From Nitrospinaceae bacterium (GTDB lineage: Bacteria; Nitrospinota; Nitrospinia; Nitrospinales; Nitrospinaceae): 64,000 nt of DNA. Under the pieces are notes generated by a model that saw only the letters and a program-made list of their open reading frames with translations, had not been told where the DNA came from and searched no databases. Shown here in pieces: positions 1 through 64,000 of the stretch. The stretch covers positions 1-64,000 of the forward strand of contig JANQEK010000007.1 in NCBI GenBank assembly GCA_028278405.1, given 5' to 3'. Made by a program: the position numbers and the translations under genes. Position 1 is the stretch's first letter; every line of letters begins with the position of its first letter.

Positions 1-25
1 AAGACTCAATCGGAGGATTGATTAC

Positions 26-1054
26 ATGGTGATGCAAGGCATCGTTAAACCCAAGCGTATTGATTTTGAAAAGAAAACGAAAACCGGTGATTACGCCAAG
101 TTCCGCGTAGGACCCTTTGAGCGAGGCTATGGGGTGACCATAGGAAACTCGTTGCGGCGTATGCTGTTGTCCTCATTGCAGGGAGCTTCCATCATTGGAG
201 CTAAATTCGAGGGAATTTATCATGAATTTTCCTCGATCCCCGGCGTGATGGAAGATATCAGCGAGATCATTCTCAATCTCAAGCAGTTGAATCTCAGAAT
301 GCACGGTCAGATGGATCAGAAGAGGATGTATCTTAAGAAAAATTCGGAAGGCAAAGTGGTCGCAGGCGATTTTGAAAGCGATCCCGATATCGAAATTCTC
401 AATCCGGATCAACTGATCGCGACTTTGGACAAAAGCGGATCCCTGGATTTGGAAGTGATCGTTAAACGCGGCCGGGGCTATGTTCCCGCAGACCGCCATG
501 ACCTCAGTGCGGAGTCTGTGCAGATGATTCCGGTAGATGCGCTTTTCTCGCCCATTGAAAAAGTGATTTACACCGTCGAGAAAACCCGCGTTGGGCAATC
601 CACCGATTTTGACGCTCTGGTCATGGAATTATGGACGGACGGGAGTATTTCTCCAGAAGACGCGGTCGCGCACGCCGCTAAGATCGTCAAGGATCATATG
701 CAGGTTTTCATCAATTTTGATGAAGAGCCGGAGCAGGTCCAGCCGCAGGTGGACGAAAAGAAACTGAAGATGATTACCAATTTGTCCAAAAGTGTGGAAG
801 AGCTGGAGCTTTCGGTACGTTCCTACAACTGTCTGAAGAATGCCAATATCCAGACTATTTCCGAGTTGGTGCAAAAAGGCGATGGTGAAATGCTTAAAAC
901 CCGGAACTTCGGTCGCAAATCCCTCAATGAGATTAAAGAGATCCTTGAGGAAATGGGTTTGCATCTGGGCATGAAGCTCGAAGAAGAGGATCTCAAGCAA
1001 ATTACCGCCGCACGCAAGAAAAAAGAAATGGAAACCGACGTTGAGCGGGCTTAA
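26..1054 (+). CDS. rpoA: DNA-directed RNA polymerase subunit alpha
   Basis: Alpha subunit of RNA polymerase, 342 residues, close to the usual bacterial length. The N-terminal assembly domain covers about residues 1-240, with the conserved stretch around [17 protein letters not shown] that forms the dimer interface. An acidic linker near residue 240 leads to the helix-hairpin-helix C-terminal domain (about 253-320, with [13 protein letters not shown] and [13 protein letters not shown]) that contacts UP elements and activators. A GGAGG at 12-16 sits 9 bases before the ATG, which supports this start; a second in-frame ATG two codons later is possible. rplQ follows after 34 bases, the standard end of the alpha operon, so the upstream ribosomal genes should lie just left of the window. 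Confidence 0.98.
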
Positions 1055-1088
1055 CAGGTAGAATCAGGAAGGAAGCAGGGAAAATTTC

Positions 1089-1712
1089 ATGCGACATTTA
1101 AAGACTGGCCGAAAATTGGGCCGCAGCACTGCTCATCGCAAGGCATTGTTCCGGAATATGGTGACCGCTCTGATCCGTCGAGAACGGATCCGCACGACTC
1201 TTGCCAAGGCAAAGGAATTGCGGAGCCACGTGGAAAAGACCATCACACTGGGCAAAAAAGGCACGCTGCATGCCAAGCGTCTAGCCCGCAGGGTCGTGGT
1301 GGAAAAGGATGCGTTCTCCAAGCTGTTCGGTCCACTTTCGGAAAGGTACGCCAAACGTAACGGGGGCTATACTCGTATTATTAAAATCGGCAACCGCCGG
1401 GGAGATGACGCGCCGATGGCGTTTATCGAACTGGTAGACCGGGAAGGCGAGGCGCCTGCACCGAAGCCTAAAGCCGAGAAAAAGGCTGCTCCCAAAAAGG
1501 CGGCGGCTAAAAAGCCGGCAAAGAAAGCGGAAGCCAAACCTGCAAAAGAAAAGAAAGCGGTCAAGAAAACTGAGACCAAAAAGAAGCCGGCAGAAGCTAA
1601 AAAGGCGGACAAGAAAAAGACAGAAACCAAGAAAGCCGCACCCAAAAAGGCGGCTGCTAAAAAACCGGCAAAAGCCGCAACTAAAAAGGCTACGCCGAAA
1701 AAGAAGAAATAA
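1089..1712 (+). CDS. rplQ: 50S ribosomal protein L17 with a long Lys/Ala-rich C-terminal tail
   Basis: Residues 1-120 are a complete L17 ([17 protein letters not shown] start, [35 protein letters not shown] end of the core). The family is normally about 115-130 residues, but this protein runs to 207. The extra 85 residues are almost only Lys, Ala, Pro, Glu and Thr, in degenerate repeats such as [15 protein letters not shown], which occurs nearly twice. The tail resembles histone-H1-like bacterial tails and should be disordered and strongly basic. It may bind rRNA or DNA, but that is inference. The reading frame is open throughout and a rho-independent terminator follows at once, so the tail is unlikely to be a sequencing artefact. 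Confidence 0.96.
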
Positions 1713-1727
1713 TAGCAGGTCATCAGT

Positions 1728-1768
1728 AAAAACCCCAACTGAGATGATTTCTTGGTTGGGGTTTTTTA
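1728..1768 (+). terminator. Rho-independent terminator of rpoA-rplQ
   Basis: An AAAACCCCAAC arm pairs with GTTGGGGTTTT around a loop of about 15 bases and runs straight into a T tract. It begins 16 bases after the rplQ stop and closes the ribosomal operon before the convergent YkgJ-like gene. Confidence 0.9.
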
Positions 1769-1808
1769 TTGGGAAAAATCGTGCTTCGACGATTGCAGAG
1801 AAGGCGTC

Positions 1809-2252
1809 TCAGCCTGCGGCAGCCCTTAAAGGCCGGATCTTGCTTTTGTCAGGCTTGGCGGCCTGGTGACGGTCCTTGAAGCGGAAATTGGTATTTTCCT
1901 TAATCCACGCCATCAACTCATCGTAGGATTTGAAGTGCTCCGTAAACCCGTAGTCTCCCTCGGTGTATTCACAGGTTTCAATGCTGTGTTCCTTACAAAT
2001 ATAAGGACGGGTTTCGTAAATAGCGCATTTGTTTTCCGGGGTAAGAAATTCGCAGATCGAATCGACCATCATGTACCAGGCCTTGCGGTAAATATAAAAT
2101 GAAACACCTCTATGCGCGATCTGCCATAACATTGCTTCGAAATCCTTGCGGTCTTCGGGTTCATCCACTTCTAGGGAGAAGTAGGTGCAGCATTTTGCCG
2201 GTAGGCAATTCTTACATTGATCCCAAGGATTTTTAATAGTTTTCTTGGCCAT
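1809..2252 (-). CDS. YkgJ-family cysteine cluster protein
   Basis: A 147-residue soluble protein with the cysteine cluster typical of the YkgJ/UPF0153 family: C13, C16, C21 and C22 (CKNCLPAKCC) near the start, then CEF, NKCAIYETRPYICKEH and a final Cys in IETCEY. The family is annotated as a putative zinc- or iron-chelating protein of unknown role, and metal binding here is inferred from the cysteines. The N-terminal MAKKTIKNPWDQ is short and there is no signal peptide. An AGGA lies upstream of the ATG. The C-terminal end is basic and Ala-rich. It is convergent with rplQ and 154 bases downstream of the PflX-like gene on the same strand, so the two could be co-transcribed. Confidence 0.85.
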   Translation of the reverse strand: MAKKTIKNPWDQCKNCLPAKCCTYFSLEVDEPEDRKDFEAMLWQIAHRGVSFYIYRKAWYMMVDSICEFLTPENKCAIYETRPYICKEHSIETCEYTEGDYGFTEHFKSYDELMAWIKENTNFRFKDRHQAAKPDKSKIRPLRAAAG

Positions 2253-2406
2253 GTTGATGTCCTGCTTTCGAAAGGGTCAGGGGTTGAACGATTAAATTAA
2301 AGAAACTCCCTTATGCTAGTCGTCTCCAGGGATAAAGGCAAGAAGTTTCGAGAAGTTTTCTGGAGCAGAGTTCCTCGTTCGCTGCGGTTGATAATGGAGT
2401 CTTTGC

Positions 2407-3387
2407 TCAGATCGGTGCAAAAGCCAGATGTGCCGCCGGATCGCGCCGGTCAAACCGGTACAACCCGGCCTCTTGAGCCAGGCGGATTGTATTCTGGAGC
2501 TCTTCAACTGTCGATCTTCGGTTGATTTCGCGATAGCGGGTTTCGGTTACCTTCCATGCGGGACGGTACTGATCCATGATGTTGATGTAAGTGTGCGGCG
2601 ACACTTCCTCAGCCAGATACCGCATGATCTTGCGGGAATCCTCTTCATTGTCCGGCATCACCAGATGACGGACCAGCACTCCGCGTTTCGCTAAACCCTT
2701 TTCGTCAAACACCAGGTCGCCTACCTGTCTCTGCATTTCCCGGATGACCGCTTTTGCCGCTTGCGGGTATTTTTTCGCCTTCAGATATTTTGCCGACAAC
2801 GCCTCATCCCAGTACTTGAAATCCGGCATGTAGATGTCCACCACACCATCCATCAATTGAATGCTTTCCAGCGAATCGTATGCACCGGTGTTGTACACCA
2901 GCGGCAGTCGAAGGCCCATCTGCACTGCGAGTGGCAGTGCCTCGAGAATCTGCGGGACCACATGTTCCGGCGTCACAAAATTGATGTTGTGGCACCCTTT
3001 TTCCTGCAATTCGAGCATCATCCGGGCGAGGGTTTCCGGCTGCGCTTCCTCTCCGTCGCGATCCTGGCTGATTTCAAAATTCTGGCAGAATACGCATTTC
3101 AGATTGCACATCGAAAAGAAGATTGTGCCGCTCCCATTCCAGCCGCGCAGGCAGTCCTCCTCGCCGAAATGGGGAAAATGGCTCGACACCCAGGCGTACC
3201 TCCCGGTTTTGCAGAGAGCCCATTCATCATTGAGGCGGTCCACTTTGCAATCGCGCGGGCATACCTTGCAATTCTGCAGGTGCCGGAGACCTTCCCGCGA
3301 CCGGCGGTAAAGCTCACCGGTCCGGAACAGCTTCATATAGGCGGGCTCAAAGTCCTTCGAGTTGATTTGAAAAGATGGGGTGCTCAT
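2407..3387 (-). CDS. PflX-like radical SAM protein
   Basis: A 326-residue radical SAM enzyme resembling COG1313 (PflX), a family related to pyruvate-formate-lyase activating enzymes with no firmly assigned substrate. The SAM-cluster motif CNLKCVFCQN places C94, C98 and C101 as the 4Fe-4S ligands. A second cysteine group upstream (C40, C43, C47, C59; CKVCPRDC) is characteristic of this subfamily. FVTPEHVVPQILEAL and YNTGAYDS follow in the barrel. The start is supported by GGAGGA about 7 bases before the ATG. No glycyl-radical enzyme is nearby, so the target is not evident from context. It could modify a protein, as the PFL activases do, but this is only family analogy. Confidence 0.85.
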   Translation of the reverse strand: MSTPSFQINSKDFEPAYMKLFRTGELYRRSREGLRHLQNCKVCPRDCKVDRLNDEWALCKTGRYAWVSSHFPHFGEEDCLRGWNGSGTIFFSMCNLKCVFCQNFEISQDRDGEEAQPETLARMMLELQEKGCHNINFVTPEHVVPQILEALPLAVQMGLRLPLVYNTGAYDSLESIQLMDGVVDIYMPDFKYWDEALSAKYLKAKKYPQAAKAVIREMQRQVGDLVFDEKGLAKRGVLVRHLVMPDNEEDSRKIMRYLAEEVSPHTYINIMDQYRPAWKVTETRYREINRRSTVEELQNTIRLAQEAGLYRFDRRDPAAHLAFAPI

Positions 3388-3869
3388 CCTTGTTCCTCCG
3401 TGCGGGTAAAACTTATTATAAACACTAATCGTGATCCCTGCATTCGATTGAAATGACTCGAGAACCAGGATAGCGAATAAAAAACGAAAATATGGGATAA
3501 GAATCAGCTTCTCGAATGGGCGAGAAAAATGTTATAGTAGTCAACCCTGCTGCTGCAGGCCCGGACCCCTTGCCTTGTTGCCAATCCTCCCGATCTGTCA
3601 AAACCTCAATAGCGATATAAAATGATTGACAAATAAGGAATAACCGTCTAAGTTAGAAAAGAACCCCAAGAAGTAGTGCTTCCTAAAGCCTCTGAAATCA
3701 ATCAAATATCCGGAAAATCCTGCGAAATGGTTTCTATATAAAGAGTCTCTTTAGAAGATTCTAGGACGTCTCCAAAAACCCACTCGACTCGATAATCAAA
3801 TACTAGACAACCAACAACCACAAGACAATTCACAATCCATCCATCTAACCTTTTACCCAACCACCACTC
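3388..3869 (+). promoter_or_regulatory. Rho upstream region with a possible promoter
   Basis: This 482-base gene-free stretch separates the PflX-like gene from rho. A perfect TTGACA (3626-3631) is followed after 17 bases by a poor -10 match, TAAGTT (3649-3654), which would give a leader of about 210 bases before rho. Long rho leaders are known to support autoregulation by attenuation in other bacteria, and that is the likely reason for the spacing. A small hairpin (TTCTCG/CGAGAA) lies near 3512-3529. I see no RNA gene here. Rho has no clear Shine-Dalgarno at its ATG. Confidence 0.35.
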
Positions 3870-5147
3870 ATGAGTGAAACCACACAACCACCGACTACTA
3901 ATATTGAAGAACTGAAAGCAAAAACCATTTCCGAGCTCACCAATCTGGCCAAGACTTTGAAGATTCAGGGTCATAGCGGATTGAAGAAGCAGGATTTGAT
4001 ATTCAAAATACTCCAGGCCCAGATCGAAAAAGATGGTCTGATGTTCGGCCAGGGCGTTCTGGAAATCCTTCCGGATGGCTTCGGATTTCTGCGTGCGCCG
4101 ACCTACAACTACCTGCCCGGCCCGGATGACATCTACGTTTCGCCGTCACAGATACGCCGGTTTGACATGCATACTGGAGATACGATCTCCGGACAGATTC
4201 GCCCGCCCAAGGAAAATGAGCGATATTTCGCGTTATTGAAGGTCGAGGCGATCAACTTTGAAAACCCGGATAAGACCAAAGACAAAATTCTATTCGATAA
4301 CCTGACGCCGCTGTATCCCGAGGAACGCTTGCGACTGGAAACGCCGAATGGCAAAGATTACAGCGCGCGCATCATGGACCTGATGACACCTATCGGTAAA
4401 GGTCAGCGCGGCCTGATCGTGGCTCCGCCGCGAACTGGTAAAACCATGCTGTTGCAATCAATCGCCAACAGCATCAGCACCAATTTCCCGGAAGTGGTCC
4501 TCATTGTGCTGCTGATTGATGAACGTCCGGAAGAAGTGACAGACATGCAAAGGTCAGTACGAGGCGAGACCATCAGCTCGACCTTTGATGAATCGGCTCA
4601 GCGCCACGTCCAGGTCGCGGAGATGGTGATCGAAAAAGCCAAGCGTCTGGTAGAGCACAAAAAAGATGTCGTGATCCTGCTGGACAGCATCACCCGTCTG
4701 GCGCGGGCTTACAATGCCATCGTACCGTCCAGCGGCAAGGTTCTTTCCGGTGGTGTGGATTCCAACGCTCTGCAACGGCCCAAGCGGTTTTTCGGCGCTG
4801 CCCGGAATCTGGAGGAAGGGGGCAGCCTCACCATCATCGCCACCGCTCTGGTGGATACCGGAAGTCGTATGGACGACGTTATTTTTGAAGAATTCAAAGG
4901 TACCGGCAACATGGAAATCGTGCTCGACCGGAAGCTCGCCGACAAGCGAACCTTTCCTTCGATCGATATCAACCGATCTGGCACCCGCAAAGAGGAGTTA
5001 CTCATGGAAGAGGAGGAATTACAACGTATTTGGCTGCTTAGAAAAGTTTTGCTCCCCATGGGCATCCATGATACGATGGACCTTCTTCTCCAGAGAATGA
5101 AAGAAACAAAAACCAACGCCGAGTTCATCCAATCGATGAACTCATGA
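3870..5147 (+). CDS. rho: Transcription termination factor Rho
   Basis: The 425-residue hexameric RNA-dependent ATPase that terminates transcription. An N-terminal Rho-N helical bundle (about 12-50, [18 protein letters not shown]) is followed by the RNA-binding cold-shock-like domain ([16 protein letters not shown]) and then the RecA-like motor. The motor carries Walker [25 protein letters not shown], Walker [17 protein letters not shown], the Q-loop/P-loop partner [20 protein letters not shown], and a conserved C-terminal GTRKEELL. The length is normal and no insertion is present in the RNA-binding domain. rpmE follows 33 bases later and prfA after that, a cluster seen in many bacteria. Confidence 0.97.
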
Positions 5148-5180
5148 TTTTACAATAAGTTACGAGAGGTTTGGGTCGTT

Positions 5181-5423
5181 ATGAAAGCTGAGATTCATCC
5201 GGAATATCATGAAACTACCTTTGTGTGCGCCTGCGGCACTAAAGTGGAAGTGCGTTCCACTGTGAAGGACCAGCACGTTGAAATCTGCTCCGCCTGCCAT
5301 CCCTTCTTTACCGGTAAGCAGAAACTGGTGGACAGTGCCGGACGCATCGAGAAATTCACCCGGAAATATCAGAAGGCCGGTGCGGCTAAAAAAGCCTCAG
5401 CCAAAGAACCCGCTCCCAATTAG
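5181..5423 (+). CDS. rpmE: 50S ribosomal protein L31 (zinc-binding form)
   Basis: An 80-residue L31 of the cysteine-containing type. The ligand set is CAC near residue 16 and CSAC near residue 37, followed by [20 protein letters not shown], the family signature. The Lys/Ala-rich end ([12 protein letters not shown]) is slightly longer than in the E. coli protein and recalls, in miniature, the tail on L17 in this genome. The gene sits between rho and prfA, its common position. Keeping the four cysteines suggests that this copy is the zinc-replete paralogue; no zinc-free paralogue is in the window. Confidence 0.95.
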
Positions 5424-5511
5424 CTCCTCCCTTTCTCTTTTTCGTTACCTGCAGTCCTTATTTTCACCCTCAATTTAAGTTACGGTTTCGTTCCACGAGC
5501 CGGCTATTCCT

Positions 5512-6582
5512 ATGTTTGAACAATTGGCTGAAATTGAAAAGCGCTATGAGGAGCTCAATCGACTGATGAGCGACCATTCGGTCATCCAGCAGCAGTCGGA
5601 GTTTCAAAAACTGGCCAAGGAGCAGGCGGAGATTTCCCAGATCGTCAAGGAATACCAGGAATGGAAAAAGAACGAGCGCCAGCTGGAGGAGAACCAGAAA
5701 ATCCTCGAAGAGGAGCAGGATGCTGAACTGGTGGACCTGGCACGGGAGGAAGTCGAATCCCTGAAACAGGAAAAAGAGAAGCATGAAATGCAGTTGAGAG
5801 TTTTATTGCTTCCCAAAGATCCGCGCGACTCGAAAAACGTGATCATGGAAATCCGGGCGGGAACCGGTGGCGACGAAGCGGGTTTGTTTTGCGCTGATTT
5901 GTTTCGGATGTATTCGCGTTATGCGGAAAACATGAAATGGAAAGTGGAGATCATGAGCAGCAATGAAACTGGTGTCGGCGGTTTCAAGGAAGTGATTTTC
6001 AATGTGCAGGGCAAAGGAGTGTTCAGCAAACTCAAATATGAAGCCGGGACCCATCGGGTTCAGCGGGTGCCGACTACCGAGACGCAGGGGCGAATCCATA
6101 CGTCGGCTGTGACCGTGGCGATTTTACCCGAGGCTGAGGATGTGGACATTCAAGTGAACCCGGCGGAGCTGAAAGTGGATGTGTACCGCTCCTCCGGACC
6201 GGGAGGGCAAAGTGTGAACACCACCGATTCGGCCGTGCGGATCACCCACGTCCCCAGCGGTATTGTAGTCACCTGTCAGGATGAAAAATCTCAGCATAAG
6301 AACAAAGACAAGGCGATGCGGGTCTTGCGCGCGCGTTTGTATGATGAAGAGCAACGCAAGCAGCAGGATGAATTGGCGGCAAATCGCAAGGAACAGATCG
6401 GAAGCGGAGACCGGAGCGAACGAATCAGAACCTATAATTTTCCGCAAGAAAGAGTGACCGACCACAGGATTGGCTTGACTCTCCACAAACTGTCGCAGAT
6501 CATGGAAGGCGACCTCAATGAGCTTTTGGAGAAGGTTACGCTGTATTTTCAGGCCGAAGCCCTGAAAGGCAGTCAAAACTGA
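5512..6582 (+). CDS. prfA: Peptide chain release factor 1
   Basis: Class I release factor of 356 residues that reads UAA and UAG. The catalytic GGQ is at 231-233 in [17 protein letters not shown]. The stop-codon-recognition tripeptide is PTT in [18 protein letters not shown], which fits the PxT rule for RF1 rather than the SPF of RF2. The N-terminal coiled-coil domain (1-100) is complete. prmC, which methylates the GGQ glutamine, follows after 37 bases, and this pairing is a classic functional neighbourhood. Confidence 0.97.
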
Positions 6583-6619
6583 TAACGGCTCATTATTCTT
6601 AAAACCAGGGTATCTTAAG

Positions 6620-7516
6620 ATGGTTTCTCCCTACAAAATTTCCGTGACCGTCAGGAACACATTGCAGGAAGCGCGGAATACGCTTTCTTCAAATCTCATC
6701 GAACAGGCGCGGTTAGAAGCGGAACTGCTCCTGGCGCATGTTTTGGATGTAAAAAAAGAAGATCTCGTTATTCATCCGAATCGGGAGTTGACGGATTCGC
6801 AGGAAGAAAATTTTCAACAACTCATTGAACGTCGTTGCCGGAAAGAGCCTTTAGCCTACATTATTGGCCATCGGGAGTTCTGGTCATTGCCGTTCAAGGT
6901 CAATAGGAAAGTATTGATCCCTCGTCCTGAAACGGAGGGAGTTATTGAGCATCTGCTGGATCTTGCCGGGGAAGAAGCAACGAAAAAGGTGCTTAGCATT
7001 CTGGATGTGGGAACAGGCTCGGGAATACTAGCCATCGTTGCTGCGCTGGAGTTTCCAAGAGCCCGGGTGATAGCCGTGGACAACTCCAATGATGCGCTTG
7101 AAATTGCACAGGAGAACATTCATCGGCATCAGGTGGTGGAGCAGATAGAAACGTTTAAAATGAATTTTATGTGTCCATGGACTCTTTCCGAGGATGATCT
7201 CTACGATTATATCCTTTCCAATCCCCCATACATTTCTTCGAAGGATTTTGAACAGTTGATGCCGGATGTACGCGATTACGAACCGCGGGTTGCATTAGAC
7301 GGCGGTCCGGATGGCTTGGCCTGTTACCGTCATATTATCTCCAAAGCGTTTCCTTATTTAAAACCGGGAGGTTGTTTGATATTCGAAGTGGGAGAGGATC
7401 AGGCCGAAGCGGTGAAGCGGTATCTTCAGGATCATGGTGGTCTGGACGGGATAGCAATCATTCAGGATTTGAGCGGACGCGACCGAGTGGTTTCCGCAAG
7501 GAGGGTGCTTGGATAA
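6620..7516 (+). CDS. prmC: Release factor glutamine methyltransferase PrmC
   Basis: A 298-residue SAM-dependent N5-glutamine methyltransferase that modifies the GGQ motif of RF1 and RF2. An N-terminal helical domain contains RKEPLAYIIGHREFW. The Rossmann methyltransferase domain follows, with the SAM motif ILDVGTGSGILAIVAALE and the substrate-glutamine motif NPPY at residues 201-204 (LSNPPYISS). It ends inside the start of murA by 8 bases, which suggests translational coupling. The adjacent prfA supplies its substrate. Confidence 0.96.
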   Translation: MVSPYKISVTVRNTLQEARNTLSSNLIEQARLEAELLLAHVLDVKKEDLVIHPNRELTDSQEENFQQLIERRCRKEPLAYIIGHREFWSLPFKVNRKVLIPRPETEGVIEHLLDLAGEEATKKVLSILDVGTGSGILAIVAALEFPRARVIAVDNSNDALEIAQENIHRHQVVEQIETFKMNFMCPWTLSEDDLYDYILSNPPYISSKDFEQLMPDVRDYEPRVALDGGPDGLACYRHIISKAFPYLKPGGCLIFEVGEDQAEAVKRYLQDHGGLDGIAIIQDLSGRDRVVSARRVLG

Positions 7517-8762
7517 GATCATAGTGGAGGGCGGTCATCCGCTAAAGGGCCAAGTGACCATCAGCGGAGCCAAAAATGCGGTGTTGCCGGTATTGGCGGC
7601 GACTCTGCTCACGCATGGAAAAAGCGAAGTACAGTCCGTTCCGGGAGTCCGGGATGTGACCACCATGATTCGTCTAGTGCAGGAGCTGGGAGCAAAGGTC
7701 GACCATTTCAAAGGCGACCAAGTGGTTCTGGATGCCACCGGGGTTAATAATCCGATAGCGCCCTACGACTTGGTGTCAACCATGCGCGCCTCCTGTTTGG
7801 TGTTGGGTCCATTGCTGGCGCGGTTGGGGGAAGCCAAAGTATCGCTTCCCGGAGGATGCGCCATCGGTGCGCGTCCCATTGATCAGCACATTAAAGGATT
7901 GGAAGCGCTGGGAGCGAAAATCCAATTGGAAGAAGGTTATGTCCACGGCATCACCAAAAAATTGAAGGGAGCTTCCTATACGTTTGATCTGGTAACGGTC
8001 ACGGGAACGATGAACATCATGATGGCGGCGGCGTTGGCCGAAGGAGAAACGGTTCTTAATAATGCCGCCAGGGAACCGGAGGTGGGTTTTCTAGCCGACG
8101 TTTTGAATCGTTCAGGCGCCAAAATAGAAGGTGCCGGAACCGATACGATCGTTATCGAGGGAGTAACGTCCTTAACCCCGATTGAATGTCGGATTCTTCC
8201 AGACCGTATTGAAGCGGCAACTTATATGATTGCTGCCGCCATCGCCAATGGCGATGTTGAAGTATTGAATTGTGTGCCCGAACATATGGCACCCATCATC
8301 GACAAGCTGCGCGAAGCCGGTGTGACAGTCGAGACAGGTGAGAACTCGGTGAAGGTGAAAGGCAATGGACCATTATCTCCAGTAGATATTACAACCGAGC
8401 CGTATCCCGGTTTTGCAACCGACGTTCAAGCGCAGTTTATGACGTTAATGACCCTAGCCAAGGGCCGGAGCCGGATTACCGAAACGGTGTTCGAAAACAG
8501 GTTTATGCATGTGGCCGAGCTAAAACGTATGGGTGCTGATATTTCGATTGAAGACCACACCGCCATCGTTAAGGGAGTGAAACACCTGAGTGGAGCGCCT
8601 GTCATGGCAACTGACTTGCGGGCGAGTGCGTGTCTGGTTCTGGCAGGTCTGGTCGCTGAACGGGATACTGTTGTTTCACGGGTCTATCATATTGATCGGG
8701 GATATCAGGATATGGAGAAAAAACTCTCTCAACTGGGAGCTGCCATTCGTCGAGTTAAATAG
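7509..8762 (+). CDS. murA: UDP-N-acetylglucosamine 1-carboxyvinyltransferase MurA
   Basis: First committed enzyme of peptidoglycan synthesis, adding enolpyruvate from PEP to UDP-GlcNAc in the cytoplasm; 417 residues, as expected. The N-terminal GAKNAVLPVLAATLL and the catalytic loop LPGGCAIGARPIDQH are intact. The nucleophilic Cys is at residue 117, so a fosfomycin-sensitive Cys-type enzyme is predicted. The start is TTG, overlapping the end of prmC by 8 bases; the downstream sequence MDKIIVEGG matches the family N terminus well, so TTG is preferred over any later start. Confidence 0.96.
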   Translation: MDKIIVEGGHPLKGQVTISGAKNAVLPVLAATLLTHGKSEVQSVPGVRDVTTMIRLVQELGAKVDHFKGDQVVLDATGVNNPIAPYDLVSTMRASCLVLGPLLARLGEAKVSLPGGCAIGARPIDQHIKGLEALGAKIQLEEGYVHGITKKLKGASYTFDLVTVTGTMNIMMAAALAEGETVLNNAAREPEVGFLADVLNRSGAKIEGAGTDTIVIEGVTSLTPIECRILPDRIEAATYMIAAAIANGDVEVLNCVPEHMAPIIDKLREAGVTVETGENSVKVKGNGPLSPVDITTEPYPGFATDVQAQFMTLMTLAKGRSRITETVFENRFMHVAELKRMGADISIEDHTAIVKGVKHLSGAPVMATDLRASACLVLAGLVAERDTVVSRVYHIDRGYQDMEKKLSQLGAAIRRVK

Positions 8763-8818
8763 CCTGCATCAACTTATGCGAGACGGGGGATGATCGCAAT
8801 TTGGAGACAGAGGAAGCC

Positions 8819-9904
8819 ATGGACCGTCCCATTAATCTTGAAGAACAGGATCTTCGCCATATTTTATTCTGGATGCCTCACTGGCTGGGGGATGTGGTGT
8901 TTGCGCTTCCCACGATTCAGGCTTTACGAGCCCACTTGCCTCATGTTCGGATAACAGTAGTCGCGCATTCTCCTGCCCATGAATTTTTGTCGCACCACCC
9001 TTCCATCGATTCTGTGATCAAAATTCCCTACACCCAGGAGGACAGTTTTTGGTCCGCCTGTGAGTTTGCGCGAGGCCTGAAAAAGTACCAGTTTGATTTG
9101 GCGGTTATGTTCCCCAATTCCTTTCGCAGTGCCATGATGGTTTGGTTGTCAGGAGCCAGAATCCGAATTGGTTACCAGACCGAGGGTCGGGGAATGTTTT
9201 TGACACACCCGGTTGGTGCGTTGAAGGATTCGAAATCGGTGCATGGAACGGAGTATTACTCCAAGCTTGTGTCCTGTCTCGGAATCAATAATGTGGAGGT
9301 AAAATTCGAACCTATCATTTCAGAAAAGGAAGTGACACAGCAAGAGGAATTGCTGGCTCAGCAGGGGATTTATCCCGGCGATTTCAAAGTAGCCATCCAA
9401 CCGGGAGCCTCCAAACCGGAAAAACGCTGGCATCAGGAACGGTTCGGCATTTTATGTCAAAAACTGATCAAGGAAAAAGGCGCCAAAATTCTACTGCTGG
9501 GAAGTGACGCAGAAGCGGAATTAATCGAACACGTTAGAAAATTCTGTCCGCGCGAGCATTCTCTGGTTTTCGTCGGTCTGAATATGCGTGTGGTACTGGC
9601 TCTACTCCAAAACTGCCAGTTGTTGATTGCCAATGACAGCGGTCTGATGCATTTGGGAGCCATGGTGGGAACTCCCCTGACGGCCATTTTCGGTCCGGGA
9701 AGTCCCCAAACGAGCGATCCTTGTATTGAATCGTCCAAAAAAGAAATCATCACAAAGAGTTTCCCATGCTCTCCCTGCCGTCATAACTTTTTCAAGGAAT
9801 GCAAACCCTCACCTCACAACAAACCCTTTTGTATTGAGGATATCAGCGTCAAGGACGTTTCAGAAGCGGTTGATCGATTGTTGGATCGTATTGAAACGCG
9901 TTAA
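8819..9904 (+). CDS. Glycosyltransferase family 9 (heptosyltransferase II-like)
   Basis: A GT-B glycosyltransferase of the ADP-heptose:LPS heptosyltransferase family, about 361 residues. Signatures are FWMPHWLGDVVFALPTIQALR at the N terminus, then IQPGASKPEKRWHQERF for the nucleotide-sugar site and NDSGLMHLGAMVGTPLTAIFGPGSP near the end. It most resembles WaaF-type enzymes acting on lipid A inner core at the cytoplasmic face. C-terminal cysteines (FPCSPC, FFKECKP) are also usual in WaaF-like proteins. I place the start at the ATG at 8819, preceded by AGAGGA at 6 bases, rather than a TTG at 8801. It is 56 bases after murA. Confidence 0.85.
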   Translation: MDRPINLEEQDLRHILFWMPHWLGDVVFALPTIQALRAHLPHVRITVVAHSPAHEFLSHHPSIDSVIKIPYTQEDSFWSACEFARGLKKYQFDLAVMFPNSFRSAMMVWLSGARIRIGYQTEGRGMFLTHPVGALKDSKSVHGTEYYSKLVSCLGINNVEVKFEPIISEKEVTQQEELLAQQGIYPGDFKVAIQPGASKPEKRWHQERFGILCQKLIKEKGAKILLLGSDAEAELIEHVRKFCPREHSLVFVGLNMRVVLALLQNCQLLIANDSGLMHLGAMVGTPLTAIFGPGSPQTSDPCIESSKKEIITKSFPCSPCRHNFFKECKPSPHNKPFCIEDISVKDVSEAVDRLLDRIETR

Positions 9905-9916
9905 AGAGAAGAGGAA

Positions 9917-10312
9917 TCAGGAATTCAGATTGGTTTCCGTGACGTCCCAATAAGGTTCTAGATCGTAGTAACCCAAAATGACTTGTTCCTTTTCCAGAGT
10001 CAGCGAGTGGACATCGTTGATTGAAGGAGATTGCTGGATAGAGTCTCGTCGCCAGAAGGTTTTGACTTTACCTAATTCAAGTGTTTCGTAGTGATCTTTG
10101 GGGAATAGAATAATTTTGCCTTCAGTGAATAAAAATCCTCCGATTGTCATAACCAGATATCTCGGATTATAAGATTCAGGATCCACCATCAGGCCCTGGA
10201 TACGCCCTACCAATTCATTGTTGATATCATATAAATAAAAACCGACGATACGGTTGCCCGGATACAAGCTGTAAATATTGTCGTCGATATATTTTAATGG
10301 GCTGGGAGTCAC
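9917..10312 (-). CDS. PRC-barrel domain protein
   Basis: A 131-residue soluble protein whose middle, roughly residues 18-75, fits a PRC-barrel: GNRIVGFYLYDINNELVGRI, then a loop with LMVDPESYNPRYLVM, then KIILFPKDHYETLE. PRC-barrels occur in RimM and in photosynthetic reaction centre H subunits, and stand-alone forms are common in environmental bacteria with no known role. The GTG start has GGAGA about 7 bases upstream. It is convergent with the GT9 gene only 12 bases away. No partner is evident. Confidence 0.65.
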   Translation of the reverse strand: MTPSPLKYIDDNIYSLYPGNRIVGFYLYDINNELVGRIQGLMVDPESYNPRYLVMTIGGFLFTEGKIILFPKDHYETLELGKVKTFWRRDSIQQSPSINDVHSLTLEKEQVILGYYDLEPYWDVTETNLNS

Positions 10313-10449
10313 GCAAGATCTCCAGTTTCATTTTGAGTGGGTTTGCTTTAGAATTAAAGTATAGCAGAGTTTGAATACGGTTGATATAATCTTAAAGTAA
10401 CCCTATTCAGTTTGATTATTTACATTTAAATGTATTCGTCCACGATCCT

Positions 10450-11307
10450 ATGAAAACAGCTACCCGTTACCCCCATTTCCTTTCAAAAGCCATGATTTTT
10501 GCGCTCTTAGGGCTGATTGCCGTTCAGCCCGATCCAGCGATTGCGAAAATATACAAGTACAAAGATGAGCAGGGGAGGACTCATTTCACCGACGACGCCA
10601 GTAAAATTCCTTTGCGTTATAGAAAAAAAGGAACCGTGAAAAAATTTCGGGAAGTGAACGAACCAAGTCTCAGTTCTCAAGTCGAAAGCGAGCCGAGTAA
10701 AAAGGACGACAGTAAAGATAAAGGGGATGGGATACTCAGTGCCAAGGAAATCGTGTTGGTCAATAGAACGATGCAGGTTTTTGATGCCGGGGTGGCCTTG
10801 GGCGAACAGTATAAAAATGCCCAGCCCAATTTTTCCAATGGCATTAGAGCTGTCAACGCTATTCAAGCAGGTCTTGCTTTGAAAGAAAGTCTGGCAAACG
10901 ATTTGGAGGGGACCAAGGTTCCTGAACTGCAGGCAGCATTGGGATTTTTAAAACAAAGTATCTCTGTGGACAAGCAAACCCAATCGATCGGGGCCGGATT
11001 GAAAAGACGCATTGTCGGTATTTATAGTCGGTTGATTAGCGAAGGAGAACAGCAAGCCGAATTGATCAAGAAACTGGAGAAAGCGTTAAAAACCTCTGAA
11101 AAGAAAAAGGCGGAAGCTGCAAAGAAAAAAGAAGAAGAAGCAAAAAAGAAGGAAGAAGAAGCCAGACGGGAAGCAGAAGAAGCTAGAAGGAAGGCCGAAG
11201 AAGAGGCGGCAAAAGAGAAAGCAGAGAAAGAAGCCAAGCAAGCCGCAGAAAAAGCTGAAAAGAAGAAAAAAGAAGGGCCCAACTGGAAAATATTAGAGTT
11301 GGAATAA
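10450..11307 (+). CDS. Secreted DUF4124 protein with charged coiled-coil tail
   Basis: A 285-residue exported protein. A signal peptide covers residues 1-32 (hydrophobic MIFALLGLIAVQP, cleavage near AIA). A DUF4124 motif follows (IYKYKDEQGRTHFTDDASKI), a small domain common in periplasmic proteins of proteobacteria. A middle helical region of about 90 residues precedes residues 205-275, which are a continuous Glu/Lys/Ala run typical of an extended single alpha-helix or coiled coil. The combination resembles TolA-like periplasmic spacers, but there is no membrane anchor beyond the signal peptide. Function unknown. Confidence 0.8.
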   Translation: MKTATRYPHFLSKAMIFALLGLIAVQPDPAIAKIYKYKDEQGRTHFTDDASKIPLRYRKKGTVKKFREVNEPSLSSQVESEPSKKDDSKDKGDGILSAKEIVLVNRTMQVFDAGVALGEQYKNAQPNFSNGIRAVNAIQAGLALKESLANDLEGTKVPELQAALGFLKQSISVDKQTQSIGAGLKRRIVGIYSRLISEGEQQAELIKKLEKALKTSEKKKAEAAKKKEEEAKKKEEEARREAEEARRKAEEEAAKEKAEKEAKQAAEKAEKKKKEGPNWKILELE

Positions 11308-11449
11308 TAAATCAGTAAAACAATCAATTTCCATTTCACCCGATCGAATCCTCACTTTGTCAGACAATCGCCATGGGAGATTTTCCTTTCATGGATCATA
11401 ACCTTTACAAACCGGTTTACCGTACACACTTCAAATAAATCTGTTCCAT

Positions 11450-12808
11450 ATGGATCGTATTGAGCAGTTTTTTGCAGATTTCAGCACGATACTCTGGGGT
11501 CCCTGGTTGTTGATTTTACTGGTGGGAACCGGGGTCTGGCTGACGGTTCAGTTGCGGGGTATCCAGTTTCGGTTGCTTCCCTATGCATTGCGGCTCACTT
11601 TCTCCAGAGAGCGGGAAGGCGAGGGAGATGTTTCTCATTTTGGAGCATTGATGATCGCATTGGCGGCGACCATTGGCAGTGGGAATATCGCCGGCGTAGC
11701 CACCGCGGTTACCTTGGGTGGTCCCGGTGCAGTGGTATGGATGTGGATAGCGGCCTTGTTCGGTATGGCCACCAAATATGCCGAAGGCTTTCTCGCTGTG
11801 CGCTACCGGCAAGTCAACCATAAGGGAGAGATTTCCGGTGGCCCCATGTACTATTTGGAAACCGGGTTGGGGTGGAAATGGCTTGGCTTATGTTTCGCAG
11901 TGTTTGGTGCATTGGCAGCTTTTGGCATTGGCAATATGGTTCAGGCCAATACCACATCCGAAGCCTTGACAGAGGTTTTACCCATCAACAAAGAAACGGT
12001 TGGAGTCATCCTGGCCATCTTTACTGGATTGGTCATATTGGGAGGCATCCAGCGCATTTCCGATGTTGTTTCTTTTTTCGTTCCCCTCATGGTGTTGTTG
12101 TATTTTACGGGATCCCTGGTGATCATTCTCGGACACCTCGCGGAATTACCGGCAGGCCTTGCGCTGCTGTTTAAGCAGGCGATGAATGACACTGCAGCCA
12201 GCGGCGGGTTTGCTGGAGCGACACTGGCTCAAGCTATTCGGTTCGGCGTGGAGCGAGGATTGTTCTCGAATGAATCCGGCCTGGGGAGCGCTCCCATCGT
12301 AGCCGCTGCAGCGAAGACCAATCAACCCGCCAAGCAGGCGTTGGTCTCCATGACCGGAACGTTTCTCGATACTATCATTGTGTGTTCGCTCACCGGTCTC
12401 GTGCTTGCCGTCACAGGTGTCTGGAACTCGGGGAAAACCGGTGTTGAGTTGACTCTTCAAGCTTTCAATGCCGGATTGCCCGGAGAGTGGGGACAATGGG
12501 TTGTGACTCTGGGGGTGGTCACGTTTGCATTTTCCACCATCCTGGGCTGGTGTTACTACGGCGAAAAATGTTTTGAATATCTGGTGGGCGAACGATACGT
12601 TCTTTTTTATAGGATGATCTGGGTGGGATTCGTCTATGTCGGCGCGGTGAAAGAATTACGATTTGTATGGGATTTTTCAGGAGCCATGAATGCGTTGATG
12701 GCCATTCCCAATCTCATTGCATTGCTGGCGTTGAGCCGCCTCATCGCCCGGGAGACCAAAGAGTTTGAAACAGGAATCCATGAAGGAACGATTCATCGAT
12801 TCGATTAG
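11450..12808 (+). CDS. Sodium:alanine symporter family (AGCS) transporter
   Basis: A 452-residue inner-membrane symporter of the alanine or glycine:cation symporter family. The family signature GSGNIAGVATAVTLGGPGAV (near residue 75) and ESGLGSAPIVAAAAKTNQP (about 275) are clear, and about 10 hydrophobic segments are present. It would import alanine or glycine with sodium. An ATG start was chosen; there is no strong Shine-Dalgarno. It is convergent with the following GT2 gene (11 bases apart). There is no regulator beside it. Substrate choice between alanine, glycine and glutamine is not resolvable here. Confidence 0.93.
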   Translation: MDRIEQFFADFSTILWGPWLLILLVGTGVWLTVQLRGIQFRLLPYALRLTFSREREGEGDVSHFGALMIALAATIGSGNIAGVATAVTLGGPGAVVWMWIAALFGMATKYAEGFLAVRYRQVNHKGEISGGPMYYLETGLGWKWLGLCFAVFGALAAFGIGNMVQANTTSEALTEVLPINKETVGVILAIFTGLVILGGIQRISDVVSFFVPLMVLLYFTGSLVIILGHLAELPAGLALLFKQAMNDTAASGGFAGATLAQAIRFGVERGLFSNESGLGSAPIVAAAAKTNQPAKQALVSMTGTFLDTIIVCSLTGLVLAVTGVWNSGKTGVELTLQAFNAGLPGEWGQWVVTLGVVTFAFSTILGWCYYGEKCFEYLVGERYVLFYRMIWVGFVYVGAVKELRFVWDFSGAMNALMAIPNLIALLALSRLIARETKEFETGIHEGTIHRFD

Positions 12809-12819
12809 AATATTCGGGA

Positions 12820-13515
12820 TTAATCAAAAAAACGAAAGCGAATGATAAACCAGATCGCTGCTACGCCATCTTTCCACCCAATTTTCTTCCCCTCCGCATA
12901 ATCCCGACCGCTGTATGAGATGGGCACCTCGTAGATTCTGAATTTTTTCCGGGAGACCTTGCTGGTGAACTCCGGTTCGAATCCGAACCGGTCACACTTC
13001 AAAGTGATGGAATCGAGGACTTTCCGGGTGAAAACCTTGTAACAGGTTTCCATATCCGTCAGGTTTAAATTGGTCAACATGTTGGACAACAGGGTCAGGG
13101 CCATGTTGCCGACATAATGCCAGAAAAAGAGAACCCGGTGGGGACCCCCCAGAAATCGCGAGCCGTAAACGACATCGGCTCGTCCATCCAGGATCGGTTC
13201 CAGGAGCTTGCCGTAATCCCTGGGATCATATTCCAGGTCCGCATCCTGAATAATAATGATATCCCCTGTAGTGTGGGCAAATCCGGTACGCAATGCTGCG
13301 CCTTTGCCCTGGTTGTGCGGGTGTATCAACACGGTATACCCCTGCTTATTTTTATAGTTCTCGATTATTTCCCGCGTACCGTCAGTGGAGCAATCGTCCA
13401 CCAGAACGATCTCTTTTTCGTAGTCGACTGCTTCCACGCGGGCCAACAGGGTGTCGAGGGTATTCTTCTCGTTATAAACAGGGATGACAATTGAAAGCTT
13501 CACGGGTACCGTCAA
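12820..13515 (-). CDS. Glycosyltransferase family 2 (dolichol-phosphate mannosyltransferase-like)
   Basis: A 231-residue single-domain GT-A enzyme: [17 protein letters not shown] at the start, [13 protein letters not shown], the DXD-type [15 protein letters not shown] and VYGSRFLGG. It lacks C-terminal membrane helices, so it resembles the soluble DPM1-like class that loads a sugar onto a polyprenyl phosphate. It is read on the minus strand after the Gx-transporter gene with a 98-base gap. Acceptor and sugar are unknown. Confidence 0.88.
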
Positions 13516-13613
13516 AGTTCGTTCAACGTTGAATATCTAAACCAGGCTAGAAAATTAGTGTAAAGGAAAAATCTGGGGAAGTCTAAAACATTGTGAGCGG
13601 AAGTGCCCGGGGC

Positions 13614-14138
13614 CTAAAAGGGTATTCCTGCGTTCGATAAGTGTCGTGTGATATTGTTTGCCAGCAGTCCGGTGAGAACTCCGGAGACGAGGGAAAAGGT
13701 AAGAAACACCGGCAACAAATTAAAAAATACACTTTGGTGGATGAATAAAAAGAAGACGCACACAAATATAGTGGTGGTGTGTGCATAAGCGGTTGCCACA
13801 CTGATTCCCACCAGGCTGAAAACCTGACCTCTCTCTCGGTACAACAAGCCCATAATGCACACCGAAGCCAATCCTCCGGCCAGGCTCAGAAAAAAAGTTG
13901 GGCTGAGAAACGTCCCACCCAATACGGATCCCAGCAAAACACGCAGCAAAGTGACCTCCAATGCTGCCCGGAATCCGAGAAACACCAGGGCAATCAGAGC
14001 CATAATGTTGGCCAGCCCCAGCTTAACCCAAGGGGTGGGCAGGGGAAGGAGCGCTTCAAGCCGATGCAACACGACTCCCAGTCCGACCAGAAGGGCGATG
14101 ATCGCCATACGCCTGTGCGAGTTTTGAATCCGGTCCAA
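13614..14138 (-). CDS. Gx transporter family protein (Hpre_diP_synt_I type)
   Basis: A hydrophobic protein of about 174 residues with five or six membrane segments. The stretch PTPWVKLGLANIMALIALV and the following LLRVLLGSVLGGTFLSPTF match the family once called heptaprenyl diphosphate synthase component I, now regarded as Gx/ECF-like transport proteins. Its usual partner, a small NusG-II-domain secreted protein, is not adjacent. The longest frame starts with TTG at 14138; the ATG at 14108 (MAIIALLVGLG) is a credible alternative. It lies 29 bases after clpC on the same strand, so the two are probably co-transcribed. Confidence 0.75.
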   Translation of the reverse strand: MDRIQNSHRRMAIIALLVGLGVVLHRLEALLPLPTPWVKLGLANIMALIALVFLGFRAALEVTLLRVLLGSVLGGTFLSPTFFLSLAGGLASVCIMGLLYRERGQVFSLVGISVATAYAHTTTIFVCVFFLFIHQSVFFNLLPVFLTFSLVSGVLTGLLANNITRHLSNAGIPF

Positions 14139-14167
14139 AATAGTTTCTTTAGCTTGGGTGAATTTAT

Positions 14168-16621
14168 CTATTTGATGGTAAAAACGTAATCTTTCTTTTT
14201 AAAATCCACATGAATCGTATCTCCGTGTTTGAATTCGCCGTTGATGATTCGCATGGAAATGGCATTTTCGATTTTGTCTTCAATCAACCGGCGCAGGGGG
14301 CGAGCCCCGTACATTTCACTGAAACCTTCTTTGGCCAACTCGTCCTTCACCTTGTTTGTGATCTCCAGGGTGATATTACTTTCATTCAGACGTTGAGCTA
14401 GATTGTTCAGCATTAAGTCGGCGATCTGCCGTACCTGATCCGGTTCCAGTTTATGGAACACGATAAGGTCGTCCAGACGGTTGATGAATTCCGGTTTGAA
14501 CAGTTTCTGGACTTCGCTCAATACCATGGAACGCACTTGATTATAATCTTTAGACGCATCTTCCACGACGGCAAAACCAATCCCTTTAGTTTTACCTTCA
14601 GTGATGGACTGTGTTCCAATATTGGATGTTCCGATAATGATGGCGTTTTTAAAACTGGTAACCCGTCCATGGGCATCGGTCAGTCGCCCGTCGTCAAGCA
14701 ATTGCAAAAGAATATTGAACACGTCCGGGTGCGCTTTCTCCAGCTCGTCGAGCAGAATAACCGAATAGGGGTGTCGCCGTACCTTCTCGGTCAGTTGCCC
14801 GCCTTCATCGTAACCGACATAGCCGGGCGGCGAGCCGATGATCTTGGACACCGAGTGTTTTTCCATGTACTCGGACATGTCAAGCCGGATCAAGCGGTTC
14901 TCGTCATCCAGTAAAAATTCTGCCAGCGCTTTGGCTAATTCGGTTTTGCCCACACCGGTCGGGCCGAGGAACAGGAACGAACCGATAGGCCGGTCTTTGT
15001 CCTTGAGGCCGGCACGATTGCGCCGAATGGCGTTGCTGATGGCGACAATGGCATTGTCCTGCCCGATGACGCGCTTGTGCAGGTTTTCTTCCATATTCAT
15101 CAGTTTGGCGGTTTCCGTTTCACGGATCTTGTTGACTGGAATACCGGTCCACGTGGCCACCACATTAGCGATGTCCTCCTCTGTTACGGAATGATCGACC
15201 TTACCCAACTCCATATTCCAGTTCTCTTTTTCAGCTGACAGTTTTTTATCGATTTCCAGAACATCCTGGCGCAGCTGAGCGACTTTCTCGAAATCCTGTG
15301 CATCGAAAGCTTCCTTTTGTTTTTTGATGATCTCGTTTCGGTCCTTTTCCAATTGCTGAATTTCAGGCGGTACATAGATCAAAGCCAGGTGTTTTTGGGC
15401 ACCCGCCTCATCCAGTAAATCGACTGCTTTGTCCGGAAGCGCCCGGTCATAAATATGCTTTTCCGACAGCTTGGCCGCCGCACGGATCGCCTCTTCCTGA
15501 AATTGTATGGAATGGTGTTTTTCGTATTTGGATTTGAGGCCTTCCAGCATGGATACGGTTTCGTCGACTGAAGGTTCATCGACCAGTATCGGTTGAAACC
15601 GGCGGGCAAGAGCCTTGTCTTCTTCGATGCTTTTCTTGTAATCGTCCAGAGTCGTGGCTCCGATGCATTGCAGTTGTCCTTTGGAAAGCGCAGCCTTCAG
15701 CATGTTGGAAGCATCGACGCCCCCAGCACCCGCACCGGCGCTTACGATGGTATGCAGCTCGTCAATGAACAAAATGATGCTGCCGTGTGCGCTGGTGACT
15801 TCATCCTTTACGGCCTTCATGCGTTCTTCAAATTCACCGCGCATTTTGGCACCGGCGATGATCTCGGACATTTCCAGAACCTTGACCCGTTTGTTCAACA
15901 GGGAATTCGGCACTTCGGCTTTGACGATTTTTTGTGCCAGCCCTTCGACGATGACCGTTTTACCCACCCCCGGCTCACCGATCAATACGGGATTGTTCTT
16001 CTTGCGCCGTGAAAGAATCTGGATAATACGATGAATTTCTTTCTCACGACCGATAACCGGGTCAAGCTCCCCACGGCGCGCCATGTCGGTGAGATCGGTG
16101 GTGTATTGACTGAGCACATCCATCTTGCCTTCACCGTCTTTTTCATCGATGTTGATCCCGCCTCGCATGATTTCCAGGTCTTCTTTAACCTTGGGATATT
16201 TCAATCCAAATTCCTGAAGGATATCAGCGGTGCGCCCTACTCGAGGATCAAACATCGCCAGGAACATGGCGCCGACACTGACATAGCGGTCACCCAGCTT
16301 TTTTGCTTCGTCCAGGGCAATCTCGAACAGGGATTCCGTTTCCTTGGCGAGTTGGATATGTTGAATCTCCTGCCCTTCGTGTTTGGCCTCGCTGTCCTGC
16401 AACTCGAACAGGCGGTCCAGAATTTTTCGTGTCAGCTTTTTGTCTTCGGGATAATAGGTTTCCAACAGCTTGGCAATTCGCGAATCCTGTTGTTCCAGCA
16501 GGCCGATCAGAATAAATTCCGGGGTCAGGAGCGTTTGGCGAAGATTGACCATTTCCATCGTCCCAACATTCAGGGCTTCGATGACTTTATCTGTGAGTTG
16601 TCTCAAGTGTTGCTGCAACAT
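14168..16621 (-). CDS. clpC: ATP-dependent Clp protease ATP-binding subunit ClpC
   Basis: An 817-residue Hsp100 unfoldase with two AAA+ modules. The Clp-N double repeat covers about 1-150. Module 1 has Walker A GEPGVGKT at 215-222 and [11 protein letters not shown]. The middle domain (about 420-470) is short and contains a UVR-like [19 protein letters not shown], which separates ClpC from ClpB with its long M domain. Module 2 has [35 protein letters not shown] and the C-terminal [16 protein letters not shown]. It should feed ClpP, which is not in this window. It follows the deacetylase-fold gene by 21 bases and probably shares its transcript. Confidence 0.93.
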
Positions 16622-16642
16622 GGTAAAATTACTTCCTAAAAA

Positions 16643-17578
16643 TTATGACAATAAGCGTTTCAGATGCGTATATACCGAGTCGGCCAGTGCATCGGGATCA
16701 TAGCCACCCTCCAGCATGGAGATCAGCCGTCCCTCGCAGATTTCACCTGCAGCGGCAACGATCAATTCGGTCATGGCTCCATAACATTCGGTGGAGATCT
16801 CCATTTGCGCCAGCGGGTCGTTGGCGTGGGCGTCAAATCCGGCGGATATTATAATGAGATCCGGTTTGAATCGGATCATTTCCGGGATGAGCTTGTCCTT
16901 GACCAGAGTCAGGTAATCTTCGTCGCGGGAAAAGGCGCGAAGAGGAAAATTAAGCGTGGTGCCCAGGCCGTCGCCGGTTCCGGTTTCTTCTGCGGCGCCG
17001 GTTCCAGGATAAAATGGATATTGATGAGCGCTGCTGTAATAAACGTTGCTCTTGTCATAAAACGAATGCTGCGTGCCGTTGCCGTGGTGCACGTCCCAGT
17101 CGAAAATAAACACGCGGTCGAGGCCTTTTTTCTCGATGGCGTAATCGGCGGCGATAGCGACATTGTTGAACAGGCAGAATCCCATGGACCGGTCATGCTC
17201 GGCATGATGGCCCGGCGGGCGCACGGCGCAAAACACGTTGTCGCAGGTGCCGTCCAATACCAGGTCCACCGCCTTCAACCCGGCTCCGGTGCTGAGCAGT
17301 GCGGCATCATAAGACCGGCTGCAGACCGAAGTATCGGCGTCCAGACTAGTGGCGCCATCTTCGCATTTACGCTGCACGGATTCGGCATAACCCGCAGCGT
17401 GGTTCAGACCGATCTCATCCAAAGTAGCGGGACGCGGTTCGTGCCGCTGCAAGTGAGAGTCGATATCGGAATCTTTCAGGTGATTTTCTATTGCTACCAG
17501 CCGTCCATAATTTTCCGGATGCTGGCCTGTATCGTGTTCCAGGTATAATGGGTGATAGATGTAACCTGTTTTATTCAT
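16643..17578 (-). CDS. Histone-deacetylase-fold protein (AcuC/HdaH type)
   Basis: A zinc-dependent deacetylase-superfamily enzyme of about 311 residues. Visible motifs are the HH pair in RPPGHHAEHDRSMGFC, the zinc ligands in FDWDVHHGNGTQ, SAHQYPFYPGTGA and the third ligand in IISAGFDAHANDPLA, and the C-terminal LEGGYDPDALADS. The catalytic set is complete. Bacterial members act on acetylpolyamines, acetyl-lysine proteins or acetoin-linked substrates; which one applies here is not evident. I prefer the ATG at 17578 (MNKTGYIYHPLYLEHDTGQH); a GTG at 17611 would add 11 residues. It is divergent from queG. Confidence 0.88.
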   Translation of the reverse strand: MNKTGYIYHPLYLEHDTGQHPENYGRLVAIENHLKDSDIDSHLQRHEPRPATLDEIGLNHAAGYAESVQRKCEDGATSLDADTSVCSRSYDAALLSTGAGLKAVDLVLDGTCDNVFCAVRPPGHHAEHDRSMGFCLFNNVAIAADYAIEKKGLDRVFIFDWDVHHGNGTQHSFYDKSNVYYSSAHQYPFYPGTGAAEETGTGDGLGTTLNFPLRAFSRDEDYLTLVKDKLIPEMIRFKPDLIIISAGFDAHANDPLAQMEISTECYGAMTELIVAAAGEICEGRLISMLEGGYDPDALADSVYTHLKRLLS

Positions 17579-17649
17579 TAGAGTTGGCCTGTTAAGGTGC
17601 TGAATGGGCACCCTACCAGAGTCCCCTGTTCATATCAATAATATTGCAA

Positions 17650-18780
17650 ATGGCTGAAAGCAAGGACATCCGGGAAAAACTGGAGAAAATCCGCCGCAAG
17701 GCTCTGGAGTTGGGATTCGAAGGGTTTGGCGTGGCTCCGCCCGATGTGGCGCAGGCCGGGGATTGGTTCCGGCAGTGGCTGGCCCAGAATTTCGACGGGG
17801 AGATGCAGTACATGAAGCGGGGCGAGGCGAAGCGGCTGGACCTTGATCTGGTCCTTCCCGGTGTAAAGAGCGTGATCTGCCTCAGCACTTCATACTTCAC
17901 CGCGCCCCGGACCCTGGAATTCCTGGAACGACCGGAAACCGGAGATATCTCAAACTACGCCCGGAATATGGATTACCATGATCTCATCCAGCCCCGCTTG
18001 CGGGAACTGGAAGCTTGTCTGGCCGAAGTATTTCCCGGTTGCCGGTCCAAGAGTTATGTTGATACCGGCCCTATCCTCGAGAAACCCCTGGCCGAGAAAG
18101 CCGGATTGGGGTGGATCGGCAAGCACACCAACCTGCTTACCGAGGGAGTCGGATCCTACTATTTTCTCTCGGAAATTCTGGTGGATCAGGTTCTGCCGCC
18201 CTCGGAACCGGCAGAAGATCATTGCGGGACCTGCACCGCCTGCATCGATATCTGTCCGACCGGGGCGATTGTGGCTCCCTATGTTCTCGACTCTCGCAAG
18301 TGTATCTCCTATCTGACGATCGAGTTGAGAGGTGAAATTCCCCGTGAATATCGCAAAGCCCTGGGCAACCGAATCTACGGGTGCGACGACTGCCAAATCG
18401 TCTGCCCCTGGAATTCCTACGCGGTAACCACGGAGGAGCCGGCATTTCAGGAGCGGGAGGGGGTTAAAGGATTGATCGAATTGATGCAGTTGAATGAGGA
18501 GGGTTTCCGCTCACGGTTCCGGAAAAGCCCGGTAAAGCGCATCAAACGGCGGGGTCTGCTCAGAAATGTTGCTGTCGCTTTGGGCAATTCCGGGCAAACT
18601 GAGGCGGTTCCGGCGCTCTCTCAGGCGCTCGCCGACCCGGAACCTCTGATTCGCTCCCACGCTGTTTGGGCCCTCGGTGAACTGCTGGGGAAAAAGGCCC
18701 TGGAAGTGGTTGAACTCCGCCTTTCAGGGGAGTCGGACGGCTCTGTTTTAAATGAGGTGGAGCGGTTAAAAACGGTTTGA
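17650..18780 (+). CDS. queG: Epoxyqueuosine reductase QueG
   Basis: Cobalamin- and iron-sulfur-dependent enzyme of the last step of queuosine tRNA modification, about 376 residues. The N-terminal cobalamin-binding region has GFEGFGVAPPD and DGEMQYMKR. Two 4Fe-4S ligand groups follow, CGTCTACIDICPTGAI and CDDCQIVCPW. The last about 80 residues form HEAT-like repeats (ALGNSGQTEAVPALSQAL, LIRSHAVWALGELLG), as in QueG structures. ATG at 17650 was preferred to a TTG two codons earlier. Queuosine enzymes QueA/Tgt are not adjacent. Confidence 0.95.
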   Translation: MAESKDIREKLEKIRRKALELGFEGFGVAPPDVAQAGDWFRQWLAQNFDGEMQYMKRGEAKRLDLDLVLPGVKSVICLSTSYFTAPRTLEFLERPETGDISNYARNMDYHDLIQPRLRELEACLAEVFPGCRSKSYVDTGPILEKPLAEKAGLGWIGKHTNLLTEGVGSYYFLSEILVDQVLPPSEPAEDHCGTCTACIDICPTGAIVAPYVLDSRKCISYLTIELRGEIPREYRKALGNRIYGCDDCQIVCPWNSYAVTTEEPAFQEREGVKGLIELMQLNEEGFRSRFRKSPVKRIKRRGLLRNVAVALGNSGQTEAVPALSQALADPEPLIRSHAVWALGELLGKKALEVVELRLSGESDGSVLNEVERLKTV

Positions 18781-18841
18781 TATTGGCAGGTTGCCCGGCC
18801 TATAATCAAAATCTTTGAATTTAAATCAACAAGGCGGTCGA

Positions 18842-19882
18842 ATGGATAAAAACGGAGATTTCCGGTTTCTGAAGGCGCTCCGGGGCGAGCCGGTGGACTG
18901 CACCCCGGTCTGGTTCATGCGTCAGGCAGGACGATACATGAAGGTCTACCGGGACCTCAAGGAAAAGCATAGCTTTCTCGAACTGTGCAGAACGCCGGAA
19001 CTGGCCTGCGAAGTCACCCTGCAACCCCTCGAAGTGCTGGGAGTTGATGCCGCCATCATTTTTGCGGATATTCTTCTGCCGCTGGAACCGATGGGTACGG
19101 GTCTCGAATTTACCGCAGGGGACGGGCCCTCGATTCCACGACCGGTGCGTACCCGTAAGGATGTGGAAGCGTTGAAGCCGGTGAACTCTGAGGAGCAGCT
19201 GGGTTATGTCGGCGAGGCCATCAAGATGGTGCGTGGAGAGATTTCCAAGAAAATGCCGCTGGTCGGGTTTTCCGCCGCGCCGTTCACGCTCGCCAGTTAT
19301 ATGGTGGAAGGCGGCAAGTCCAAAGACTTCACGACCACCAAACTGATGATGTACGACGAATCAGATATCTGGTCACAGTTGATGACCAAGGTGGCGGATG
19401 TTCTGGTCGACTACCTTAAAATGCAGGTTCGGGCCGGAGCGCAAGCCTTGCAGATTTTTGACAGCTGGGTCGGGTGCCTGAGTCCCGGTGACTATCAGAA
19501 TTATATTCTGCCTCACACCCGTCGGGTGTTTGAGGGTTTGAAGGATGCGGGTGTTCCGGTGATCAACTTCAGTACCGGCACCTCCAGCATGCTGCCGCAA
19601 ATTCGTGAAGCGGGAGGGGATGCCATGGGATTCGACTGGCGCATTCATCTCGATGAGGCTTGGCGGCAGATCGGACACGACACGCCGATTCAAGGCAACC
19701 TCGATCCCAATATCCTGTTTGCGCCGATACCGGTCATCAGAGAAAAAGTACATGACGTTTTGCGCCGTGCCGAAGGACGGCCCGGACACGTGTTCAATCT
19801 TGGTCACGGCATCCTGCAACACACGCCGGTGGATCATGTCAAAGCGGTCGTCGACATGGTTCATGAGTATCAATTCAAATGA
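18842..19882 (+). CDS. hemE: Uroporphyrinogen decarboxylase
   Basis: Heme pathway enzyme that converts uroporphyrinogen III to coproporphyrinogen III. The N-terminal signature PVWFMRQAGRYMKVYRDL, the catalytic FADILLPLEPMG and the C-terminal NLGHGILQHTPVDHVK are all present. I place the start at ATG 18842, preceded by AAGGCGG, rather than a TTG at 18815; the protein is then 346 residues, the usual size. Its TGA overlaps the hemH ATG by four bases (ATGA), so the two heme enzymes are translationally coupled. Confidence 0.96.
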   Translation: MDKNGDFRFLKALRGEPVDCTPVWFMRQAGRYMKVYRDLKEKHSFLELCRTPELACEVTLQPLEVLGVDAAIIFADILLPLEPMGTGLEFTAGDGPSIPRPVRTRKDVEALKPVNSEEQLGYVGEAIKMVRGEISKKMPLVGFSAAPFTLASYMVEGGKSKDFTTTKLMMYDESDIWSQLMTKVADVLVDYLKMQVRAGAQALQIFDSWVGCLSPGDYQNYILPHTRRVFEGLKDAGVPVINFSTGTSSMLPQIREAGGDAMGFDWRIHLDEAWRQIGHDTPIQGNLDPNILFAPIPVIREKVHDVLRRAEGRPGHVFNLGHGILQHTPVDHVKAVVDMVHEYQFK

Positions 19883-20829
19883 CAAGTACATCAAAAAAAT
19901 CTGGAACGCCCAAAACCGCGGTGATTCTTCTTGCACATGGCGCTCCCTTGCGCGTACAGGATATTCCAAAATACCTGAAAAATATTCGCGGCGGCGTCAA
20001 TTCGTCGACGGAAGTGATTCAGGAAGTGGCCAGCCGATACAAGCAAATCGGGGGACGGTCTCCCTTGCTGGACATCACCACCGCTCAAGCGGAAGCCTTA
20101 GAGCAATATCTCAACCAGGGGGACGATGCGTTCAAGGTATATGTCGGAATGCGCAACTGGAGCCCGTACATTCAGGATGTGGTGAATCAGGCAGTAAACG
20201 ATGGAGCGGAAATGATTGTTGCACTCTGTCTTGCTCCGCATTACAGCAAATGGAGCACGGAACGTTACCAAAAGGCGTTCAGGGACGCCATGGAACCCTG
20301 GGTGTCCAGAAAACTTGATGTGAGGTTTATCACCCGCTGGCCGAATCAGCCGTTGTTGATCGATGCGTTTGTGGAACGCTACCGGGCGGCCGAGGTGGAT
20401 TTAAAAGCCAAGGAAAAGAAAAATGTGCACACGATCTTTACTGTGCACAGCATTCCTTCCGAGTCGGTTACGGATTATGGTGATCCCTATGTCGAGGAAT
20501 ACGGTAAAACCCTGCAGGGAATATTACAGCAAGTCGATATTCCCGATTGGCACCAGGCCTACCAGAGCCAGGGAATGATTCCGGTGCCGTGGCTGGAGCC
20601 GAGCGTGGAGGAAACCCTCGATAAAATTGCAGAAGCGGGGGGTAAAACGGCACTCATGGTTCCGGTCGGTTTCGTGTGCGACCATATTGAAATTTTGTAC
20701 GATATTGATATCGCCTTTAAGGAATACGCTGCCGAGCGAAACATTGAACTGTTCCGGATCGAATCCCTCAACACCTCTCCCCTGTTTATCGAAGCCCTGG
20801 CGGCTGTGGTCTGGGAGCATCTGGTTTAA
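19879..20829 (+). CDS. hemH: Ferrochelatase
   Basis: Terminal enzyme of protoheme synthesis, inserting ferrous iron into protoporphyrin IX; 316 residues. LLAHGAPLRVQDIPKYLKNI at the start, the catalytic His in FTVHSIPSESVTDYGDPY, and the Glu-containing VGFVCDHIEILYDIDI near the end are diagnostic. There is no C-terminal 2Fe-2S extension. It is coupled to hemE by a 4-base overlap. The intermediate oxidase step (hemN/hemY/hemG) is not in this window. Confidence 0.95.
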   Translation: MTSTSKKSGTPKTAVILLAHGAPLRVQDIPKYLKNIRGGVNSSTEVIQEVASRYKQIGGRSPLLDITTAQAEALEQYLNQGDDAFKVYVGMRNWSPYIQDVVNQAVNDGAEMIVALCLAPHYSKWSTERYQKAFRDAMEPWVSRKLDVRFITRWPNQPLLIDAFVERYRAAEVDLKAKEKKNVHTIFTVHSIPSESVTDYGDPYVEEYGKTLQGILQQVDIPDWHQAYQSQGMIPVPWLEPSVEETLDKIAEAGGKTALMVPVGFVCDHIEILYDIDIAFKEYAAERNIELFRIESLNTSPLFIEALAAVVWEHLV

Positions 20830-20897
20830 ATCGCGGCAGCTCGCTTTCCTGAAATGATAAGCTGGTATTGTCCACGGTCAGCAGAAACAACGAACTC

Positions 20898-23078
20898 ATG
20901 TTTTCTAAGGAACTCAATCCACAACAACTCGAAGCGGTAAAGCAGACCGAAGGTCCGGTACTGGTCGTCGCCGGCGCCGGTTCGGGTAAAACGCGGGCGA
21001 TCACCTATCGCATCGTTTACCTGATCCGGGAGAAACAGGTGCCGCCGGAATCAATTCTCGCCATCACCTTCACCAATAAGGCGGCCAAGGAGATGCTGGA
21101 TCGGGTGTATGAAAAACTAGGGTCGTGCGAGACCTATCCCTGGATTAGTACCTTTCATTCGTTTTGCCTGAAATTGTTACGCAAGCACATACACGAACTC
21201 GGATACAGCAACGATTTTGTGATTTACGATGCCCAGGACCAGTTGTCGTTGGTCAAAAAGTGTATGAAAACCGCGAACGTGAATGAGGAGGCGTTTCCGC
21301 CACGAGCCATTCTCACTCACATCAGCGGTTTCAAAAACGATTATTTGTTTGCCAGCGATATCCGTTTGGACAATTATTCCTACGGGCATCAGCTGAAAGC
21401 GGCGGAGGTGTATCCGGTGTACCAGCAGGCTCTGCGAGACAACAACGGTCTCGACTTTGACGACCTATTGATGTTGACCGTTCATCTGCTTCGCAATCAT
21501 TCTTCCATAAAAGATTATTACAATCGCCGGTATCAGTACGTGCTGGTCGATGAGTTTCAGGATACGAATGTGACCCAGTACAATCTGGTGCGGATATTGA
21601 CAGAAAGCCATCGGAATGTGTGCGTGGTAGGCGATGACGATCAAAGTATTTATCGATGGCGAGGGGCCAACCTTGAAAATATTTTGCATTTCGAGAAAGA
21701 TTTTCCCGGCACCCGGGTGATCAAGCTGGAGCAAAATTATCGTTCCACCCAGAACATCCTCAAGGCTGCGGGGGCGGTGGTACGGGAGAACATAGCCCGC
21801 AAGGAGAAAACGCTGTGGACGGAAAATGATGCCGGTCATCAGATTATTTATTACCGGGCGGAGGATGAAATGGATGAAGCCCGCGCCGTGTGCGAGCGTA
21901 TTCAGGAATGGATGAACGAAGACGGTCATTCCTTTAACGACATGGCTGTGTTGTACCGCACCAATGCACAGTCGCGTGTGGTCGAGGATCAATTGCGCCA
22001 AATGGAGCTTCCCTATCAGGTGGTGGGCGGCCTCAAGTTTTACGAGCGTAAGGAGGTCAAGGATATTCTCGCGTACATGCGGGTGGTGCTGAATCCTGCC
22101 GACTCGGTATCGTTGAGGCGCATCGTCAACGTTCCGGTGCGGGGTATCGGAAAATCGTCCCTCGAGAAGGTCGAAGCCTATTGCGATCGACACGGTTTAT
22201 CTTTACTGGAGGGCTTGCGCAAGGCCGATCCGGAAAAAATCGTATCGACTCGCTCGGGTAAAAAGATTGCGGAGTTCGTGGCTTTGCTGGATCACCTGCA
22301 GTCGATTTATGAAGAACGTGCCCCGGAAGAATTTTTAAACGAAATTTTGTCCCGTACCGGATACATGGACAAACTGGAAAAGGAAAATTCCGTCGAAAGC
22401 CGGAGCCGCCTCGAAAACCTGAATGAGCTGTATACTGCCGTCCAGCAGTTCAGCGAATCGAATCCGGAAAATTCGTTGCGGGAATTTCTGGATACCACGG
22501 CGCTGGTTTCAGATCTCGATGATCTCGATGACAGTAGAGGTGTTTTGCCGCTGATGACGTTGCATACCTGTAAAGGTCTTGAGTTTGAGGGAGTGTGTAT
22601 GATCGGGGTTGAAAACGGCTTGCTTCCCCATGCCAGTTCAATGTCCAGCACCGAAGAGTTTGAAGAGGAGCGGCGTTTGTGTTACGTGGGCATCACGCGC
22701 GCTAAATCGCGGTTGATGATCACCAACGCCCGCCGTCGCCGGATTTACGGCAACACTTACAATTACCAGCCATCGGATTTTCTCACATCCATTCCCGGAG
22801 AAGTGCTCCAAAAAGAAATGGCTTTTAGCAGTTATGAAAGCCAATCATCCTCCTCTTATGGAACCCAGCCTGAACTGTCTTTACCGGAGCCCGCATCTCG
22901 GTCATCTTTTAAGGATGGAGAGTATTGCGTCGGCACCAAGGTCCTGCATCCCAAGTTTGGTTCGGGGGTGGTGGTCAATCGCGAAGGCAGCGAGGGTGAT
23001 TGGAAGGTCGTTGTTTTTTTTAAGAAAGCAGGCAAGAAAAAACTGGCTGTCAACCACGCCAATCTCATCGTGGTATAA
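20898..23078 (+). CDS. UvrD/PcrA-type superfamily 1 DNA helicase
   Basis: A 3'-5' repair helicase of about 726 residues. Motif I VVAGAGSGKTRAITYRI, motif Ia AITFTNKAAKEM, motif II VLVDEFQDTN, motif III GDDDQSIYRWRGA, motif IV LEQNYRSTQNIL, motif V TLHTCKGLEFEGV and motif VI LCYVGITRAKSRL are all visible. The C-terminal PcrA/UvrD tail (VLHPKFGSGVVVNREG) that binds RNA polymerase or partners is present. I place the start at ATG 20898 (MFSKELNPQQLEAV matches the family N terminus); a TTG at 20868 would add 10 residues. Choice between uvrD and pcrA names is not possible from the sequence alone. Confidence 0.95.
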   Translation: MFSKELNPQQLEAVKQTEGPVLVVAGAGSGKTRAITYRIVYLIREKQVPPESILAITFTNKAAKEMLDRVYEKLGSCETYPWISTFHSFCLKLLRKHIHELGYSNDFVIYDAQDQLSLVKKCMKTANVNEEAFPPRAILTHISGFKNDYLFASDIRLDNYSYGHQLKAAEVYPVYQQALRDNNGLDFDDLLMLTVHLLRNHSSIKDYYNRRYQYVLVDEFQDTNVTQYNLVRILTESHRNVCVVGDDDQSIYRWRGANLENILHFEKDFPGTRVIKLEQNYRSTQNILKAAGAVVRENIARKEKTLWTENDAGHQIIYYRAEDEMDEARAVCERIQEWMNEDGHSFNDMAVLYRTNAQSRVVEDQLRQMELPYQVVGGLKFYERKEVKDILAYMRVVLNPADSVSLRRIVNVPVRGIGKSSLEKVEAYCDRHGLSLLEGLRKADPEKIVSTRSGKKIAEFVALLDHLQSIYEERAPEEFLNEILSRTGYMDKLEKENSVESRSRLENLNELYTAVQQFSESNPENSLREFLDTTALVSDLDDLDDSRGVLPLMTLHTCKGLEFEGVCMIGVENGLLPHASSMSSTEEFEEERRLCYVGITRAKSRLMITNARRRRIYGNTYNYQPSDFLTSIPGEVLQKEMAFSSYESQSSSSYGTQPELSLPEPASRSSFKDGEYCVGTKVLHPKFGSGVVVNREGSEGDWKVVVFFKKAGKKKLAVNHANLIVV

Positions 23079-23152
23079 TCCTTTTCACGACTCATACCTG
23101 ATTTTTTATTGATACTCATAATCGGCGCGGACACGTGCCGAGAGGAGATAAC

Positions 23153-23464
23153 ATGCATTCGATAAATCAGCGTTTTTTTGGATCTCTGGTTTTGGTTGTT
23201 GTTTTGTTGTTTTCGGGCTCACTGATTTGGGCGGGAGACGCGGTCTCTTTTTCCGGCAACGTCAAGAAAGTGATTGCAGCCAGGAGCAAAGTAGCCATTA
23301 AGGATCCGGATACCAAGAAACGGTTCACCGTAGTGGTCAACGACCAATCGAAATTAAAAGGCTTTTCCGGAATCGGTGATCTCAAAAAAGGAGATGCCGT
23401 GCACGGGAAATACGTGGTCACGGACAAGGGGTTGTATGTTGTGAAGGAAATGACCCGGAAATAG
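23153..23464 (+). CDS. Small exported protein of unknown function
   Basis: A 103-residue protein with a clear Sec signal peptide (RFFGSLVLVVVLLFSGSLIWAG, cleavage after WAG). The mature part of about 75 residues looks like a small beta barrel: FSGNVKKVIAARSKVAIK, FTVVVNDQSKLKGF, KKGDAVHGKYVVTDKGLYVV. Its alternation resembles OB-fold-like periplasmic proteins that bind metal or ligand, but I cannot name the family. ATG 23153 has AGGAG at a 5-base spacing, so it is preferred to the earlier GTG-type start at 23135. It converges with hflX, 10 bases away. Confidence 0.75.
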   Translation: MHSINQRFFGSLVLVVVLLFSGSLIWAGDAVSFSGNVKKVIAARSKVAIKDPDTKKRFTVVVNDQSKLKGFSGIGDLKKGDAVHGKYVVTDKGLYVVKEMTRK

Positions 23465-23474
23465 CTGGGAAAAT

Positions 23475-24770
23475 TTACCGGACGGCCGTTTGGGGGTAAC
23501 CGTTCAGGACTTCCATGAGTTTGGATTTGTTCTGCGGCCACACTCTCAGATCGAGAGTCACCGAGGTTTTCTGGTAGTCTTCCCGGGTGATCAAGGCGAG
23601 TTTTCGGATTTTCTGGATCAGGTTGTTTTGCGGATATTTGAGTTCAATCCGATACGGCAGCAGATTCGCTTCATATTTTTTAACGATGGCTTTCCTGAGG
23701 TCATCCATTCCCAACCCTTGTCGGCATGAAACGAATACAGCTTCCGGATATTGCCGTTTCATGTGTCCCACTGTGTTGTCGTCCGTTATCCGGTCGATTT
23801 TGTTGAAGACCAACACGACCGGAAGTTCCTCCGCACCCATTTCCCGAAGAAGCTCTTCCGCAATACGCAGCTGATCTCTAAAGTTGGGATGACTGATGTC
23901 AACGACGTGCAGGAGCAGGTTGGCGTTCCTGATTTCATCGAGCGTACTTTTGAACGACGCCACCAGATCATGCGGCAGTTTGTCGATCAGCCCGACTGTA
24001 TCCGCCAGCAGGATGGGATAGGGGAAATTCTTTTTTACCTTGCGCACGGTGGAATCGAGAGTGGCGAACAGCTTGTCTTCCACCAGGGTATCGGTTCCGG
24101 TGAGGCAGTTCATCAGAGTCGATTTGCCGACATTCGTGTAGCCCACCAGAGACACCTGATAGGCATTCCGGCGCGCTTTTCTTTGAGTTTGGCGTTCGCG
24201 GTGGATGCGTTTGAGTTTCTTGTTGAGTTTGGAAATATTGTCGCGGATGATGCGCCGGTCCAATTGAATCTGTGTTTCACCCACGTCCCGCATACCGATA
24301 CCACCTCTCTGTCGCGAAAGATGGGTCCACATTTTGGTGAGGCGGGGCAGGGCGTATTGCAATCGCGCAAGCTCCACCTGCGTTTTGGCTTCGCGGGTAC
24401 GGGCGTGATCCTTGAAAATTTCAAGGATGATCCAGGGACGGTCCACAACGCCGCATTTCAGGATACTTTCCAGGTTGCGCGTTTGTGCCGGCGAAAGAGC
24501 TTCGTCGAAGATCACGGCGTCGGCTTCATGGTGTCGGACGGCCGTGGCTAGCTCTTCAACCTTTCCTTTGCCGATGAACGTTTTTGGGTTGATAGAAGTC
24601 AGCCGCTGGGTCAAGGTGCCGACAGGTTGGTAGTGTGCTGTACGGGCCAACCCGTCCAGCTCATCCATGGAATTTCCTAAAAGGCCGTTACCGGTGATTT
24701 CCACTCCAACCAGCAGGGCTTTCAGTGTAGTGGTTTTTTGCGTACTTTGTGGAATTCGATGCGTCTTCAT
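23475..24770 (-). CDS. hflX: GTPase HflX
   Basis: Ribosome-associated GTPase of 431 residues involved in rescue or splitting of stalled ribosomes. The N-terminal HflX domain has GKGKVEELATAVRHHEADAV. The glycine-rich linker has RQRGGIGMRDVGETQIQLDRR. The G domain shows G1 GYTNVGKSTLMNCL, G3 DTVGLIDKLPHDLV and G4 FNKIDR. The C-terminal extension is intact. No hfq or hflKC is adjacent. Confidence 0.95.
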   Translation of the reverse strand: MKTHRIPQSTQKTTTLKALLVGVEITGNGLLGNSMDELDGLARTAHYQPVGTLTQRLTSINPKTFIGKGKVEELATAVRHHEADAVIFDEALSPAQTRNLESILKCGVVDRPWIILEIFKDHARTREAKTQVELARLQYALPRLTKMWTHLSRQRGGIGMRDVGETQIQLDRRIIRDNISKLNKKLKRIHRERQTQRKARRNAYQVSLVGYTNVGKSTLMNCLTGTDTLVEDKLFATLDSTVRKVKKNFPYPILLADTVGLIDKLPHDLVASFKSTLDEIRNANLLLHVVDISHPNFRDQLRIAEELLREMGAEELPVVLVFNKIDRITDDNTVGHMKRQYPEAVFVSCRQGLGMDDLRKAIVKKYEANLLPYRIELKYPQNNLIQKIRKLALITREDYQKTSVTLDLRVWPQNKSKLMEVLNGYPQTAVR

Positions 24771-24835
24771 CTGAAGTTATTATATCCCGAAAGATTCCCT
24801 GAGGGGCGAATTTCAGAGCCTGTTCAGATGGATTT

Positions 24836-25456
24836 TTAGGGCTGGATCGATGGCTGGGGAAATTCCTGTTTTCTAAGGAGTTTTCCGTCTGGGCTGTAGT
24901 CCTTACGAGTCCAGGGGAGTCCCTTAAAATAACGATAGATGTATTGCACCTTTCCGTTTTTGTAATAAATGATAGACTCGCCTTCCAGCAGATCGTGCTC
25001 GAAATGCATACGTGCTTTGACGGCGCCGCCGGGATAATACTTGACCACCGTGCCTTCGAGAAGATCGTCCTGATACATTCCTTTATCCTTTAGGCGGCCG
25101 TTTTCAAAATAGCCGAGGCTGGGTCCGTGGCGTTTTCCGTTGCGGTAAATCCATTCGGTCATCAGCTCACCGGTTATGTAATATAATCGGCTGATGCCGT
25201 CACGAATACCGTGCGTGTAATGGCGCTCTGCTTTCAGAATTCCGGTTTCTGTGTATTCGCGGGACCAGCCGTGGGGTTTGCGGAGGTCATCGACTTCGAT
25301 CCTATGGTGGACGTTACCGTTAGGATATCGTTCGATCAGTACCTCCTGCGAGGCTGCAGTTCGTTCCGCTGAAGATCCAAAAAGTAAAAGTGCGAAAATA
25401 ATGGGAGTGAAAATTGCCGTGAAACCGTTCAGGAAATTTTTGTTGGCCGCAGTCAT
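24836..25456 (-). CDS. Exported MORN-repeat (YwqK-like) protein
   Basis: A 206-residue protein with an N-terminal signal sequence (FTAIFTPIIFALLLFGSSAE) and five to seven tandem MORN-2/YwqK-type repeats of about 22 residues, each of the form YxNGxxHxxxxY: RYPNGNVHHRIEV, HYTHGIRDGISRLYY, IYRNGKRHGPSLGYF, MYQDDLLEGTVVKYY, IYYKNGKVQYIYRYF. Databases often call such proteins YwqK-family antitoxins, but nothing toxin-like is nearby and the repeats are more generally structural. The first 56 bases overlap head-to-head with the divergent small membrane protein gene at 25401. Confidence 0.8.
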   Translation of the reverse strand: MTAANKNFLNGFTAIFTPIIFALLLFGSSAERTAASQEVLIERYPNGNVHHRIEVDDLRKPHGWSREYTETGILKAERHYTHGIRDGISRLYYITGELMTEWIYRNGKRHGPSLGYFENGRLKDKGMYQDDLLEGTVVKYYPGGAVKARMHFEHDLLEGESIIYYKNGKVQYIYRYFKGLPWTRKDYSPDGKLLRKQEFPQPSIQP

Positions 25457-25643
25457 TTCGGTTTATGGTGTTTGGGCTTATACCGGACCCTTGGAAGCCC
25501 TCGGCATGCGCTATGGAGACAGCGGTTTGACCTGGGGATTCCTGGTATTTGCTTTATTGATTCCCTACAGCACTTACTTTTTATTCAATATATTTCAGTC
25601 TTGGAAAAAAGGGAAGCAGAAGGATTTGGATGAGAAGGACTGA
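25401..25643 (+). CDS. Small two-helix membrane protein
   Basis: An 80-residue protein with two hydrophobic segments, FLLAAVISVYGVWAYTG and TWGFLVFALLIPYSTYFLF, and a highly charged end (KKGKQKDLDEKD). A coding origin is supported by this membrane pattern and by a stop just before the response regulator gene. A GTG at 25419 with GGAGTG upstream is an alternative start; the same frame stays open further upstream, but that part is antisense to the MORN gene and does not look like protein. Function unknown. Confidence 0.6.
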   Translation: MGVKIAVKPFRKFLLAAVISVYGVWAYTGPLEALGMRYGDSGLTWGFLVFALLIPYSTYFLFNIFQSWKKGKQKDLDEKD

Positions 25644-25648
25644 AGAAT

Positions 25649-26038
25649 TCAGCTTTTGACCGCAGGCTGGATGCGGCTTTTGATGATTTTAAGAAGCTCT
25701 TTAAAGTCGATAGGTTTGATCAGGTATTCAGCGGCCCCGATTTCAAGGCACTCCTTGCGGCTTTCTTCTGTGGCTACGGCGGTGGTCATGATAACCACGA
25801 TTTCAGGATATTTTTGTTTAACTTTTTTAAGAACCTCGATGCCGTTCATCTGAGGCATGCGTATATCCAGAAGAACACAATGCGGCTGAAAGCTGTCGAC
25901 TTTTTCCAAAGCCTCCAACCCGTTGTGAGCAACGGCAACAGAATAATTGCTCAACTCAAACAACTTGGTCAAGGTGAAACACATCTTGACTTCATCGTCT
26001 ACCACCAGGATTTTGGGTGTGAACGTGTGTTCAGTCAT
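25649..26038 (-). CDS. Single-domain response regulator (CheY-like)
   Basis: A 129-residue stand-alone receiver domain: the acidic pair in ILVVDDEVKM, the phospho-acceptor Asp in CVLLDIRMPQMNG, the switch Thr in VIMTTAVATEESR and the conserved Lys in AEYLIKPIDFKELL. No output domain is present, so it acts by protein contact or in a phosphorelay. It ends 5 bases from the convergent small membrane protein and follows the methyltransferase-GT2 fusion by 119 bases on the same strand. The kinase is not adjacent; the only histidine kinase in the window is at 43128. Confidence 0.92.
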   Translation of the reverse strand: MTEHTFTPKILVVDDEVKMCFTLTKLFELSNYSVAVAHNGLEALEKVDSFQPHCVLLDIRMPQMNGIEVLKKVKQKYPEIVVIMTTAVATEESRKECLEIGAAEYLIKPIDFKELLKIIKSRIQPAVKS

Positions 26039-26157
26039 GGTTCTTTCTAAATCTATTGGATAACTTTAATATAACGAATTCTTTTAAATTGTCTAGAAAA
26101 TATTGAAAAAAAGTCGGTTGTAGGCACTTGATTTCTTCTCTGGGATATTTTGAAGGA

Positions 26158-27690
26158 TCAGAGGATGCCGGACTTGGGCTGTTTGGCGGGTTGCAGCACT
26201 ACGTTTTTCCCAAAAAACTGCCTGAAAAATAAACGGAAAAGCACCTTCATATAATTAGGACCGGTGTGACCCAGGTTGAAACTGGAAAAACCCATATCCA
26301 CCGAGCGGTTGATCCACGATATCGGAACTTCCACAACTTTGTATCCCAATAAAAGCGGTTGCAGGCCTGTTTCAGCATTAGCTGCAAAATCATCCGATTC
26401 CAGGTGAAGATTGCGGGCAACCTCGCGTTTCATCAGTTTGAGGTTGTTAGTCAGGTCGCGAAGGTATTTCCGAAATAGGATGCGCGCCAATATATGAAAT
26501 ATCCGGTTGGCCAGAATTTTGGTGAACGGGTAGTTTAAAAGGATGCTGTCACGAGAGAAACGGCTTCCGATGGCCACATCCGCTCCCTGATCGGCGGCTT
26601 CGAACAGACCCGTCAACTCCGGCAGAATGTGTTGGAAATCGCAATCCATGAGTAGTATATAGTCCCCACTGGCAGCGGCCAGGCCATCACACAATGCCCG
26701 CCCAACACCATTCGGCATACTGCGCCGCACCAGTTTGACTCGGGAGTCCTCCCGGCCGAGGTGTGCCGCCACCTCCGCCGTGCGGTCCCGGCTGTTGTCA
26801 TCCACCAGCACGATTTCGTGCAGATAATCATCATAATATGCCTTCAGATTTTGAACCAGCGGAAGGATGTTGGTTTCTTCATTGTGGCAGGGAACCACCA
26901 CGGAAACGCGCTTTCGCAGGCTGGTGTGACGCGCCAGATTGACTTTGGGCTTTTCCCATCCCTCAGGTGGAGGATTCTTGCCCCACAGGTACAGTTCGCC
27001 AGCAAAGTTTCGGACATAAGGCATATTTTCGAATATAAGACTCAGGTTCTGCATAGGCCACAACATGAATTTCGGAATCGGGGGGAACAAGAAATCATAC
27101 GGCAAGATGTTGATGCCCGTAAATCCGATTTCAGAAAGGATGGTCGTCATTTCGATTCGGTTAAAAGTGGGGTGCTGCTTGGGTTTGTTGAAAAAAAAGA
27201 GGAGCCGGGTTAAAGCCTTTCGAATAATGTGATAAGGATTCCAGGGATTGGGTTCAAAGAGAAGAAACTGACCTCCCGGTTTCAGCAGTTTTTTAACGGC
27301 CAGCAGAAACTGACCGTAGTTTTCTCTGGGGAGCATATGCCAGCCCACGATGTAATCAAACTGCCGATCTTTTAAAGAATCGGGAAGGGATTCCAATAGG
27401 ACCGGTTCTATATTTTCCGGTAGGCTCTGATGCTTGAGATTTTGGTAACATTCAGGGTCAAACGTGGCGGCGCAAATGGGATTGGTGTGGTGATTAACGG
27501 CGGATAAGGCTTGCGTCCATTGGCCCTTTCCGCAACCCAGATCCAGAATACTTTCACCGGGAAGAAGATGAAACAAATGACGCGCCATCTGCGCCCGCCA
27601 CTTGAGCCTCAACTCAAGAAAATAATCCTTTTTGTCCCAGTAATGGCAACGGGCCTGTTCGCTTTCTTTTAATAGATTTAACCGATCCAT
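26158..27690 (-). CDS. Methyltransferase-glycosyltransferase family 2 fusion
   Basis: A 510-residue two-domain protein. Residues 1-230 form a class I SAM methyltransferase (ESILDLGCGKGQWTQAL motif I, FDYIVGWHMLPRENY, LLKPGGQFLLFEPNPW). Residues 265-490 form a GT-A GT2 domain (VSVVVPCHNEETNILPLV, LVDDNSRDRTAEV, ILLMDCDFQHILPEL, AIGSRFSRDS) of the polyprenyl-phosphate-mannose-synthase-like type. The two halves are in one frame with no stop or shift between them. It is 24 bases downstream of a B12-binding radical SAM gene. It could make and methylate a lipid-linked sugar, which is inference. Confidence 0.85.
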   Translation of the reverse strand: MDRLNLLKESEQARCHYWDKKDYFLELRLKWRAQMARHLFHLLPGESILDLGCGKGQWTQALSAVNHHTNPICAATFDPECYQNLKHQSLPENIEPVLLESLPDSLKDRQFDYIVGWHMLPRENYGQFLLAVKKLLKPGGQFLLFEPNPWNPYHIIRKALTRLLFFFNKPKQHPTFNRIEMTTILSEIGFTGINILPYDFLFPPIPKFMLWPMQNLSLIFENMPYVRNFAGELYLWGKNPPPEGWEKPKVNLARHTSLRKRVSVVVPCHNEETNILPLVQNLKAYYDDYLHEIVLVDDNSRDRTAEVAAHLGREDSRVKLVRRSMPNGVGRALCDGLAAASGDYILLMDCDFQHILPELTGLFEAADQGADVAIGSRFSRDSILLNYPFTKILANRIFHILARILFRKYLRDLTNNLKLMKREVARNLHLESDDFAANAETGLQPLLLGYKVVEVPISWINRSVDMGFSSFNLGHTGPNYMKVLFRLFFRQFFGKNVVLQPAKQPKSGIL

Positions 27691-27714
27691 AAATTTTATT
27701 TCACCGCAATCGGC

Positions 27715-29256
27715 TCAAGCCGCACGGAAAACGTTTTTCACGCGTGTTTTAATCACCGTGAATGCATCCTTGAGAGCGGATTTGGCCATTTTGTTGCTCT
27801 TGTTGCGTGCCGAGCTGGAAACCAGATCGATCATCAATTCCAAAATTCTTCTGGGTTTTCTGAGAAAATAAAAAACATAGAACAACCCTTGTCCGAAGAT
27901 AACCAGAAAAGACAATTCGCGATCACCGAACTTGGGATTGTATGAAGTTTTCTTGGCGCCAAAATCCTGAAATGTGAACAGGCTCATCAGATAATCATCA
28001 TCCAATTCTTTGATAACACCGCTGGATTGAAGTTCCTGGAACGATTCCGTATTGGGTTGCGGTGAATAGGCGTTGAGGTTGACGTTGGTGAATCCTTTCA
28101 ACGCACATTTGATCATGGCGGCGTAGGTTTTGAGAACGCTTCGGTAAGTGTCTTCCGGAAAGCCGATTATGAAAAAGCAGCCGACGTTAATCCCGGCATC
28201 CATGGCGTTGCGGGCTGCCTCATACATGGCAGGAAGTTTGACTTTCTTTTTGATGGCTTTCAAGATGCGGGGATCCCCGGACTCCGGTGCGAACGCAAAT
28301 TCATGACACCCGGCGGCTTTGAGCTTCTGAGCGACTTCGGCATCGATCGACTCGCTGCGCGTTCCTGAAGGCATTTGAAAAGTGATTTTCATGCCGCGCC
28401 GCACAATTTCGTCGCAGAAACTACTGATCCAATCCTTGCGGACGATGGCCGTTAAATCTTCAAATTGAAAATCGCTGGTTCCGTATTGTTTCTGGTAGAG
28501 TTGCATCTCATCGACCACATTTTTGTAATCGCGTGCAATCCATTCCGTGGTCCACATATTGGGACTGGTGCAGAAGGTGCATTGGAACGGGCATCCGCGT
28601 GTCGCCAGCATCGGCATGAAGTGACCCTGCGAGGCTCCGTGCGGTTGATTGACCTGGTTGTATTGTTGGATGTCGAACAAATCCCACGCGGGCCAGGCGA
28701 TGGAGTCGATATCCTTGATGCGCTGGTATCTGGGATTCACCCGGATATCTCCCTCGGAAGTACGATAAGCCACCCCCTCCAATTTCTCCAACGGTTTCTT
28801 TTTTTCAAAGTGCTCGAGCAGTTGAACAACGATTTCCTCGCCTTCGCCCAGAACCACGGCATCCAGTGGAGCCTGTTGGAGAGATAACTCGGGAAAACCG
28901 GTGACGTGCTCACCTCCCATGATCAATTGGGTGTTGGGAAAGCGGGCGCGAATATCCTTCACGATTTCCCGGACGTACACCCAGTTGGATGTGAACATAC
29001 ATCCCAATGCGATCACGTCGGAGTCTTTTGGAATGCGTTCGACGATATCTTCTTTAACCAAACCCCGCACTCGAACTCCCTTGAATTGGAAAAAATTACG
29101 GGGAGTAGAACCGGGCCCGTCAACCACCGTCACCTCGTGTCCCGCTTCACGCAATGCGGCGGCGATGTAAGCCAAACCGATCGGCGGCATGCTGATGGTG
29201 GACACAAAGTTAGTCAGCGAAACAAATTTGGAAGGTTCTATCAGGCAGACTTTCAT
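27715..29256 (-). CDS. B12-binding domain radical SAM protein
   Basis: A 513-residue enzyme. Residues 1-150 form a Rossmann-type cobalamin-binding domain (SMPPIGLAYIAAALREAGHEV, LIMGGEHVTGFPE, VVLGEGEEIVVQLL). The radical SAM barrel carries the cluster ligands C222, C226 and C229 in ATRGCPFQCTFCTSP. The sequence PESGDPRILKAIKKKVKL is typical of this superfamily, whose members methylate unactivated carbons or rearrange lipids. The substrate cannot be read from sequence; the downstream methyltransferase-GT2 fusion points to a glycolipid or hopanoid-like lipid. About 100 C-terminal residues are outside the known barrel. Confidence 0.88.
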   Translation of the reverse strand: MKVCLIEPSKFVSLTNFVSTISMPPIGLAYIAAALREAGHEVTVVDGPGSTPRNFFQFKGVRVRGLVKEDIVERIPKDSDVIALGCMFTSNWVYVREIVKDIRARFPNTQLIMGGEHVTGFPELSLQQAPLDAVVLGEGEEIVVQLLEHFEKKKPLEKLEGVAYRTSEGDIRVNPRYQRIKDIDSIAWPAWDLFDIQQYNQVNQPHGASQGHFMPMLATRGCPFQCTFCTSPNMWTTEWIARDYKNVVDEMQLYQKQYGTSDFQFEDLTAIVRKDWISSFCDEIVRRGMKITFQMPSGTRSESIDAEVAQKLKAAGCHEFAFAPESGDPRILKAIKKKVKLPAMYEAARNAMDAGINVGCFFIIGFPEDTYRSVLKTYAAMIKCALKGFTNVNLNAYSPQPNTESFQELQSSGVIKELDDDYLMSLFTFQDFGAKKTSYNPKFGDRELSFLVIFGQGLFYVFYFLRKPRRILELMIDLVSSSARNKSNKMAKSALKDAFTVIKTRVKNVFRAA

Positions 29257-29372
29257 AATTTGTGTTCAAGGTGCTCAAAGGGTGGTTGATAAGGTTTTTA
29301 TGCTGTAATTTAAGGGTAACACAATTATTGAAGTAGGCAATTGGATTCAGAAAGCGTTGAAAAAGGTAGGTT

Positions 29373-29747
29373 TCAGGCGGCAGGCGGGTTGTCTTCAGGA
29401 TGAAAATTGAATTGCTTGTAATATTCTTTCAGCTTTTTGCGAGCCTTGTCTTTATTTTCCGTATCGTTTCGCTCGGAGAACAGATTGCCCGCCTGCACCA
29501 TATGGAAGATGGCCTTACGGCCGTTTCGGGAGATTTCGTAAAGCACCCCCAGGTTGAAGTGAGTTTCGGCAGACCGAGGGTTCAGCTTCAGAGTTTGCTG
29601 AAATGCTTCAATGGCCTGGGGGTATTGACCTCGCCGTTCATATTCCGTTCCCAATTCAAAATGGCACTGAGGATTTTCCGGTTCTTTTAGTGCTTTTTCT
29701 TCGCACTCCCTGAGTTTACCTGACCCAAATCCTTTCCAGAATGACAT
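29373..29747 (-). CDS. TPR repeat protein
   Basis: A 124-residue protein with two or three tetratricopeptide repeats: PENPQCHFELGTEYERRGQY, QTLKLNPRSAETHFNLGVLYEI, then NGRKAIFHMVQAGNLFSE. There is no signal peptide. A GGGAG lies 11 bases before the ATG at 29747, which I prefer to the longer frame reaching 29876, because the extra N-terminal residues are antisense to the next gene's leader and look non-coding. It is a scaffold or adaptor type; the partner is unknown. Confidence 0.8.
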   Translation of the reverse strand: MSFWKGFGSGKLRECEEKALKEPENPQCHFELGTEYERRGQYPQAIEAFQQTLKLNPRSAETHFNLGVLYEISRNGRKAIFHMVQAGNLFSERNDTENKDKARKKLKEYYKQFNFHPEDNPPAA

Positions 29748-29892
29748 TTGAGAAACTTGCTCCCTTGATGAGCTGTTCTTGAAGTTGTGCCGGACCCGAT
29801 GTCCGTATGATAATATACCGTTTATCCTGCCGGGGGAATAGTTTGGGAGGGTGACTTCGAAATTTTTTGAAAACATTAAAGGGGAGCAAGCT

Positions 29893-30645
29893 TTGAATCT
29901 GCCTATAAAAGAAAACGTTTTCCATTATAAATGGGTTGTATGGGTAATATTGCCTATGACATTTTTGCTGTGGGTTCCCACTTTTACCGCAGCGGCTCCG
30001 CAGCTCCCGGAAGACATGGTGTGGATTCCCCCGGGAGAGTTTGTCATGGGTTTGGAAGGTTCGAGCAATAAAACCCCGCATAAGGTTTATCTGAAAGGAT
30101 TTTTCATCGACAAATTTGAAGTGGTTCAAAAAGACTATGAGCGTCTTCGTGGAGCCAATCCCTCAAAGTTTTCAGGCGAAAACCATCCCGTCGATCAGGT
30201 CAATTGGTATGAAGCGAGAGGTTATTGCGCCAAGCTTGGCAAGCGACTCCCCACTGAAGCGGAATGGGAAAAGGCCGCGCGGGGTGGAACTCATACGTTG
30301 TATTTCTGGGGAGAGGACATGAATCCCGAATATGCCTGGTTCGATGACAATTCGAGAGAGCAAACTCATCCCGTAGGAACGCGTCAGCCCAATGCTTTTG
30401 GTGTGTATGATACTTCGGGAAATGTTTGGGAATGGGTCGCGGACTGGTATGAAAAAAAGTATTACGAGCGTAGCCCTGCTAAGAATCCGAAGGGTCCTGA
30501 GACGGGAGAAGAAAAAGGGTTACGCGGCGGTTCCTGGTATTCCGGCGCAAGGCACCTGACCACCGCAACTCGCTATTGGTCGGATCCCCATGTCCGCAAC
30601 TCCAATTTCGGTTTTCGTTGCGCCAAAGACTCCCACGGAAACTAA
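29893..30645 (+). CDS. SUMF1/FGE-fold protein, exported, lacking catalytic cysteines
   Basis: A protein of about 250 residues with a signal peptide or membrane anchor (WVVWVILPMTFLLWVPTFTA) followed by the formylglycine-generating-enzyme fold: DMVWIPPGEFVMGLEGS, DQVNWYEARGYCAKLGKRLP, TEAEWEKAARGG, SGNVWEWVADWY, LRGGSWYSGARHLTTATRYW, NSNFGFRCAK. True FGEs carry a Cys pair just after the GGSW motif; here it is SGARHLTTATRY, so formylglycine activity is not expected. The start is TTG 29893, with GGGGAG 6 bases upstream, preferred to a GTG at 29851. The ankyrin protein gene converges 25 bases away. Confidence 0.85.
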   Translation: MNLPIKENVFHYKWVVWVILPMTFLLWVPTFTAAAPQLPEDMVWIPPGEFVMGLEGSSNKTPHKVYLKGFFIDKFEVVQKDYERLRGANPSKFSGENHPVDQVNWYEARGYCAKLGKRLPTEAEWEKAARGGTHTLYFWGEDMNPEYAWFDDNSREQTHPVGTRQPNAFGVYDTSGNVWEWVADWYEKKYYERSPAKNPKGPETGEEKGLRGGSWYSGARHLTTATRYWSDPHVRNSNFGFRCAKDSHGN

Positions 30646-30670
30646 AACATTAGAGTGGAAACAGGTTAAT

Positions 30671-32278
30671 TCAATTTCCTGTTAAAGAAAGTTGTTCGTT
30701 TTCTAGAGGTTCGACATCGGGGGTGAGGAGCCGGGCGATGCGGGTGTGACCTCCCATTTCCGCGCTTTTGTAAGCGGTCCATCCATCACGGGTTTTCACA
30801 TGGCGATTCGCTCCTTTGTCGATCAGCAACTCCACGATTCTCAGATTACCCTCGAATGCCGCACTCATAAGCGCTGTCCATCCTCTACGGGTGCGGGCAT
30901 TGATATCTGCTCCTTTATCGAGCAATAATTTCACGATTTCAATATTATTACCGAAAGCGGCGCTGATCAACGGAGTCATCCCATGGGCATCCGGGGCATT
31001 GACGTCGCCCCCCTTTCTCAAAAACAGTTTGACGATTTTTATATTGCCTCCAAAGGCGGCGCTGTTGAGTGCATTGAACCCGCGGCCTTCTTCATTCTTT
31101 ATTTTAGCGCCCCACCAGAGAAGCAACCGGACCATCTCCATGTTCCCCTTACCAGCGGCGCTGCACAGCGGGCTGACTCCCTGGCGATCCGGGATATTGG
31201 GGTTTGCTCCTTTTTTCAAAAGCAGGCGCACCATGGGAAGGCTCTCCAATCGAACAGCATCATTCAATGCCGTTCGGCCGATTCGATTTTTAGCGTCCAG
31301 ATCGGGTTTCAATTTCAGTAGAGATTTCAAAATTCTAAGATCGCCATGAGAAACAGCCGCCATCAATGCTGTATTTCCCTGAACGTCCTTATGTTGGACG
31401 TCGGCTTCGCGTTCGATAAGAAGCTTGATTGTTTCGGGAGTGCCTCGATGAAACGCTTCGATCAACGGGGTTCGTCCTCGCCGGTCCTTGATGTTGATGT
31501 TGGCTTCTGCGTCGAGAAAAAGTCGCGGGATGTCCGGATTACTTCCGGAAACGGCATCGATCAGCAGACAAAACCCGTCTTTGTTGATCAGGTTAATTTT
31601 GGCGCCTTGATCAACTAATAACCGGGCGGTTTCGAGATTCTCTCGGAGAGTAGCCAGCCAGAGCGCCGAATAGCCGTTGCGATCACGTGTGTTGACATTG
31701 GCTCCACTTTCAATCAATCGCTCGACGATTTCCGGATGGTTGCCCGTGGCGCCCCACATCAAGGCAGTGAAGCCCGCTTTGTCCTGTGCGTTGATTTTCG
31801 GGTTCAAGCCCAAGATCAAATCCACTGCTGCCAGGTTTCCACCGGTAACCGAACTCATCAGAGCGGTTCGGCCTTCATCGTCGATGGCGTGTGGGTCGGC
31901 CCCCAAATCCAACAATTGCCGCACCAAATGGAAATCTCCGAGTAAAGCCGCCTCCATCAGCGCGGTGAATGAACCGCTGTTTTTCGCTTTTGGATCGGCG
32001 CCACGGTTAAGGAGAAAACCTGCAAGGTCGGTATGCTCTTCTTCCAGGGCGGCCATTAAGCCTTTGTTCAGGGCGGCCTGGCGGTTCATTATTCCGTTGT
32101 CGAGCATTAGAATAATGGTATGCGACTGATTGTTGCGGGCCGCGTCGACAAATTTTTCGATTTGTTTTTGTTCTTCAATTCTGGAAGGTGAGGAGTCTGT
32201 CGTGCTCGAAGAATTGCAGGACAACAGAAACAGAAGGGAAACGAAACCCAGCGTGATCCTGATCCATGAGCAAATCAT
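30671..32278 (-). CDS. Ankyrin-repeat lipoprotein with about 14 repeats
   Basis: A 535-residue protein. Residues 1-21 form a lipoprotein signal ending in the lipobox LLSC, followed by a Ser/Thr-rich spacer. Then come about 14 consecutive ankyrin repeats (about 33 residues each) from residue 50 to the end, with consensus such as GWTALMSAAFEGNLRIVELLIDKGAN. Repeats 2 to 14 keep the TALM/TPL helix start, whereas repeat 6 (GFCLLIDAV) is weaker. The whole mature protein is an ankyrin solenoid, so it is likely a periplasmic or outer-membrane-anchored binding scaffold. Bacterial ankyrin lipoproteins are uncommon outside AnkB-type and symbiont proteins. Confidence 0.9.
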   Translation of the reverse strand: MICSWIRITLGFVSLLFLLSCNSSSTTDSSPSRIEEQKQIEKFVDAARNNQSHTIILMLDNGIMNRQAALNKGLMAALEEEHTDLAGFLLNRGADPKAKNSGSFTALMEAALLGDFHLVRQLLDLGADPHAIDDEGRTALMSSVTGGNLAAVDLILGLNPKINAQDKAGFTALMWGATGNHPEIVERLIESGANVNTRDRNGYSALWLATLRENLETARLLVDQGAKINLINKDGFCLLIDAVSGSNPDIPRLFLDAEANINIKDRRGRTPLIEAFHRGTPETIKLLIEREADVQHKDVQGNTALMAAVSHGDLRILKSLLKLKPDLDAKNRIGRTALNDAVRLESLPMVRLLLKKGANPNIPDRQGVSPLCSAAGKGNMEMVRLLLWWGAKIKNEEGRGFNALNSAAFGGNIKIVKLFLRKGGDVNAPDAHGMTPLISAAFGNNIEIVKLLLDKGADINARTRRGWTALMSAAFEGNLRIVELLIDKGANRHVKTRDGWTAYKSAEMGGHTRIARLLTPDVEPLENEQLSLTGN

Positions 32279-32383
32279 TTGTCAGCTCCTCGAAGTGACG
32301 ATGGCCTTATCCGGCCTGGGAGCTTTGTTTATACTATCAATATCTTATGGATTCAACCCGCGCAAACAAAAAGAAAGAGTCGG

Positions 32384-32425
32384 TTTCAAAAACAAAAAGC
32401 GGCACCGGATCATCTCCGGTACCGC
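32384..32425 (-). terminator. Rho-independent terminator of the cytochrome c/cupredoxin operon
   Basis: On the minus strand, GCGGTACCGGA pairs with TCCGGTGCCGC across a 5-base loop (one mismatch in 11 pairs). It is followed by a T-rich tract (TTTTTGTTTTTG). It lies 29 bases after the cupredoxin-like stop and ends the minus-strand operon. Confidence 0.9.
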
Positions 32426-32453
32426 CGTTTCTCATGAACAATGAAAAGCATTG

Positions 32454-33263
32454 TTATTTGCCGGTCAACTCAAAGTCCAACCGTGCTTGCTGGCCGGCTT
32501 CGACAGTAACCTCCTTAGAGATTTCACCCACATAGGGATGCCACGCTGTGACCCGATAGGTCCCAGCAGGAATTTGATCCATCTGGAACGATCCTTCTTT
32601 AGCCGTGATGGCATAGTAGGGATTCCAGACAATACGCGCATCCGCTTCCATGAAATTGTGCTGATCGCACTGCAGGAAGAAATGCTTGTCTTTTTTCTTT
32701 TTGAACCGCTTCATATTCTTTGTGACGTCAGCCACATCCCCTTTGCTGGGAAGCGGTTTGTTGAACAGGGTTTTGGAATTCGCCCCAACTTTGGAGTACC
32801 CGTGCGGATTGTGAAGAATCTCCGGGTCCTGGTTGGTGATTTGAACCAGGCCAGTCTTCATTTTCTTCGGGGTTTTCCGTACAACAGAAACCTTGGGGAA
32901 AATGTCGCAGTTTTTAAACTCGAAGTTGATCGTCTCAGTAGACCAATCTTTTCCCAGTTCGATGTTTTCGATAAACACGACGGTGTCTTTCAATTTGCCA
33001 TCCGTTACGACTACTTTATGGCGGGGGCGAATGCCTCCTTCCTTAGTGTCCGGATGCTGGGAACAGAATTCAGAATTTTTACCTTTATTCAAATCTTCAA
33101 GAACCGGTTCCGGAACCTTGCCTTTGAACAAAACAGAACCGGCAAGGCTGCCACCGTTGGTTACGGTTCCCGGTTGGTACATTTTTGGTTTTGCCAAACC
33201 TTCCTGCGCTATCCATAAGGTCAGGCAGATCATGAGTCCTGCTACTTTGAGTGTCGTTTTCAT
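32454..33263 (-). CDS. Exported cupredoxin-like/carboxypeptidase-regulatory-like protein
   Basis: A 269-residue protein with a signal peptide (MICLTLWIAQEGLAKP). The architecture matches the MauL-like 'methylamine utilization protein' family of environmental bacteria: GSLAGSVLFKGKVPEP, a cupredoxin-like core, then a carboxypeptidase regulatory-type Greek-key end (MDQIPAGTYRVTAWHPYVG). Possible type 1 copper ligands are a His in ILHNPHGY and Cys, His and Met in LQCDQHNFM; this is inferred from position, not shown. A strong AGGAGG lies about 10 bases before the ATG. It is 38 bases after the cytochrome c gene, so the pair probably forms an electron-transfer or copper unit in the periplasm. Confidence 0.75.
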   Translation of the reverse strand: MKTTLKVAGLMICLTLWIAQEGLAKPKMYQPGTVTNGGSLAGSVLFKGKVPEPVLEDLNKGKNSEFCSQHPDTKEGGIRPRHKVVVTDGKLKDTVVFIENIELGKDWSTETINFEFKNCDIFPKVSVVRKTPKKMKTGLVQITNQDPEILHNPHGYSKVGANSKTLFNKPLPSKGDVADVTKNMKRFKKKKDKHFFLQCDQHNFMEADARIVWNPYYAITAKEGSFQMDQIPAGTYRVTAWHPYVGEISKEVTVEAGQQARLDFELTGK

Positions 33264-33301
33264 GGCTTATACCTCCTCTAAAAGGAAGAAATCGTTGTCA
33301 T

Positions 33302-33781
33302 TTATCGTTTAACAAACTGCGTTTCGATGTATTTCACAACATCCCAGATTTGTTTGTCCTTCAACGTTTTTCCGTGAGCCACCATCCCGGTTCCCTTGGA
33401 TCCATTTTTGATAATCCAGAACATTTGACCGGGAGAAACGTGCTTCATGGTGTTGGAGCAGGTGAAGTTCCGAGGCTTCGGATTCAGAGCTTTACCCAGT
33501 TTTCCTGCGCCGTTGCCCTCTTTGCCATGACACATTTTGCAGGCCATGGGCTTCGCGCTTTTCTCAAAAATCTTCTTACCCGCTTCCACGCTTGCACTGG
33601 CCGGGATACTGGCCTTCGCTAAATTGGCCGGTGCAGATTTGGTTTTTCTGGGTTGCGGACAAGGACCTTTGTCTCCACCGGCCCAGGCCGCATTAGAGAA
33701 ACCAAAGATTGCCAATGCCATAAACAGAGTCATTGCTTTCATTCCGAAATCAGTATTTCCTTTTACCTTTTTGGAGAACAT
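33302..33781 (-). CDS. Small periplasmic class I cytochrome c
   Basis: A 159-residue exported protein with signal sequence (TLFMALAIFGFSNAAWAG), one haem site CKMCH in KPMACKMCHGKEGNGAGKLG, and a likely distal Met in GTGMVAHGKTLKD. The core KNGSKGTGM and IWDVVKYIETQF fits the c6/c555-like monohaem fold. The linker between signal peptide and haem domain is about 40 residues and Pro/Ala/Lys rich. It is the first gene of a two-gene operon with the cupredoxin-like protein. It may accept electrons from an oxidase or from the cupredoxin partner, which is inference. Confidence 0.85.
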   Translation of the reverse strand: MFSKKVKGNTDFGMKAMTLFMALAIFGFSNAAWAGGDKGPCPQPRKTKSAPANLAKASIPASASVEAGKKIFEKSAKPMACKMCHGKEGNGAGKLGKALNPKPRNFTCSNTMKHVSPGQMFWIIKNGSKGTGMVAHGKTLKDKQIWDVVKYIETQFVKR

Positions 33782-33986
33782 GAGGACTCCTCTCTTTAGT
33801 AACGGGTTTATCCTTTTCGGTCATATTGGCTTTTAAACCTTTTCAGCCTTTTAATAGCTCAATGCTATTTGCCACTAATATAGGGTGTGGAGATTAAGCC
33901 TCTGTTAATCCTGAATTAATAATTTTTAATCAGGCTTTCAGCTTGAATATCAGAGAAATGAGTGCAGAAGGAGTTACAGGAAGGGG

Positions 33987-34451
33987 TTAGAGGCCGAGTT
34001 GACGGATTGCCTCATACACAACAATGGAGACCGCGTTGGACAAATTGAGGGATCGTACCCGCGAGTCGTATAGAGGAATACGAAACGCACGATTTGAATA
34101 TTGGTTGATCAATGCTTCGGAAAGGCCTTTGGTTTCTTTTCCAAAAATCAAATAACTTCCCGGTTGGTAGCGGTGTTCGGTATAAAGAGTTTTCGCTTTC
34201 TTGGAAAAAAAGGCCAAGGGAGCTTCTTTGGGAAGGAAATCAAAAAAAGCGTCCAGGCTCGCGTGACGGACCACATCCAGATGCTGCCAGTAGTCCAGTC
34301 CGGCGCGTTTCAGTTGGGTATCGTTGATTTCAAATCCCAGAGGATCGACCAGGTGCAGGGTGGATTGGGTGGCCAGGCACAAACGGCCAGTGGACCCGGT
34401 ATTGGTGGGAATTTCCGGTTCGATTAAAACAACATGAAGATTATGAGGCAT
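33987..34451 (-). CDS. trmL: tRNA (cytidine/uridine(34)-2'-O)-methyltransferase TrmL
   Basis: A 154-residue SPOUT methyltransferase. LHVVLIEPEIPTNTGSTGR and LHLVDPLGF start the Rossmann-like fold; SYLIFGKETKGLSEALI and RIPLYDSRVRSLNLSNAVSIV form the trefoil-knot SAM site. It would methylate the wobble base of tRNA-Leu isoacceptors. The open frame extends 71 codons further upstream, but that part overlaps a better small gene in another frame, so I start at ATG 34451. Confidence 0.92.
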   Translation of the reverse strand: MPHNLHVVLIEPEIPTNTGSTGRLCLATQSTLHLVDPLGFEINDTQLKRAGLDYWQHLDVVRHASLDAFFDFLPKEAPLAFFSKKAKTLYTEHRYQPGSYLIFGKETKGLSEALINQYSNRAFRIPLYDSRVRSLNLSNAVSIVVYEAIRQLGL

Positions 34452-34464
34452 GAGGTGGGCTGGA

Positions 34465-34686
34465 TCAGGATTGGGGACGGATGCGGTAAAACCAACCTTG
34501 GAGTTTGGAAAGACTTCCTCCCCGAACAACGGCGAGAAAGTTCTTCGCTCTTTCTTCATCCACCTCATCCAGAACGGCATCCAGCTCCTCGTGGGAAACG
34601 TCTTCCCAGTTTTCGCAGTCGCCGGATTTCTCCAGGGGGAAGCGGGTGAGGTCATCCATCTCAATGTGGTAACTGTCTTTTCTCAT
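34465..34686 (-). CDS. Small acidic protein upstream of trmL
   Basis: A 73-residue protein with an acidic middle (WEDVSHEELDAVLDEVDEER) and a more basic C-terminal end. It has no signal peptide or membrane segment and I do not recognise a family. It sits 13 bases before trmL on the same strand and its composition and codon pattern look coding. It may be an unannotated conserved protein of the lineage. Confidence 0.55.
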   Translation of the reverse strand: MRKDSYHIEMDDLTRFPLEKSGDCENWEDVSHEELDAVLDEVDEERAKNFLAVVRGGSLSKLQGWFYRIRPQS

Positions 34687-34900
34687 GAATGATTGATCGC
34701 CTCAGTGAAGGTTGAATATCAGTGACTTTCTGTTTGGTAACATAAAGATTATATCAAACTATATGTGCTATACGCCAACCGGGTACGGGCATTTTGGGTG
34801 ACATCGTTGAGTTAAGATACTCAATGGGTATCTTTTATGGAATTGAGAGCATAGTTTGGTACAATCGCTTTTTTTTAAATGTGTTGTTTTGGAGGTTTGA

Positions 34901-37900
34901 GTGTTTAAAAACAAGCGGGTGGTACTTCTGGTGGCATTCATCCTCGGGGTGGCGGCTACCTTCTGGTGGGTGTCACGTTACCCGGCGCTGGGTGAGAAGG
35001 CGGCAATGTCGGGTGCTGAGGGTTTTGAAGACCCGATGACCCACCAGGCGCATTTTCACGCGCCCGCGAAAGCTCCCCTTCACACCCGCGTATTCTACAC
35101 CACGCTCAACTGGTACGAAACGAACTGGAGGGGAATGGCATTCGGCCTCATTCTCGCCGGTGCGTTTTTGACTCTGTTGTCCTACCTGCCGAAACAAGGC
35201 TCGGAAAAACGATTCAAAAACAGTCTGATGGGTATGCTGGTGGGAACGCCGCTGGGTGTGTGCGTCAATTGTGTCGCTCCCATTGCCAAGGGTCTTTACG
35301 AAGCCGGAAGCAAAATGGAAACTGCGCTGGCTGTTATGTTCAGTTCTCCTACTTTGAACATCGTAGTGCTCACCATGTTGTTTTCGATTTTCCCGCTTCA
35401 CATGGCAATCCTAAAACTTGGCGCGACGTTTGTTCTGGTGCTGTTGATCGTACCGTTTCTCTCGCGAAAAGATCTGAGCCGTGTCAGGCAGGCGGTGGCA
35501 GCGAAAGCGGATGAGGTATGCGAGGTGAACCTCAATACAGATTCCTGGGGTGCTGCATTAAAACATGCGGCGCAGGATTACTGGAAAAACTTTTCCTATA
35601 TTTTTATCCGCACGTTTCCTCTGATGTTGCTGGCCGGTGTTCTGGGGGCACTGATGGTTCATTTGTGGAGCCTCGAAAAATTGATCGGGCTGGAGCCCAA
35701 TTGGAAGGGATACGCGGTGACCTCGTTGATAGGAACTTTTCTGCCGTTGCCTATCGCTTTCGATCTGATGCTGACCCAGGCGTTAATGATGGCGCGTCTG
35801 GCGGATGGGTTGGTGATGACTCTTCTGTTCACCCTGGGCACCTTCAGCATCTACAGTGCGTTGATTGTGTACCGAACCTTTTCATTGAAGGTGGCGCTTC
35901 AGTTGTATTTGATCGTTACCGTGATCGGTGCAGGTCTGGGCTATTCGGTTCAGGCGTATTCCAATTACAAGCACATCCAGTGGCTGGTCCAGTATGATAG
36001 TTTTATTGCTGATGCCTCGAAGCCAACCGTGGATGTTGCCGAATTGGCTGTTCCGACGGATGCGGACAAATCTCTGGTCCTTTCACCGACGCGGACCCGT
36101 AATTCCAAATTCCTTTTTAAGAGTGGAGATGTAGAAGTTTATTTCACTCCCTTTAGAAAAAGAAACCGCGGGGGCATACCTTTTTCCAAAAAGCCGGGAC
36201 CTGATTGGGGAATCACATACTCCAACCGGCTCACCCCGGAAATTTTCTTTGATCCGCTTTTCTTCGGGCGGGGCATCGCTTCAGGAGACTTCAACAAAGA
36301 CGGCTGGGTGGATTTGGCGGTGGCGACGGATAATGGATTCGAATTATATCAGAACATCAGTGGAAGAAAGTTCAAGCGCTTGGACGGGATTCCAAAGGAG
36401 TTTGCCGGCAAGCAGGGCATCAGTGTGGTTTTCGTGGATATGGATAACGATGGATGGCTCGATATTTTTCTGACGGCTTTCGACGAAGAAAATCTTTTAT
36501 GGCTGAATCCTTTGGGTCCCAAGGGCCCACAACCGATGATTCAAGTTCCGAACGGTAAGGCACTCGCGACCACAGCGCCGGCGTTCGGCGATATCAACCG
36601 CGACGGTTTTCTGGATATCGTCAACGGAAATTATTTTCTGGGAGTGTTGACGCGTAAACCTCTTGCCAATGCGATCGATCAACTGGTGATTAACCGGGAT
36701 TTGAAATTTTCTCTCAGTGATCTGGAAGGGGTGCCTGGACAGACTCACACCACATTGTTTTCGGATTTCAATGATGACGGGAGGCCTGATTTGATGATCG
36801 GCAACGATTACCAGGTTTCCGATACCTATTACTTTGGAAAAGACAAAGGCGCCTTTGAGAAAATTTGGAAGCAGGACGGTATTTTCCCGATCACCACAGA
36901 AAACACCATGAGCATGGATACGGCGGATTTTAACAATGACCTGCAACTGGATTTATATCTTGCGAACATCGGCATGAGCAAAGGAATCGATGTGATTTTC
37001 AACATCTTCGGAAACGTCATGGAAGAAGCAGGTCGAAACTTTTGTAAAGCCCAGGACATGGTGTTGACCCCGGGTGAATGTGGCGACCTGGTCAAACTGG
37101 TGACTTTGCTGAACCCGCAAAAGCAGGACCCTTCCGAACGATGCAGTGTGTTGAAGGATCAACAAAAAGTAGGTGCGTGTATGGTGACCCGTCTGGCGTT
37201 GTTTTCCACCCGCCGCGAAGATCCCTCCTTGTGCGATAAAGTTGCGCCGGAATATGCGATGCCGAAGAAGTTGTGCGTCAACTATTTTCAGGCAGAGCGG
37301 CTGTTTCCCGACACAAGCGAGGAGATTCCACTGCGGTCAATGTCGAATGTCTTGTTGCAGGGCATGCCGGGGACCCGTTTCCATGATGTGTCCAAGGACG
37401 CGCAGGTAGAGACAGCCGAGTGGAGCTGGAATGCACGCTTTGCGGACCTGGACAACGATGAGTGGCAGGACTTGTATGTGGTCAACGGTGTATTGATAAC
37501 GCAGGAATTCGCCACCAACAACTTTTTCCATAATCAAAAGGGCAAGACCTTTGTGGCGGCAGAGCAGGAATTCGGCCTGAGAGATTTGGATCATAGTTCT
37601 GCTTACACTTACATTGATATCGACAGCGACGGAGACCTGGATATTATCGGCAACACCCAGTATGGTCCATTCAAAGTGTATCGCAATAACGAAACCCGTA
37701 ACAGCAGTGTAGTATTCAACTTGCGGGATGGTAGAGGCAATCGGTTCTGCATTGGATGTCGGGTAATCATCCATTACGGACCTGAAGGCAAGCGGCATCA
37801 AGTGCGCGAAATCAAAGCCAGCGGCGGATACCGTTCGTTCGATGCACCCCAGGCGCATTTTGGATTGAGTTCGAACACTAAAATTCGAAAAGTAGAGGTT

Positions 37901-37975
37901 CGCTGGTCCGATGGTACCACGTCTCAAATCACACATCCCTTTCCTGCCAACCGCGAGTACACGCTCCATCGTTGA
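34901..37975 (+). CDS. Permease-FG-GAP-UnbV fusion protein
   Basis: A 1024-residue membrane protein. Residues 1-360 look like a DUF318/ArsP_1-type permease: about eight hydrophobic helices with the P-C-x2-C signature in GTPLGVCVNCVAPIAKGL and SSPTLNIVVLTMLF. Residues 460-930 form a calcium-binding FG-GAP/VCBS propeller-like region with seven motifs such as GDFNKDGWVDLAVA, VDMDNDGWLDIFL, GDINRDGFLDIV, SDFNDDGRPDLMI, ADFNNDLQLDLYL, ADLDNDEWQDLYVV and IDIDSDGDLDII. A six-Cys insertion (about 714-800) interrupts the propeller, and a C-terminal ASPIC/UnbV domain (FCIGCRVIIHYGPEGK, GGYRSFDAPQAHFGL) ends it. It starts with GTG 34901, with GGAGG 6 bases upstream. The transported substrate is unknown; the extracytoplasmic part could bind ligand or surface polymer. 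Confidence 0.8.
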   Translation: MFKNKRVVLLVAFILGVAATFWWVSRYPALGEKAAMSGAEGFEDPMTHQAHFHAPAKAPLHTRVFYTTLNWYETNWRGMAFGLILAGAFLTLLSYLPKQGSEKRFKNSLMGMLVGTPLGVCVNCVAPIAKGLYEAGSKMETALAVMFSSPTLNIVVLTMLFSIFPLHMAILKLGATFVLVLLIVPFLSRKDLSRVRQAVAAKADEVCEVNLNTDSWGAALKHAAQDYWKNFSYIFIRTFPLMLLAGVLGALMVHLWSLEKLIGLEPNWKGYAVTSLIGTFLPLPIAFDLMLTQALMMARLADGLVMTLLFTLGTFSIYSALIVYRTFSLKVALQLYLIVTVIGAGLGYSVQAYSNYKHIQWLVQYDSFIADASKPTVDVAELAVPTDADKSLVLSPTRTRNSKFLFKSGDVEVYFTPFRKRNRGGIPFSKKPGPDWGITYSNRLTPEIFFDPLFFGRGIASGDFNKDGWVDLAVATDNGFELYQNISGRKFKRLDGIPKEFAGKQGISVVFVDMDNDGWLDIFLTAFDEENLLWLNPLGPKGPQPMIQVPNGKALATTAPAFGDINRDGFLDIVNGNYFLGVLTRKPLANAIDQLVINRDLKFSLSDLEGVPGQTHTTLFSDFNDDGRPDLMIGNDYQVSDTYYFGKDKGAFEKIWKQDGIFPITTENTMSMDTADFNNDLQLDLYLANIGMSKGIDVIFNIFGNVMEEAGRNFCKAQDMVLTPGECGDLVKLVTLLNPQKQDPSERCSVLKDQQKVGACMVTRLALFSTRREDPSLCDKVAPEYAMPKKLCVNYFQAERLFPDTSEEIPLRSMSNVLLQGMPGTRFHDVSKDAQVETAEWSWNARFADLDNDEWQDLYVVNGVLITQEFATNNFFHNQKGKTFVAAEQEFGLRDLDHSSAYTYIDIDSDGDLDIIGNTQYGPFKVYRNNETRNSSVVFNLRDGRGNRFCIGCRVIIHYGPEGKRHQVREIKASGGYRSFDAPQAHFGLSSNTKIRKVEVRWSDGTTSQITHPFPANREYTLHR

Positions 37976-38137
37976 AAATCTTCTATTTCAGGAGAATGGC
38001 TAACAAGCGGTTGCTTTCCAATTTGAGTTGCCTTACAGTGTTAACTGTATTGTTTGTGCAGTCGGCTTTAAAACTGGCCGCGATTGATCCTTGTTGGATT
38101 TGAAAATGGTTTTTCTATTTTCGTATGTATTCGAGCA

Positions 38138-38671
38138 ATGAATCTTTTTTCTAAAAGATACATATTTGAAAGAAGCGGTTCCGTAAAACCCGCCCTGACG
38201 CTGGTATTGTTTTTCCTTGCGGTCCACCCGGGGTTTCTGGCATCGCCTTTTTTATCTCCCGTATTGGGTGATACTCAGGCCATAGGTAAAGGACTTCTGG
38301 TGGCACCCGTCAAACTTGATTTTGAAGGCCGGATTCGTTCCGGAACGTTCAAAATACTGAACAGGGATCCTGTGCATGTCAATTATCGAATTTCATTTGC
38401 TCCTTTGATCGAAAAGGACAAAGGTAAAGATGCGAAAGAGTGGGTGCGCTACAGTCCTCGAAGAGTCCGCTTGGGGCCGGGCGAACATCAAACCGTCCGG
38501 GTCGTGGTTCGAAAGCCCGCTGATTTGCCTCCCGGTGAATACACCGCCCGTTTGTTGATTCAGGCGATTCCTCCAGCTCGCAAACCTGAAACATCTTCAG
38601 ATCAAATCAAGATCAACCTGGATATTGTTTATGGAGTTTCGATTCCTATCAATATCAAGCACAACCCCTGA
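38138..38671 (+). CDS. PapD-like periplasmic chaperone of a chaperone-usher pathway
   Basis: A protein of about 177 residues with a signal sequence (ALTLVLFFLAVHPGFLASP) and an immunoglobulin-like N-terminal chaperone domain: LLVAPVKLDFEGRIRSGTFKIL, then YRISFAPLIE, RYSPRRVRLGPGEHQTVRVVVRKP and PPGEYTARLLIQAIPP. It appears to have only one complete Ig-like domain, shorter than two-domain PapD homologues of about 220-250 residues. I prefer ATG 38138 to the upstream start at 38084. A 16-base inverted repeat (38034-38049) lies upstream. The usher-like gene follows on the same strand. Confidence 0.7.
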   Translation: MNLFSKRYIFERSGSVKPALTLVLFFLAVHPGFLASPFLSPVLGDTQAIGKGLLVAPVKLDFEGRIRSGTFKILNRDPVHVNYRISFAPLIEKDKGKDAKEWVRYSPRRVRLGPGEHQTVRVVVRKPADLPPGEYTARLLIQAIPPARKPETSSDQIKINLDIVYGVSIPINIKHNP

Positions 38672-39115
38672 TCGTTTCCTACCTCTGATGTACCCCAGCT
38701 AGATTGAATTTCAATATTTGTTGGTTGTATGGAGTTCGTTGAAGCTATCCTGTTTTTCCAGCGATTTTATCCCTCTTTTCTTTGAAAACCGCCCATTTAC
38801 AAAGAGTCACAGCACGTTTGGTTCAAAAATTCGGAAAAGGTTAAACCCTCAATTTTTAAACGATTCATCATTATAAAAATTTAGAATCGACTGTACCAAA
38901 ATTGGGACACATGTTTTCAATAGTGGAAACATAATTTCGGTACTGTTGCAAAAGTATTTCGACAACTTCGATTTTTTTTCGGGGCGCCTGAAAAAATACT
39001 CCTAAAAAAGTATAACTTTCCTGCCCTTCCGAGCAATTGTCACGAATTGCACACAATTATTTTTTGGCCTAGGTTTTGCAATATTACTTACATATTGCTT
39101 AACAGAGGTTTTAAA
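38672..39115. other. AT-rich intergenic region between chaperone and usher
   Basis: A 444-base gene-free stretch, strongly AT-rich. I see no RNA gene, no second promoter with a clear -35/-10 pair and no repeat shared with other parts of the window. An AGAGG (39104-39108) serves as the ribosome-binding site of the usher. The long gap inside what looks like one locus suggests that the usher may have its own promoter here. Confidence 0.5.
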
Positions 39116-41779
39116 TTGCTTACTCGGATTAAAAAATATCGGAGCGAATTATATTTCACGCTTTTGGGTCGCGTTTGCGCACTCGCAATTCATTCAAGCG
39201 TGATAATTCTTCTGAGCGGCCATCTTGATGTCAGCTATGGAGAACTCGGGCAGAGAATCTCGGGCTATCCTCTGATGTCCGGTAAGAATTTTGGAAGTGT
39301 TGGGCAATCTTCCGGTAACCCGGATGGTCTGTCCCATTTCCAACCGATCCAGACCTCTCAAGAGAATGTTTCGTCTCCGGGAGAGGGCACGGGCAGTGCT
39401 CCTTATCGCACTAGAAAAGCCGCCACCAACCCGAGTGAATTGGCCAAGCTTCCTCCCGTTCAATCTCCCCAGGAACGGCACAATTTCGCAATTTTGGATT
39501 CTGAAGAATCCGTATATCTCGCAGTTTACCTGAACCAACGTATGTTGACAGAGGTTATTGAAGCGAAGGAAATGAAAGGGTCCGTTTATTTTAAATTGAA
39601 TGATATGGCCATATTGTTTGGAGCTCCTCTTCCTGAAGATAAAGACGCCATCGCTACATCGGAAGCTCTTGAAAAAATTTATCCCGCAAAGTTTAACTAT
39701 TCTAAAAAACATCAGGCTCTTTTGGTTGAGGGAAAAGGTAAATTGCCTATCGAGCAGAAATGGGAACGGGAGCGTCGCCAAAAAATGCTGTCTCGAAACG
39801 GTATAACGGATGAGACTCCTATTGTGAATTTTGATTATGGTCTGTTGGGACCACCGTCGTTTGATCTTTCAGCCAGTTATTTGAAAAATGGTCGTGAGGA
39901 TATCAATTACAGTTTCAAAGGTGGGATGGAAGCCTTATACGGCACAGCCAGTATTTTCGGCCGAGGGGTCGGCGATGACGAATTGACTGATCTGCGTCTT
40001 GCATGGGAGAAGTTGCACTCCGATTGGTTTACCCAGTTAGGGGATGTCTTTGCTCCTCCGATAGAATTGGTTGCGCAAGCAGAGGCGGGGCGTGGGATCA
40101 ATTTTTCAAATGTTCCAATAGAAAATGCCACCCAATTTGGTACAGATACCATCACCGGGGACCTGCTGGACGGTTGGGAAGTAGAACTGTATAGAGGAAC
40201 GACTCTTTTGGATGTGAGAAGAAGTGATGGCAGCGGCCGGTTCATATTTCGAGATGTTCCACTCCTGTTTGGTGAAAACAATATCATCCTGAAGTTTTAC
40301 GGCCCGCAGGGTCAATTCCGTCAGGAATCCCGACCTGTGAATATTGGTAGAGGTATGGCTCCCGAGGGAACAATGTGGTCTCGTTTCAGTTTTACAGAGC
40401 AAGGGAGAAATTTATTCTTGGGTCGCAACAGTCAGACGCGGGGTCACATCGAGGGATTCCGAGGATATGGAGAAGTGTTTTACGGATTATCCAAGAGGTT
40501 GACGCTTACCAGTTCGGTCACCTCGTTTATGTCGGCCACATTGGACAGAAGAACCCTGGGCAAAGCCGGTTTTTTGACCTCGTATTTTGGGAGTTCCCTG
40601 AAATTTGATTTTCTGGCAGATGACAATGATGGGTATGGAATTCAGTCTTCGCTGTTCAGTCGTTTTATGGGCTGGGGCGTCCAGTATGACCATGTGGAAT
40701 TCTTTGACCTTAGAACCGATCTCGAGCCAAACCTGAAGAGAAGTAGAAAACTCAGGATGTATAGAGGATTTAGAAATGTTTTTGTTGATCTTTCTGCTCA
40801 ACAGAGAGTCCAGACATTTGATGTGACCCGTTATGAGTACAACGCAAAAGTGTCAGGCAACGTGGGTCCGGTTTTGTTGACCAATGATTGGAACGCAAAC
40901 TACGGAGGAGGTACTGATTTTACCCGCGGTAATCTATTGGCCAATGGGCGGGTAATGCCGAATCTGTTATTACGCGCTAATGTCAATTATGAAGTAGATC
41001 CTGAGGTGGAGTTCAGGAGCATCCAGACTACATTGGATTACCGGCCCAGAAAAGATATGACTTTAAGGTTGAATGTTGTGAAAAATTTGATTGACCAAAA
41101 AGATTATGTGATCAGCCAGAGCATTCTGTGGGAAGGCAACAAGGTGGGATTGGGGCTTACAGCAAGTTACTCCACGGTGCAGGACTTTCAGGTTATAGCC
41201 TCCGTCACCTTCTCATTAAGTCCGAAGCTATCCGGCGGATATCAGATGAACCGAAACCCCAGCACAAATGTTGGCACAGTGAATGTGCGGGTGTTTCTCG
41301 ATCATGATCAGGATGGAAAGTATGATTCCGAAACGGACGAGCTTCTAAAAAGTATTCGGCTTAAGAACCGATCCGAAGAATCGGATAGAAACGGAATGAT
41401 TGCCGTAAAAGGGCCAGCCTATCGTCTCGCCCATATCAGAATTGATGAAAACAGCCTGCCTGATCCTTTTATGGTGACGGCTCCTTCGGTGGCGGTTCGC
41501 CCACGTCCCACCCACATCAACACAATGAATATTCCTGTATGGGAAACGGGTGAAATCGAGGGCCAGGCTGAGCCGGGCGAATTGGTGGAATTGATAGATG
41601 GGGGAAAAGTTATTGCCACGACACATGCAGAGTTTGATGGGTTTTTCCTGTTTGAAAAACTCCGCTTCAAGGTATATCGAGTTCGAACCCAACACCGGTT
41701 TCAAAGCGTAGAAATCAACCGGATACACCCGATTGCACGGGTGAAATGGGAGGATGGTTATCAGGTGGCCAAAAATTAA
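39116..41779 (+). CDS. Outer-membrane usher-like protein
   Basis: A protein of about 887 residues with an N-terminal signal sequence (YFTLLGRVCALAIHSSVIILLSG) and a Ser/Pro-rich spacer, then a PapC-N-like region (VYLAVYLNQRMLTEVIEAKE). A beta-rich barrel of about 500 residues contains a plug-like segment DGSGRFIFRDVPLLFGENN. Near the end sits a Ca-site-like VFLDHDQDGKYDSETDE domain and a carboxypeptidase-regulatory-like finish. This is the layout of chaperone-usher and alternative ushers. The start is TTG 39116 with AGAGG 7 bases upstream; a TTG at 39047 would add 23 residues. The usher signature is diffuse, so the assignment rests partly on neighbours. Confidence 0.65.
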   Translation: MLTRIKKYRSELYFTLLGRVCALAIHSSVIILLSGHLDVSYGELGQRISGYPLMSGKNFGSVGQSSGNPDGLSHFQPIQTSQENVSSPGEGTGSAPYRTRKAATNPSELAKLPPVQSPQERHNFAILDSEESVYLAVYLNQRMLTEVIEAKEMKGSVYFKLNDMAILFGAPLPEDKDAIATSEALEKIYPAKFNYSKKHQALLVEGKGKLPIEQKWERERRQKMLSRNGITDETPIVNFDYGLLGPPSFDLSASYLKNGREDINYSFKGGMEALYGTASIFGRGVGDDELTDLRLAWEKLHSDWFTQLGDVFAPPIELVAQAEAGRGINFSNVPIENATQFGTDTITGDLLDGWEVELYRGTTLLDVRRSDGSGRFIFRDVPLLFGENNIILKFYGPQGQFRQESRPVNIGRGMAPEGTMWSRFSFTEQGRNLFLGRNSQTRGHIEGFRGYGEVFYGLSKRLTLTSSVTSFMSATLDRRTLGKAGFLTSYFGSSLKFDFLADDNDGYGIQSSLFSRFMGWGVQYDHVEFFDLRTDLEPNLKRSRKLRMYRGFRNVFVDLSAQQRVQTFDVTRYEYNAKVSGNVGPVLLTNDWNANYGGGTDFTRGNLLANGRVMPNLLLRANVNYEVDPEVEFRSIQTTLDYRPRKDMTLRLNVVKNLIDQKDYVISQSILWEGNKVGLGLTASYSTVQDFQVIASVTFSLSPKLSGGYQMNRNPSTNVGTVNVRVFLDHDQDGKYDSETDELLKSIRLKNRSEESDRNGMIAVKGPAYRLAHIRIDENSLPDPFMVTAPSVAVRPRPTHINTMNIPVWETGEIEGQAEPGELVELIDGGKVIATTHAEFDGFFLFEKLRFKVYRVRTQHRFQSVEINRIHPIARVKWEDGYQVAKN

Positions 41780-41847
41780 TTTGTTTTTTTGCTGTGTGTA
41801 GGGGAATCCCTTGCACAAGAGATTGATGAAATAACGATGTTTTATCT

Positions 41848-41876
41848 TTGTGTTTTACTAAGTGTTATATTATTAA
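41848..41876 (+). promoter_or_regulatory. Putative promoter of the first DUF4402 subunit gene
   Basis: A TTGTGT (41848-41853) and TATTAA (41871-41876) are separated by 17 bases, within an AT-rich stretch. The strong AAAGGA ribosome-binding site (41886-41891) and ATG follow. Each element is weak on its own; it is a guess from spacing. Confidence 0.35.
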
Positions 41877-41900
41877 TGTTGTAAGAAAGGAAAAAATAAT

Positions 41901-42431
41901 ATGTTCAGCAGATTTAATTGTAAATCAGTTGTATTTTTCAGTTTTTTGGTTGTTCTGGGTTTTGCCTATAATGCCAGCGCGACTCCAATTACTACCAATG
42001 CTGAAATTGTAGGTAATATCACTGTTACCCAGAATGCTCCACTCAATTTTGGTCAAATCACATCGGGAACCACTGCTGGAACGGTTACTTTGACTACGGG
42101 TGGGACTATTGCGGCTTCCAATGCCACCATAGCGCTTATCGGCGGTCACTCAGTCGGTGAAATGTTGTTGAATACGACCGGAGTTCCCCCGGCTTCGACC
42201 ATTACCGTTACCGTGACAGGTGGCACCCTGACATCCGGTGGTAACACCATGACGGTCCTGGGCAATTGTGAAGGACCGGGTGGAGTTCCGAGTGCCATTA
42301 ACGCCGCTTGTACGTTTACGGTGACTCCCGGTCCTGCCGAGAGCGTTTTGATTGGCGGCGAGTTGTCTGTAGGCGCAAATCAAGCCGTAGGTGTTTATAC
42401 TGGAACCATGGAGGTTACTGCTGCATTCTAA
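41901..42431 (+). CDS. DUF4402 domain protein, predicted pilus subunit
   Basis: A 176-residue exported protein: signal sequence FFSFLVVLGFAYNASATP, then a single DUF4402 domain of repeated beta strands (LNFGQITSGTTAGTVTL, GEMLLNTTGVPPASTITV, LIGGELSVGANQAVGVYTG). The composition is rich in Thr, Gly, Val and Ala and contains only two mature cysteines (near GNCEG and NAACTF), which could form a disulfide. It has an optimally spaced AAAGGA and a candidate promoter. DUF4402 proteins are found beside chaperone-usher genes in several lineages, so it is the likely major subunit. Confidence 0.8.
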   Translation: MFSRFNCKSVVFFSFLVVLGFAYNASATPITTNAEIVGNITVTQNAPLNFGQITSGTTAGTVTLTTGGTIAASNATIALIGGHSVGEMLLNTTGVPPASTITVTVTGGTLTSGGNTMTVLGNCEGPGGVPSAINAACTFTVTPGPAESVLIGGELSVGANQAVGVYTGTMEVTAAF

Positions 42432-42474
42432 GCATTAACCGATTGGATGTATTGCATGCGAAATCCCTGCTGAT

Positions 42475-42498
42475 TTCGAGGCTTGTAAAAGCCTCGGA
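42475..42498 (+). other. Intergenic hairpin between the two DUF4402 genes
   Basis: CGAGGC (42477-42482) and GCCTCG (42491-42496) form a perfect 6-base stem around an 8-base loop, extendable by two pairs to about 8. There is no T tract after it, so it is more like an mRNA-stabilising or processing element than a terminator. It may help make the first subunit more abundant than the second, which is inference. Confidence 0.55.
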
Positions 42499-42537
42499 TC
42501 ATGCGGGGGATTGAGCAACAGAATTTCATCACCAGAT

Positions 42538-43056
42538 ATGAGCAAAAATCTCCTCTTAAAATTTTTAATGGTTTTGCTGACGGTTGTATTGATGCACCTT
42601 GCGCCTTCGGATGCCAGGGCACAATGGGAACCTGCAACGTTCACTGAGCTCCAGCCTCTGAATTTTGGTTTTATTGTTCCAGGGCCGGCAGGGGGCACTG
42701 TCACCATATCCGACACCGGTGCTGTCAGCGTTACGGGGACCATAACGCACTTAGGTGGAGCCACCAATGCGCAGGTTTTGATGGATTCCTGTGTCGGGCC
42801 GGGCCGAAATGCCAGAAGAATAATTCTTGTTCCCGGGCCTCTATCCGGGCCGGGTCCTGATATCGTTTTGAATCAGCTTACCTGTACCAGCCCGGGAAGA
42901 CCTACAAGGGTTAATCGATGCCGCAACTTTAGTGGAACAGCAGGTAACGATATTCTGCTCATTGGAGGAACTATCACCGTTCCTGCCGGCCAGACCCCGG
43001 GTGTGTACACCGGCACTTTTGATATAACAGGTAGAAACAGACCTCCCTGTCCTTGA
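42538..43056 (+). CDS. Second DUF4402 domain protein, predicted minor pilus subunit
   Basis: A protein of about 172 residues with a signal sequence (LLLKFLMVLLTVVLMHLA) and one DUF4402-like domain: LQPLNFGFIVPGPAGGTVTI, AQVLMDSCVGPGRNARRI, LLIGGTITVPAGQTPGVYTG. It parallels the first subunit in strand order and in the final GGT(I/E)xVxAxQxxGVYTG motif. The mature protein has Cys in DSCVG, LTCTS, NRCRN and the terminal RPPCP, so it is more cysteine-rich. ATG 42538 was chosen; a TTG at 42511 is possible. It could be a tip, minor or terminator subunit. Confidence 0.72.
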   Translation: MSKNLLLKFLMVLLTVVLMHLAPSDARAQWEPATFTELQPLNFGFIVPGPAGGTVTISDTGAVSVTGTITHLGGATNAQVLMDSCVGPGRNARRIILVPGPLSGPGPDIVLNQLTCTSPGRPTRVNRCRNFSGTAGNDILLIGGTITVPAGQTPGVYTGTFDITGRNRPPCP

Positions 43057-43127
43057 GTGTTCTCCAAATCTCTTCTATATTTTTGAATTTTCCCAGGGCG
43101 TGTTGGTGGGAGGAGTTTCCCCAGAGC

Positions 43128-44225
43128 CTATGAATCAGGAGTGGAAAGCGGGAACTGATCAGGTTTTCTGGGAAGATGAATGATGAATTGAGAACCTTCT
43201 CCGGGTTTGCTATTGGCCGTCATCCGCCCGTTGTGGACCCTCACAACTTTCATACAGATCGTCAAACCCATGCCGCCTCCTTCATACCGGTCTTTCCCAT
43301 GAAGCTTCTTAAAGGGTTTGATCATATTGTTCAAATAAGAGGTGTTGAATCCAATACCCTCATCCTGAACCACTATTTCATGGTAATTATTTTTGTTCGG
43401 ACGACTAAATATCTTGATCTTTGGAGGTTGACCGGATTTGGAAAATTTCAAAGCATTCCCGACCAGATTCTGAAACAATTGCCTCATCATATAAGAGTCA
43501 GCAATCACGGTGGGCAAAGAACCCGTCTCGATCTGGGCTTTTGTTTTATTGATCGCCAGACTGAAGTGAAGCAGTACTTCCTTGACAAGATCGTTTAAAT
43601 TGACCGGAGAGGTAGGCTTCGAGTTGGACTTGATCTGGGAATAGCTCAATAAGTCGTTAAGGTAAGTTTGAGCGCGCCTGGTGGATGCCAGCATGCGCTC
43701 AATGTGCTGTTGACTTTTTGGATCCAGCGGTTCAGAAGAAGACTGCTTCAGCAGATCCCCAAATACATGGATTTTACGCAATGGTTCCTGCAAGTCATGG
43801 GAAGCAATAAAGGCAAAATCTTCCAAGTCCTGATTGCTGCGCTCTAATTCCATTCGGAGCCTGTTGCTGATGTTGAGATCTTCCCGGAGCTTTTCAGCAA
43901 GATAACCGATTACCCAACCCGTTATTACAAGAAATCCACCCCAGACGGTAAGGTTGAAGTAAAGATCAAACTTCGTGCTGTGGAAAAGATATAATTCCTG
44001 ATTGGCCAGAACAAAAACCCAGACCATAAGAATGGTAAAAAAAGCTCCCAGCACAGCCAGCCGCCTCCCAAGGTAATAACCGGCAATAATGACGGGCAAA
44101 TAATAGAAATTAAGAAAGGCAACCTTGGAATAAATGAAAAAATTTATAAGCATCACGCTTATAAGAATGATCAGTATCAGGAGCCCTTCAAGATTTCTCA
44201 GTAGCCAGGTTTCATTTTTCTTCAC
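43128..44225 (-). CDS. Membrane sensor histidine kinase
   Basis: A 365-residue kinase. The N-terminal third has four hydrophobic segments (LLILIILISVMLINFFIYS, FYYLPVIIAGYYLGRRLAVL, FFTILMVWVFVLANQ, LTVWGGFLVITGWVIGYL). A short coiled linker (KLREDLNISNRLRMELERS) leads to HisKA with the phospho-His in FIASHDLQEPLRKI, then HATPase (QNLVGNALKFSKSGQPPKI, DEGIGFN, GGGMGLTICMKVVRVH). There is no PAS or receiver domain. It starts with GTG, with AAGGTGA 5 bases upstream. It is convergent with the DUF4402 pair. No response regulator is adjacent, so the target is not obvious. Confidence 0.92.
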   Translation of the reverse strand: MKKNETWLLRNLEGLLILIILISVMLINFFIYSKVAFLNFYYLPVIIAGYYLGRRLAVLGAFFTILMVWVFVLANQELYLFHSTKFDLYFNLTVWGGFLVITGWVIGYLAEKLREDLNISNRLRMELERSNQDLEDFAFIASHDLQEPLRKIHVFGDLLKQSSSEPLDPKSQQHIERMLASTRRAQTYLNDLLSYSQIKSNSKPTSPVNLNDLVKEVLLHFSLAINKTKAQIETGSLPTVIADSYMMRQLFQNLVGNALKFSKSGQPPKIKIFSRPNKNNYHEIVVQDEGIGFNTSYLNNMIKPFKKLHGKDRYEGGGMGLTICMKVVRVHNGRMTANSKPGEGSQFIIHLPRKPDQFPLSTPDS

Positions 44226-44509
44226 AGATTCACCTTACTTGAGCACAACTAAAAACGGTATGTCCTGCCAGTTTTGAGCGGATATCAATAAAATAGCGGC
44301 GTAAAAAGGTCAACATATACATCTATTAATATTAACCTAGCCGTATCCGTTGTACAAATTTTTAAGCGTTAGGCTTCCCAAGTGGGGGATGCCCGATGAT
44401 TGAGTGGTCCATAGTATTGTGATAGTCGAGATATGGGGAAGGGGTGAATGCTACTGGCAATGTCAAGTTGCTATTGAATGTTTTTCGTGCGCCAGCTGAA
44501 CATCCGATT

Positions 44510-45478
44510 TTACTCAGGTGTGGCCACCACGTGCAACACATTGCCCATGCCAATCCATTTGAAGGGCAGGAGCAACAATCCCAGCACCAGCAAAACCAAT
44601 TTTGAGGATCGGCCGGAAAACGGAACCACTTGTTTTCCGCAAAGCCGGTTCCAGGTGATCCGGAGCGACTCCATTGCCGAGTCCATACGCCAATCGGTTT
44701 TTAATAAGACCGCTTTCAATCCAACATGATTCAATACTTTTTTCATTGTATTGGGAGAGAAATAGTACTTGTGATAGGGCAGGTGCCACATCAGCCAGCT
44801 TTTGAAAAACAGAAACCGGGTAATGGCATTCAGATTCGGGCACAATATGGTTATCGTTCCCCCGGGAGCCAGATACTTACGGGCCTGTTTCAAGGCGTTC
44901 ACAGGGTCTTCGATTTGTTCCAGGGTAAAGGAAAAAATAATCTGATCAAAGGGGGCGGAAAATTCCTTCCAGTTTTCAAAATGGGAATTATGAATCAACA
45001 GCCCTTTTTGCCGGGCCGCTTCTGCCAAGCCCGAATGAGGCTCGATGCCTTCCACTTCCGCCCCCTGTTCTTTAAGCGCCTGGAGAATTTGTCCCACTCC
45101 GCAGCCTACCTCGAGTATTTTCCCTTGGGGCAAAATCCGGGAAACTGCAAATTGAGCGTATTCTGTTCTTAATGTTCTCTTTAAAGGACCCAATACCCAT
45201 TTTTTCAGAAACGAAGGGGACGCATTGGAAGGAGGAGTGGATTTTTGCTGGGGCGATCCTATGTGAACCTGGCCGTAATGCTGATCGTACCAGACAGAAA
45301 GGTCTTCCTGAAAAGGGAGGTTTCGGGTCCGTACCAAACCGCATTTTCTGCATTTGATGACTTCAAACAGTTCCTCCCTGTCCAGATAAGGATCATTGGT
45401 GGAAACCAAAGTCTGGCCTGTTTCCTCATGGCACAAGGCGCAACGGGTAAGCCGAAAATCTTTGTCACTAGGGTCCAT
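44510..45478 (-). CDS. Class I SAM methyltransferase with N-terminal zinc-ribbon-like motif
   Basis: A 322-residue protein. Residues 1-70 have a CxxC...CxxC pattern (RCALCHEETGQT, IKCRKCGLVRTRN) as in the sugar C-methyltransferase-like or Methyltransf_23 families. The SAM domain has KILEVGCGVGQILQALKEQ, FDQIIFSFTLEQIEDPVNAL and RKYLAPGGTITILCPNL. The end is hydrophobic (LVLLVLGLLLLPFKWIGMG), possibly a membrane anchor. It lies at the distal end of the exopolysaccharide cluster and may methylate a sugar of that polymer, which is inference. Confidence 0.82.
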   Translation of the reverse strand: MDPSDKDFRLTRCALCHEETGQTLVSTNDPYLDREELFEVIKCRKCGLVRTRNLPFQEDLSVWYDQHYGQVHIGSPQQKSTPPSNASPSFLKKWVLGPLKRTLRTEYAQFAVSRILPQGKILEVGCGVGQILQALKEQGAEVEGIEPHSGLAEAARQKGLLIHNSHFENWKEFSAPFDQIIFSFTLEQIEDPVNALKQARKYLAPGGTITILCPNLNAITRFLFFKSWLMWHLPYHKYYFSPNTMKKVLNHVGLKAVLLKTDWRMDSAMESLRITWNRLCGKQVVPFSGRSSKLVLLVLGLLLLPFKWIGMGNVLHVVATPE

Positions 45479-45732
45479 AAAAAGTCGAATCTGCCTCTAA
45501 AAAACATCCGGGTCAAAAAAGAAAAACCTTCCTTCCGAAGTTTTCACCTTATCGTGGAAGTTTAGCAACATCTATATTTAAAAAAAGGAAAAAGTTTCTT
45601 TGATTTCAAAAAATAAATTTAGCTTTGGGGTTTGCTAAAAAGGGAGGATGCGACAAGAAGTTAACGCGAAAGTGATTTTGCGGTTTTACCGTTTTTAGAG
45701 TCTGAAAAACCGGTAGGGGATCTGATGATTTT

Positions 45733-45936
45733 TCACAGATCAATGTCCACCACTTCGTATTTCTTTTTAAAATCGATGAGCTTGGCGCCGCATTTCGGAC
45801 ATACCCAGGAGTCGGGCAAAGACTCGAAAGGAGTATTGGGAGGGATATCACCGTTTCCCACTCTGGGGTCGTAAACAAAATTGCATTGGGTGCAGGAAAA
45901 TTTATGAACCCGTTTTTTACCGTTTGGAAAACTCAT
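45733..45936 (-). CDS. Rubredoxin-like protein
   Basis: A protein of about 67 residues with two CxxC sites, FSCTQCNFVYDPRVG and WVCPKCGAKLIDF, and the spacing of a rubredoxin. The sequence GDIPPNTPFESLPDSWVCP matches the canonical loop before the second knuckle. It is a one-iron electron carrier. The ATG at 45936 overlaps the 3' end of the Nudix gene by 20 bases, so the two are co-transcribed. It could reduce the B12-radical SAM enzyme encoded upstream, which is inference. Confidence 0.9.
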   Translation of the reverse strand: MSFPNGKKRVHKFSCTQCNFVYDPRVGNGDIPPNTPFESLPDSWVCPKCGAKLIDFKKKYEVVDIDL

Positions 45937-46477
45937 CGATATCCTCAAAAAAATAAGGCCTGGCCAAAGTCCACGCGCAAGTGGCATTTCCGCTCATGAT
46001 TTTTCCCTCGGCCATCATCTCGTCAATTTCGGCCGGGGTTTTATAGTGGTAAACAAATTCCTCGGTTGCTTCCGGCCGGGGAGACTCCAACGTTAAATCC
46101 GAGGCGAGATAAAAGGAGTCAATATAATGAAACAATCCGGGAGAGATAAACCGTTCACCCAGGAATTTCATTGCTCCCGCCCGATACCCGGTTTCTTCCA
46201 GCAGCTCCGAATGGGCCGTTTGCTCGGGATTACTTCCCGGTTGAACGGAACCTCCGGGAAAACTCAACACATTCTGATCATACAAATACCGGTATTGTTC
46301 AACAAGAATGATCCGGCCATCGCTTCTTTGAGCAATGATTTCCACCCCTCCGGGATAGTTGATGTGATGATATTCACCCTGCTCTCCGTTGGCTTTTTCA
46401 AAGACATCCTGATAAGCGGTCCAATAAGGGTTTTTCAGCACTTCCTTGCGGGACAGGGTTTTCCATTTTTGGATCAT
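45917..46477 (-). CDS. Nudix hydrolase with a degenerate Nudix box
   Basis: A 186-residue protein of the ADP-ribose pyrophosphatase-like class (GEYHHINYPGGVEIIAQR, LVEQYRYLYDQNVLSFPGGS). The Nudix box reads GSVQPGSNPEQTAHSELLEETGY: the EE-x-G-U end is kept, but the usual first Glu is Ser and the Arg of RE is Ser. The metal-binding Glu pair remains, so activity is possible but altered. It lies between the B12-radical SAM gene (6 bases away) and rubredoxin. Confidence 0.85.
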   Translation of the reverse strand: MIQKWKTLSRKEVLKNPYWTAYQDVFEKANGEQGEYHHINYPGGVEIIAQRSDGRIILVEQYRYLYDQNVLSFPGGSVQPGSNPEQTAHSELLEETGYRAGAMKFLGERFISPGLFHYIDSFYLASDLTLESPRPEATEEFVYHYKTPAEIDEMMAEGKIMSGNATCAWTLARPYFFEDIDEFSKR

Positions 46478-46483
46478 TAGAAA

Positions 46484-48037
46484 TCAATGTTGATCCAAAG
46501 TTTCATAGGCCAAAAAGTCATCGCCTTTAACCAGGATGGCGATCTCGGGCCGATCTTTAAAGGGGATGGTGAAGTGGGTTGCTTTGCTTTTTTTCAGCTC
46601 TGCTGATACCAGTTCCTCCATATCCAACACTTTTTGTTCGGTCGCAGGGTGTCTCCATTCATCGATGCTGATGGAATCTACTTTTTGGATCAGGTCTAAA
46701 TAAGGTTTGGAGCTTTCATTCTTAATATGAGCATTCATCCAAAACCAATACAGGGTGCGGTATTTATCCAATTGCACCCGTTCTTCCTCCGTCCATTTCA
46801 AAACGGATTCAGTCACATAATTGTGGTAGTGCCGATCATGATCAATGGCTTCCATTTCCTCGGCTATATCGTAGTATTCAGTACCGGGATAAGGATACCC
46901 GATGGCCACTCGTGCTCCATCCGGTTTCAGTTCGGCCAACAATTTGAGAGTATCCATAATTTCCGGAAAGGTTTCTCCGGGATTTCCCAGGATGGCATAA
47001 GCAAAGGAACGAACCCCCATCTCCCGGGTTAGAGCGAATATTTCCCGCGTTTTCTCTGTAGAAAAAACCCGTTTCAATACATGCCGGCGGATTCTCTCGG
47101 TCGCAGTCTCAACGCCAAAGCGAATCAAATCACAGTTTGCATCGGCCATGGCTTGCAGGATATCCCGGTCGACGTCCAGCACTGTGGTATTGCATACCCA
47201 GGGCAATCCGACTTCCTTGGCATACATGGGTAGAAATTCCATCATCTGCGGTTTGTTCATGGTGAACGTGTCATCATTGAACGAAAACGCTTTGACATCA
47301 AATTTCGACATAATGTCCTTGAGCTCGTTGATCATGTCTCGCGGGTCGCGCAATCTTAAATATCCCAATTCTGCGTTTCCGCTGGTCCTTGTCCCAAGGT
47401 TTTCCTGCATGAGTTTGGCCACGCCGTTGTTGTGGCAATAGGTGCACCGGTAAGGGCAGCCTCGGTTCATGTAAACGTTGACCCAACCGCGGCGGGAATC
47501 CATGATCCGCTGAAAGTCCCAGATTTCCAAATCCATGAAAGGTAATTTAGAAATATCCATGAAGGGGCGGGCAGCGTTACGGATAACCTGACCATCCTTC
47601 TTGGCCCATATATTCGGAATGTTGGTGGTATCCAGGCCTTTCTCAAGAGCAGTGACCAAATCGACCGCCGACTCATCTCCTTCGCCAACATTCGCAAAAT
47701 CGACGTACGGATTGTTGATCACCTCTTCCGTGTTTAATGTTGTGTGGATACCGCCGGTCATAATCGGGGCCTGTAGTCCACCCTCCTTTAAAACTTTGCA
47801 TATGTTCATCGCCTCGGGAGCATGGTTGGTTCCGAAGCAAAGGGCGACCAGATCAGGCTGGTATTCCAAAGTATCCTTCAATATCTGATCAGGATCGTAG
47901 GGATATTCCACCCATTCATTGATATGCAGACACTTGGTTTGATGACCTGCTTTCTTCAGAGCGGCAGAAATGTAGGACACGCCTATACTATGTCCTACCG
48001 GGCAGTCGAAATTTGGAAAGATAAACAGGATTTTCAT
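46484..48037 (-). CDS. B12-binding domain radical SAM protein
   Basis: A 517-residue enzyme with an N-terminal cobalamin-type domain (SIGVSYISAALKKAGHQT, PIMTGGIHTTLNTEEVI, ANVGEGDESAVDLV) and a radical SAM barrel with cluster ligands C194, C198 and C201 in NRGCPYRCTYCHNN. The segment DLIRFGVETATERIRRHVLKR is typical of the family. It differs in its barrel from the other B12-radical SAM protein at 27715. In this position it may act on a lipid or sugar of the polysaccharide locus. It is followed by Nudix and rubredoxin. Confidence 0.88.
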   Translation of the reverse strand: MKILFIFPNFDCPVGHSIGVSYISAALKKAGHQTKCLHINEWVEYPYDPDQILKDTLEYQPDLVALCFGTNHAPEAMNICKVLKEGGLQAPIMTGGIHTTLNTEEVINNPYVDFANVGEGDESAVDLVTALEKGLDTTNIPNIWAKKDGQVIRNAARPFMDISKLPFMDLEIWDFQRIMDSRRGWVNVYMNRGCPYRCTYCHNNGVAKLMQENLGTRTSGNAELGYLRLRDPRDMINELKDIMSKFDVKAFSFNDDTFTMNKPQMMEFLPMYAKEVGLPWVCNTTVLDVDRDILQAMADANCDLIRFGVETATERIRRHVLKRVFSTEKTREIFALTREMGVRSFAYAILGNPGETFPEIMDTLKLLAELKPDGARVAIGYPYPGTEYYDIAEEMEAIDHDRHYHNYVTESVLKWTEEERVQLDKYRTLYWFWMNAHIKNESSKPYLDLIQKVDSISIDEWRHPATEQKVLDMEELVSAELKKSKATHFTIPFKDRPEIAILVKGDDFLAYETLDQH

Positions 48038-48298
48038 AGGAGGTCCAATCTTAAGTAGGCGGATTACAACGAATATCTAAATTTTCCAAGCCATCTTGGA
48101 AAAATTATTAACATTTACACTAGTCAGTCTAAAAGTAATTGTATTAACTGTAGTGGATCAAGGGTGAACAAGTAAATACCCCATACGAGGTATTTTAAAT
48201 TAGAATTTCGTATGGGCATTAGTCCCTATTTTTCAAACACTAACGTGGATTGAATAGGCCACATTTGGCACAACTACCACACTGTTTTCCCTTTGAAA
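48038..48298. repeat. Intergenic region with nested inverted repeats
   Basis: A 261-base gap between the deacetylase and the B12-radical SAM gene. It holds TTTTCCAAG/CTTGGAAAA (48082-48103), a perfect 9-base stem with a 4-base loop. It also holds two mutually exclusive stems: AAATACC/GGTATTT (48174-48195) with an 8-base loop, and CCCATACGA/TCGTATGGG (48180-48216). The pairings share the bases 48180-48188, so only one can form at a time. No T tract follows on either strand. It may be a leader switch or a protein operator. Confidence 0.6.
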
Positions 48299-49225
48299 TT
48301 AATAGCCCGTCGAGGGCTGATTTTTCCCCAATTTACTTTTGATCTTTTGAACACAAACTTTGTACCAGTGATATCCCGGCGACAACGAAAAGGCAAGGTC
48401 GAACAAAGTGCTTTCTTCCCACAGTGGAAGGCGGATGATTTGATAATTTGAGCCTATATGATTTCCACGGGGGAATTGATCCCCGATAAATGCGCCTTGA
48501 TAATCAATTTTTGCTAATAGCTCGGTGACTTGCGGATGATTACAGTCCGTATAGGGATATGCAAAGGCACTGACCTTTTTGTTTAAATTCTCCTCAAGAA
48601 TCGATTTGGATTGCTCCAGCTCAAATTTTATCTCGTCGACACTGATTACCGATACAAATGGATGGGTGTGACTATGGGACTGGAACTCGAAACCATGCTT
48701 CTCCATTTCGCGTATTTCATCCCATGAAAGTAATTTGGATTTAGAAAGCTCTTTTAATTTTCGAACTTCGGCTTCCATTTCCTCTTTGCTGAAAGCGAGT
48801 TGAGCCACAAGTTTGTCGAGAATGATCTGTTGGTCACGGATGATCCACTCCGCATTCTTTCCCACATAATCGGTCACCAGGAAAACCGTCGCTTTGTAAG
48901 AAAATTCCTTCAGGATTGGAAGCGCCTGTGAAAACAGGCTTTGATAACCATCATCGAAAGTGATTAGAACTTTGTTTGCAGTTTGGGAGGCAGGAGTGTT
49001 GAAATACTCATCAAGGGAGACAGTTTCGAATCCATGGTCTTTAAGATATTGAAGATGCTTTTTAAAAACCCGTGTGGAAATCGATATCACCGATCCCGTG
49101 TCATCAATTGAATGATACATCAGGACCGGAATCTTAGACGGTCTTTTCAGGGAGCCCAGTCCATAAAAGCACAGGCGAGCCAGCTGCTTGATTTGATTTC
49201 GCACAAAAGACATTTTTACGTTCAA
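48299..49225 (-). CDS. Polysaccharide deacetylase family protein
   Basis: A protein of about 308 residues of the NodB-homology family: IPVLMYHSIDDTGSVISI, LITFDDGYQSLF, FVTDYVGKNAEWI, FEFQSHSHTHPF and SAFAYPYTDCNHPQ are the signature motifs with the DD and HxxxH zinc ligands. It would remove acetyl groups from a polysaccharide or N-acetyl sugar. The TTG start overlaps the end of the GT2 gene (TTGA); ATG 49213 is also possible. The charged end has no anchor. Confidence 0.9.
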   Translation of the reverse strand: MNVKMSFVRNQIKQLARLCFYGLGSLKRPSKIPVLMYHSIDDTGSVISISTRVFKKHLQYLKDHGFETVSLDEYFNTPASQTANKVLITFDDGYQSLFSQALPILKEFSYKATVFLVTDYVGKNAEWIIRDQQIILDKLVAQLAFSKEEMEAEVRKLKELSKSKLLSWDEIREMEKHGFEFQSHSHTHPFVSVISVDEIKFELEQSKSILEENLNKKVSAFAYPYTDCNHPQVTELLAKIDYQGAFIGDQFPRGNHIGSNYQIIRLPLWEESTLFDLAFSLSPGYHWYKVCVQKIKSKLGKNQPSTGY

Positions 49226-50022
49226 ATTCCCGGATGAAAAAGATATTTGTGCTTCCAGAAATAACTGAAAATGCTTTTGAGATGTGACATTTTGGGTTTA
49301 TTGATGATTCTTTTTGCGCTATCTCGCTGGTAATAGTGGATTACTTTTACATCAGGGAAATAGTATGTTTTCCATCCGGATTTTTTCAGCCGGTAGCAGA
49401 GATCAATATCCTCATAATATTGAAAAAATCGTTCTTCATCCATCATCCCGATTTTTTCATACACATCCCGGTTCATCATCATAAAAGCTCCCAGGCACCA
49501 ATCGATTTCCTTTTCGACTGAAAAATCCTCGTCCTCCATTAGATACTTTTTTTGAGATTTGGATTGACGAAATATTTTTTCAATCTCAAACCCACGGCTT
49601 AAAACCGCCGGAAGGGTGGGGAACCGGCGCACGGCGGCCTGAGGGCTCAGGTCTGCGTTCAATAGCTGGCCGCAGGCGGCTCCAATTTTCGGATCTTGTT
49701 TCATGCGACGAATGAACTCGGCAAAATCACCTTGCAAGACCTTGGTATCAGAATTCAATAAAAGAATATATTCTCCTTGGCTGGCCCGAAATCCCTCGTT
49801 ACAGTTTTTGGCAAACCCCCTTGGTTTTTTGGGGTTGGGGTTGACCAGAAGTTTTACATCAGGAAACTCAGCCTCAAGAGTCGCTTTCAACTGTTGAGAT
49901 GCTACGTTATCGACCAGGATTACCTCGTGAGTCAGATTGCTCAAGTGTTCCTCAAGCGATTTAAGACAATCCCATAAAAACCGGTCATGGTGATGGCTGA
50001 CTATGATGACAGAAAGATCCAT
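49222..50022 (-). CDS. Glycosyltransferase family 2
   Basis: A 266-residue rhamnosyl/galactosyl-type GT2: SVIIVSHHHDRFLWDCLKSL, EVILVDNVASQQL, LVNPNPKKPRGFAKNCNEG, YILLLNSDTKVLQGDFAEF, DWCLGAFMMMNRDVYEKIG and FFQYYEDIDLCYRLKKSG. The last matches enzymes that add deoxyhexoses to growing chains. It is next to the methyltransferase and flippase genes, so it is likely to act in assembling the repeat unit. Confidence 0.92.
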   Translation of the reverse strand: MDLSVIIVSHHHDRFLWDCLKSLEEHLSNLTHEVILVDNVASQQLKATLEAEFPDVKLLVNPNPKKPRGFAKNCNEGFRASQGEYILLLNSDTKVLQGDFAEFIRRMKQDPKIGAACGQLLNADLSPQAAVRRFPTLPAVLSRGFEIEKIFRQSKSQKKYLMEDEDFSVEKEIDWCLGAFMMMNRDVYEKIGMMDEERFFQYYEDIDLCYRLKKSGWKTYYFPDVKVIHYYQRDSAKRIINKPKMSHLKSIFSYFWKHKYLFHPGI

Positions 50023-50028
50023 ATCTAT

Positions 50029-50850
50029 TTAATTCCTTACTTCGACGATCATAAAATAAGAGTATTTTTTTAGTGAATCGGATAAATTTCCCGCTGTACG
50101 ATCCATCCAGGACAGTGCAGCGGCTCCGCGGGGTCCTTTAAATAATTTGATGTACCCTGCGATCATTCGAAAACAAACAAATGTCGGATAATGCGAATAA
50201 CATTCTTGGTTGAAAATATCTTTAATTGCTAAAATTTCCCTGCGTGTGAGCGGGCATTCTGATAGGGTTCCATATTTTGGGATTCCCATCTTTCCTGTCA
50301 AATTGGAGCGAGCCCACATAAGCAACGGGTTTCGTCCTGAAGTTTCGACAAAGACCGCCTTACCGCCCGGTTTGAGAACTCGTTTAACCGCTGGACCTGT
50401 TTTTTCCAGGTCTGTATGGTGAAGGACAAAGCTTCCAAAAACATAATCAAAACTTGCATCTTCAAAGTTTAAGTCTTCCACATTCATCAGGGATGCATCC
50501 ACCCGGTCTTCAACTTTGTTAAGTTTGGCGCGGTAACGGGTCATCTCGACACTTTTGGGAGAAATATCGATGGAAGTCACATGAGCTCCCTTTTTGGCTA
50601 AAAGTGAGGTGACGAATCCATTGCCACACCCGCAGTCCAGGACTTTTTTTCCTTTAATATCACCTAACAAGTCCAGACATTTCAGGTAAATTTGGTCGAT
50701 CCCCAGGTAGGGAGTATGGGGACGCAATTTATCATGGTATTCGTTGGGGCCGATGATCAGGTCCTCATCCTTTAAGTTCAAGCGGGATTTTAAAATATCC
50801 TCATCCCAGAATTCTTTTTCCGCTTCGTGTATATCTTGATGTTCGCTCAT
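50029..50850 (-). CDS. Class I SAM-dependent methyltransferase
   Basis: A protein of about 273 residues: KKVLDCGCGNGFVTSLLAKKG (motif I), TSIDISPKSVEMTRYRA, FDYVFGSFVLHHTDLEKTG and RVLKPGGKAVFVETSGRNPL. It is a UbiE/Methyltransf_11 type. The ATG at 50850 overlaps the TGA of the flippase gene (ATGA) and is preferred to a start further upstream. Its role in a polysaccharide gene cluster suggests sugar O-methylation, which is inference. Confidence 0.9.
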   Translation of the reverse strand: MSEHQDIHEAEKEFWDEDILKSRLNLKDEDLIIGPNEYHDKLRPHTPYLGIDQIYLKCLDLLGDIKGKKVLDCGCGNGFVTSLLAKKGAHVTSIDISPKSVEMTRYRAKLNKVEDRVDASLMNVEDLNFEDASFDYVFGSFVLHHTDLEKTGPAVKRVLKPGGKAVFVETSGRNPLLMWARSNLTGKMGIPKYGTLSECPLTRREILAIKDIFNQECYSHYPTFVCFRMIAGYIKLFKGPRGAAALSWMDRTAGNLSDSLKKYSYFMIVEVRN

Positions 50851-52154
50851 AGTCTTTCTTCGGCAATAGGGATGGAACTTTCCGAACGGTTGACCAGAAC
50901 GAAACAAACCACCACGATTAATATTCCTTGAAGTATCTTCATGGCAAATGACACCACCGCGGCCCCGGTCATCGAAAACTGTGGAATAACGATCATATAA
51001 CCGAGACAGGTCACAATCAGGACCACCCCCCAGACATAGGCAAAAAACTTGGGTTGATCCATTGACAATAAAACCAATGATATCGGGTGAGCCGGAAGGC
51101 TGATAAGAGAGCCCAACAGTAAAATCTGAAAAATTAAACCTACATCGGAAAACTTATCCGAATACACCAGAACAATGAACTCTTCTCCGTAGATCAAAAC
51201 GGGGATAAACAGTGCGGCCAAAACAACCGATATCAAAAAACTTTTCTTCATGTAATCGCTTAAATCCTTTTGACCCTCGAGTTTGCTGACTTTCGGCAAC
51301 AGCACCGTAATCAGTGCCAGGACTGCGATATCGATTCCGTAAATCAGATTCCAGGCGCTGGAAAACTTTCCCACCGATGTGGCATCTTCAAAATATCCAA
51401 GAAAGAAGATTGCTGATTGGACCTGGACGATCACCATAAGGTTGGCAGCCAACGTCCATTTGCTGAAATGCAGAATTTCGGAAACCGCTCCTTTCTCGGC
51501 CTGTTGTTCCGTCAAAAATTGTTTCGGAATAAAAATCATTCCGACCAGAAACATGGCAAAAAAACTTAAAACATATGCCGAAAGAACCGTCTCCAGTACT
51601 TTGATATTCAAATAAAACAGTATTCCGACGGCAGCGACTTTCAATACTCCGTTTGAGCAATTCAAAAGGGCGTGGAGTGTGAATTTCTCTTTGGCTTGAG
51701 CCACGGCCAATGTAAACCACCACAGGGACATCGCAATTGTTCCCAGGGATGCCAAAAACAGCGGAGCTTCATACTCCGGCTTTTTAAAAATGTCGTGAGC
51801 AATAAATCCCACCAGGCCCAATCCGCAGAGAATAATAATGATTGAAACGACAAGTCTTATTTTAAAAACGGTCTTGAAGTAGACATTCGATTTGTCTTCT
51901 ACCGTATCCATATGTCGGGACGCAAAACGGACCAATCCCCAATCCATACTTTTCCCGGTTAATTCAGTACCAAGAGCCACCGCGGCAAGAAAAATGGAGA
52001 ACAAGCCAAAATCTTCCACGCTCAGCAGACGGGCCGTCATGATGATCGCCAGAAACCCCAAGCCGGTTCTGACGGTTTGACCACCCAGCACCATGAATAT
52101 CTGCTTAAAAAGTTTCTTGTTGGAAGTTTCTTTCATCGTTTCTGAATAAACCAT
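50847..52154 (-). CDS. Wzx-type oligosaccharide flippase
   Basis: A 435-residue polysaccharide-transport (MOP superfamily) protein with about 12 hydrophobic helices. It starts MVLGGQTVRTGLGFLAIIMTARLL and continues SVEDFGLFSIFLAAVALGTEL. Transmembrane segments such as VVSIIIILCGLGLVGFIAHD and the C-terminal ILQGILIVVVCFVLVNR are visible. It would move the undecaprenyl-linked repeat unit to the periplasm. A start at M7 (52136) is also possible. Confidence 0.9.
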   Translation of the reverse strand: MVYSETMKETSNKKLFKQIFMVLGGQTVRTGLGFLAIIMTARLLSVEDFGLFSIFLAAVALGTELTGKSMDWGLVRFASRHMDTVEDKSNVYFKTVFKIRLVVSIIIILCGLGLVGFIAHDIFKKPEYEAPLFLASLGTIAMSLWWFTLAVAQAKEKFTLHALLNCSNGVLKVAAVGILFYLNIKVLETVLSAYVLSFFAMFLVGMIFIPKQFLTEQQAEKGAVSEILHFSKWTLAANLMVIVQVQSAIFFLGYFEDATSVGKFSSAWNLIYGIDIAVLALITVLLPKVSKLEGQKDLSDYMKKSFLISVVLAALFIPVLIYGEEFIVLVYSDKFSDVGLIFQILLLGSLISLPAHPISLVLLSMDQPKFFAYVWGVVLIVTCLGYMIVIPQFSMTGAAVVSFAMKILQGILIVVVCFVLVNRSESSIPIAEERL

Positions 52155-52202
52155 TTTTAAAACAACTTTATTAAACGCTTTCCATAATCGTATCCGAACC
52201 CG

Positions 52203-52913
52203 TCATTCAACATAGAAGCGCGAAGGGTCCTTTTCAAATTCCTGGATGGCCCGTTCGTGGTCCCCATGATTTCCCATATCCAGCCAGAAAACATCCGATG
52301 TATAACCCAAGACTTTTTCATTGTTTTCTATCAGTTTCAGCACAAGGGAGGGGGCATCCAAGTGCACATTGGGCTGAATGTACTTCAAGACCTTGGGATC
52401 GTAAATATAGATCCCTGTACTTGCAGGATAAGTTTTAGTGGGTTTTTCATCATATCCGGTCAACTGGTTGTTCCCATCCATGAGCAGAATTCCCAGCTCC
52501 AACTGGACTTTTTTCTGGGTTACTGCAATCGTCAATGCTGCATCTTTTGACTGGTGGTACTCAATCAACTTTGAAAAATTCAGGTTAGTGAGAACATCTC
52601 CATTCATGACAAGAAACGGTTCATCCAGGCCTTGTATACTGCCCAGCGCCCCTGCAGTTCCCAGAGGTTTTTCCTCCATATGGTAATGGATGTTGATTTC
52701 CCTGGAGATCGGGTTGTTCATGAAATATGCTTGGATCAACTCTGAAAGGTAACCACAGGCCAAAATGACATCTGTAAATCCGAAATGCTTGAGTTGACGG
52801 ATGATAATCTGCAGGATGGGCACCCTGCCGATGGGCAATAGGGGTTTAGGAAGAATGGCTGTATAGGGTGCCAGTCTTGTTCCCAGGCCGCCGGTTAGAA
52901 TCACTGCTTTCAT
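52203..52913 (-). CDS. Nucleotidyltransferase (NDP-sugar pyrophosphorylase)
   Basis: A 236-residue sugar nucleotidyltransferase of the glucose-1-phosphate thymidylyl/mannose-1-phosphate guanylyl family: AVILTGGLGTRLAPYTAILPKP at the N terminus (the canonical GxGTRL), DVILACGYLSELI, FLVMNGDVLTNLNFSK and VFWLDMGNHGDHERAIQ. It would activate a hexose-1-phosphate for the next two SDR enzymes. The nucleotide (GTP, dTTP or UTP) is not certain. It lies 16 bases after the SDR gene. Confidence 0.93.
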   Translation of the reverse strand: MKAVILTGGLGTRLAPYTAILPKPLLPIGRVPILQIIIRQLKHFGFTDVILACGYLSELIQAYFMNNPISREINIHYHMEEKPLGTAGALGSIQGLDEPFLVMNGDVLTNLNFSKLIEYHQSKDAALTIAVTQKKVQLELGILLMDGNNQLTGYDEKPTKTYPASTGIYIYDPKVLKYIQPNVHLDAPSLVLKLIENNEKVLGYTSDVFWLDMGNHGDHERAIQEFEKDPSRFYVE

Positions 52914-52929
52914 AAGTCCTTACCCCGTT

Positions 52930-53919
52930 TCATACCTGATAGGAATCATCCGGGAAAAAGGACATCTGTTCTTTAACCCACTCAATGGTTTTGGTTAACC
53001 CTTCCGTCAATGAGGTTCGGGGTTCCCAGTTCAATAGTGTCTTTGCTTTTTGAATATCCGCCTGCAATCGTCCCACCTCACTGGCCTCCGGTCGAATCCG
53101 GTCTGAATCCTCTACGATTTCATGCTTTTTCCCCAACAGGTCGGAAATTTTCTCAGCCAGTTCTCCGATTGATATTTCTTTTGAGGAGCCGATATTGATC
53201 ACTTCACCCACAGACTTGGGTGATTCAGCTATTCGGATGAATCCGTCCACGGTATCCTCCACAAAATTCAAATCCCGCTTCGGCGCAAGCGAACCCAGCT
53301 TGATCGGTCCTCCCTTCAATCCCTGATAAATGATCGTCGGGATCACCGCCCGGGCGGATTGCCGCGGTCCGTAAGTATTAAAAGGACGCATCACGGTAAC
53401 CGGCGTTTCAAAGGCCCGGAAAAAACTCAATGCCATCTGGTCGGCTGAGATTTTGCTGGCGGAATAAGGGGATTGTCCCTGGAGCGGATGATTTTCATCA
53501 ATGGGAACGTACTGCGCCGTTCCGTACACTTCACTCGTGGATGTGTGGATAAATTTCTCGATATTTTCTTCGCGGCAGGCTTGCAGAAGGTATGAAGTGC
53601 CTAAAGCGTTGGTCTGGACGTAGTCGACGGGATTGACATAGCTGTAGGGAATGCCAATCAAGGCGGCCAGGTGAAAAACGGTCTCCTGCTTTCGGGTAAT
53701 TTTCTGAACCGCACAAGGATCCTTCAAATCCCCCATTTCCACTTTTAGCTCGGAAAGGATATCCTTCGGCAGAAATTTCAGGGATCCCCGATCGCCCCGG
53801 GAATTGTAGCGGACAAATGCGGTCACCTGCGCACCCTCACGGACCAGTCTTTCGGTCAAGTGACTTCCTATGAATCCACCCGCTCCGGTGACCAATACCT
53901 TTTTTCCGTTCCAACCCAT
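52930..53919 (-). CDS. NAD-dependent 4,6-dehydratase-type SDR (LegB-like)
   Basis: A 329-residue extended SDR: KVLVTGAGGFIGSHLTERLV (Gly-rich NAD motif), HLAALIGIPYSYVNP, TSEVYGTAQYVPIDE, YSASKISAD (YxxxK) and RDLNFVEDTVDGF. The sequence best fits NDP-hexose 4,6-dehydratases such as the LegB-like group (GDP- or UDP-sugar). It should make a 4-keto-6-deoxy sugar. The neighbouring SDR can be the reductase that follows. Which sugar is involved is unproven. Confidence 0.88.
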   Translation of the reverse strand: MGWNGKKVLVTGAGGFIGSHLTERLVREGAQVTAFVRYNSRGDRGSLKFLPKDILSELKVEMGDLKDPCAVQKITRKQETVFHLAALIGIPYSYVNPVDYVQTNALGTSYLLQACREENIEKFIHTSTSEVYGTAQYVPIDENHPLQGQSPYSASKISADQMALSFFRAFETPVTVMRPFNTYGPRQSARAVIPTIIYQGLKGGPIKLGSLAPKRDLNFVEDTVDGFIRIAESPKSVGEVINIGSSKEISIGELAEKISDLLGKKHEIVEDSDRIRPEASEVGRLQADIQKAKTLLNWEPRTSLTEGLTKTIEWVKEQMSFFPDDSYQV

Positions 53920-53965
53920 CGCTAAATCAACTTTATAAAATCAAACATTCATAAAAAAAATCAGG

Positions 53966-54922
53966 CTAAACAACACTCCGCCAGTAATCAAGAATGTCCT
54001 GGAGGCTTTCCTGAAGGGGAATCTCCGGTTGCCATCCCGTTTGCTGACGCAACTTATCAAAGTTCCCCGCCTGATAGGAAGCATCCACCGCTCTCATCTT
54101 CTCAGGATCTTGAACGATATTTATTTTTACGTTACTCAGGCCGATCAGTTTCTCCAGTAAACTCTGAATAGAGATGGGATCTCCTGAGCAGACGTTGTAA
54201 ATTTCCCCCGGGACCCCTGTTGTCCCAAGTAGCCAGTAGGCGCGAACCACATCCCGCACATCCGTAAAGTCCCTCCATGTATGGGTGTTACCTACATGAA
54301 TTTCAGGAGAGTTGAGACCCTTTTCAATCAGGGCGACCTGTTTGGCTAAAGCCGCACAAACAAATTTTTCCTTCTGTTCAGGGCCGAAGTAATTAAAGGA
54401 GATCGCTTCAATGGTTCGTATCCCATGAACCAAAAAATACTGACGGGCAACCATAGCCTGAGCCGCCTTGCTGGCTCCATAAAAACTTAACGGGCGAAAC
54501 GCATTGGTTTCTTTAATCGGGCCTTCCTCTTGGGTCGTTTGCCCGTATTCCGCGCTGGAACCCGCAACCAGCACCATTGGATCCAAACTGATCTGCCGTA
54601 TTGCCTCCAGGAGATTGACTGTCCCAATTACGTTGGTCGAGAAAGTTTCTCTGGGAAACTGTTTGGCAAAACTGTCTTCGGTAACCGCCGCCAGATGAAA
54701 TACAAGGTCCGGCTTAAAGGAATCCAGAATTTTTTTGACATCGGCAAACGCTTGAACATCACATTCAAAAATCGAGTTCGCCTTGATATTCTCGCTGCGG
54801 GTCCCGTTTTTTTGTCCGGATTTCGGAGAGACCACTCCCGCTACTTCGCAATCCTGCCCCTGAAGGAACCGGGCCAGGTGCGTTCCAGCAAATCCCCCGA
54901 TTCCTGTTATCAATACTTTCAT
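53966..54922 (-). CDS. SDR-family reductase, GDP-6-deoxy-4-keto-mannose reductase-like
   Basis: A 318-residue extended SDR: KVLITGIGGFAGTHLARFLQ, HLAAVTEDSFAKQF, VAGSSAEYGQTTQ, YGASKAAQAMVARQY (YxxxK) and HTWRDFTDVRDVVRAYW, the last being characteristic of RMD-type reductases. It would reduce the 4-keto product of the adjacent dehydratase to give a 6-deoxyhexose such as rhamnose or talose. It is separated from the dehydratase gene by 46 bases. Confidence 0.85.
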   Translation of the reverse strand: MKVLITGIGGFAGTHLARFLQGQDCEVAGVVSPKSGQKNGTRSENIKANSIFECDVQAFADVKKILDSFKPDLVFHLAAVTEDSFAKQFPRETFSTNVIGTVNLLEAIRQISLDPMVLVAGSSAEYGQTTQEEGPIKETNAFRPLSFYGASKAAQAMVARQYFLVHGIRTIEAISFNYFGPEQKEKFVCAALAKQVALIEKGLNSPEIHVGNTHTWRDFTDVRDVVRAYWLLGTTGVPGEIYNVCSGDPISIQSLLEKLIGLSNVKINIVQDPEKMRAVDASYQAGNFDKLRQQTGWQPEIPLQESLQDILDYWRSVV

Positions 54923-55055
54923 TCAAATTAACGTATGGGTCGTAAAATTATTGGAACCCAATTTCGGAGCAATCGAAGTCTTCTCTTTAAAAAAGACCTT
55001 TCCGGTTTTGATCCAGGTGGGAGGCTGCATGGATCGTGATGTACTCTGACCTCAG

Positions 55056-56501
55056 TCAGTAGGCATTGACTCCGCGAAACCCTTTCCACATTGTTTGGAA
55101 TATGATTTTCAAATCCAGCCAGAGGGACCAATTGTGGATGTATTCAAGATCATATTGGGTTCGCTTTTCCATTTTATCCAAAGTGTCCGTTTCACCCCGG
55201 TAATTGTTGATCTGCGCCCAACCCGTTATTCCGGGCCGTACTTTGTGGCGCACCATGTACCGATGAACCAGTTTGCGGTGCTTTTCATTTAAAGGTACCG
55301 GGTGAGGCCGGGGGCCTACGATAGACATCCTTCCTTGCAGGACATTGATGAATTGAGGGAATTCATCAAGGGACCATCGTCTTAAGACCCCTCCCACAGG
55401 CGTCAGACGTTGGTCATCGGATTTGACTTGGCGGAAACTCGCATCATCATCTGTTGTTGTCAGGGTCCTGAATTTCCAGATAACGAATTTTTCTCCATAA
55501 AGACCGTAGCGGTTTTGCTTGTATATCACCGGTCCTTTAGAAGTCAGCTTGATCAGAATGGCAATGATGATCATGGGTATGGAAATAACCACTAAAATGA
55601 TGCTCGCCAGGACAATGTCCTCCAAGCGTTTGATGAAGGCGTTCAATCCCTGGAATGGAGTGTCGACAATGCTGATCACCGGCAAACCGCCCAGATAATC
55701 CCAATTTGAATGCAACAGATCAAAAGTGGAGAAGTCTGGAACAAAATATATTGTTGCAGTGGTATCCATCAATCGATCGATCAGGCTCTTGATTCTTAAT
55801 TCCGCCCGCATTGGCAGTGCAACATAAATCAAGTCTACGTCTCCGGATTCTGCAAGCCTGATAAGATCGGCCATGTTTTGCTTTACCTGCACCGGTTTAT
55901 TGACCAGAGTACGTTCGCCGTTGGATTTCCGGTCATCAAAAATACCGAGAAGATTGATACCCATCCAGGATGCCTGCTGGAGATTTTGGGCCATCTGCTG
56001 TCCAATATTCGTTGCTCCCAAAATGGCCGCTGTGCGGGTGTTTCGTCCGGAGATTCGGAAGATTCGCAGAACGATGCGAACGGCCGCCCGCGTCACGACT
56101 AAGCATAAGAGAGTAATCTGGAACCAGGTATTGATCACCTGCTCAGGAATGACCAAAGTCCATTCGTTCAAAAAAATCACAAAGACTGCCACCAAAACGG
56201 TGACAAACCAGCATATGAAAATACTTGCGATCTCAGAGAAAAAGGAGGTGGTACGCCAGGAACGATATAACCGGACCGAACTGGCAGAAAGTGAGAATAC
56301 GCATACGGTAATGATGGATAGAATGAAGTGCTCTTTGTTCCAGGAAATGTCGTAAAGGTAGTTGGAAAAACCCAGACATAAGATGAAATAAAGGCTGTCT
56401 ATGACCCGGTTCAATTCCACTAACGTGGCACCGTGCGCATGGACCCAACCCTTGCGGCGTGTCTGAGTTTCAAATATAGATCCTGGAACTTTTAGATTCA
56501 T
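55056..56501 (-). CDS. Undecaprenyl-phosphate sugar phosphotransferase (WcaJ/PHPT type)
   Basis: A 481-residue priming enzyme. Four or five N-terminal membrane segments (about 30-135) are followed by a Rossmann-like CoA-binding-type region (AAILGATNIGQQMAQNLQQ) and a C-terminal bacterial sugar transferase domain: ILIKLTSKGPVIYKQNRYGL, WKFRTL, RRWSLDEFPQFINVLQGRMS, GPRPHP and RPGITGWAQINNYRG. It transfers a sugar-1-phosphate to undecaprenyl phosphate, usually glucose or galactose, and starts repeat-unit assembly. It is the first gene of the minus-strand block. Confidence 0.95.
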   Translation of the reverse strand: MNLKVPGSIFETQTRRKGWVHAHGATLVELNRVIDSLYFILCLGFSNYLYDISWNKEHFILSIITVCVFSLSASSVRLYRSWRTTSFFSEIASIFICWFVTVLVAVFVIFLNEWTLVIPEQVINTWFQITLLCLVVTRAAVRIVLRIFRISGRNTRTAAILGATNIGQQMAQNLQQASWMGINLLGIFDDRKSNGERTLVNKPVQVKQNMADLIRLAESGDVDLIYVALPMRAELRIKSLIDRLMDTTATIYFVPDFSTFDLLHSNWDYLGGLPVISIVDTPFQGLNAFIKRLEDIVLASIILVVISIPMIIIAILIKLTSKGPVIYKQNRYGLYGEKFVIWKFRTLTTTDDDASFRQVKSDDQRLTPVGGVLRRWSLDEFPQFINVLQGRMSIVGPRPHPVPLNEKHRKLVHRYMVRHKVRPGITGWAQINNYRGETDTLDKMEKRTQYDLEYIHNWSLWLDLKIIFQTMWKGFRGVNAY

Positions 56502-57207
56502 TGAATTTTGCCTAGTTATATCCGATATCCAAAATCCATCAAAGCTTTGGCTTCACCAGGGACTTGTCTCTAAACAAATAACTTGCCCGATCAGGGACCA
56601 ATGCTAAATCAGATCTGATAGATAAATATTAGTGATTGAGCAGATATTACGGGTTTGTTCTCATAAAGGGAAATGCTTTTCTTAAGCATTGCCCTTTTCA
56701 AGAATTTTGCCCCTCCTACTTAAGATTTACATCCACCTCGAGTAATTTCAAGGAAAACAGAAAAAATACCACTTTGCGCTTCAATAATTACTCCGAATGG
56801 GTTATAAAAAAGTATCAGAAACTCAAATGAAATTCAACCAAACTTTTTGTAAATTGCTTTTTTTGCTCAATGAAATTCCCGCTATTTCCGACAAGTCTGT
56901 ATAGGAAAATCAAAGTTTTGGGTCAATTTGTGGATTTGGATAAGCTCGCAGGGGAATCCCTGTGTTGGTTGGGGAAAAAACTCCTTGGTCGCAATTTTCA
57001 AAAATGTTATTGATATATTGAATCTAACGAGAACTTTGACAAGTTTGATGGCCCTCGGATCACGAAAAGCAGCCTGAAATAGGCCTGTGAAATCCGTTAA
57101 GCGCTTAATAATTAACCCTTTAAGGGTATTTGAAATAGAGTTCCATCTTCCCGGGGAAGAAATCTCCTGAGGCTGGCGGAACATTGTTGGCAAAAAAGGT
57201 GACATAC
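56502..57207. promoter_or_regulatory. Divergent exopolysaccharide control region
   Basis: A 706-base gap between the minus-strand assembly block and the plus-strand export block, AT-rich throughout. It contains an ATCAGATCTGAT palindrome (56608-56619) about 107 bases upstream of the priming-transferase gene. It also contains a 14-base stem with one mismatch and a 5-base loop (56665-56697, AAAGGGAAATGCTT against AAGCATTGCCCTTT), with TTTTC after it. Two adjacent palindromes, TTAAGCGCTTAA (57097-57108) and ACCCTTTAAGGGT (57115-57127), lie about 80 bases upstream of the Wza-like start. No clear -10/-35 pair is visible. These are likely promoters and regulator binding sites for both blocks. Confidence 0.65.
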
Positions 57208-58086
57208 ATGAATTTGAAGCCGGAAGATCAGGGGGCACCTGTCATTCTAAAAAATATTTTTTTTCATAATCGAAAGTTGTCTACGAGTAGGAACAAATTC
57301 CACGTGAGTCGGAGACGCGTTGGTTACATCTGGATGGTTGGATTGTTTCTGGCTCTTTTGTTTTCGGGATGCTCGTCGACGCCTGTACCCAAGTCTGCTG
57401 ACTCGGCAAAAGATGCTCCAACCACAATTGTTCAAAGCTCACCTCCGGGCACTCAATTCGACAGCAAAACCCAAGCCTATAGATTGCGGGTCGAGGATGA
57501 AATTGAAGTCAAATTCCACTTGGTTCCAGAATTAAACGACCGGGTAAAAGTTCGCCCGGATGGCAAAATCTCTCTCCAGATTATAGATGAGGTGTATGCG
57601 CTGGGTATGACACCTGCAAAATTGGATGAAGTGCTAACAGAAAAATATGCTCAAACATTGCGAAACCCCGACCTGACAGTAATCGTGAGGAAATTTTCCG
57701 GTCAAAAGGTTTTTGTAGGGGGCGAAGTCAATACGCAGGGCATGGTGCCCATCCGTGGTAGGCTAACGGTGACTCAGGCTATTATGCAGGCAGGAGGATT
57801 CAAGGACACTGCGGAATTAGAAAATATTGTGCTGCTGCGCAATCAGGGTGAAAAAAACCCTCACTTCGCTATTTTGAATCTGGAAAACAATCTGCACGAC
57901 CCTATGGGTGGTATGGCTTCCAATGGTGTTGTATTGCAACCCTATGATGTCGTATTTGTTCCCAAAAGTACCATCGCCACCATGGATCAATTCGTGGATC
58001 AATATATCAACAGGTTGGTTCCCCAGTCCTTTCAGTGGGGGTTTCAATGGATCAGCAATTTGGCTTCGGGGGGTTTCATCCCATAG
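57208..58086 (+). CDS. Wza-like polysaccharide export lipoprotein (SLBB/PES domain)
   Basis: A protein of about 292 residues. A lipobox follows a hydrophobic segment (WMVGLFLALLFSGC) at about residues 43-56. A PES (polysaccharide export) domain follows with YRLRVEDEIEVKFHLVPELND, VRPDGKISLQIIDEVYALGM and DEVLTEKYAQTLRNPDLTVI. An SLBB domain comes next (GQKVFVGGEVNTQGMVPIRG, ITQAIMQAGGFKDTA-like). The start at ATG 57208 has AAGGTGA 5 bases upstream. A leader of about 40 residues before the hydrophobic core is long for a lipoprotein signal, so a start at GTG 57304 is possible. Confidence 0.88.
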   Translation: MNLKPEDQGAPVILKNIFFHNRKLSTSRNKFHVSRRRVGYIWMVGLFLALLFSGCSSTPVPKSADSAKDAPTTIVQSSPPGTQFDSKTQAYRLRVEDEIEVKFHLVPELNDRVKVRPDGKISLQIIDEVYALGMTPAKLDEVLTEKYAQTLRNPDLTVIVRKFSGQKVFVGGEVNTQGMVPIRGRLTVTQAIMQAGGFKDTAELENIVLLRNQGEKNPHFAILNLENNLHDPMGGMASNGVVLQPYDVVFVPKSTIATMDQFVDQYINRLVPQSFQWGFQWISNLASGGFIP

Positions 58087-58144
58087 CTTGATTGAAGAAG
58101 ACGACGCCAGTTTAATTATCGATGCATAAAGCGCATTAAAGTTT

Positions 58145-59716
58145 ATGGAAAGTATGGAAAACAAGCCTTTGTCAATAAGAGATTTTCTTTTCACCCTGTT
58201 CAAGCGTAAAAGAATTATTCTCTGGATGTTTTTTCTGGTTTTTCTGATCACAACAGCGGGAGCTTATCTGTGGCCGGAAACCTACAAGGCCAATGGAAAA
58301 ATTCTGGTCAAACTCGGACGGGAGAAGATTACGACATCCTCCATGTCCCGATCGGCGGAACAGCGGGTCATGACCTCTCTTCAGCCCCGGCTGGAAGATA
58401 TCAATTCAGAAATAGAAATTCTTAAAAATCATCACACCGTTCACGAGCTGGCGACCCGATTGGGGGAAAAATTCCTCTATCCCGAGGGGAAAAAACCCAC
58501 CACCTTTTTCAAGCTGGTTAAATATCATTTCAAGAAAGTTGTGGGTGATGTCAAAGACGCCATTTGGGAGGTTTTGTACACACTGGATCTTAAAAAACGG
58601 CTCACTCCATTTGAACGGATGGTGAATGATTTAGCCAAGAATATCAATGCCGAGCAGGTTGCAAAAACGGACGTTATCGAAGTGACATTTACCTGGGCCA
58701 GTCCGGAAATCGCGAATCACGTTTTGAAAGAATTGATCGATCTTTTCCTGTTTTATCATGTCCAGGTACATAAAACTTCGGGCGAAGACTATATTTTTTT
58801 AAAGCAGCAGGTGGATATTACTGGAGCCAACCTTAGAAAGCTGGAAGACCAGTATCAGCAATTCCGGAAGAAAGAAAGAATCGTCTCGTTGCCTAATCAA
58901 GGGAGGCTTCTTCTGGAAAATCATTCGCGGCTGGAAGCTCTTTTGAAACAGACTGAAACTAAAATTGCGGAAACACAAAAAACGGTCCAGGAATTCAAGA
59001 AAAAGCTGGCCGGTCAATCAAAAGTGGTGCAGTTGAACTCCAAGGTGGATCGCAATCCTATTCTCGACAAGCTGAAAATCAAATTACTAGATTTGGAGTT
59101 ACAAAAGAGAAAGCTCGAATCCAAATATCTACCGACCAGCAATCCGATCCAATCCATAGAAAAGGAAATTCTTAAAGTTAAAAACCGCCTGAAGCAGGAG
59201 AAGAGCAGCGTTACCGGACAGGTCACCACCGGATTGAACGATCTTTATAACACTACCGAAAAAGAACTGATTCGTGCTGAAGTCGAGCTGGTTGCTTTGA
59301 ACGAAAAGAAGGGTATTGTGTCCGGGCAGCTTGACTGGTACGTTGACGAACTCTCGAAATTGAATCCCCACGAGATGGAGCTGAAACGTTTATCCCGGTT
59401 GATTGAAATCGAAGGCGAAAACCACAAGTTTTACCGAAAGCGGTTGGAGGAAGCACGAGTCACAAACTTGCTCGACAGCCGGCGGGTGGTCAATCTTCGT
59501 GTCATTGAACCCCCTCGAGCTTCTTCAACTCCAGTGAAACCAAAACGATTAATGGTTATCGGGGTTGGCCTTTTAATAGGTTTGGTGGGTGGAATCGGTT
59601 TAGCGTTTTTGTTTGAATTTTTCGATCACTCGCTCAATACGGCGACGGATGTGGATCGCATGTTAAAAGTCCCGTACCTGGCCTCTTTCCCTGAAAATGA
59701 AAAATGGAAACTTTAA
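58145..59716 (+). CDS. Wzz/GumC-family chain-length or export co-polymerase
   Basis: A 523-residue inner-membrane protein: an N-terminal cytoplasmic part and first helix (IILWMFFLVFLITTAGAYLW), a Wzz domain (YKANGKILVKLGREKIT), a long periplasmic coiled coil (about 220-430) and a GNVR-type end (RLIEIEGENHKFYRKRLEEA, RVIEPPRASSTPVKPK), followed by a second helix (LMVIGVGLLIGLVGGIGLAFL). The Wzc-type kinase domain is separate and encoded next, with 13 bases of overlap. Confidence 0.9.
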   Translation: MESMENKPLSIRDFLFTLFKRKRIILWMFFLVFLITTAGAYLWPETYKANGKILVKLGREKITTSSMSRSAEQRVMTSLQPRLEDINSEIEILKNHHTVHELATRLGEKFLYPEGKKPTTFFKLVKYHFKKVVGDVKDAIWEVLYTLDLKKRLTPFERMVNDLAKNINAEQVAKTDVIEVTFTWASPEIANHVLKELIDLFLFYHVQVHKTSGEDYIFLKQQVDITGANLRKLEDQYQQFRKKERIVSLPNQGRLLLENHSRLEALLKQTETKIAETQKTVQEFKKKLAGQSKVVQLNSKVDRNPILDKLKIKLLDLELQKRKLESKYLPTSNPIQSIEKEILKVKNRLKQEKSSVTGQVTTGLNDLYNTTEKELIRAEVELVALNEKKGIVSGQLDWYVDELSKLNPHEMELKRLSRLIEIEGENHKFYRKRLEEARVTNLLDSRRVVNLRVIEPPRASSTPVKPKRLMVIGVGLLIGLVGGIGLAFLFEFFDHSLNTATDVDRMLKVPYLASFPENEKWKL

Positions 59717-60330
59717 AAGCCTGCCAGCGGATCACCAATTCCATTTTTTCAAATGAAAATGGAAAATCCGTTCATTCAATTTTGGTATCAAGCTCCGTAA
59801 AAGGCGAGGGGACCTCCCGTATCGCCGCAAGCCTGGCAAACTTTCTTGCGAAGTATCGAAACATGAAAGTGTGTCTGGTCGATGCAAGTTTCGAAGATCC
59901 CTCGATTCACAAGATTTTCAAACTGGATAATAATTCCGGACTGATCAACATTGTAGACAAACCGGAAACTCTGAGCGCAATGATCCGGGCGACGGATACG
60001 GCCAATCTTTCCGTGATTACGACTGGAGCCGCGGGTCCAGAGTGGCTGGAAGCGCTGCAGTTGGGAGATGTTCAAGCCCTCATTCAGGAGCTGAAAAAAA
60101 AGTTCGATGTGGTTATTTTTGATTCCTCGGCAGTTAGCAGCAACGCGCTTTCACTTGACATTGCACCCCACGTCGATGGCGTGATCCTGGTTGTTCATGC
60201 CGGGCATACGCGCTGGGAAGTGGTTCAGGATGCTAAGGACCAGTTCGAGGGAGTACAGGCTAAATTTATGGGTGTGGTGTTGAATCGCCGAAAGCTTTTT
60301 ATCCCCAGTTTTCTATATCGTAATCTCTAA
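59704..60330 (+). CDS. CpsD/Wzc-like ATPase with altered Walker A
   Basis: A 208-residue protein with a BY-kinase fold: ILVSSSVKGEGTSRIAASL (Walker A region), KVCLVDASFEDPSIHKIF (Walker A'), FDVVIFDSSAV (Walker B), VILVVHAGHTRWE. The lysine of the canonical GxGK(S/T) is replaced by Thr (GEGTS). The C-terminal tail has only one Tyr (SFLYRNL), not a Tyr cluster. It is probably an inactive or weak kinase-like partner of the GumC-type protein. It overlaps that gene by 13 bases. Confidence 0.85.
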   Translation: METLKACQRITNSIFSNENGKSVHSILVSSSVKGEGTSRIAASLANFLAKYRNMKVCLVDASFEDPSIHKIFKLDNNSGLINIVDKPETLSAMIRATDTANLSVITTGAAGPEWLEALQLGDVQALIQELKKKFDVVIFDSSAVSSNALSLDIAPHVDGVILVVHAGHTRWEVVQDAKDQFEGVQAKFMGVVLNRRKLFIPSFLYRNL

Positions 60331-60343
60331 CGTGAGAAATCCT

Positions 60344-62305
60344 ATGAAATCTCCCAAAGCTCTCAAGCGTATTTTCCCCCAATTTTTTTTGAATGCACTG
60401 GTCTTTATTTTTCTTTTATTTTTTCTGGCTTCTGATCTCTCTGCCCAGTCCAGTACAATTTTTAAATCCTCCTGGGCAAAAAGTGTCCCCACATTGGATG
60501 GGAAAATTAATTCATCCGAGTGGAGTGACGCCCTCAAGACCCGTAAAACGATTAACCTGTTTGATACTCGAGGGCAAAAAAGAGAGAGCCATCCCCTGAC
60601 TCTCTACATTAAAAATGATGCGAAAAATCTATACTTGGCGGGCCGGTTGGACAACGAAGAGCATGAGGGAACTATCAAGGGTTTCGACTTCAGTTCTCTC
60701 GTCATGGATATGTTCAGTCTGGTTTTTGATGACAACAGAGACGGTGTGCTGCAAAGTGGCGAAGACAAAAAATCGTTTTTTATTCTAAACCAAACTCCCA
60801 CCATCAAAGACGAGCACCAATTGAGCCCTGCGGAACAGCAACAGGGTAAAGAAGAAAGCTCCGAGCCTCAAAATATTGAAGGGCAGATTACTTATACCTC
60901 CTCCGGCGGGGGATATTACCAGTTTGAATTGTCCATTGCTCTGAATTCTGGAGATCCGTCCGACGTTCAGCTTCAGCCCGGGCAGAAGGTCCGTTGGAAC
61001 CTGTTTTATTTTGACAAGTTCAGTTTCACTATGAAAGAAAGAGATTTGGGGTTTGGCGGGGTTTTTCCTGAAAACTCCAAGGATTGGGGTTATCTGCAAT
61101 TGGCCGATCAGTCCAACCCGTCACCGGATATGATTATGGCCCCGGCAGTTTCAAAATCCTCTCCGGGAGTGTCCACCACCGTCAGCGATATTCAGGTTTT
61201 CGCTCAAGTCGCTAACGAAAAGGATCTTGACGCTGAACAACTCAAATTCATCGGAACCCATTACGATCTGGTCCTTTCCTTTTTCCCTTATAAACAATAT
61301 ACCGACCAGCTCAAACAACCCAATCCCAAGCTTCCGGTTTATTTGTTCGTCAATCCATATTTTGCATTCGGTGACAAGTTTTGGAACACCTCCTCACCCG
61401 GAGAGGCTGCCGCCGCAGAGCGGAGGTATTCCCTCAAAACGAGTGATAACAAAACCATCTTGTTTAATCTCAACTATCCCGGGTTGGAGTTTGATCAAAG
61501 ACTTCCGTTAATGGATATCCGCAACACAGAGTGGCAGGATTACTTTACCTCTCAAATTCGTAAGCATGCGGATCTGGGTGGGATGGACGGCATCTTTCTG
61601 GATACGATGGATGAAAGACTACCCAGCTGGGCGATGGCTCCTGGAAACAAAACTCCCAAGGGTTATTCAGACGCGCAATGGAAGGCGGCCAACTATGAGT
61701 TTCTGGAGAAAATAAACAACGCCTTTGCGGGTACCGGCAAAGAGATTGTATTCAACGGTATCTCCCGTGTACCGGGGAACAAAGGGGAATTGCCTAACGA
61801 GAAAATGTTGGATGTGACTAGCGGTGCCGCTATCGAAGCGTTCAGTATTTATATGTCCATGGACAAAAGTGAAGATACCCGGCGCTGGTATTTTCAGCAG
61901 ACCATCATGAAAGATTTGAAAACCACCAGTGAACGGGGCAAGAAGGTGATTATCGAGGTGTATGGCAACCGGGATGATGAAGCTATCCGTTTGTATGCAC
62001 TGTGTTCGTTCCTGCTGGTTCAAAATGACTGGACCTATTTTTATTTCACCAAAAAGAGCGATGCAGGGGGACTCCGTTGGCGTCCCGAATGGGACACGCA
62101 ACTGGGGCAAGCCCTGGGATCGTACCAGAAGACGTCCAATGGAATCCATTCCCGTGAGTTCTCAAAGGGGAAAGTGCTGGTCAACCCCGGTAACAAAGCC
62201 ATCTCTGTCCAGCTTTCCGGACAGTATAAGGATTGGAAAGGAAACCGGATAGGAAGCTCCGTTAAGATGCCAGCTTTTTCGGGGATTCTTTTGTTGAAAG
62301 GTTAA
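60344..62305 (+). CDS. Exported CBM9-like/glycoside-hydrolase-like protein
   Basis: A protein of about 653 residues. The signal sequence (NALVFIFLLFFLASDLSAQ) is followed by an N-terminal CBM9/DOMON-like domain (PTLDGKINSSEWSDALK, LYIKNDAKNLYLAGRLDNEE). A Pro/Ser linker leads to a C-terminal barrel-like domain resembling GHL15 putative glycoside hydrolases: LPVYLFVNPYFAFGD, MDGIFLDTMDERLPSW (residues ~413-428), IVFNGISRVPGN. Possible catalytic acidic residues lie in FLDTMDE. It is in the export operon, so it may trim, cleave or bind the polymer. A GTG start at 60332 would add four residues. Confidence 0.75.
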   Translation: MKSPKALKRIFPQFFLNALVFIFLLFFLASDLSAQSSTIFKSSWAKSVPTLDGKINSSEWSDALKTRKTINLFDTRGQKRESHPLTLYIKNDAKNLYLAGRLDNEEHEGTIKGFDFSSLVMDMFSLVFDDNRDGVLQSGEDKKSFFILNQTPTIKDEHQLSPAEQQQGKEESSEPQNIEGQITYTSSGGGYYQFELSIALNSGDPSDVQLQPGQKVRWNLFYFDKFSFTMKERDLGFGGVFPENSKDWGYLQLADQSNPSPDMIMAPAVSKSSPGVSTTVSDIQVFAQVANEKDLDAEQLKFIGTHYDLVLSFFPYKQYTDQLKQPNPKLPVYLFVNPYFAFGDKFWNTSSPGEAAAAERRYSLKTSDNKTILFNLNYPGLEFDQRLPLMDIRNTEWQDYFTSQIRKHADLGGMDGIFLDTMDERLPSWAMAPGNKTPKGYSDAQWKAANYEFLEKINNAFAGTGKEIVFNGISRVPGNKGELPNEKMLDVTSGAAIEAFSIYMSMDKSEDTRRWYFQQTIMKDLKTTSERGKKVIIEVYGNRDDEAIRLYALCSFLLVQNDWTYFYFTKKSDAGGLRWRPEWDTQLGQALGSYQKTSNGIHSREFSKGKVLVNPGNKAISVQLSGQYKDWKGNRIGSSVKMPAFSGILLLKG

Positions 62306-62399
62306 ATAGAAGAAAGCTGAATTTGTTTTACTTTTCAAATGACCCGGTTTCACCCTGCAGGATTAGAACTTTTTGGGTTCTCTCAATTATTTTTAAGCT

Positions 62400-63563
62400 T
62401 TGATTACTATATCCGAAGTATCAAATGATGCGGATCTTCAATCCTTGCAGGGGGATTGGAACGCCTTACTGGAAAAAATTCCCGATGAAAACCCGTTCCT
62501 TTCCTTCGAATGGGTCTCCAACTACCGCAAATCCCTGAGCCAGGGGAAACTCTTCGTATTAACGGCGCAGCAGAACGGAAACATCTGCTGTATTGCTCCC
62601 TTGTGTATCACTCAGCGGAATTTTCTGGGTTTAAATATTCGAGTGGCCTCGTTTATTACCACACAGCAAACTAATACAGATCGAGTAAACTTCATCAATA
62701 ATTTATTTGGAATTGATAAGCGCTTGGGATGGTCGGATCAGGCGGGTTTTCTATACGACCCGGACGACCCGGAGGCTTTGTATGAAACCATTCGCTATCT
62801 AAAGCAGAGCGATCAATGGGACATTCTCGATTTACGGGAGATGAGTTCTGAATCTCTGGTACCGGGTATTCTGGGACAAGAATTTGGAAACAAACATTAT
62901 TGGCTGGAAAATCTTGAGAGCACTTTTTCAAAAAAAGTGCTCATGCCTCATGGATTTGAAGATTTCAAAAACAGCCTGAAGCGCAAAATTAAAAAAAATA
63001 TCAATCTCTATGCCAACCGGCTGGAAAAACTGGGAGGTGTGGTGACCCGGCATTTCCAGGAGGAAGGTCAAATCTCCCGCTTGTTTCCCAAGCTGGCGGA
63101 GCTGGAGCACAAAGGCCGGAAAGGCGCTGAACAGAGCGGTATTCTGGTCCAGACAAAGAACCGGGAATTCCATGAGGCATTTGCCGGGGAATGGGGCCAA
63201 AGGGGTCGATCCCATATTTTTACTCTGGAGCGGGACCAGGAAATTTTGTCCTATACGTTTCTTTTCCAGGGAAAAAACGAGGTCTATGTGTACAGCACGG
63301 CTTTCAATCCGGAATACAGGGATTGTTCTCCAGGGTTTAATATCGTGATCGAGTCTATGAAAATTCTTGCCGCCCAGGGTTTTCAAACCTTTAATTTGGG
63401 TCGGGGGGATGGATTGATTATTCGCTCGCTGTCAAACGATCGACAACTCAGGACTTGGACCCAGATAATAAAAAAAACGTTCCTCAACCGGTTTCTGTAT
63501 TTTGTAGAGTTCCGATTGCGTCCAAAAATGAAAATTCTGTTTTCCAAAATTAAAGGCCGTTAA
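62400..63563 (+). CDS. GNAT-fold acetyltransferase (BioF2-like/Acetyltransf_6)
   Basis: A 387-residue protein: DWNALLEKIPDENPFLSFEWVS at the N terminus, and a central duplicated GNAT fold (SHIFTLERDQEILSYTFLFQ, YVYSTAFNPEYRDCSPGFN, FNLGRGDG) of the FemAB/BioF2-type family found in exopolysaccharide clusters (CelD-like). It would add an acetyl or other acyl group to the sugar or to a lipid carrier. The TTG start at 62400 was chosen because no nearby ATG exists. The C terminus is basic. Confidence 0.82.
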   Translation: MITISEVSNDADLQSLQGDWNALLEKIPDENPFLSFEWVSNYRKSLSQGKLFVLTAQQNGNICCIAPLCITQRNFLGLNIRVASFITTQQTNTDRVNFINNLFGIDKRLGWSDQAGFLYDPDDPEALYETIRYLKQSDQWDILDLREMSSESLVPGILGQEFGNKHYWLENLESTFSKKVLMPHGFEDFKNSLKRKIKKNINLYANRLEKLGGVVTRHFQEEGQISRLFPKLAELEHKGRKGAEQSGILVQTKNREFHEAFAGEWGQRGRSHIFTLERDQEILSYTFLFQGKNEVYVYSTAFNPEYRDCSPGFNIVIESMKILAAQGFQTFNLGRGDGLIIRSLSNDRQLRTWTQIIKKTFLNRFLYFVEFRLRPKMKILFSKIKGR

Positions 63564-63952
63564 GAAATTTCCATAATAATCAATAGATTATGCTGCTAGC
63601 CATGTACTCCATGTGTCAGGTAAGAATTTCCCTTTGTTGCTTGGTAGATCAATGTACAGAAATGAGAAATTCTTTATATAATTGGGGAACTTATCAAGTC
63701 CGACTGCGAATACTGAAGAAGCCAGGCTAACGAATTTCAAACATACCCTTAGTGGGCTATATATATCTTGCGAACCACCAGAGAAGCTGTATAATAATTC
63801 AAATTTTTACAAATTTGATATCGCTTCCGAGATTTGCCAGGATTGCAAAGGACTCGGATGTTCGGTTGATTTTAGGTTTTGGTTCAACCAAACGGAAACA
63901 GCTTGGGAATATCCTCAGAGAAACCCGTACGATTGTTTGATAGAGAACATTA
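63564..63952. other. Intergenic region before the truncated last gene
   Basis: A 389-base stretch without a supported gene. A 62-codon GTG-started frame (63752-63940) has no recognisable features and no ribosome-binding site, so I do not call it. There is no tRNA-like fold and no obvious terminator or palindrome. Confidence 0.5.
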
Positions 63953-64000
63953 ATGAACACTGCTCAATCCTTGGCCAAGAAAAAACCCATCCGGATGTCG
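63953..64000 (+). CDS. Truncated gene start at the window edge
   Basis: An ATG at 63953 begins a frame reading MNTAQSLAKKKPIRMS that is open to the window end. A purine-rich AGAGAAC lies 5-11 bases upstream. It is on the same strand as the exopolysaccharide export genes and is probably the next gene of that locus. The family cannot be told from 16 residues. Confidence 0.4.
   Translation, partial: MNTAQSLAKKKPIRMS

Follow-up and report, generated by a model that had tools for sequence, protein, structure and literature searches.

A probable chaperone-usher fibre locus with a one-domain chaperone and DUF4402 subunits in a Nitrospinaceae bacterium

Introduction

Four adjacent genes in a stretch of 64,000 nucleotides from a Nitrospinaceae bacterium (hereafter, the window) raise the question of whether they form a chaperone-usher system with DUF4402 proteins as its subunits and an unusually short chaperone. 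The analysis presented here is computational, and no experimental observation of a fibre is available. The locus is interpreted as a chaperone-usher type pilus or fibre system with DUF4402 subunits, a reading to which we give a probability of roughly 0.87.

Gene content and genomic context

Four intact open reading frames lie on one strand between positions 38138 and 43056 in the order chaperone, usher, DUF4402, DUF4402. The co-directional set listed in the preliminary description (a chaperone, an usher-like protein and two DUF4402 proteins) is thus present, as judged from the reading frames and Pfam matches:

38138..38671, + strand: single-domain PapD-like chaperone of 177 aa, which opens the locus (PapD_N, E=2.4e-6; identical end point in five homologues)
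39116..41779, + strand: cryptic outer-membrane usher of about 887 aa with a TTG start (AlphaFold2 model, Foldseek, profile-profile comparison)
41901..42431, + strand: DUF4402 protein 1, probable polymerising pilin (Pfam, E=3e-16; AlphaFold2; Foldseek matches to chaperone-usher pilins)
42538..43056, + strand: DUF4402 protein 2, probable tip subunit (Pfam, E=9e-16; N-terminal comparison)

The usher probably starts at a TTG codon at about 39116, with AGAGG upstream, which gives 887 aa up to the end at 41779. The frame of DUF4402 protein 2 opens at 42511, although the ATG at 42538 is the better start. These two are the only DUF4402 genes in the whole 3.16-Mb genome. The end motif that they had been said to share is real, but its spacing has to be corrected: it reads GG[ET]xxVxAxQxxGVYTG, with two variable residues after the E or T and not one.

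The chaperone and usher genes are separated by 444 bp of AT-rich DNA (38672-39115, GC 0.35), a gap that is only about 10-35 bp in two related loci (L045 and L047). No ORF was found in this gap of the window, and scans for promoters and terminators, including the gap, gave no signal above that of shuffled sequences. On its other side, the chaperone gene adjoins a gene for a 1024-aa fusion of an ArsP_1 permease, FG-GAP repeats and an ASPIC/UnbV domain (34901-37975, + strand), of which a homologue occurs in locus L015 (3119-6226, - strand). The fusion gene lies next to the chaperone gene both in the window and in a congeneric genome (G016), so this adjacency is common to two genomes.

Across 77 genomes of Nitrospinota, the usher was found in nine, DUF4402 in eight and both in seven (Fisher p=1.2e-7), and the chaperone was present in 9/77. 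This co-occurrence across the phylum rules out a chance neighbourhood of usher and DUF4402.

The usher and its predicted architecture

The window usher has no Pfam or NCBIfam match, and the usher model PF00577 does not detect it even at E 10. PF00577 likewise matched none of 43 usher relatives at E 0.01 and nothing in the 77 genomes of the phylum; one relative of the two-domain type (with a two-domain chaperone, see below) is weakly matched (E=0.003). When PDB sequences were searched, the usher, the chaperone and the profile of DUF4402 all returned chance matches only.

The identity of the protein rests on comparisons of predicted structure and of profiles. An AlphaFold2 model built from the alignment of the 43 relatives (pLDDT 87.7, pTM 0.73) contains an N-terminal domain, six strands, a plug of six strands, 18 further strands and a pair of C-terminal beta domains. 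This is the order of FimD/PapC, the assignment of domains and strands being our own reading of the secondary structure of the model:

39506..39790, + strand: N-terminal domain, model residues 13-107 (strand/helix pattern; assignment inferred)
39857..40108, + strand: barrel strands 1-6, model residues 130-213 (strand order deduced from the secondary structure)
40142..40345, + strand: plug domain between strands 6 and 7, model residues 225-292 (model, family alignment)
40373..41224, + strand: barrel strands 7-24, 18 strands, model residues 302-585 (model)
41270..41743, + strand: C-terminal beta domains, model residues 601-758 (model; family matches in relatives)

The plug is the most conserved part of the family, with the motif ELYRNxxLL...VPLLFGxN...FYGPQGQxR. 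When the model was compared with the PDB by Foldseek, the best 18 matches were all FimD or PapC (E 2e-28 to 5e-8, TM about 0.5), and ordinary porins appeared only from 1e-5 onward. In hhalign, the alignment of the 43 relatives matched an alignment of nine known ushers (eight from E. coli K-12 and one PF00577 usher of Parasphingopyxis) over 615 columns with Prob 98.8 and E 4.5e-17, while the controls scored 2.3 (LptD) and 0.1 (two further proteins). Against single known ushers the scores ranged from 0.5 to 94, so that the signal depends on having the known ushers aligned. The large protein, earlier described merely as usher-like, is thus an usher with a predicted 24-strand barrel, plug, N-terminal domain and C-terminal domains, which remains a prediction and not a solved structure; absence of a PapC-like barrel would have refuted the proposal, and such a barrel is predicted.

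The families SdrD_B and CarboxypepD_reg match 38/43 and 36/43 of the usher relatives, respectively, but in the members whose match coordinates were examined these matches fall only within the C-terminal beta domains. The label 'carboxypeptidase regulatory-like' comes from these domains and is misleading. Some ushers of the two-domain type carry extra C-terminal domains, SPOR in 5/43 and a ShlB-type POTRA in the usher of L021 (8274-11663), which would equip an usher with a domain related to peptidoglycan or to barrels.

Distribution of the family

When 84,980 species genomes were scanned with the usher alignment, 374 candidate stretches encoding a relative were obtained, whereas a scan of genome contigs with a single sequence found nothing. 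Gene content was examined for the best 80 of the 374. In 72 of these 80 loci the usher is accompanied by DUF4402 and by a chaperone of the PapD_N type; of the remaining eight, seven are cut by a contig end or lie on contigs of about 3-4.5 kb. The hosts among the loci examined are mostly Alphaproteobacteria (Sphingomonadales, Rhodospirillales), the others including Vibrio, Alteromonadales, Oleiphilus, Desulfobacteraceae and an acidobacterial MAG. Viral contigs contained no usher of this family.

The trio is also carried by plasmids of Polaromonas (L125), Sphingopyxis (L126) and Pseudoalteromonas, where its members are labelled by NCBI as DUF4402, 'molecular chaperone' or 'hypothetical', and 'carboxypeptidase regulatory-like'. 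The Sphingopyxis plasmid is predicted to be conjugative, and the trio can therefore move between hosts. In the literature searched, which did not include subscription journals or preprints, there was no mention of DUF4402 or PF14352, no link of chaperone-usher systems with Nitrospina and no pairing of the usher's NCBI label with ushers.

DUF4402 proteins as pilins

The proposal that DUF4402 proteins are the subunits is supported by their predicted fold. Mature DUF4402 protein 1 was modelled with AlphaFold2 from an alignment of 54 sequences (pLDDT 94.8), and its best Foldseek matches in the PDB are mostly chaperone-usher pilins: FimF/FimG in the FimD tip complex, the CfaE pilin domain, FimG truncates, Caf1, the PapG pilin domain, FimA and CfaB. 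No match reached E 1e-3 and the TM was about 0.5, so this likeness is support and not proof; a profile comparison of DUF4402 with K-12 pilins was not significant (Prob 18.8). Counted from the C-terminus, 117 of the 170 DUF4402 proteins encoded in the loci have an aromatic residue at position -2, 20 have one at -1, and 54% have a glycine at -14, a combination that is the classical signature of pilins. As the fold and profile searches identify the usher, and as pilins come first among the fold matches of DUF4402, it is very probable that a cryptic chaperone-usher family uses DUF4402 proteins as its pilins. An open groove is only inferred from the predicted fold, which bears no more than indirectly on the refuting condition of a complete fold without a groove.

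The two proteins of the window differ at their N-termini:

41982..42020, + strand: N-terminal extension of mature DUF4402 protein 1 (TPITTNAEIVGNI), predicted donor strand (model, N-terminal comparison)

The extension reads TPITTNAEIVGNITVTQ. In the model, residues 1-13 of mature protein 1 form no strand and are the block of lowest pLDDT (79), as expected for a free donor extension. From the end of the signal peptide to the LNFG motif there are about 22 residues in protein 1 (TPITTNAEIVGNITVTQNAPLNFG) and about 14 in protein 2 (QWEPATFTELQPLNFG), the mature form of which starts at about 42622 without an extension, so that it could accept a strand but not donate one. It has four cysteines in its mature part, protein 1 two. 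The earlier suggestion that the second, cysteine-rich protein is a minor or tip subunit gains support in this way but is not proven. Among loci with at least two DUF4402 genes, extended and extension-less kinds occur together in 21/45, and among loci with one gene only the extended kind is found in 25/28, although both counts depend on a simple heuristic for cleavage sites that makes visible errors. These errors, and the longer, Pro/His-rich N-terminus of the nearest relative of protein 2 (in L045), leave the assignment of protein 2 as a tip subunit suggestive only.

It is possible, if doubtful, that the pathway is the same but that protein 1 forms the whole fibre including its tip, protein 2 being minor, terminating or separately secreted. 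The many single-gene loci with the extended kind indicate that not every such system needs a special tip subunit without an extension, and the C-terminus of protein 2 has no aromatic residue and ends in RPPCP; this end, together with the long N-terminus of the L045 homologue, means that the F strand and groove of protein 2 may differ. However, a subunit that cannot donate a strand can occupy only an end position in a donor-strand fibre, and the known terminators PapH and FimI keep the extension that protein 2 lacks. Pairs of the two kinds also recur in Desulfobacteraceae, Vibrio, Alteromonadales, Acidobacteriota and Nitrospinota. A tip position of protein 2 is still the preferred inference.

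A chaperone of one domain

The chaperone had been noted to be shorter than PapD, and the reason is that only its first domain (D1) is present. PapD_N matches above the Pfam cut-off, PapD_C does not match, and the alignment to K-12 chaperones extends across D1 only:

38606..38668, + strand: predicted G1 donor strand and chaperone C-terminus (IKINLDIVYGVSIPINIKHNP), at which the protein stops (alignment to two-domain relatives)

When the chaperones are aligned on the last residue of the window protein, 0 further residues follow in 5/5 members of its branch, whereas all 73 of the two-domain relatives continue for 96-121 residues. The branch proteins stop right after the predicted G1 strand (VYGVSIPIxIxHNP), a terminal strand that is conserved in all members and whose identity is inferred from homology to FimC/PapD. 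No coding sequence or remnant of the second domain (D2) was found in any short-chaperone locus, including the long chaperone-usher gaps of the window and L048. Two candidates for further short chaperones (L105 and L121) were rejected, being short at the N-terminus only with a full D2, and a 303-aa ORF in L015/L046 that seemed to be a longer chaperone is the one-domain protein with an upstream start. By alignment, the window chaperone is a clean D1-only protein, consisting of a PapD-like D1 with a putative G1 donor strand.

Without D2 there is no inter-domain cleft. To our knowledge, every described chaperone grips the C-terminus of its subunit by this cleft, where the anchor residues of classical chaperones sit. 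The position equivalent to FimC Arg8 is Arg in 69/73 relatives but Lys, Gln or Glu in the branch (K59 in the window), according to the alignment. Position 174 is Arg in 70/73 relatives and Lys, Gln or Asp in the branch, and position 172, a hydrophobic one in the relatives, is mostly polar in the branch. No member of the branch has a basic residue at the position of Lys112. We lean, with reserve, towards the view that one Ig domain alone caps the subunit without a cleft, the cleft residues having been lost with D2, within the widespread DUF4402 family; this would count as a fourth class beside the classical, alternative and archaic ones.

The alternative that D2 has been replaced by a second partner, such as the usher N-terminal domain, a chaperone dimer or an unlinked protein, so that the Ig domain is not the sole cap, seems unlikely, although it cannot be set aside lightly. 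D2 contributes directly to anchoring the subunit C-terminus in non-classical chaperones (PMC4654587), so losing it should come at a cost. Two arginines, moreover, have changed along with the loss of D2: the Arg8 equivalent and one close to the end of G1. On the other hand, no short locus contains a D2 coding sequence that could supply the missing domain, and each of the five short-type genomes has a single chaperone gene. The anchor residues of PapD, besides, lie in D1, which fits capping by the one domain that remains.

The Nitrospinota branch

In the usher tree, the window and four other Nitrospinota-type genomes form one clade with a support of 100/100 and a long stem, which supports the expectation of a divergent clade; one of the four is labelled Nitrospirae, but the genome set assigns it to the same taxonomic order as the window. 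The two-domain ushers that other Nitrospinota carry fall outside this clade. Among the best 80 of the 374 stretches, the branch is distinct, monophyletic and seen only in Nitrospinota. Its genes are arranged as chaperone-usher-DUF4402(-DUF4402), while other loci are mostly DUF4402-chaperone-usher. With regard to the alpha-to-sigma clades, several K-12 ushers and a single archaic-like usher score about equally low against the branch, which is too divergent for a rooted tree. The closest complete relative (L014 in genome G019) is adjoined by a curli set of curlin-repeat proteins, CsgE, CsgF and CsgG (L014, 3-5116), and this genome has two different fibre systems next to each other.

The locus occurs in only 3/8 congeneric genomes, and one of the related stretches (L018/L049) has only a broken usher with masked bases. 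This patchiness could be taken for decay of a two-domain system, with the short chaperone as a truncation product, but such an origin is highly improbable: the five branch genomes belong to at least three genera and their chaperones, at 40-69% identity, share the same end point in intact frames, the ushers form a single fully supported clade, and the gene order is consistently unlike that of the two-domain kind. The notion that the large protein is not an usher but an outer-membrane or adhesin protein of another sort in a coincidental neighbourhood, for which the missing usher-model matches and the frequent SdrD_B and CarboxypepD_reg matches might speak, can practically be dismissed, as those matches are limited to the C-terminal domains in the members whose coordinates were examined, the fold and profile searches both give an usher and the gene linkage is too regular for coincidence.

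Proposed mechanism

Under the favoured reading, both DUF4402 proteins would be exported by Sec, and in the periplasm the one-domain chaperone would cap each with the G1 strand at its own C-terminus. The usher would then take the chaperone-subunit complexes and replace the strand lent by the chaperone with the N-terminal extension of the subunit that follows. DUF4402 protein 2, as an acceptor without a donor strand, may start the fibre at its tip, and protein 1, with its extension, may form the shaft. Strand donation and exchange, like secretion and the location of the fibre on the cell surface, are inferred.

Comparison with known systems

The locus shares with the classical Fim/Pap systems (FimC-FimD-FimA/F/G) the usher plan of a predicted 24-strand barrel with a plug after strand 6, an N-terminal domain and two C-terminal domains, as well as the PapD_N domain, the predicted pilin-like fold of the subunits and the operon linkage. 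It differs in that usher identity is about 10-12% and escapes PF00577, that the chaperone is D1-only, has no equivalent of K112 and carries Lys/Gln/Glu within its branch at the Arg8 equivalent, and that the subunits are DUF4402 proteins without a two-domain, FimH-like adhesin.

With the archaic (Csu, CupE) and alternative (Ecp, CFA/I) systems it has in common a short gene set, small subunits and a wide distribution outside enterobacteria, and the CfaE pilin domain and CfaB are among the fold matches of DUF4402. In contrast, the chaperones of those systems have two Ig domains, the second of which anchors the subunit C-terminus (PMC4654587), the window has no large separate adhesin, and membership at the sequence level has not been shown. 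The window locus is not filed as classical, alternative or archaic, because the two-Ig-domain criterion (D1 + D2) of all three is not met by its chaperone branch.

The closest comparison is with the two-domain DUF4402 loci of Sphingomonadales, Rhodospirillales, Vibrio and Polaromonas plasmids, together with four such loci in other Nitrospinota (two in G023, one each in G041 and G062); their ushers are of the same family (24-31% identity). Chaperone D1 and DUF4402 subunits are common to both, but the two-domain chaperones have about 105 further residues (D2), their ushers range from about 870 to 1380 aa with up to seven DUF4402 genes, and their order is mostly DUF4402 genes, chaperone, usher instead of chaperone, usher and two DUF4402 genes. 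The window locus belongs to a one-domain-chaperone branch of this cryptic DUF4402 chaperone-usher family.

Biological significance

The window contains a complete but unrecognised chaperone-usher set, since standard databases miss the usher and the subunits belong to a family of unknown function. The analysis would give a function to DUF4402 proteins, as pilins, and to proteins labelled 'carboxypeptidase regulatory-like', as ushers, and it would add many environmental bacteria, including carriers of conjugative plasmids, to the known builders of chaperone-usher fibres. The half-size chaperone challenges the current view of how chaperones hold their cargo, and may be regarded as a natural deletion experiment that asks whether D2 and the cleft are needed for the holding and hand-over of subunits.
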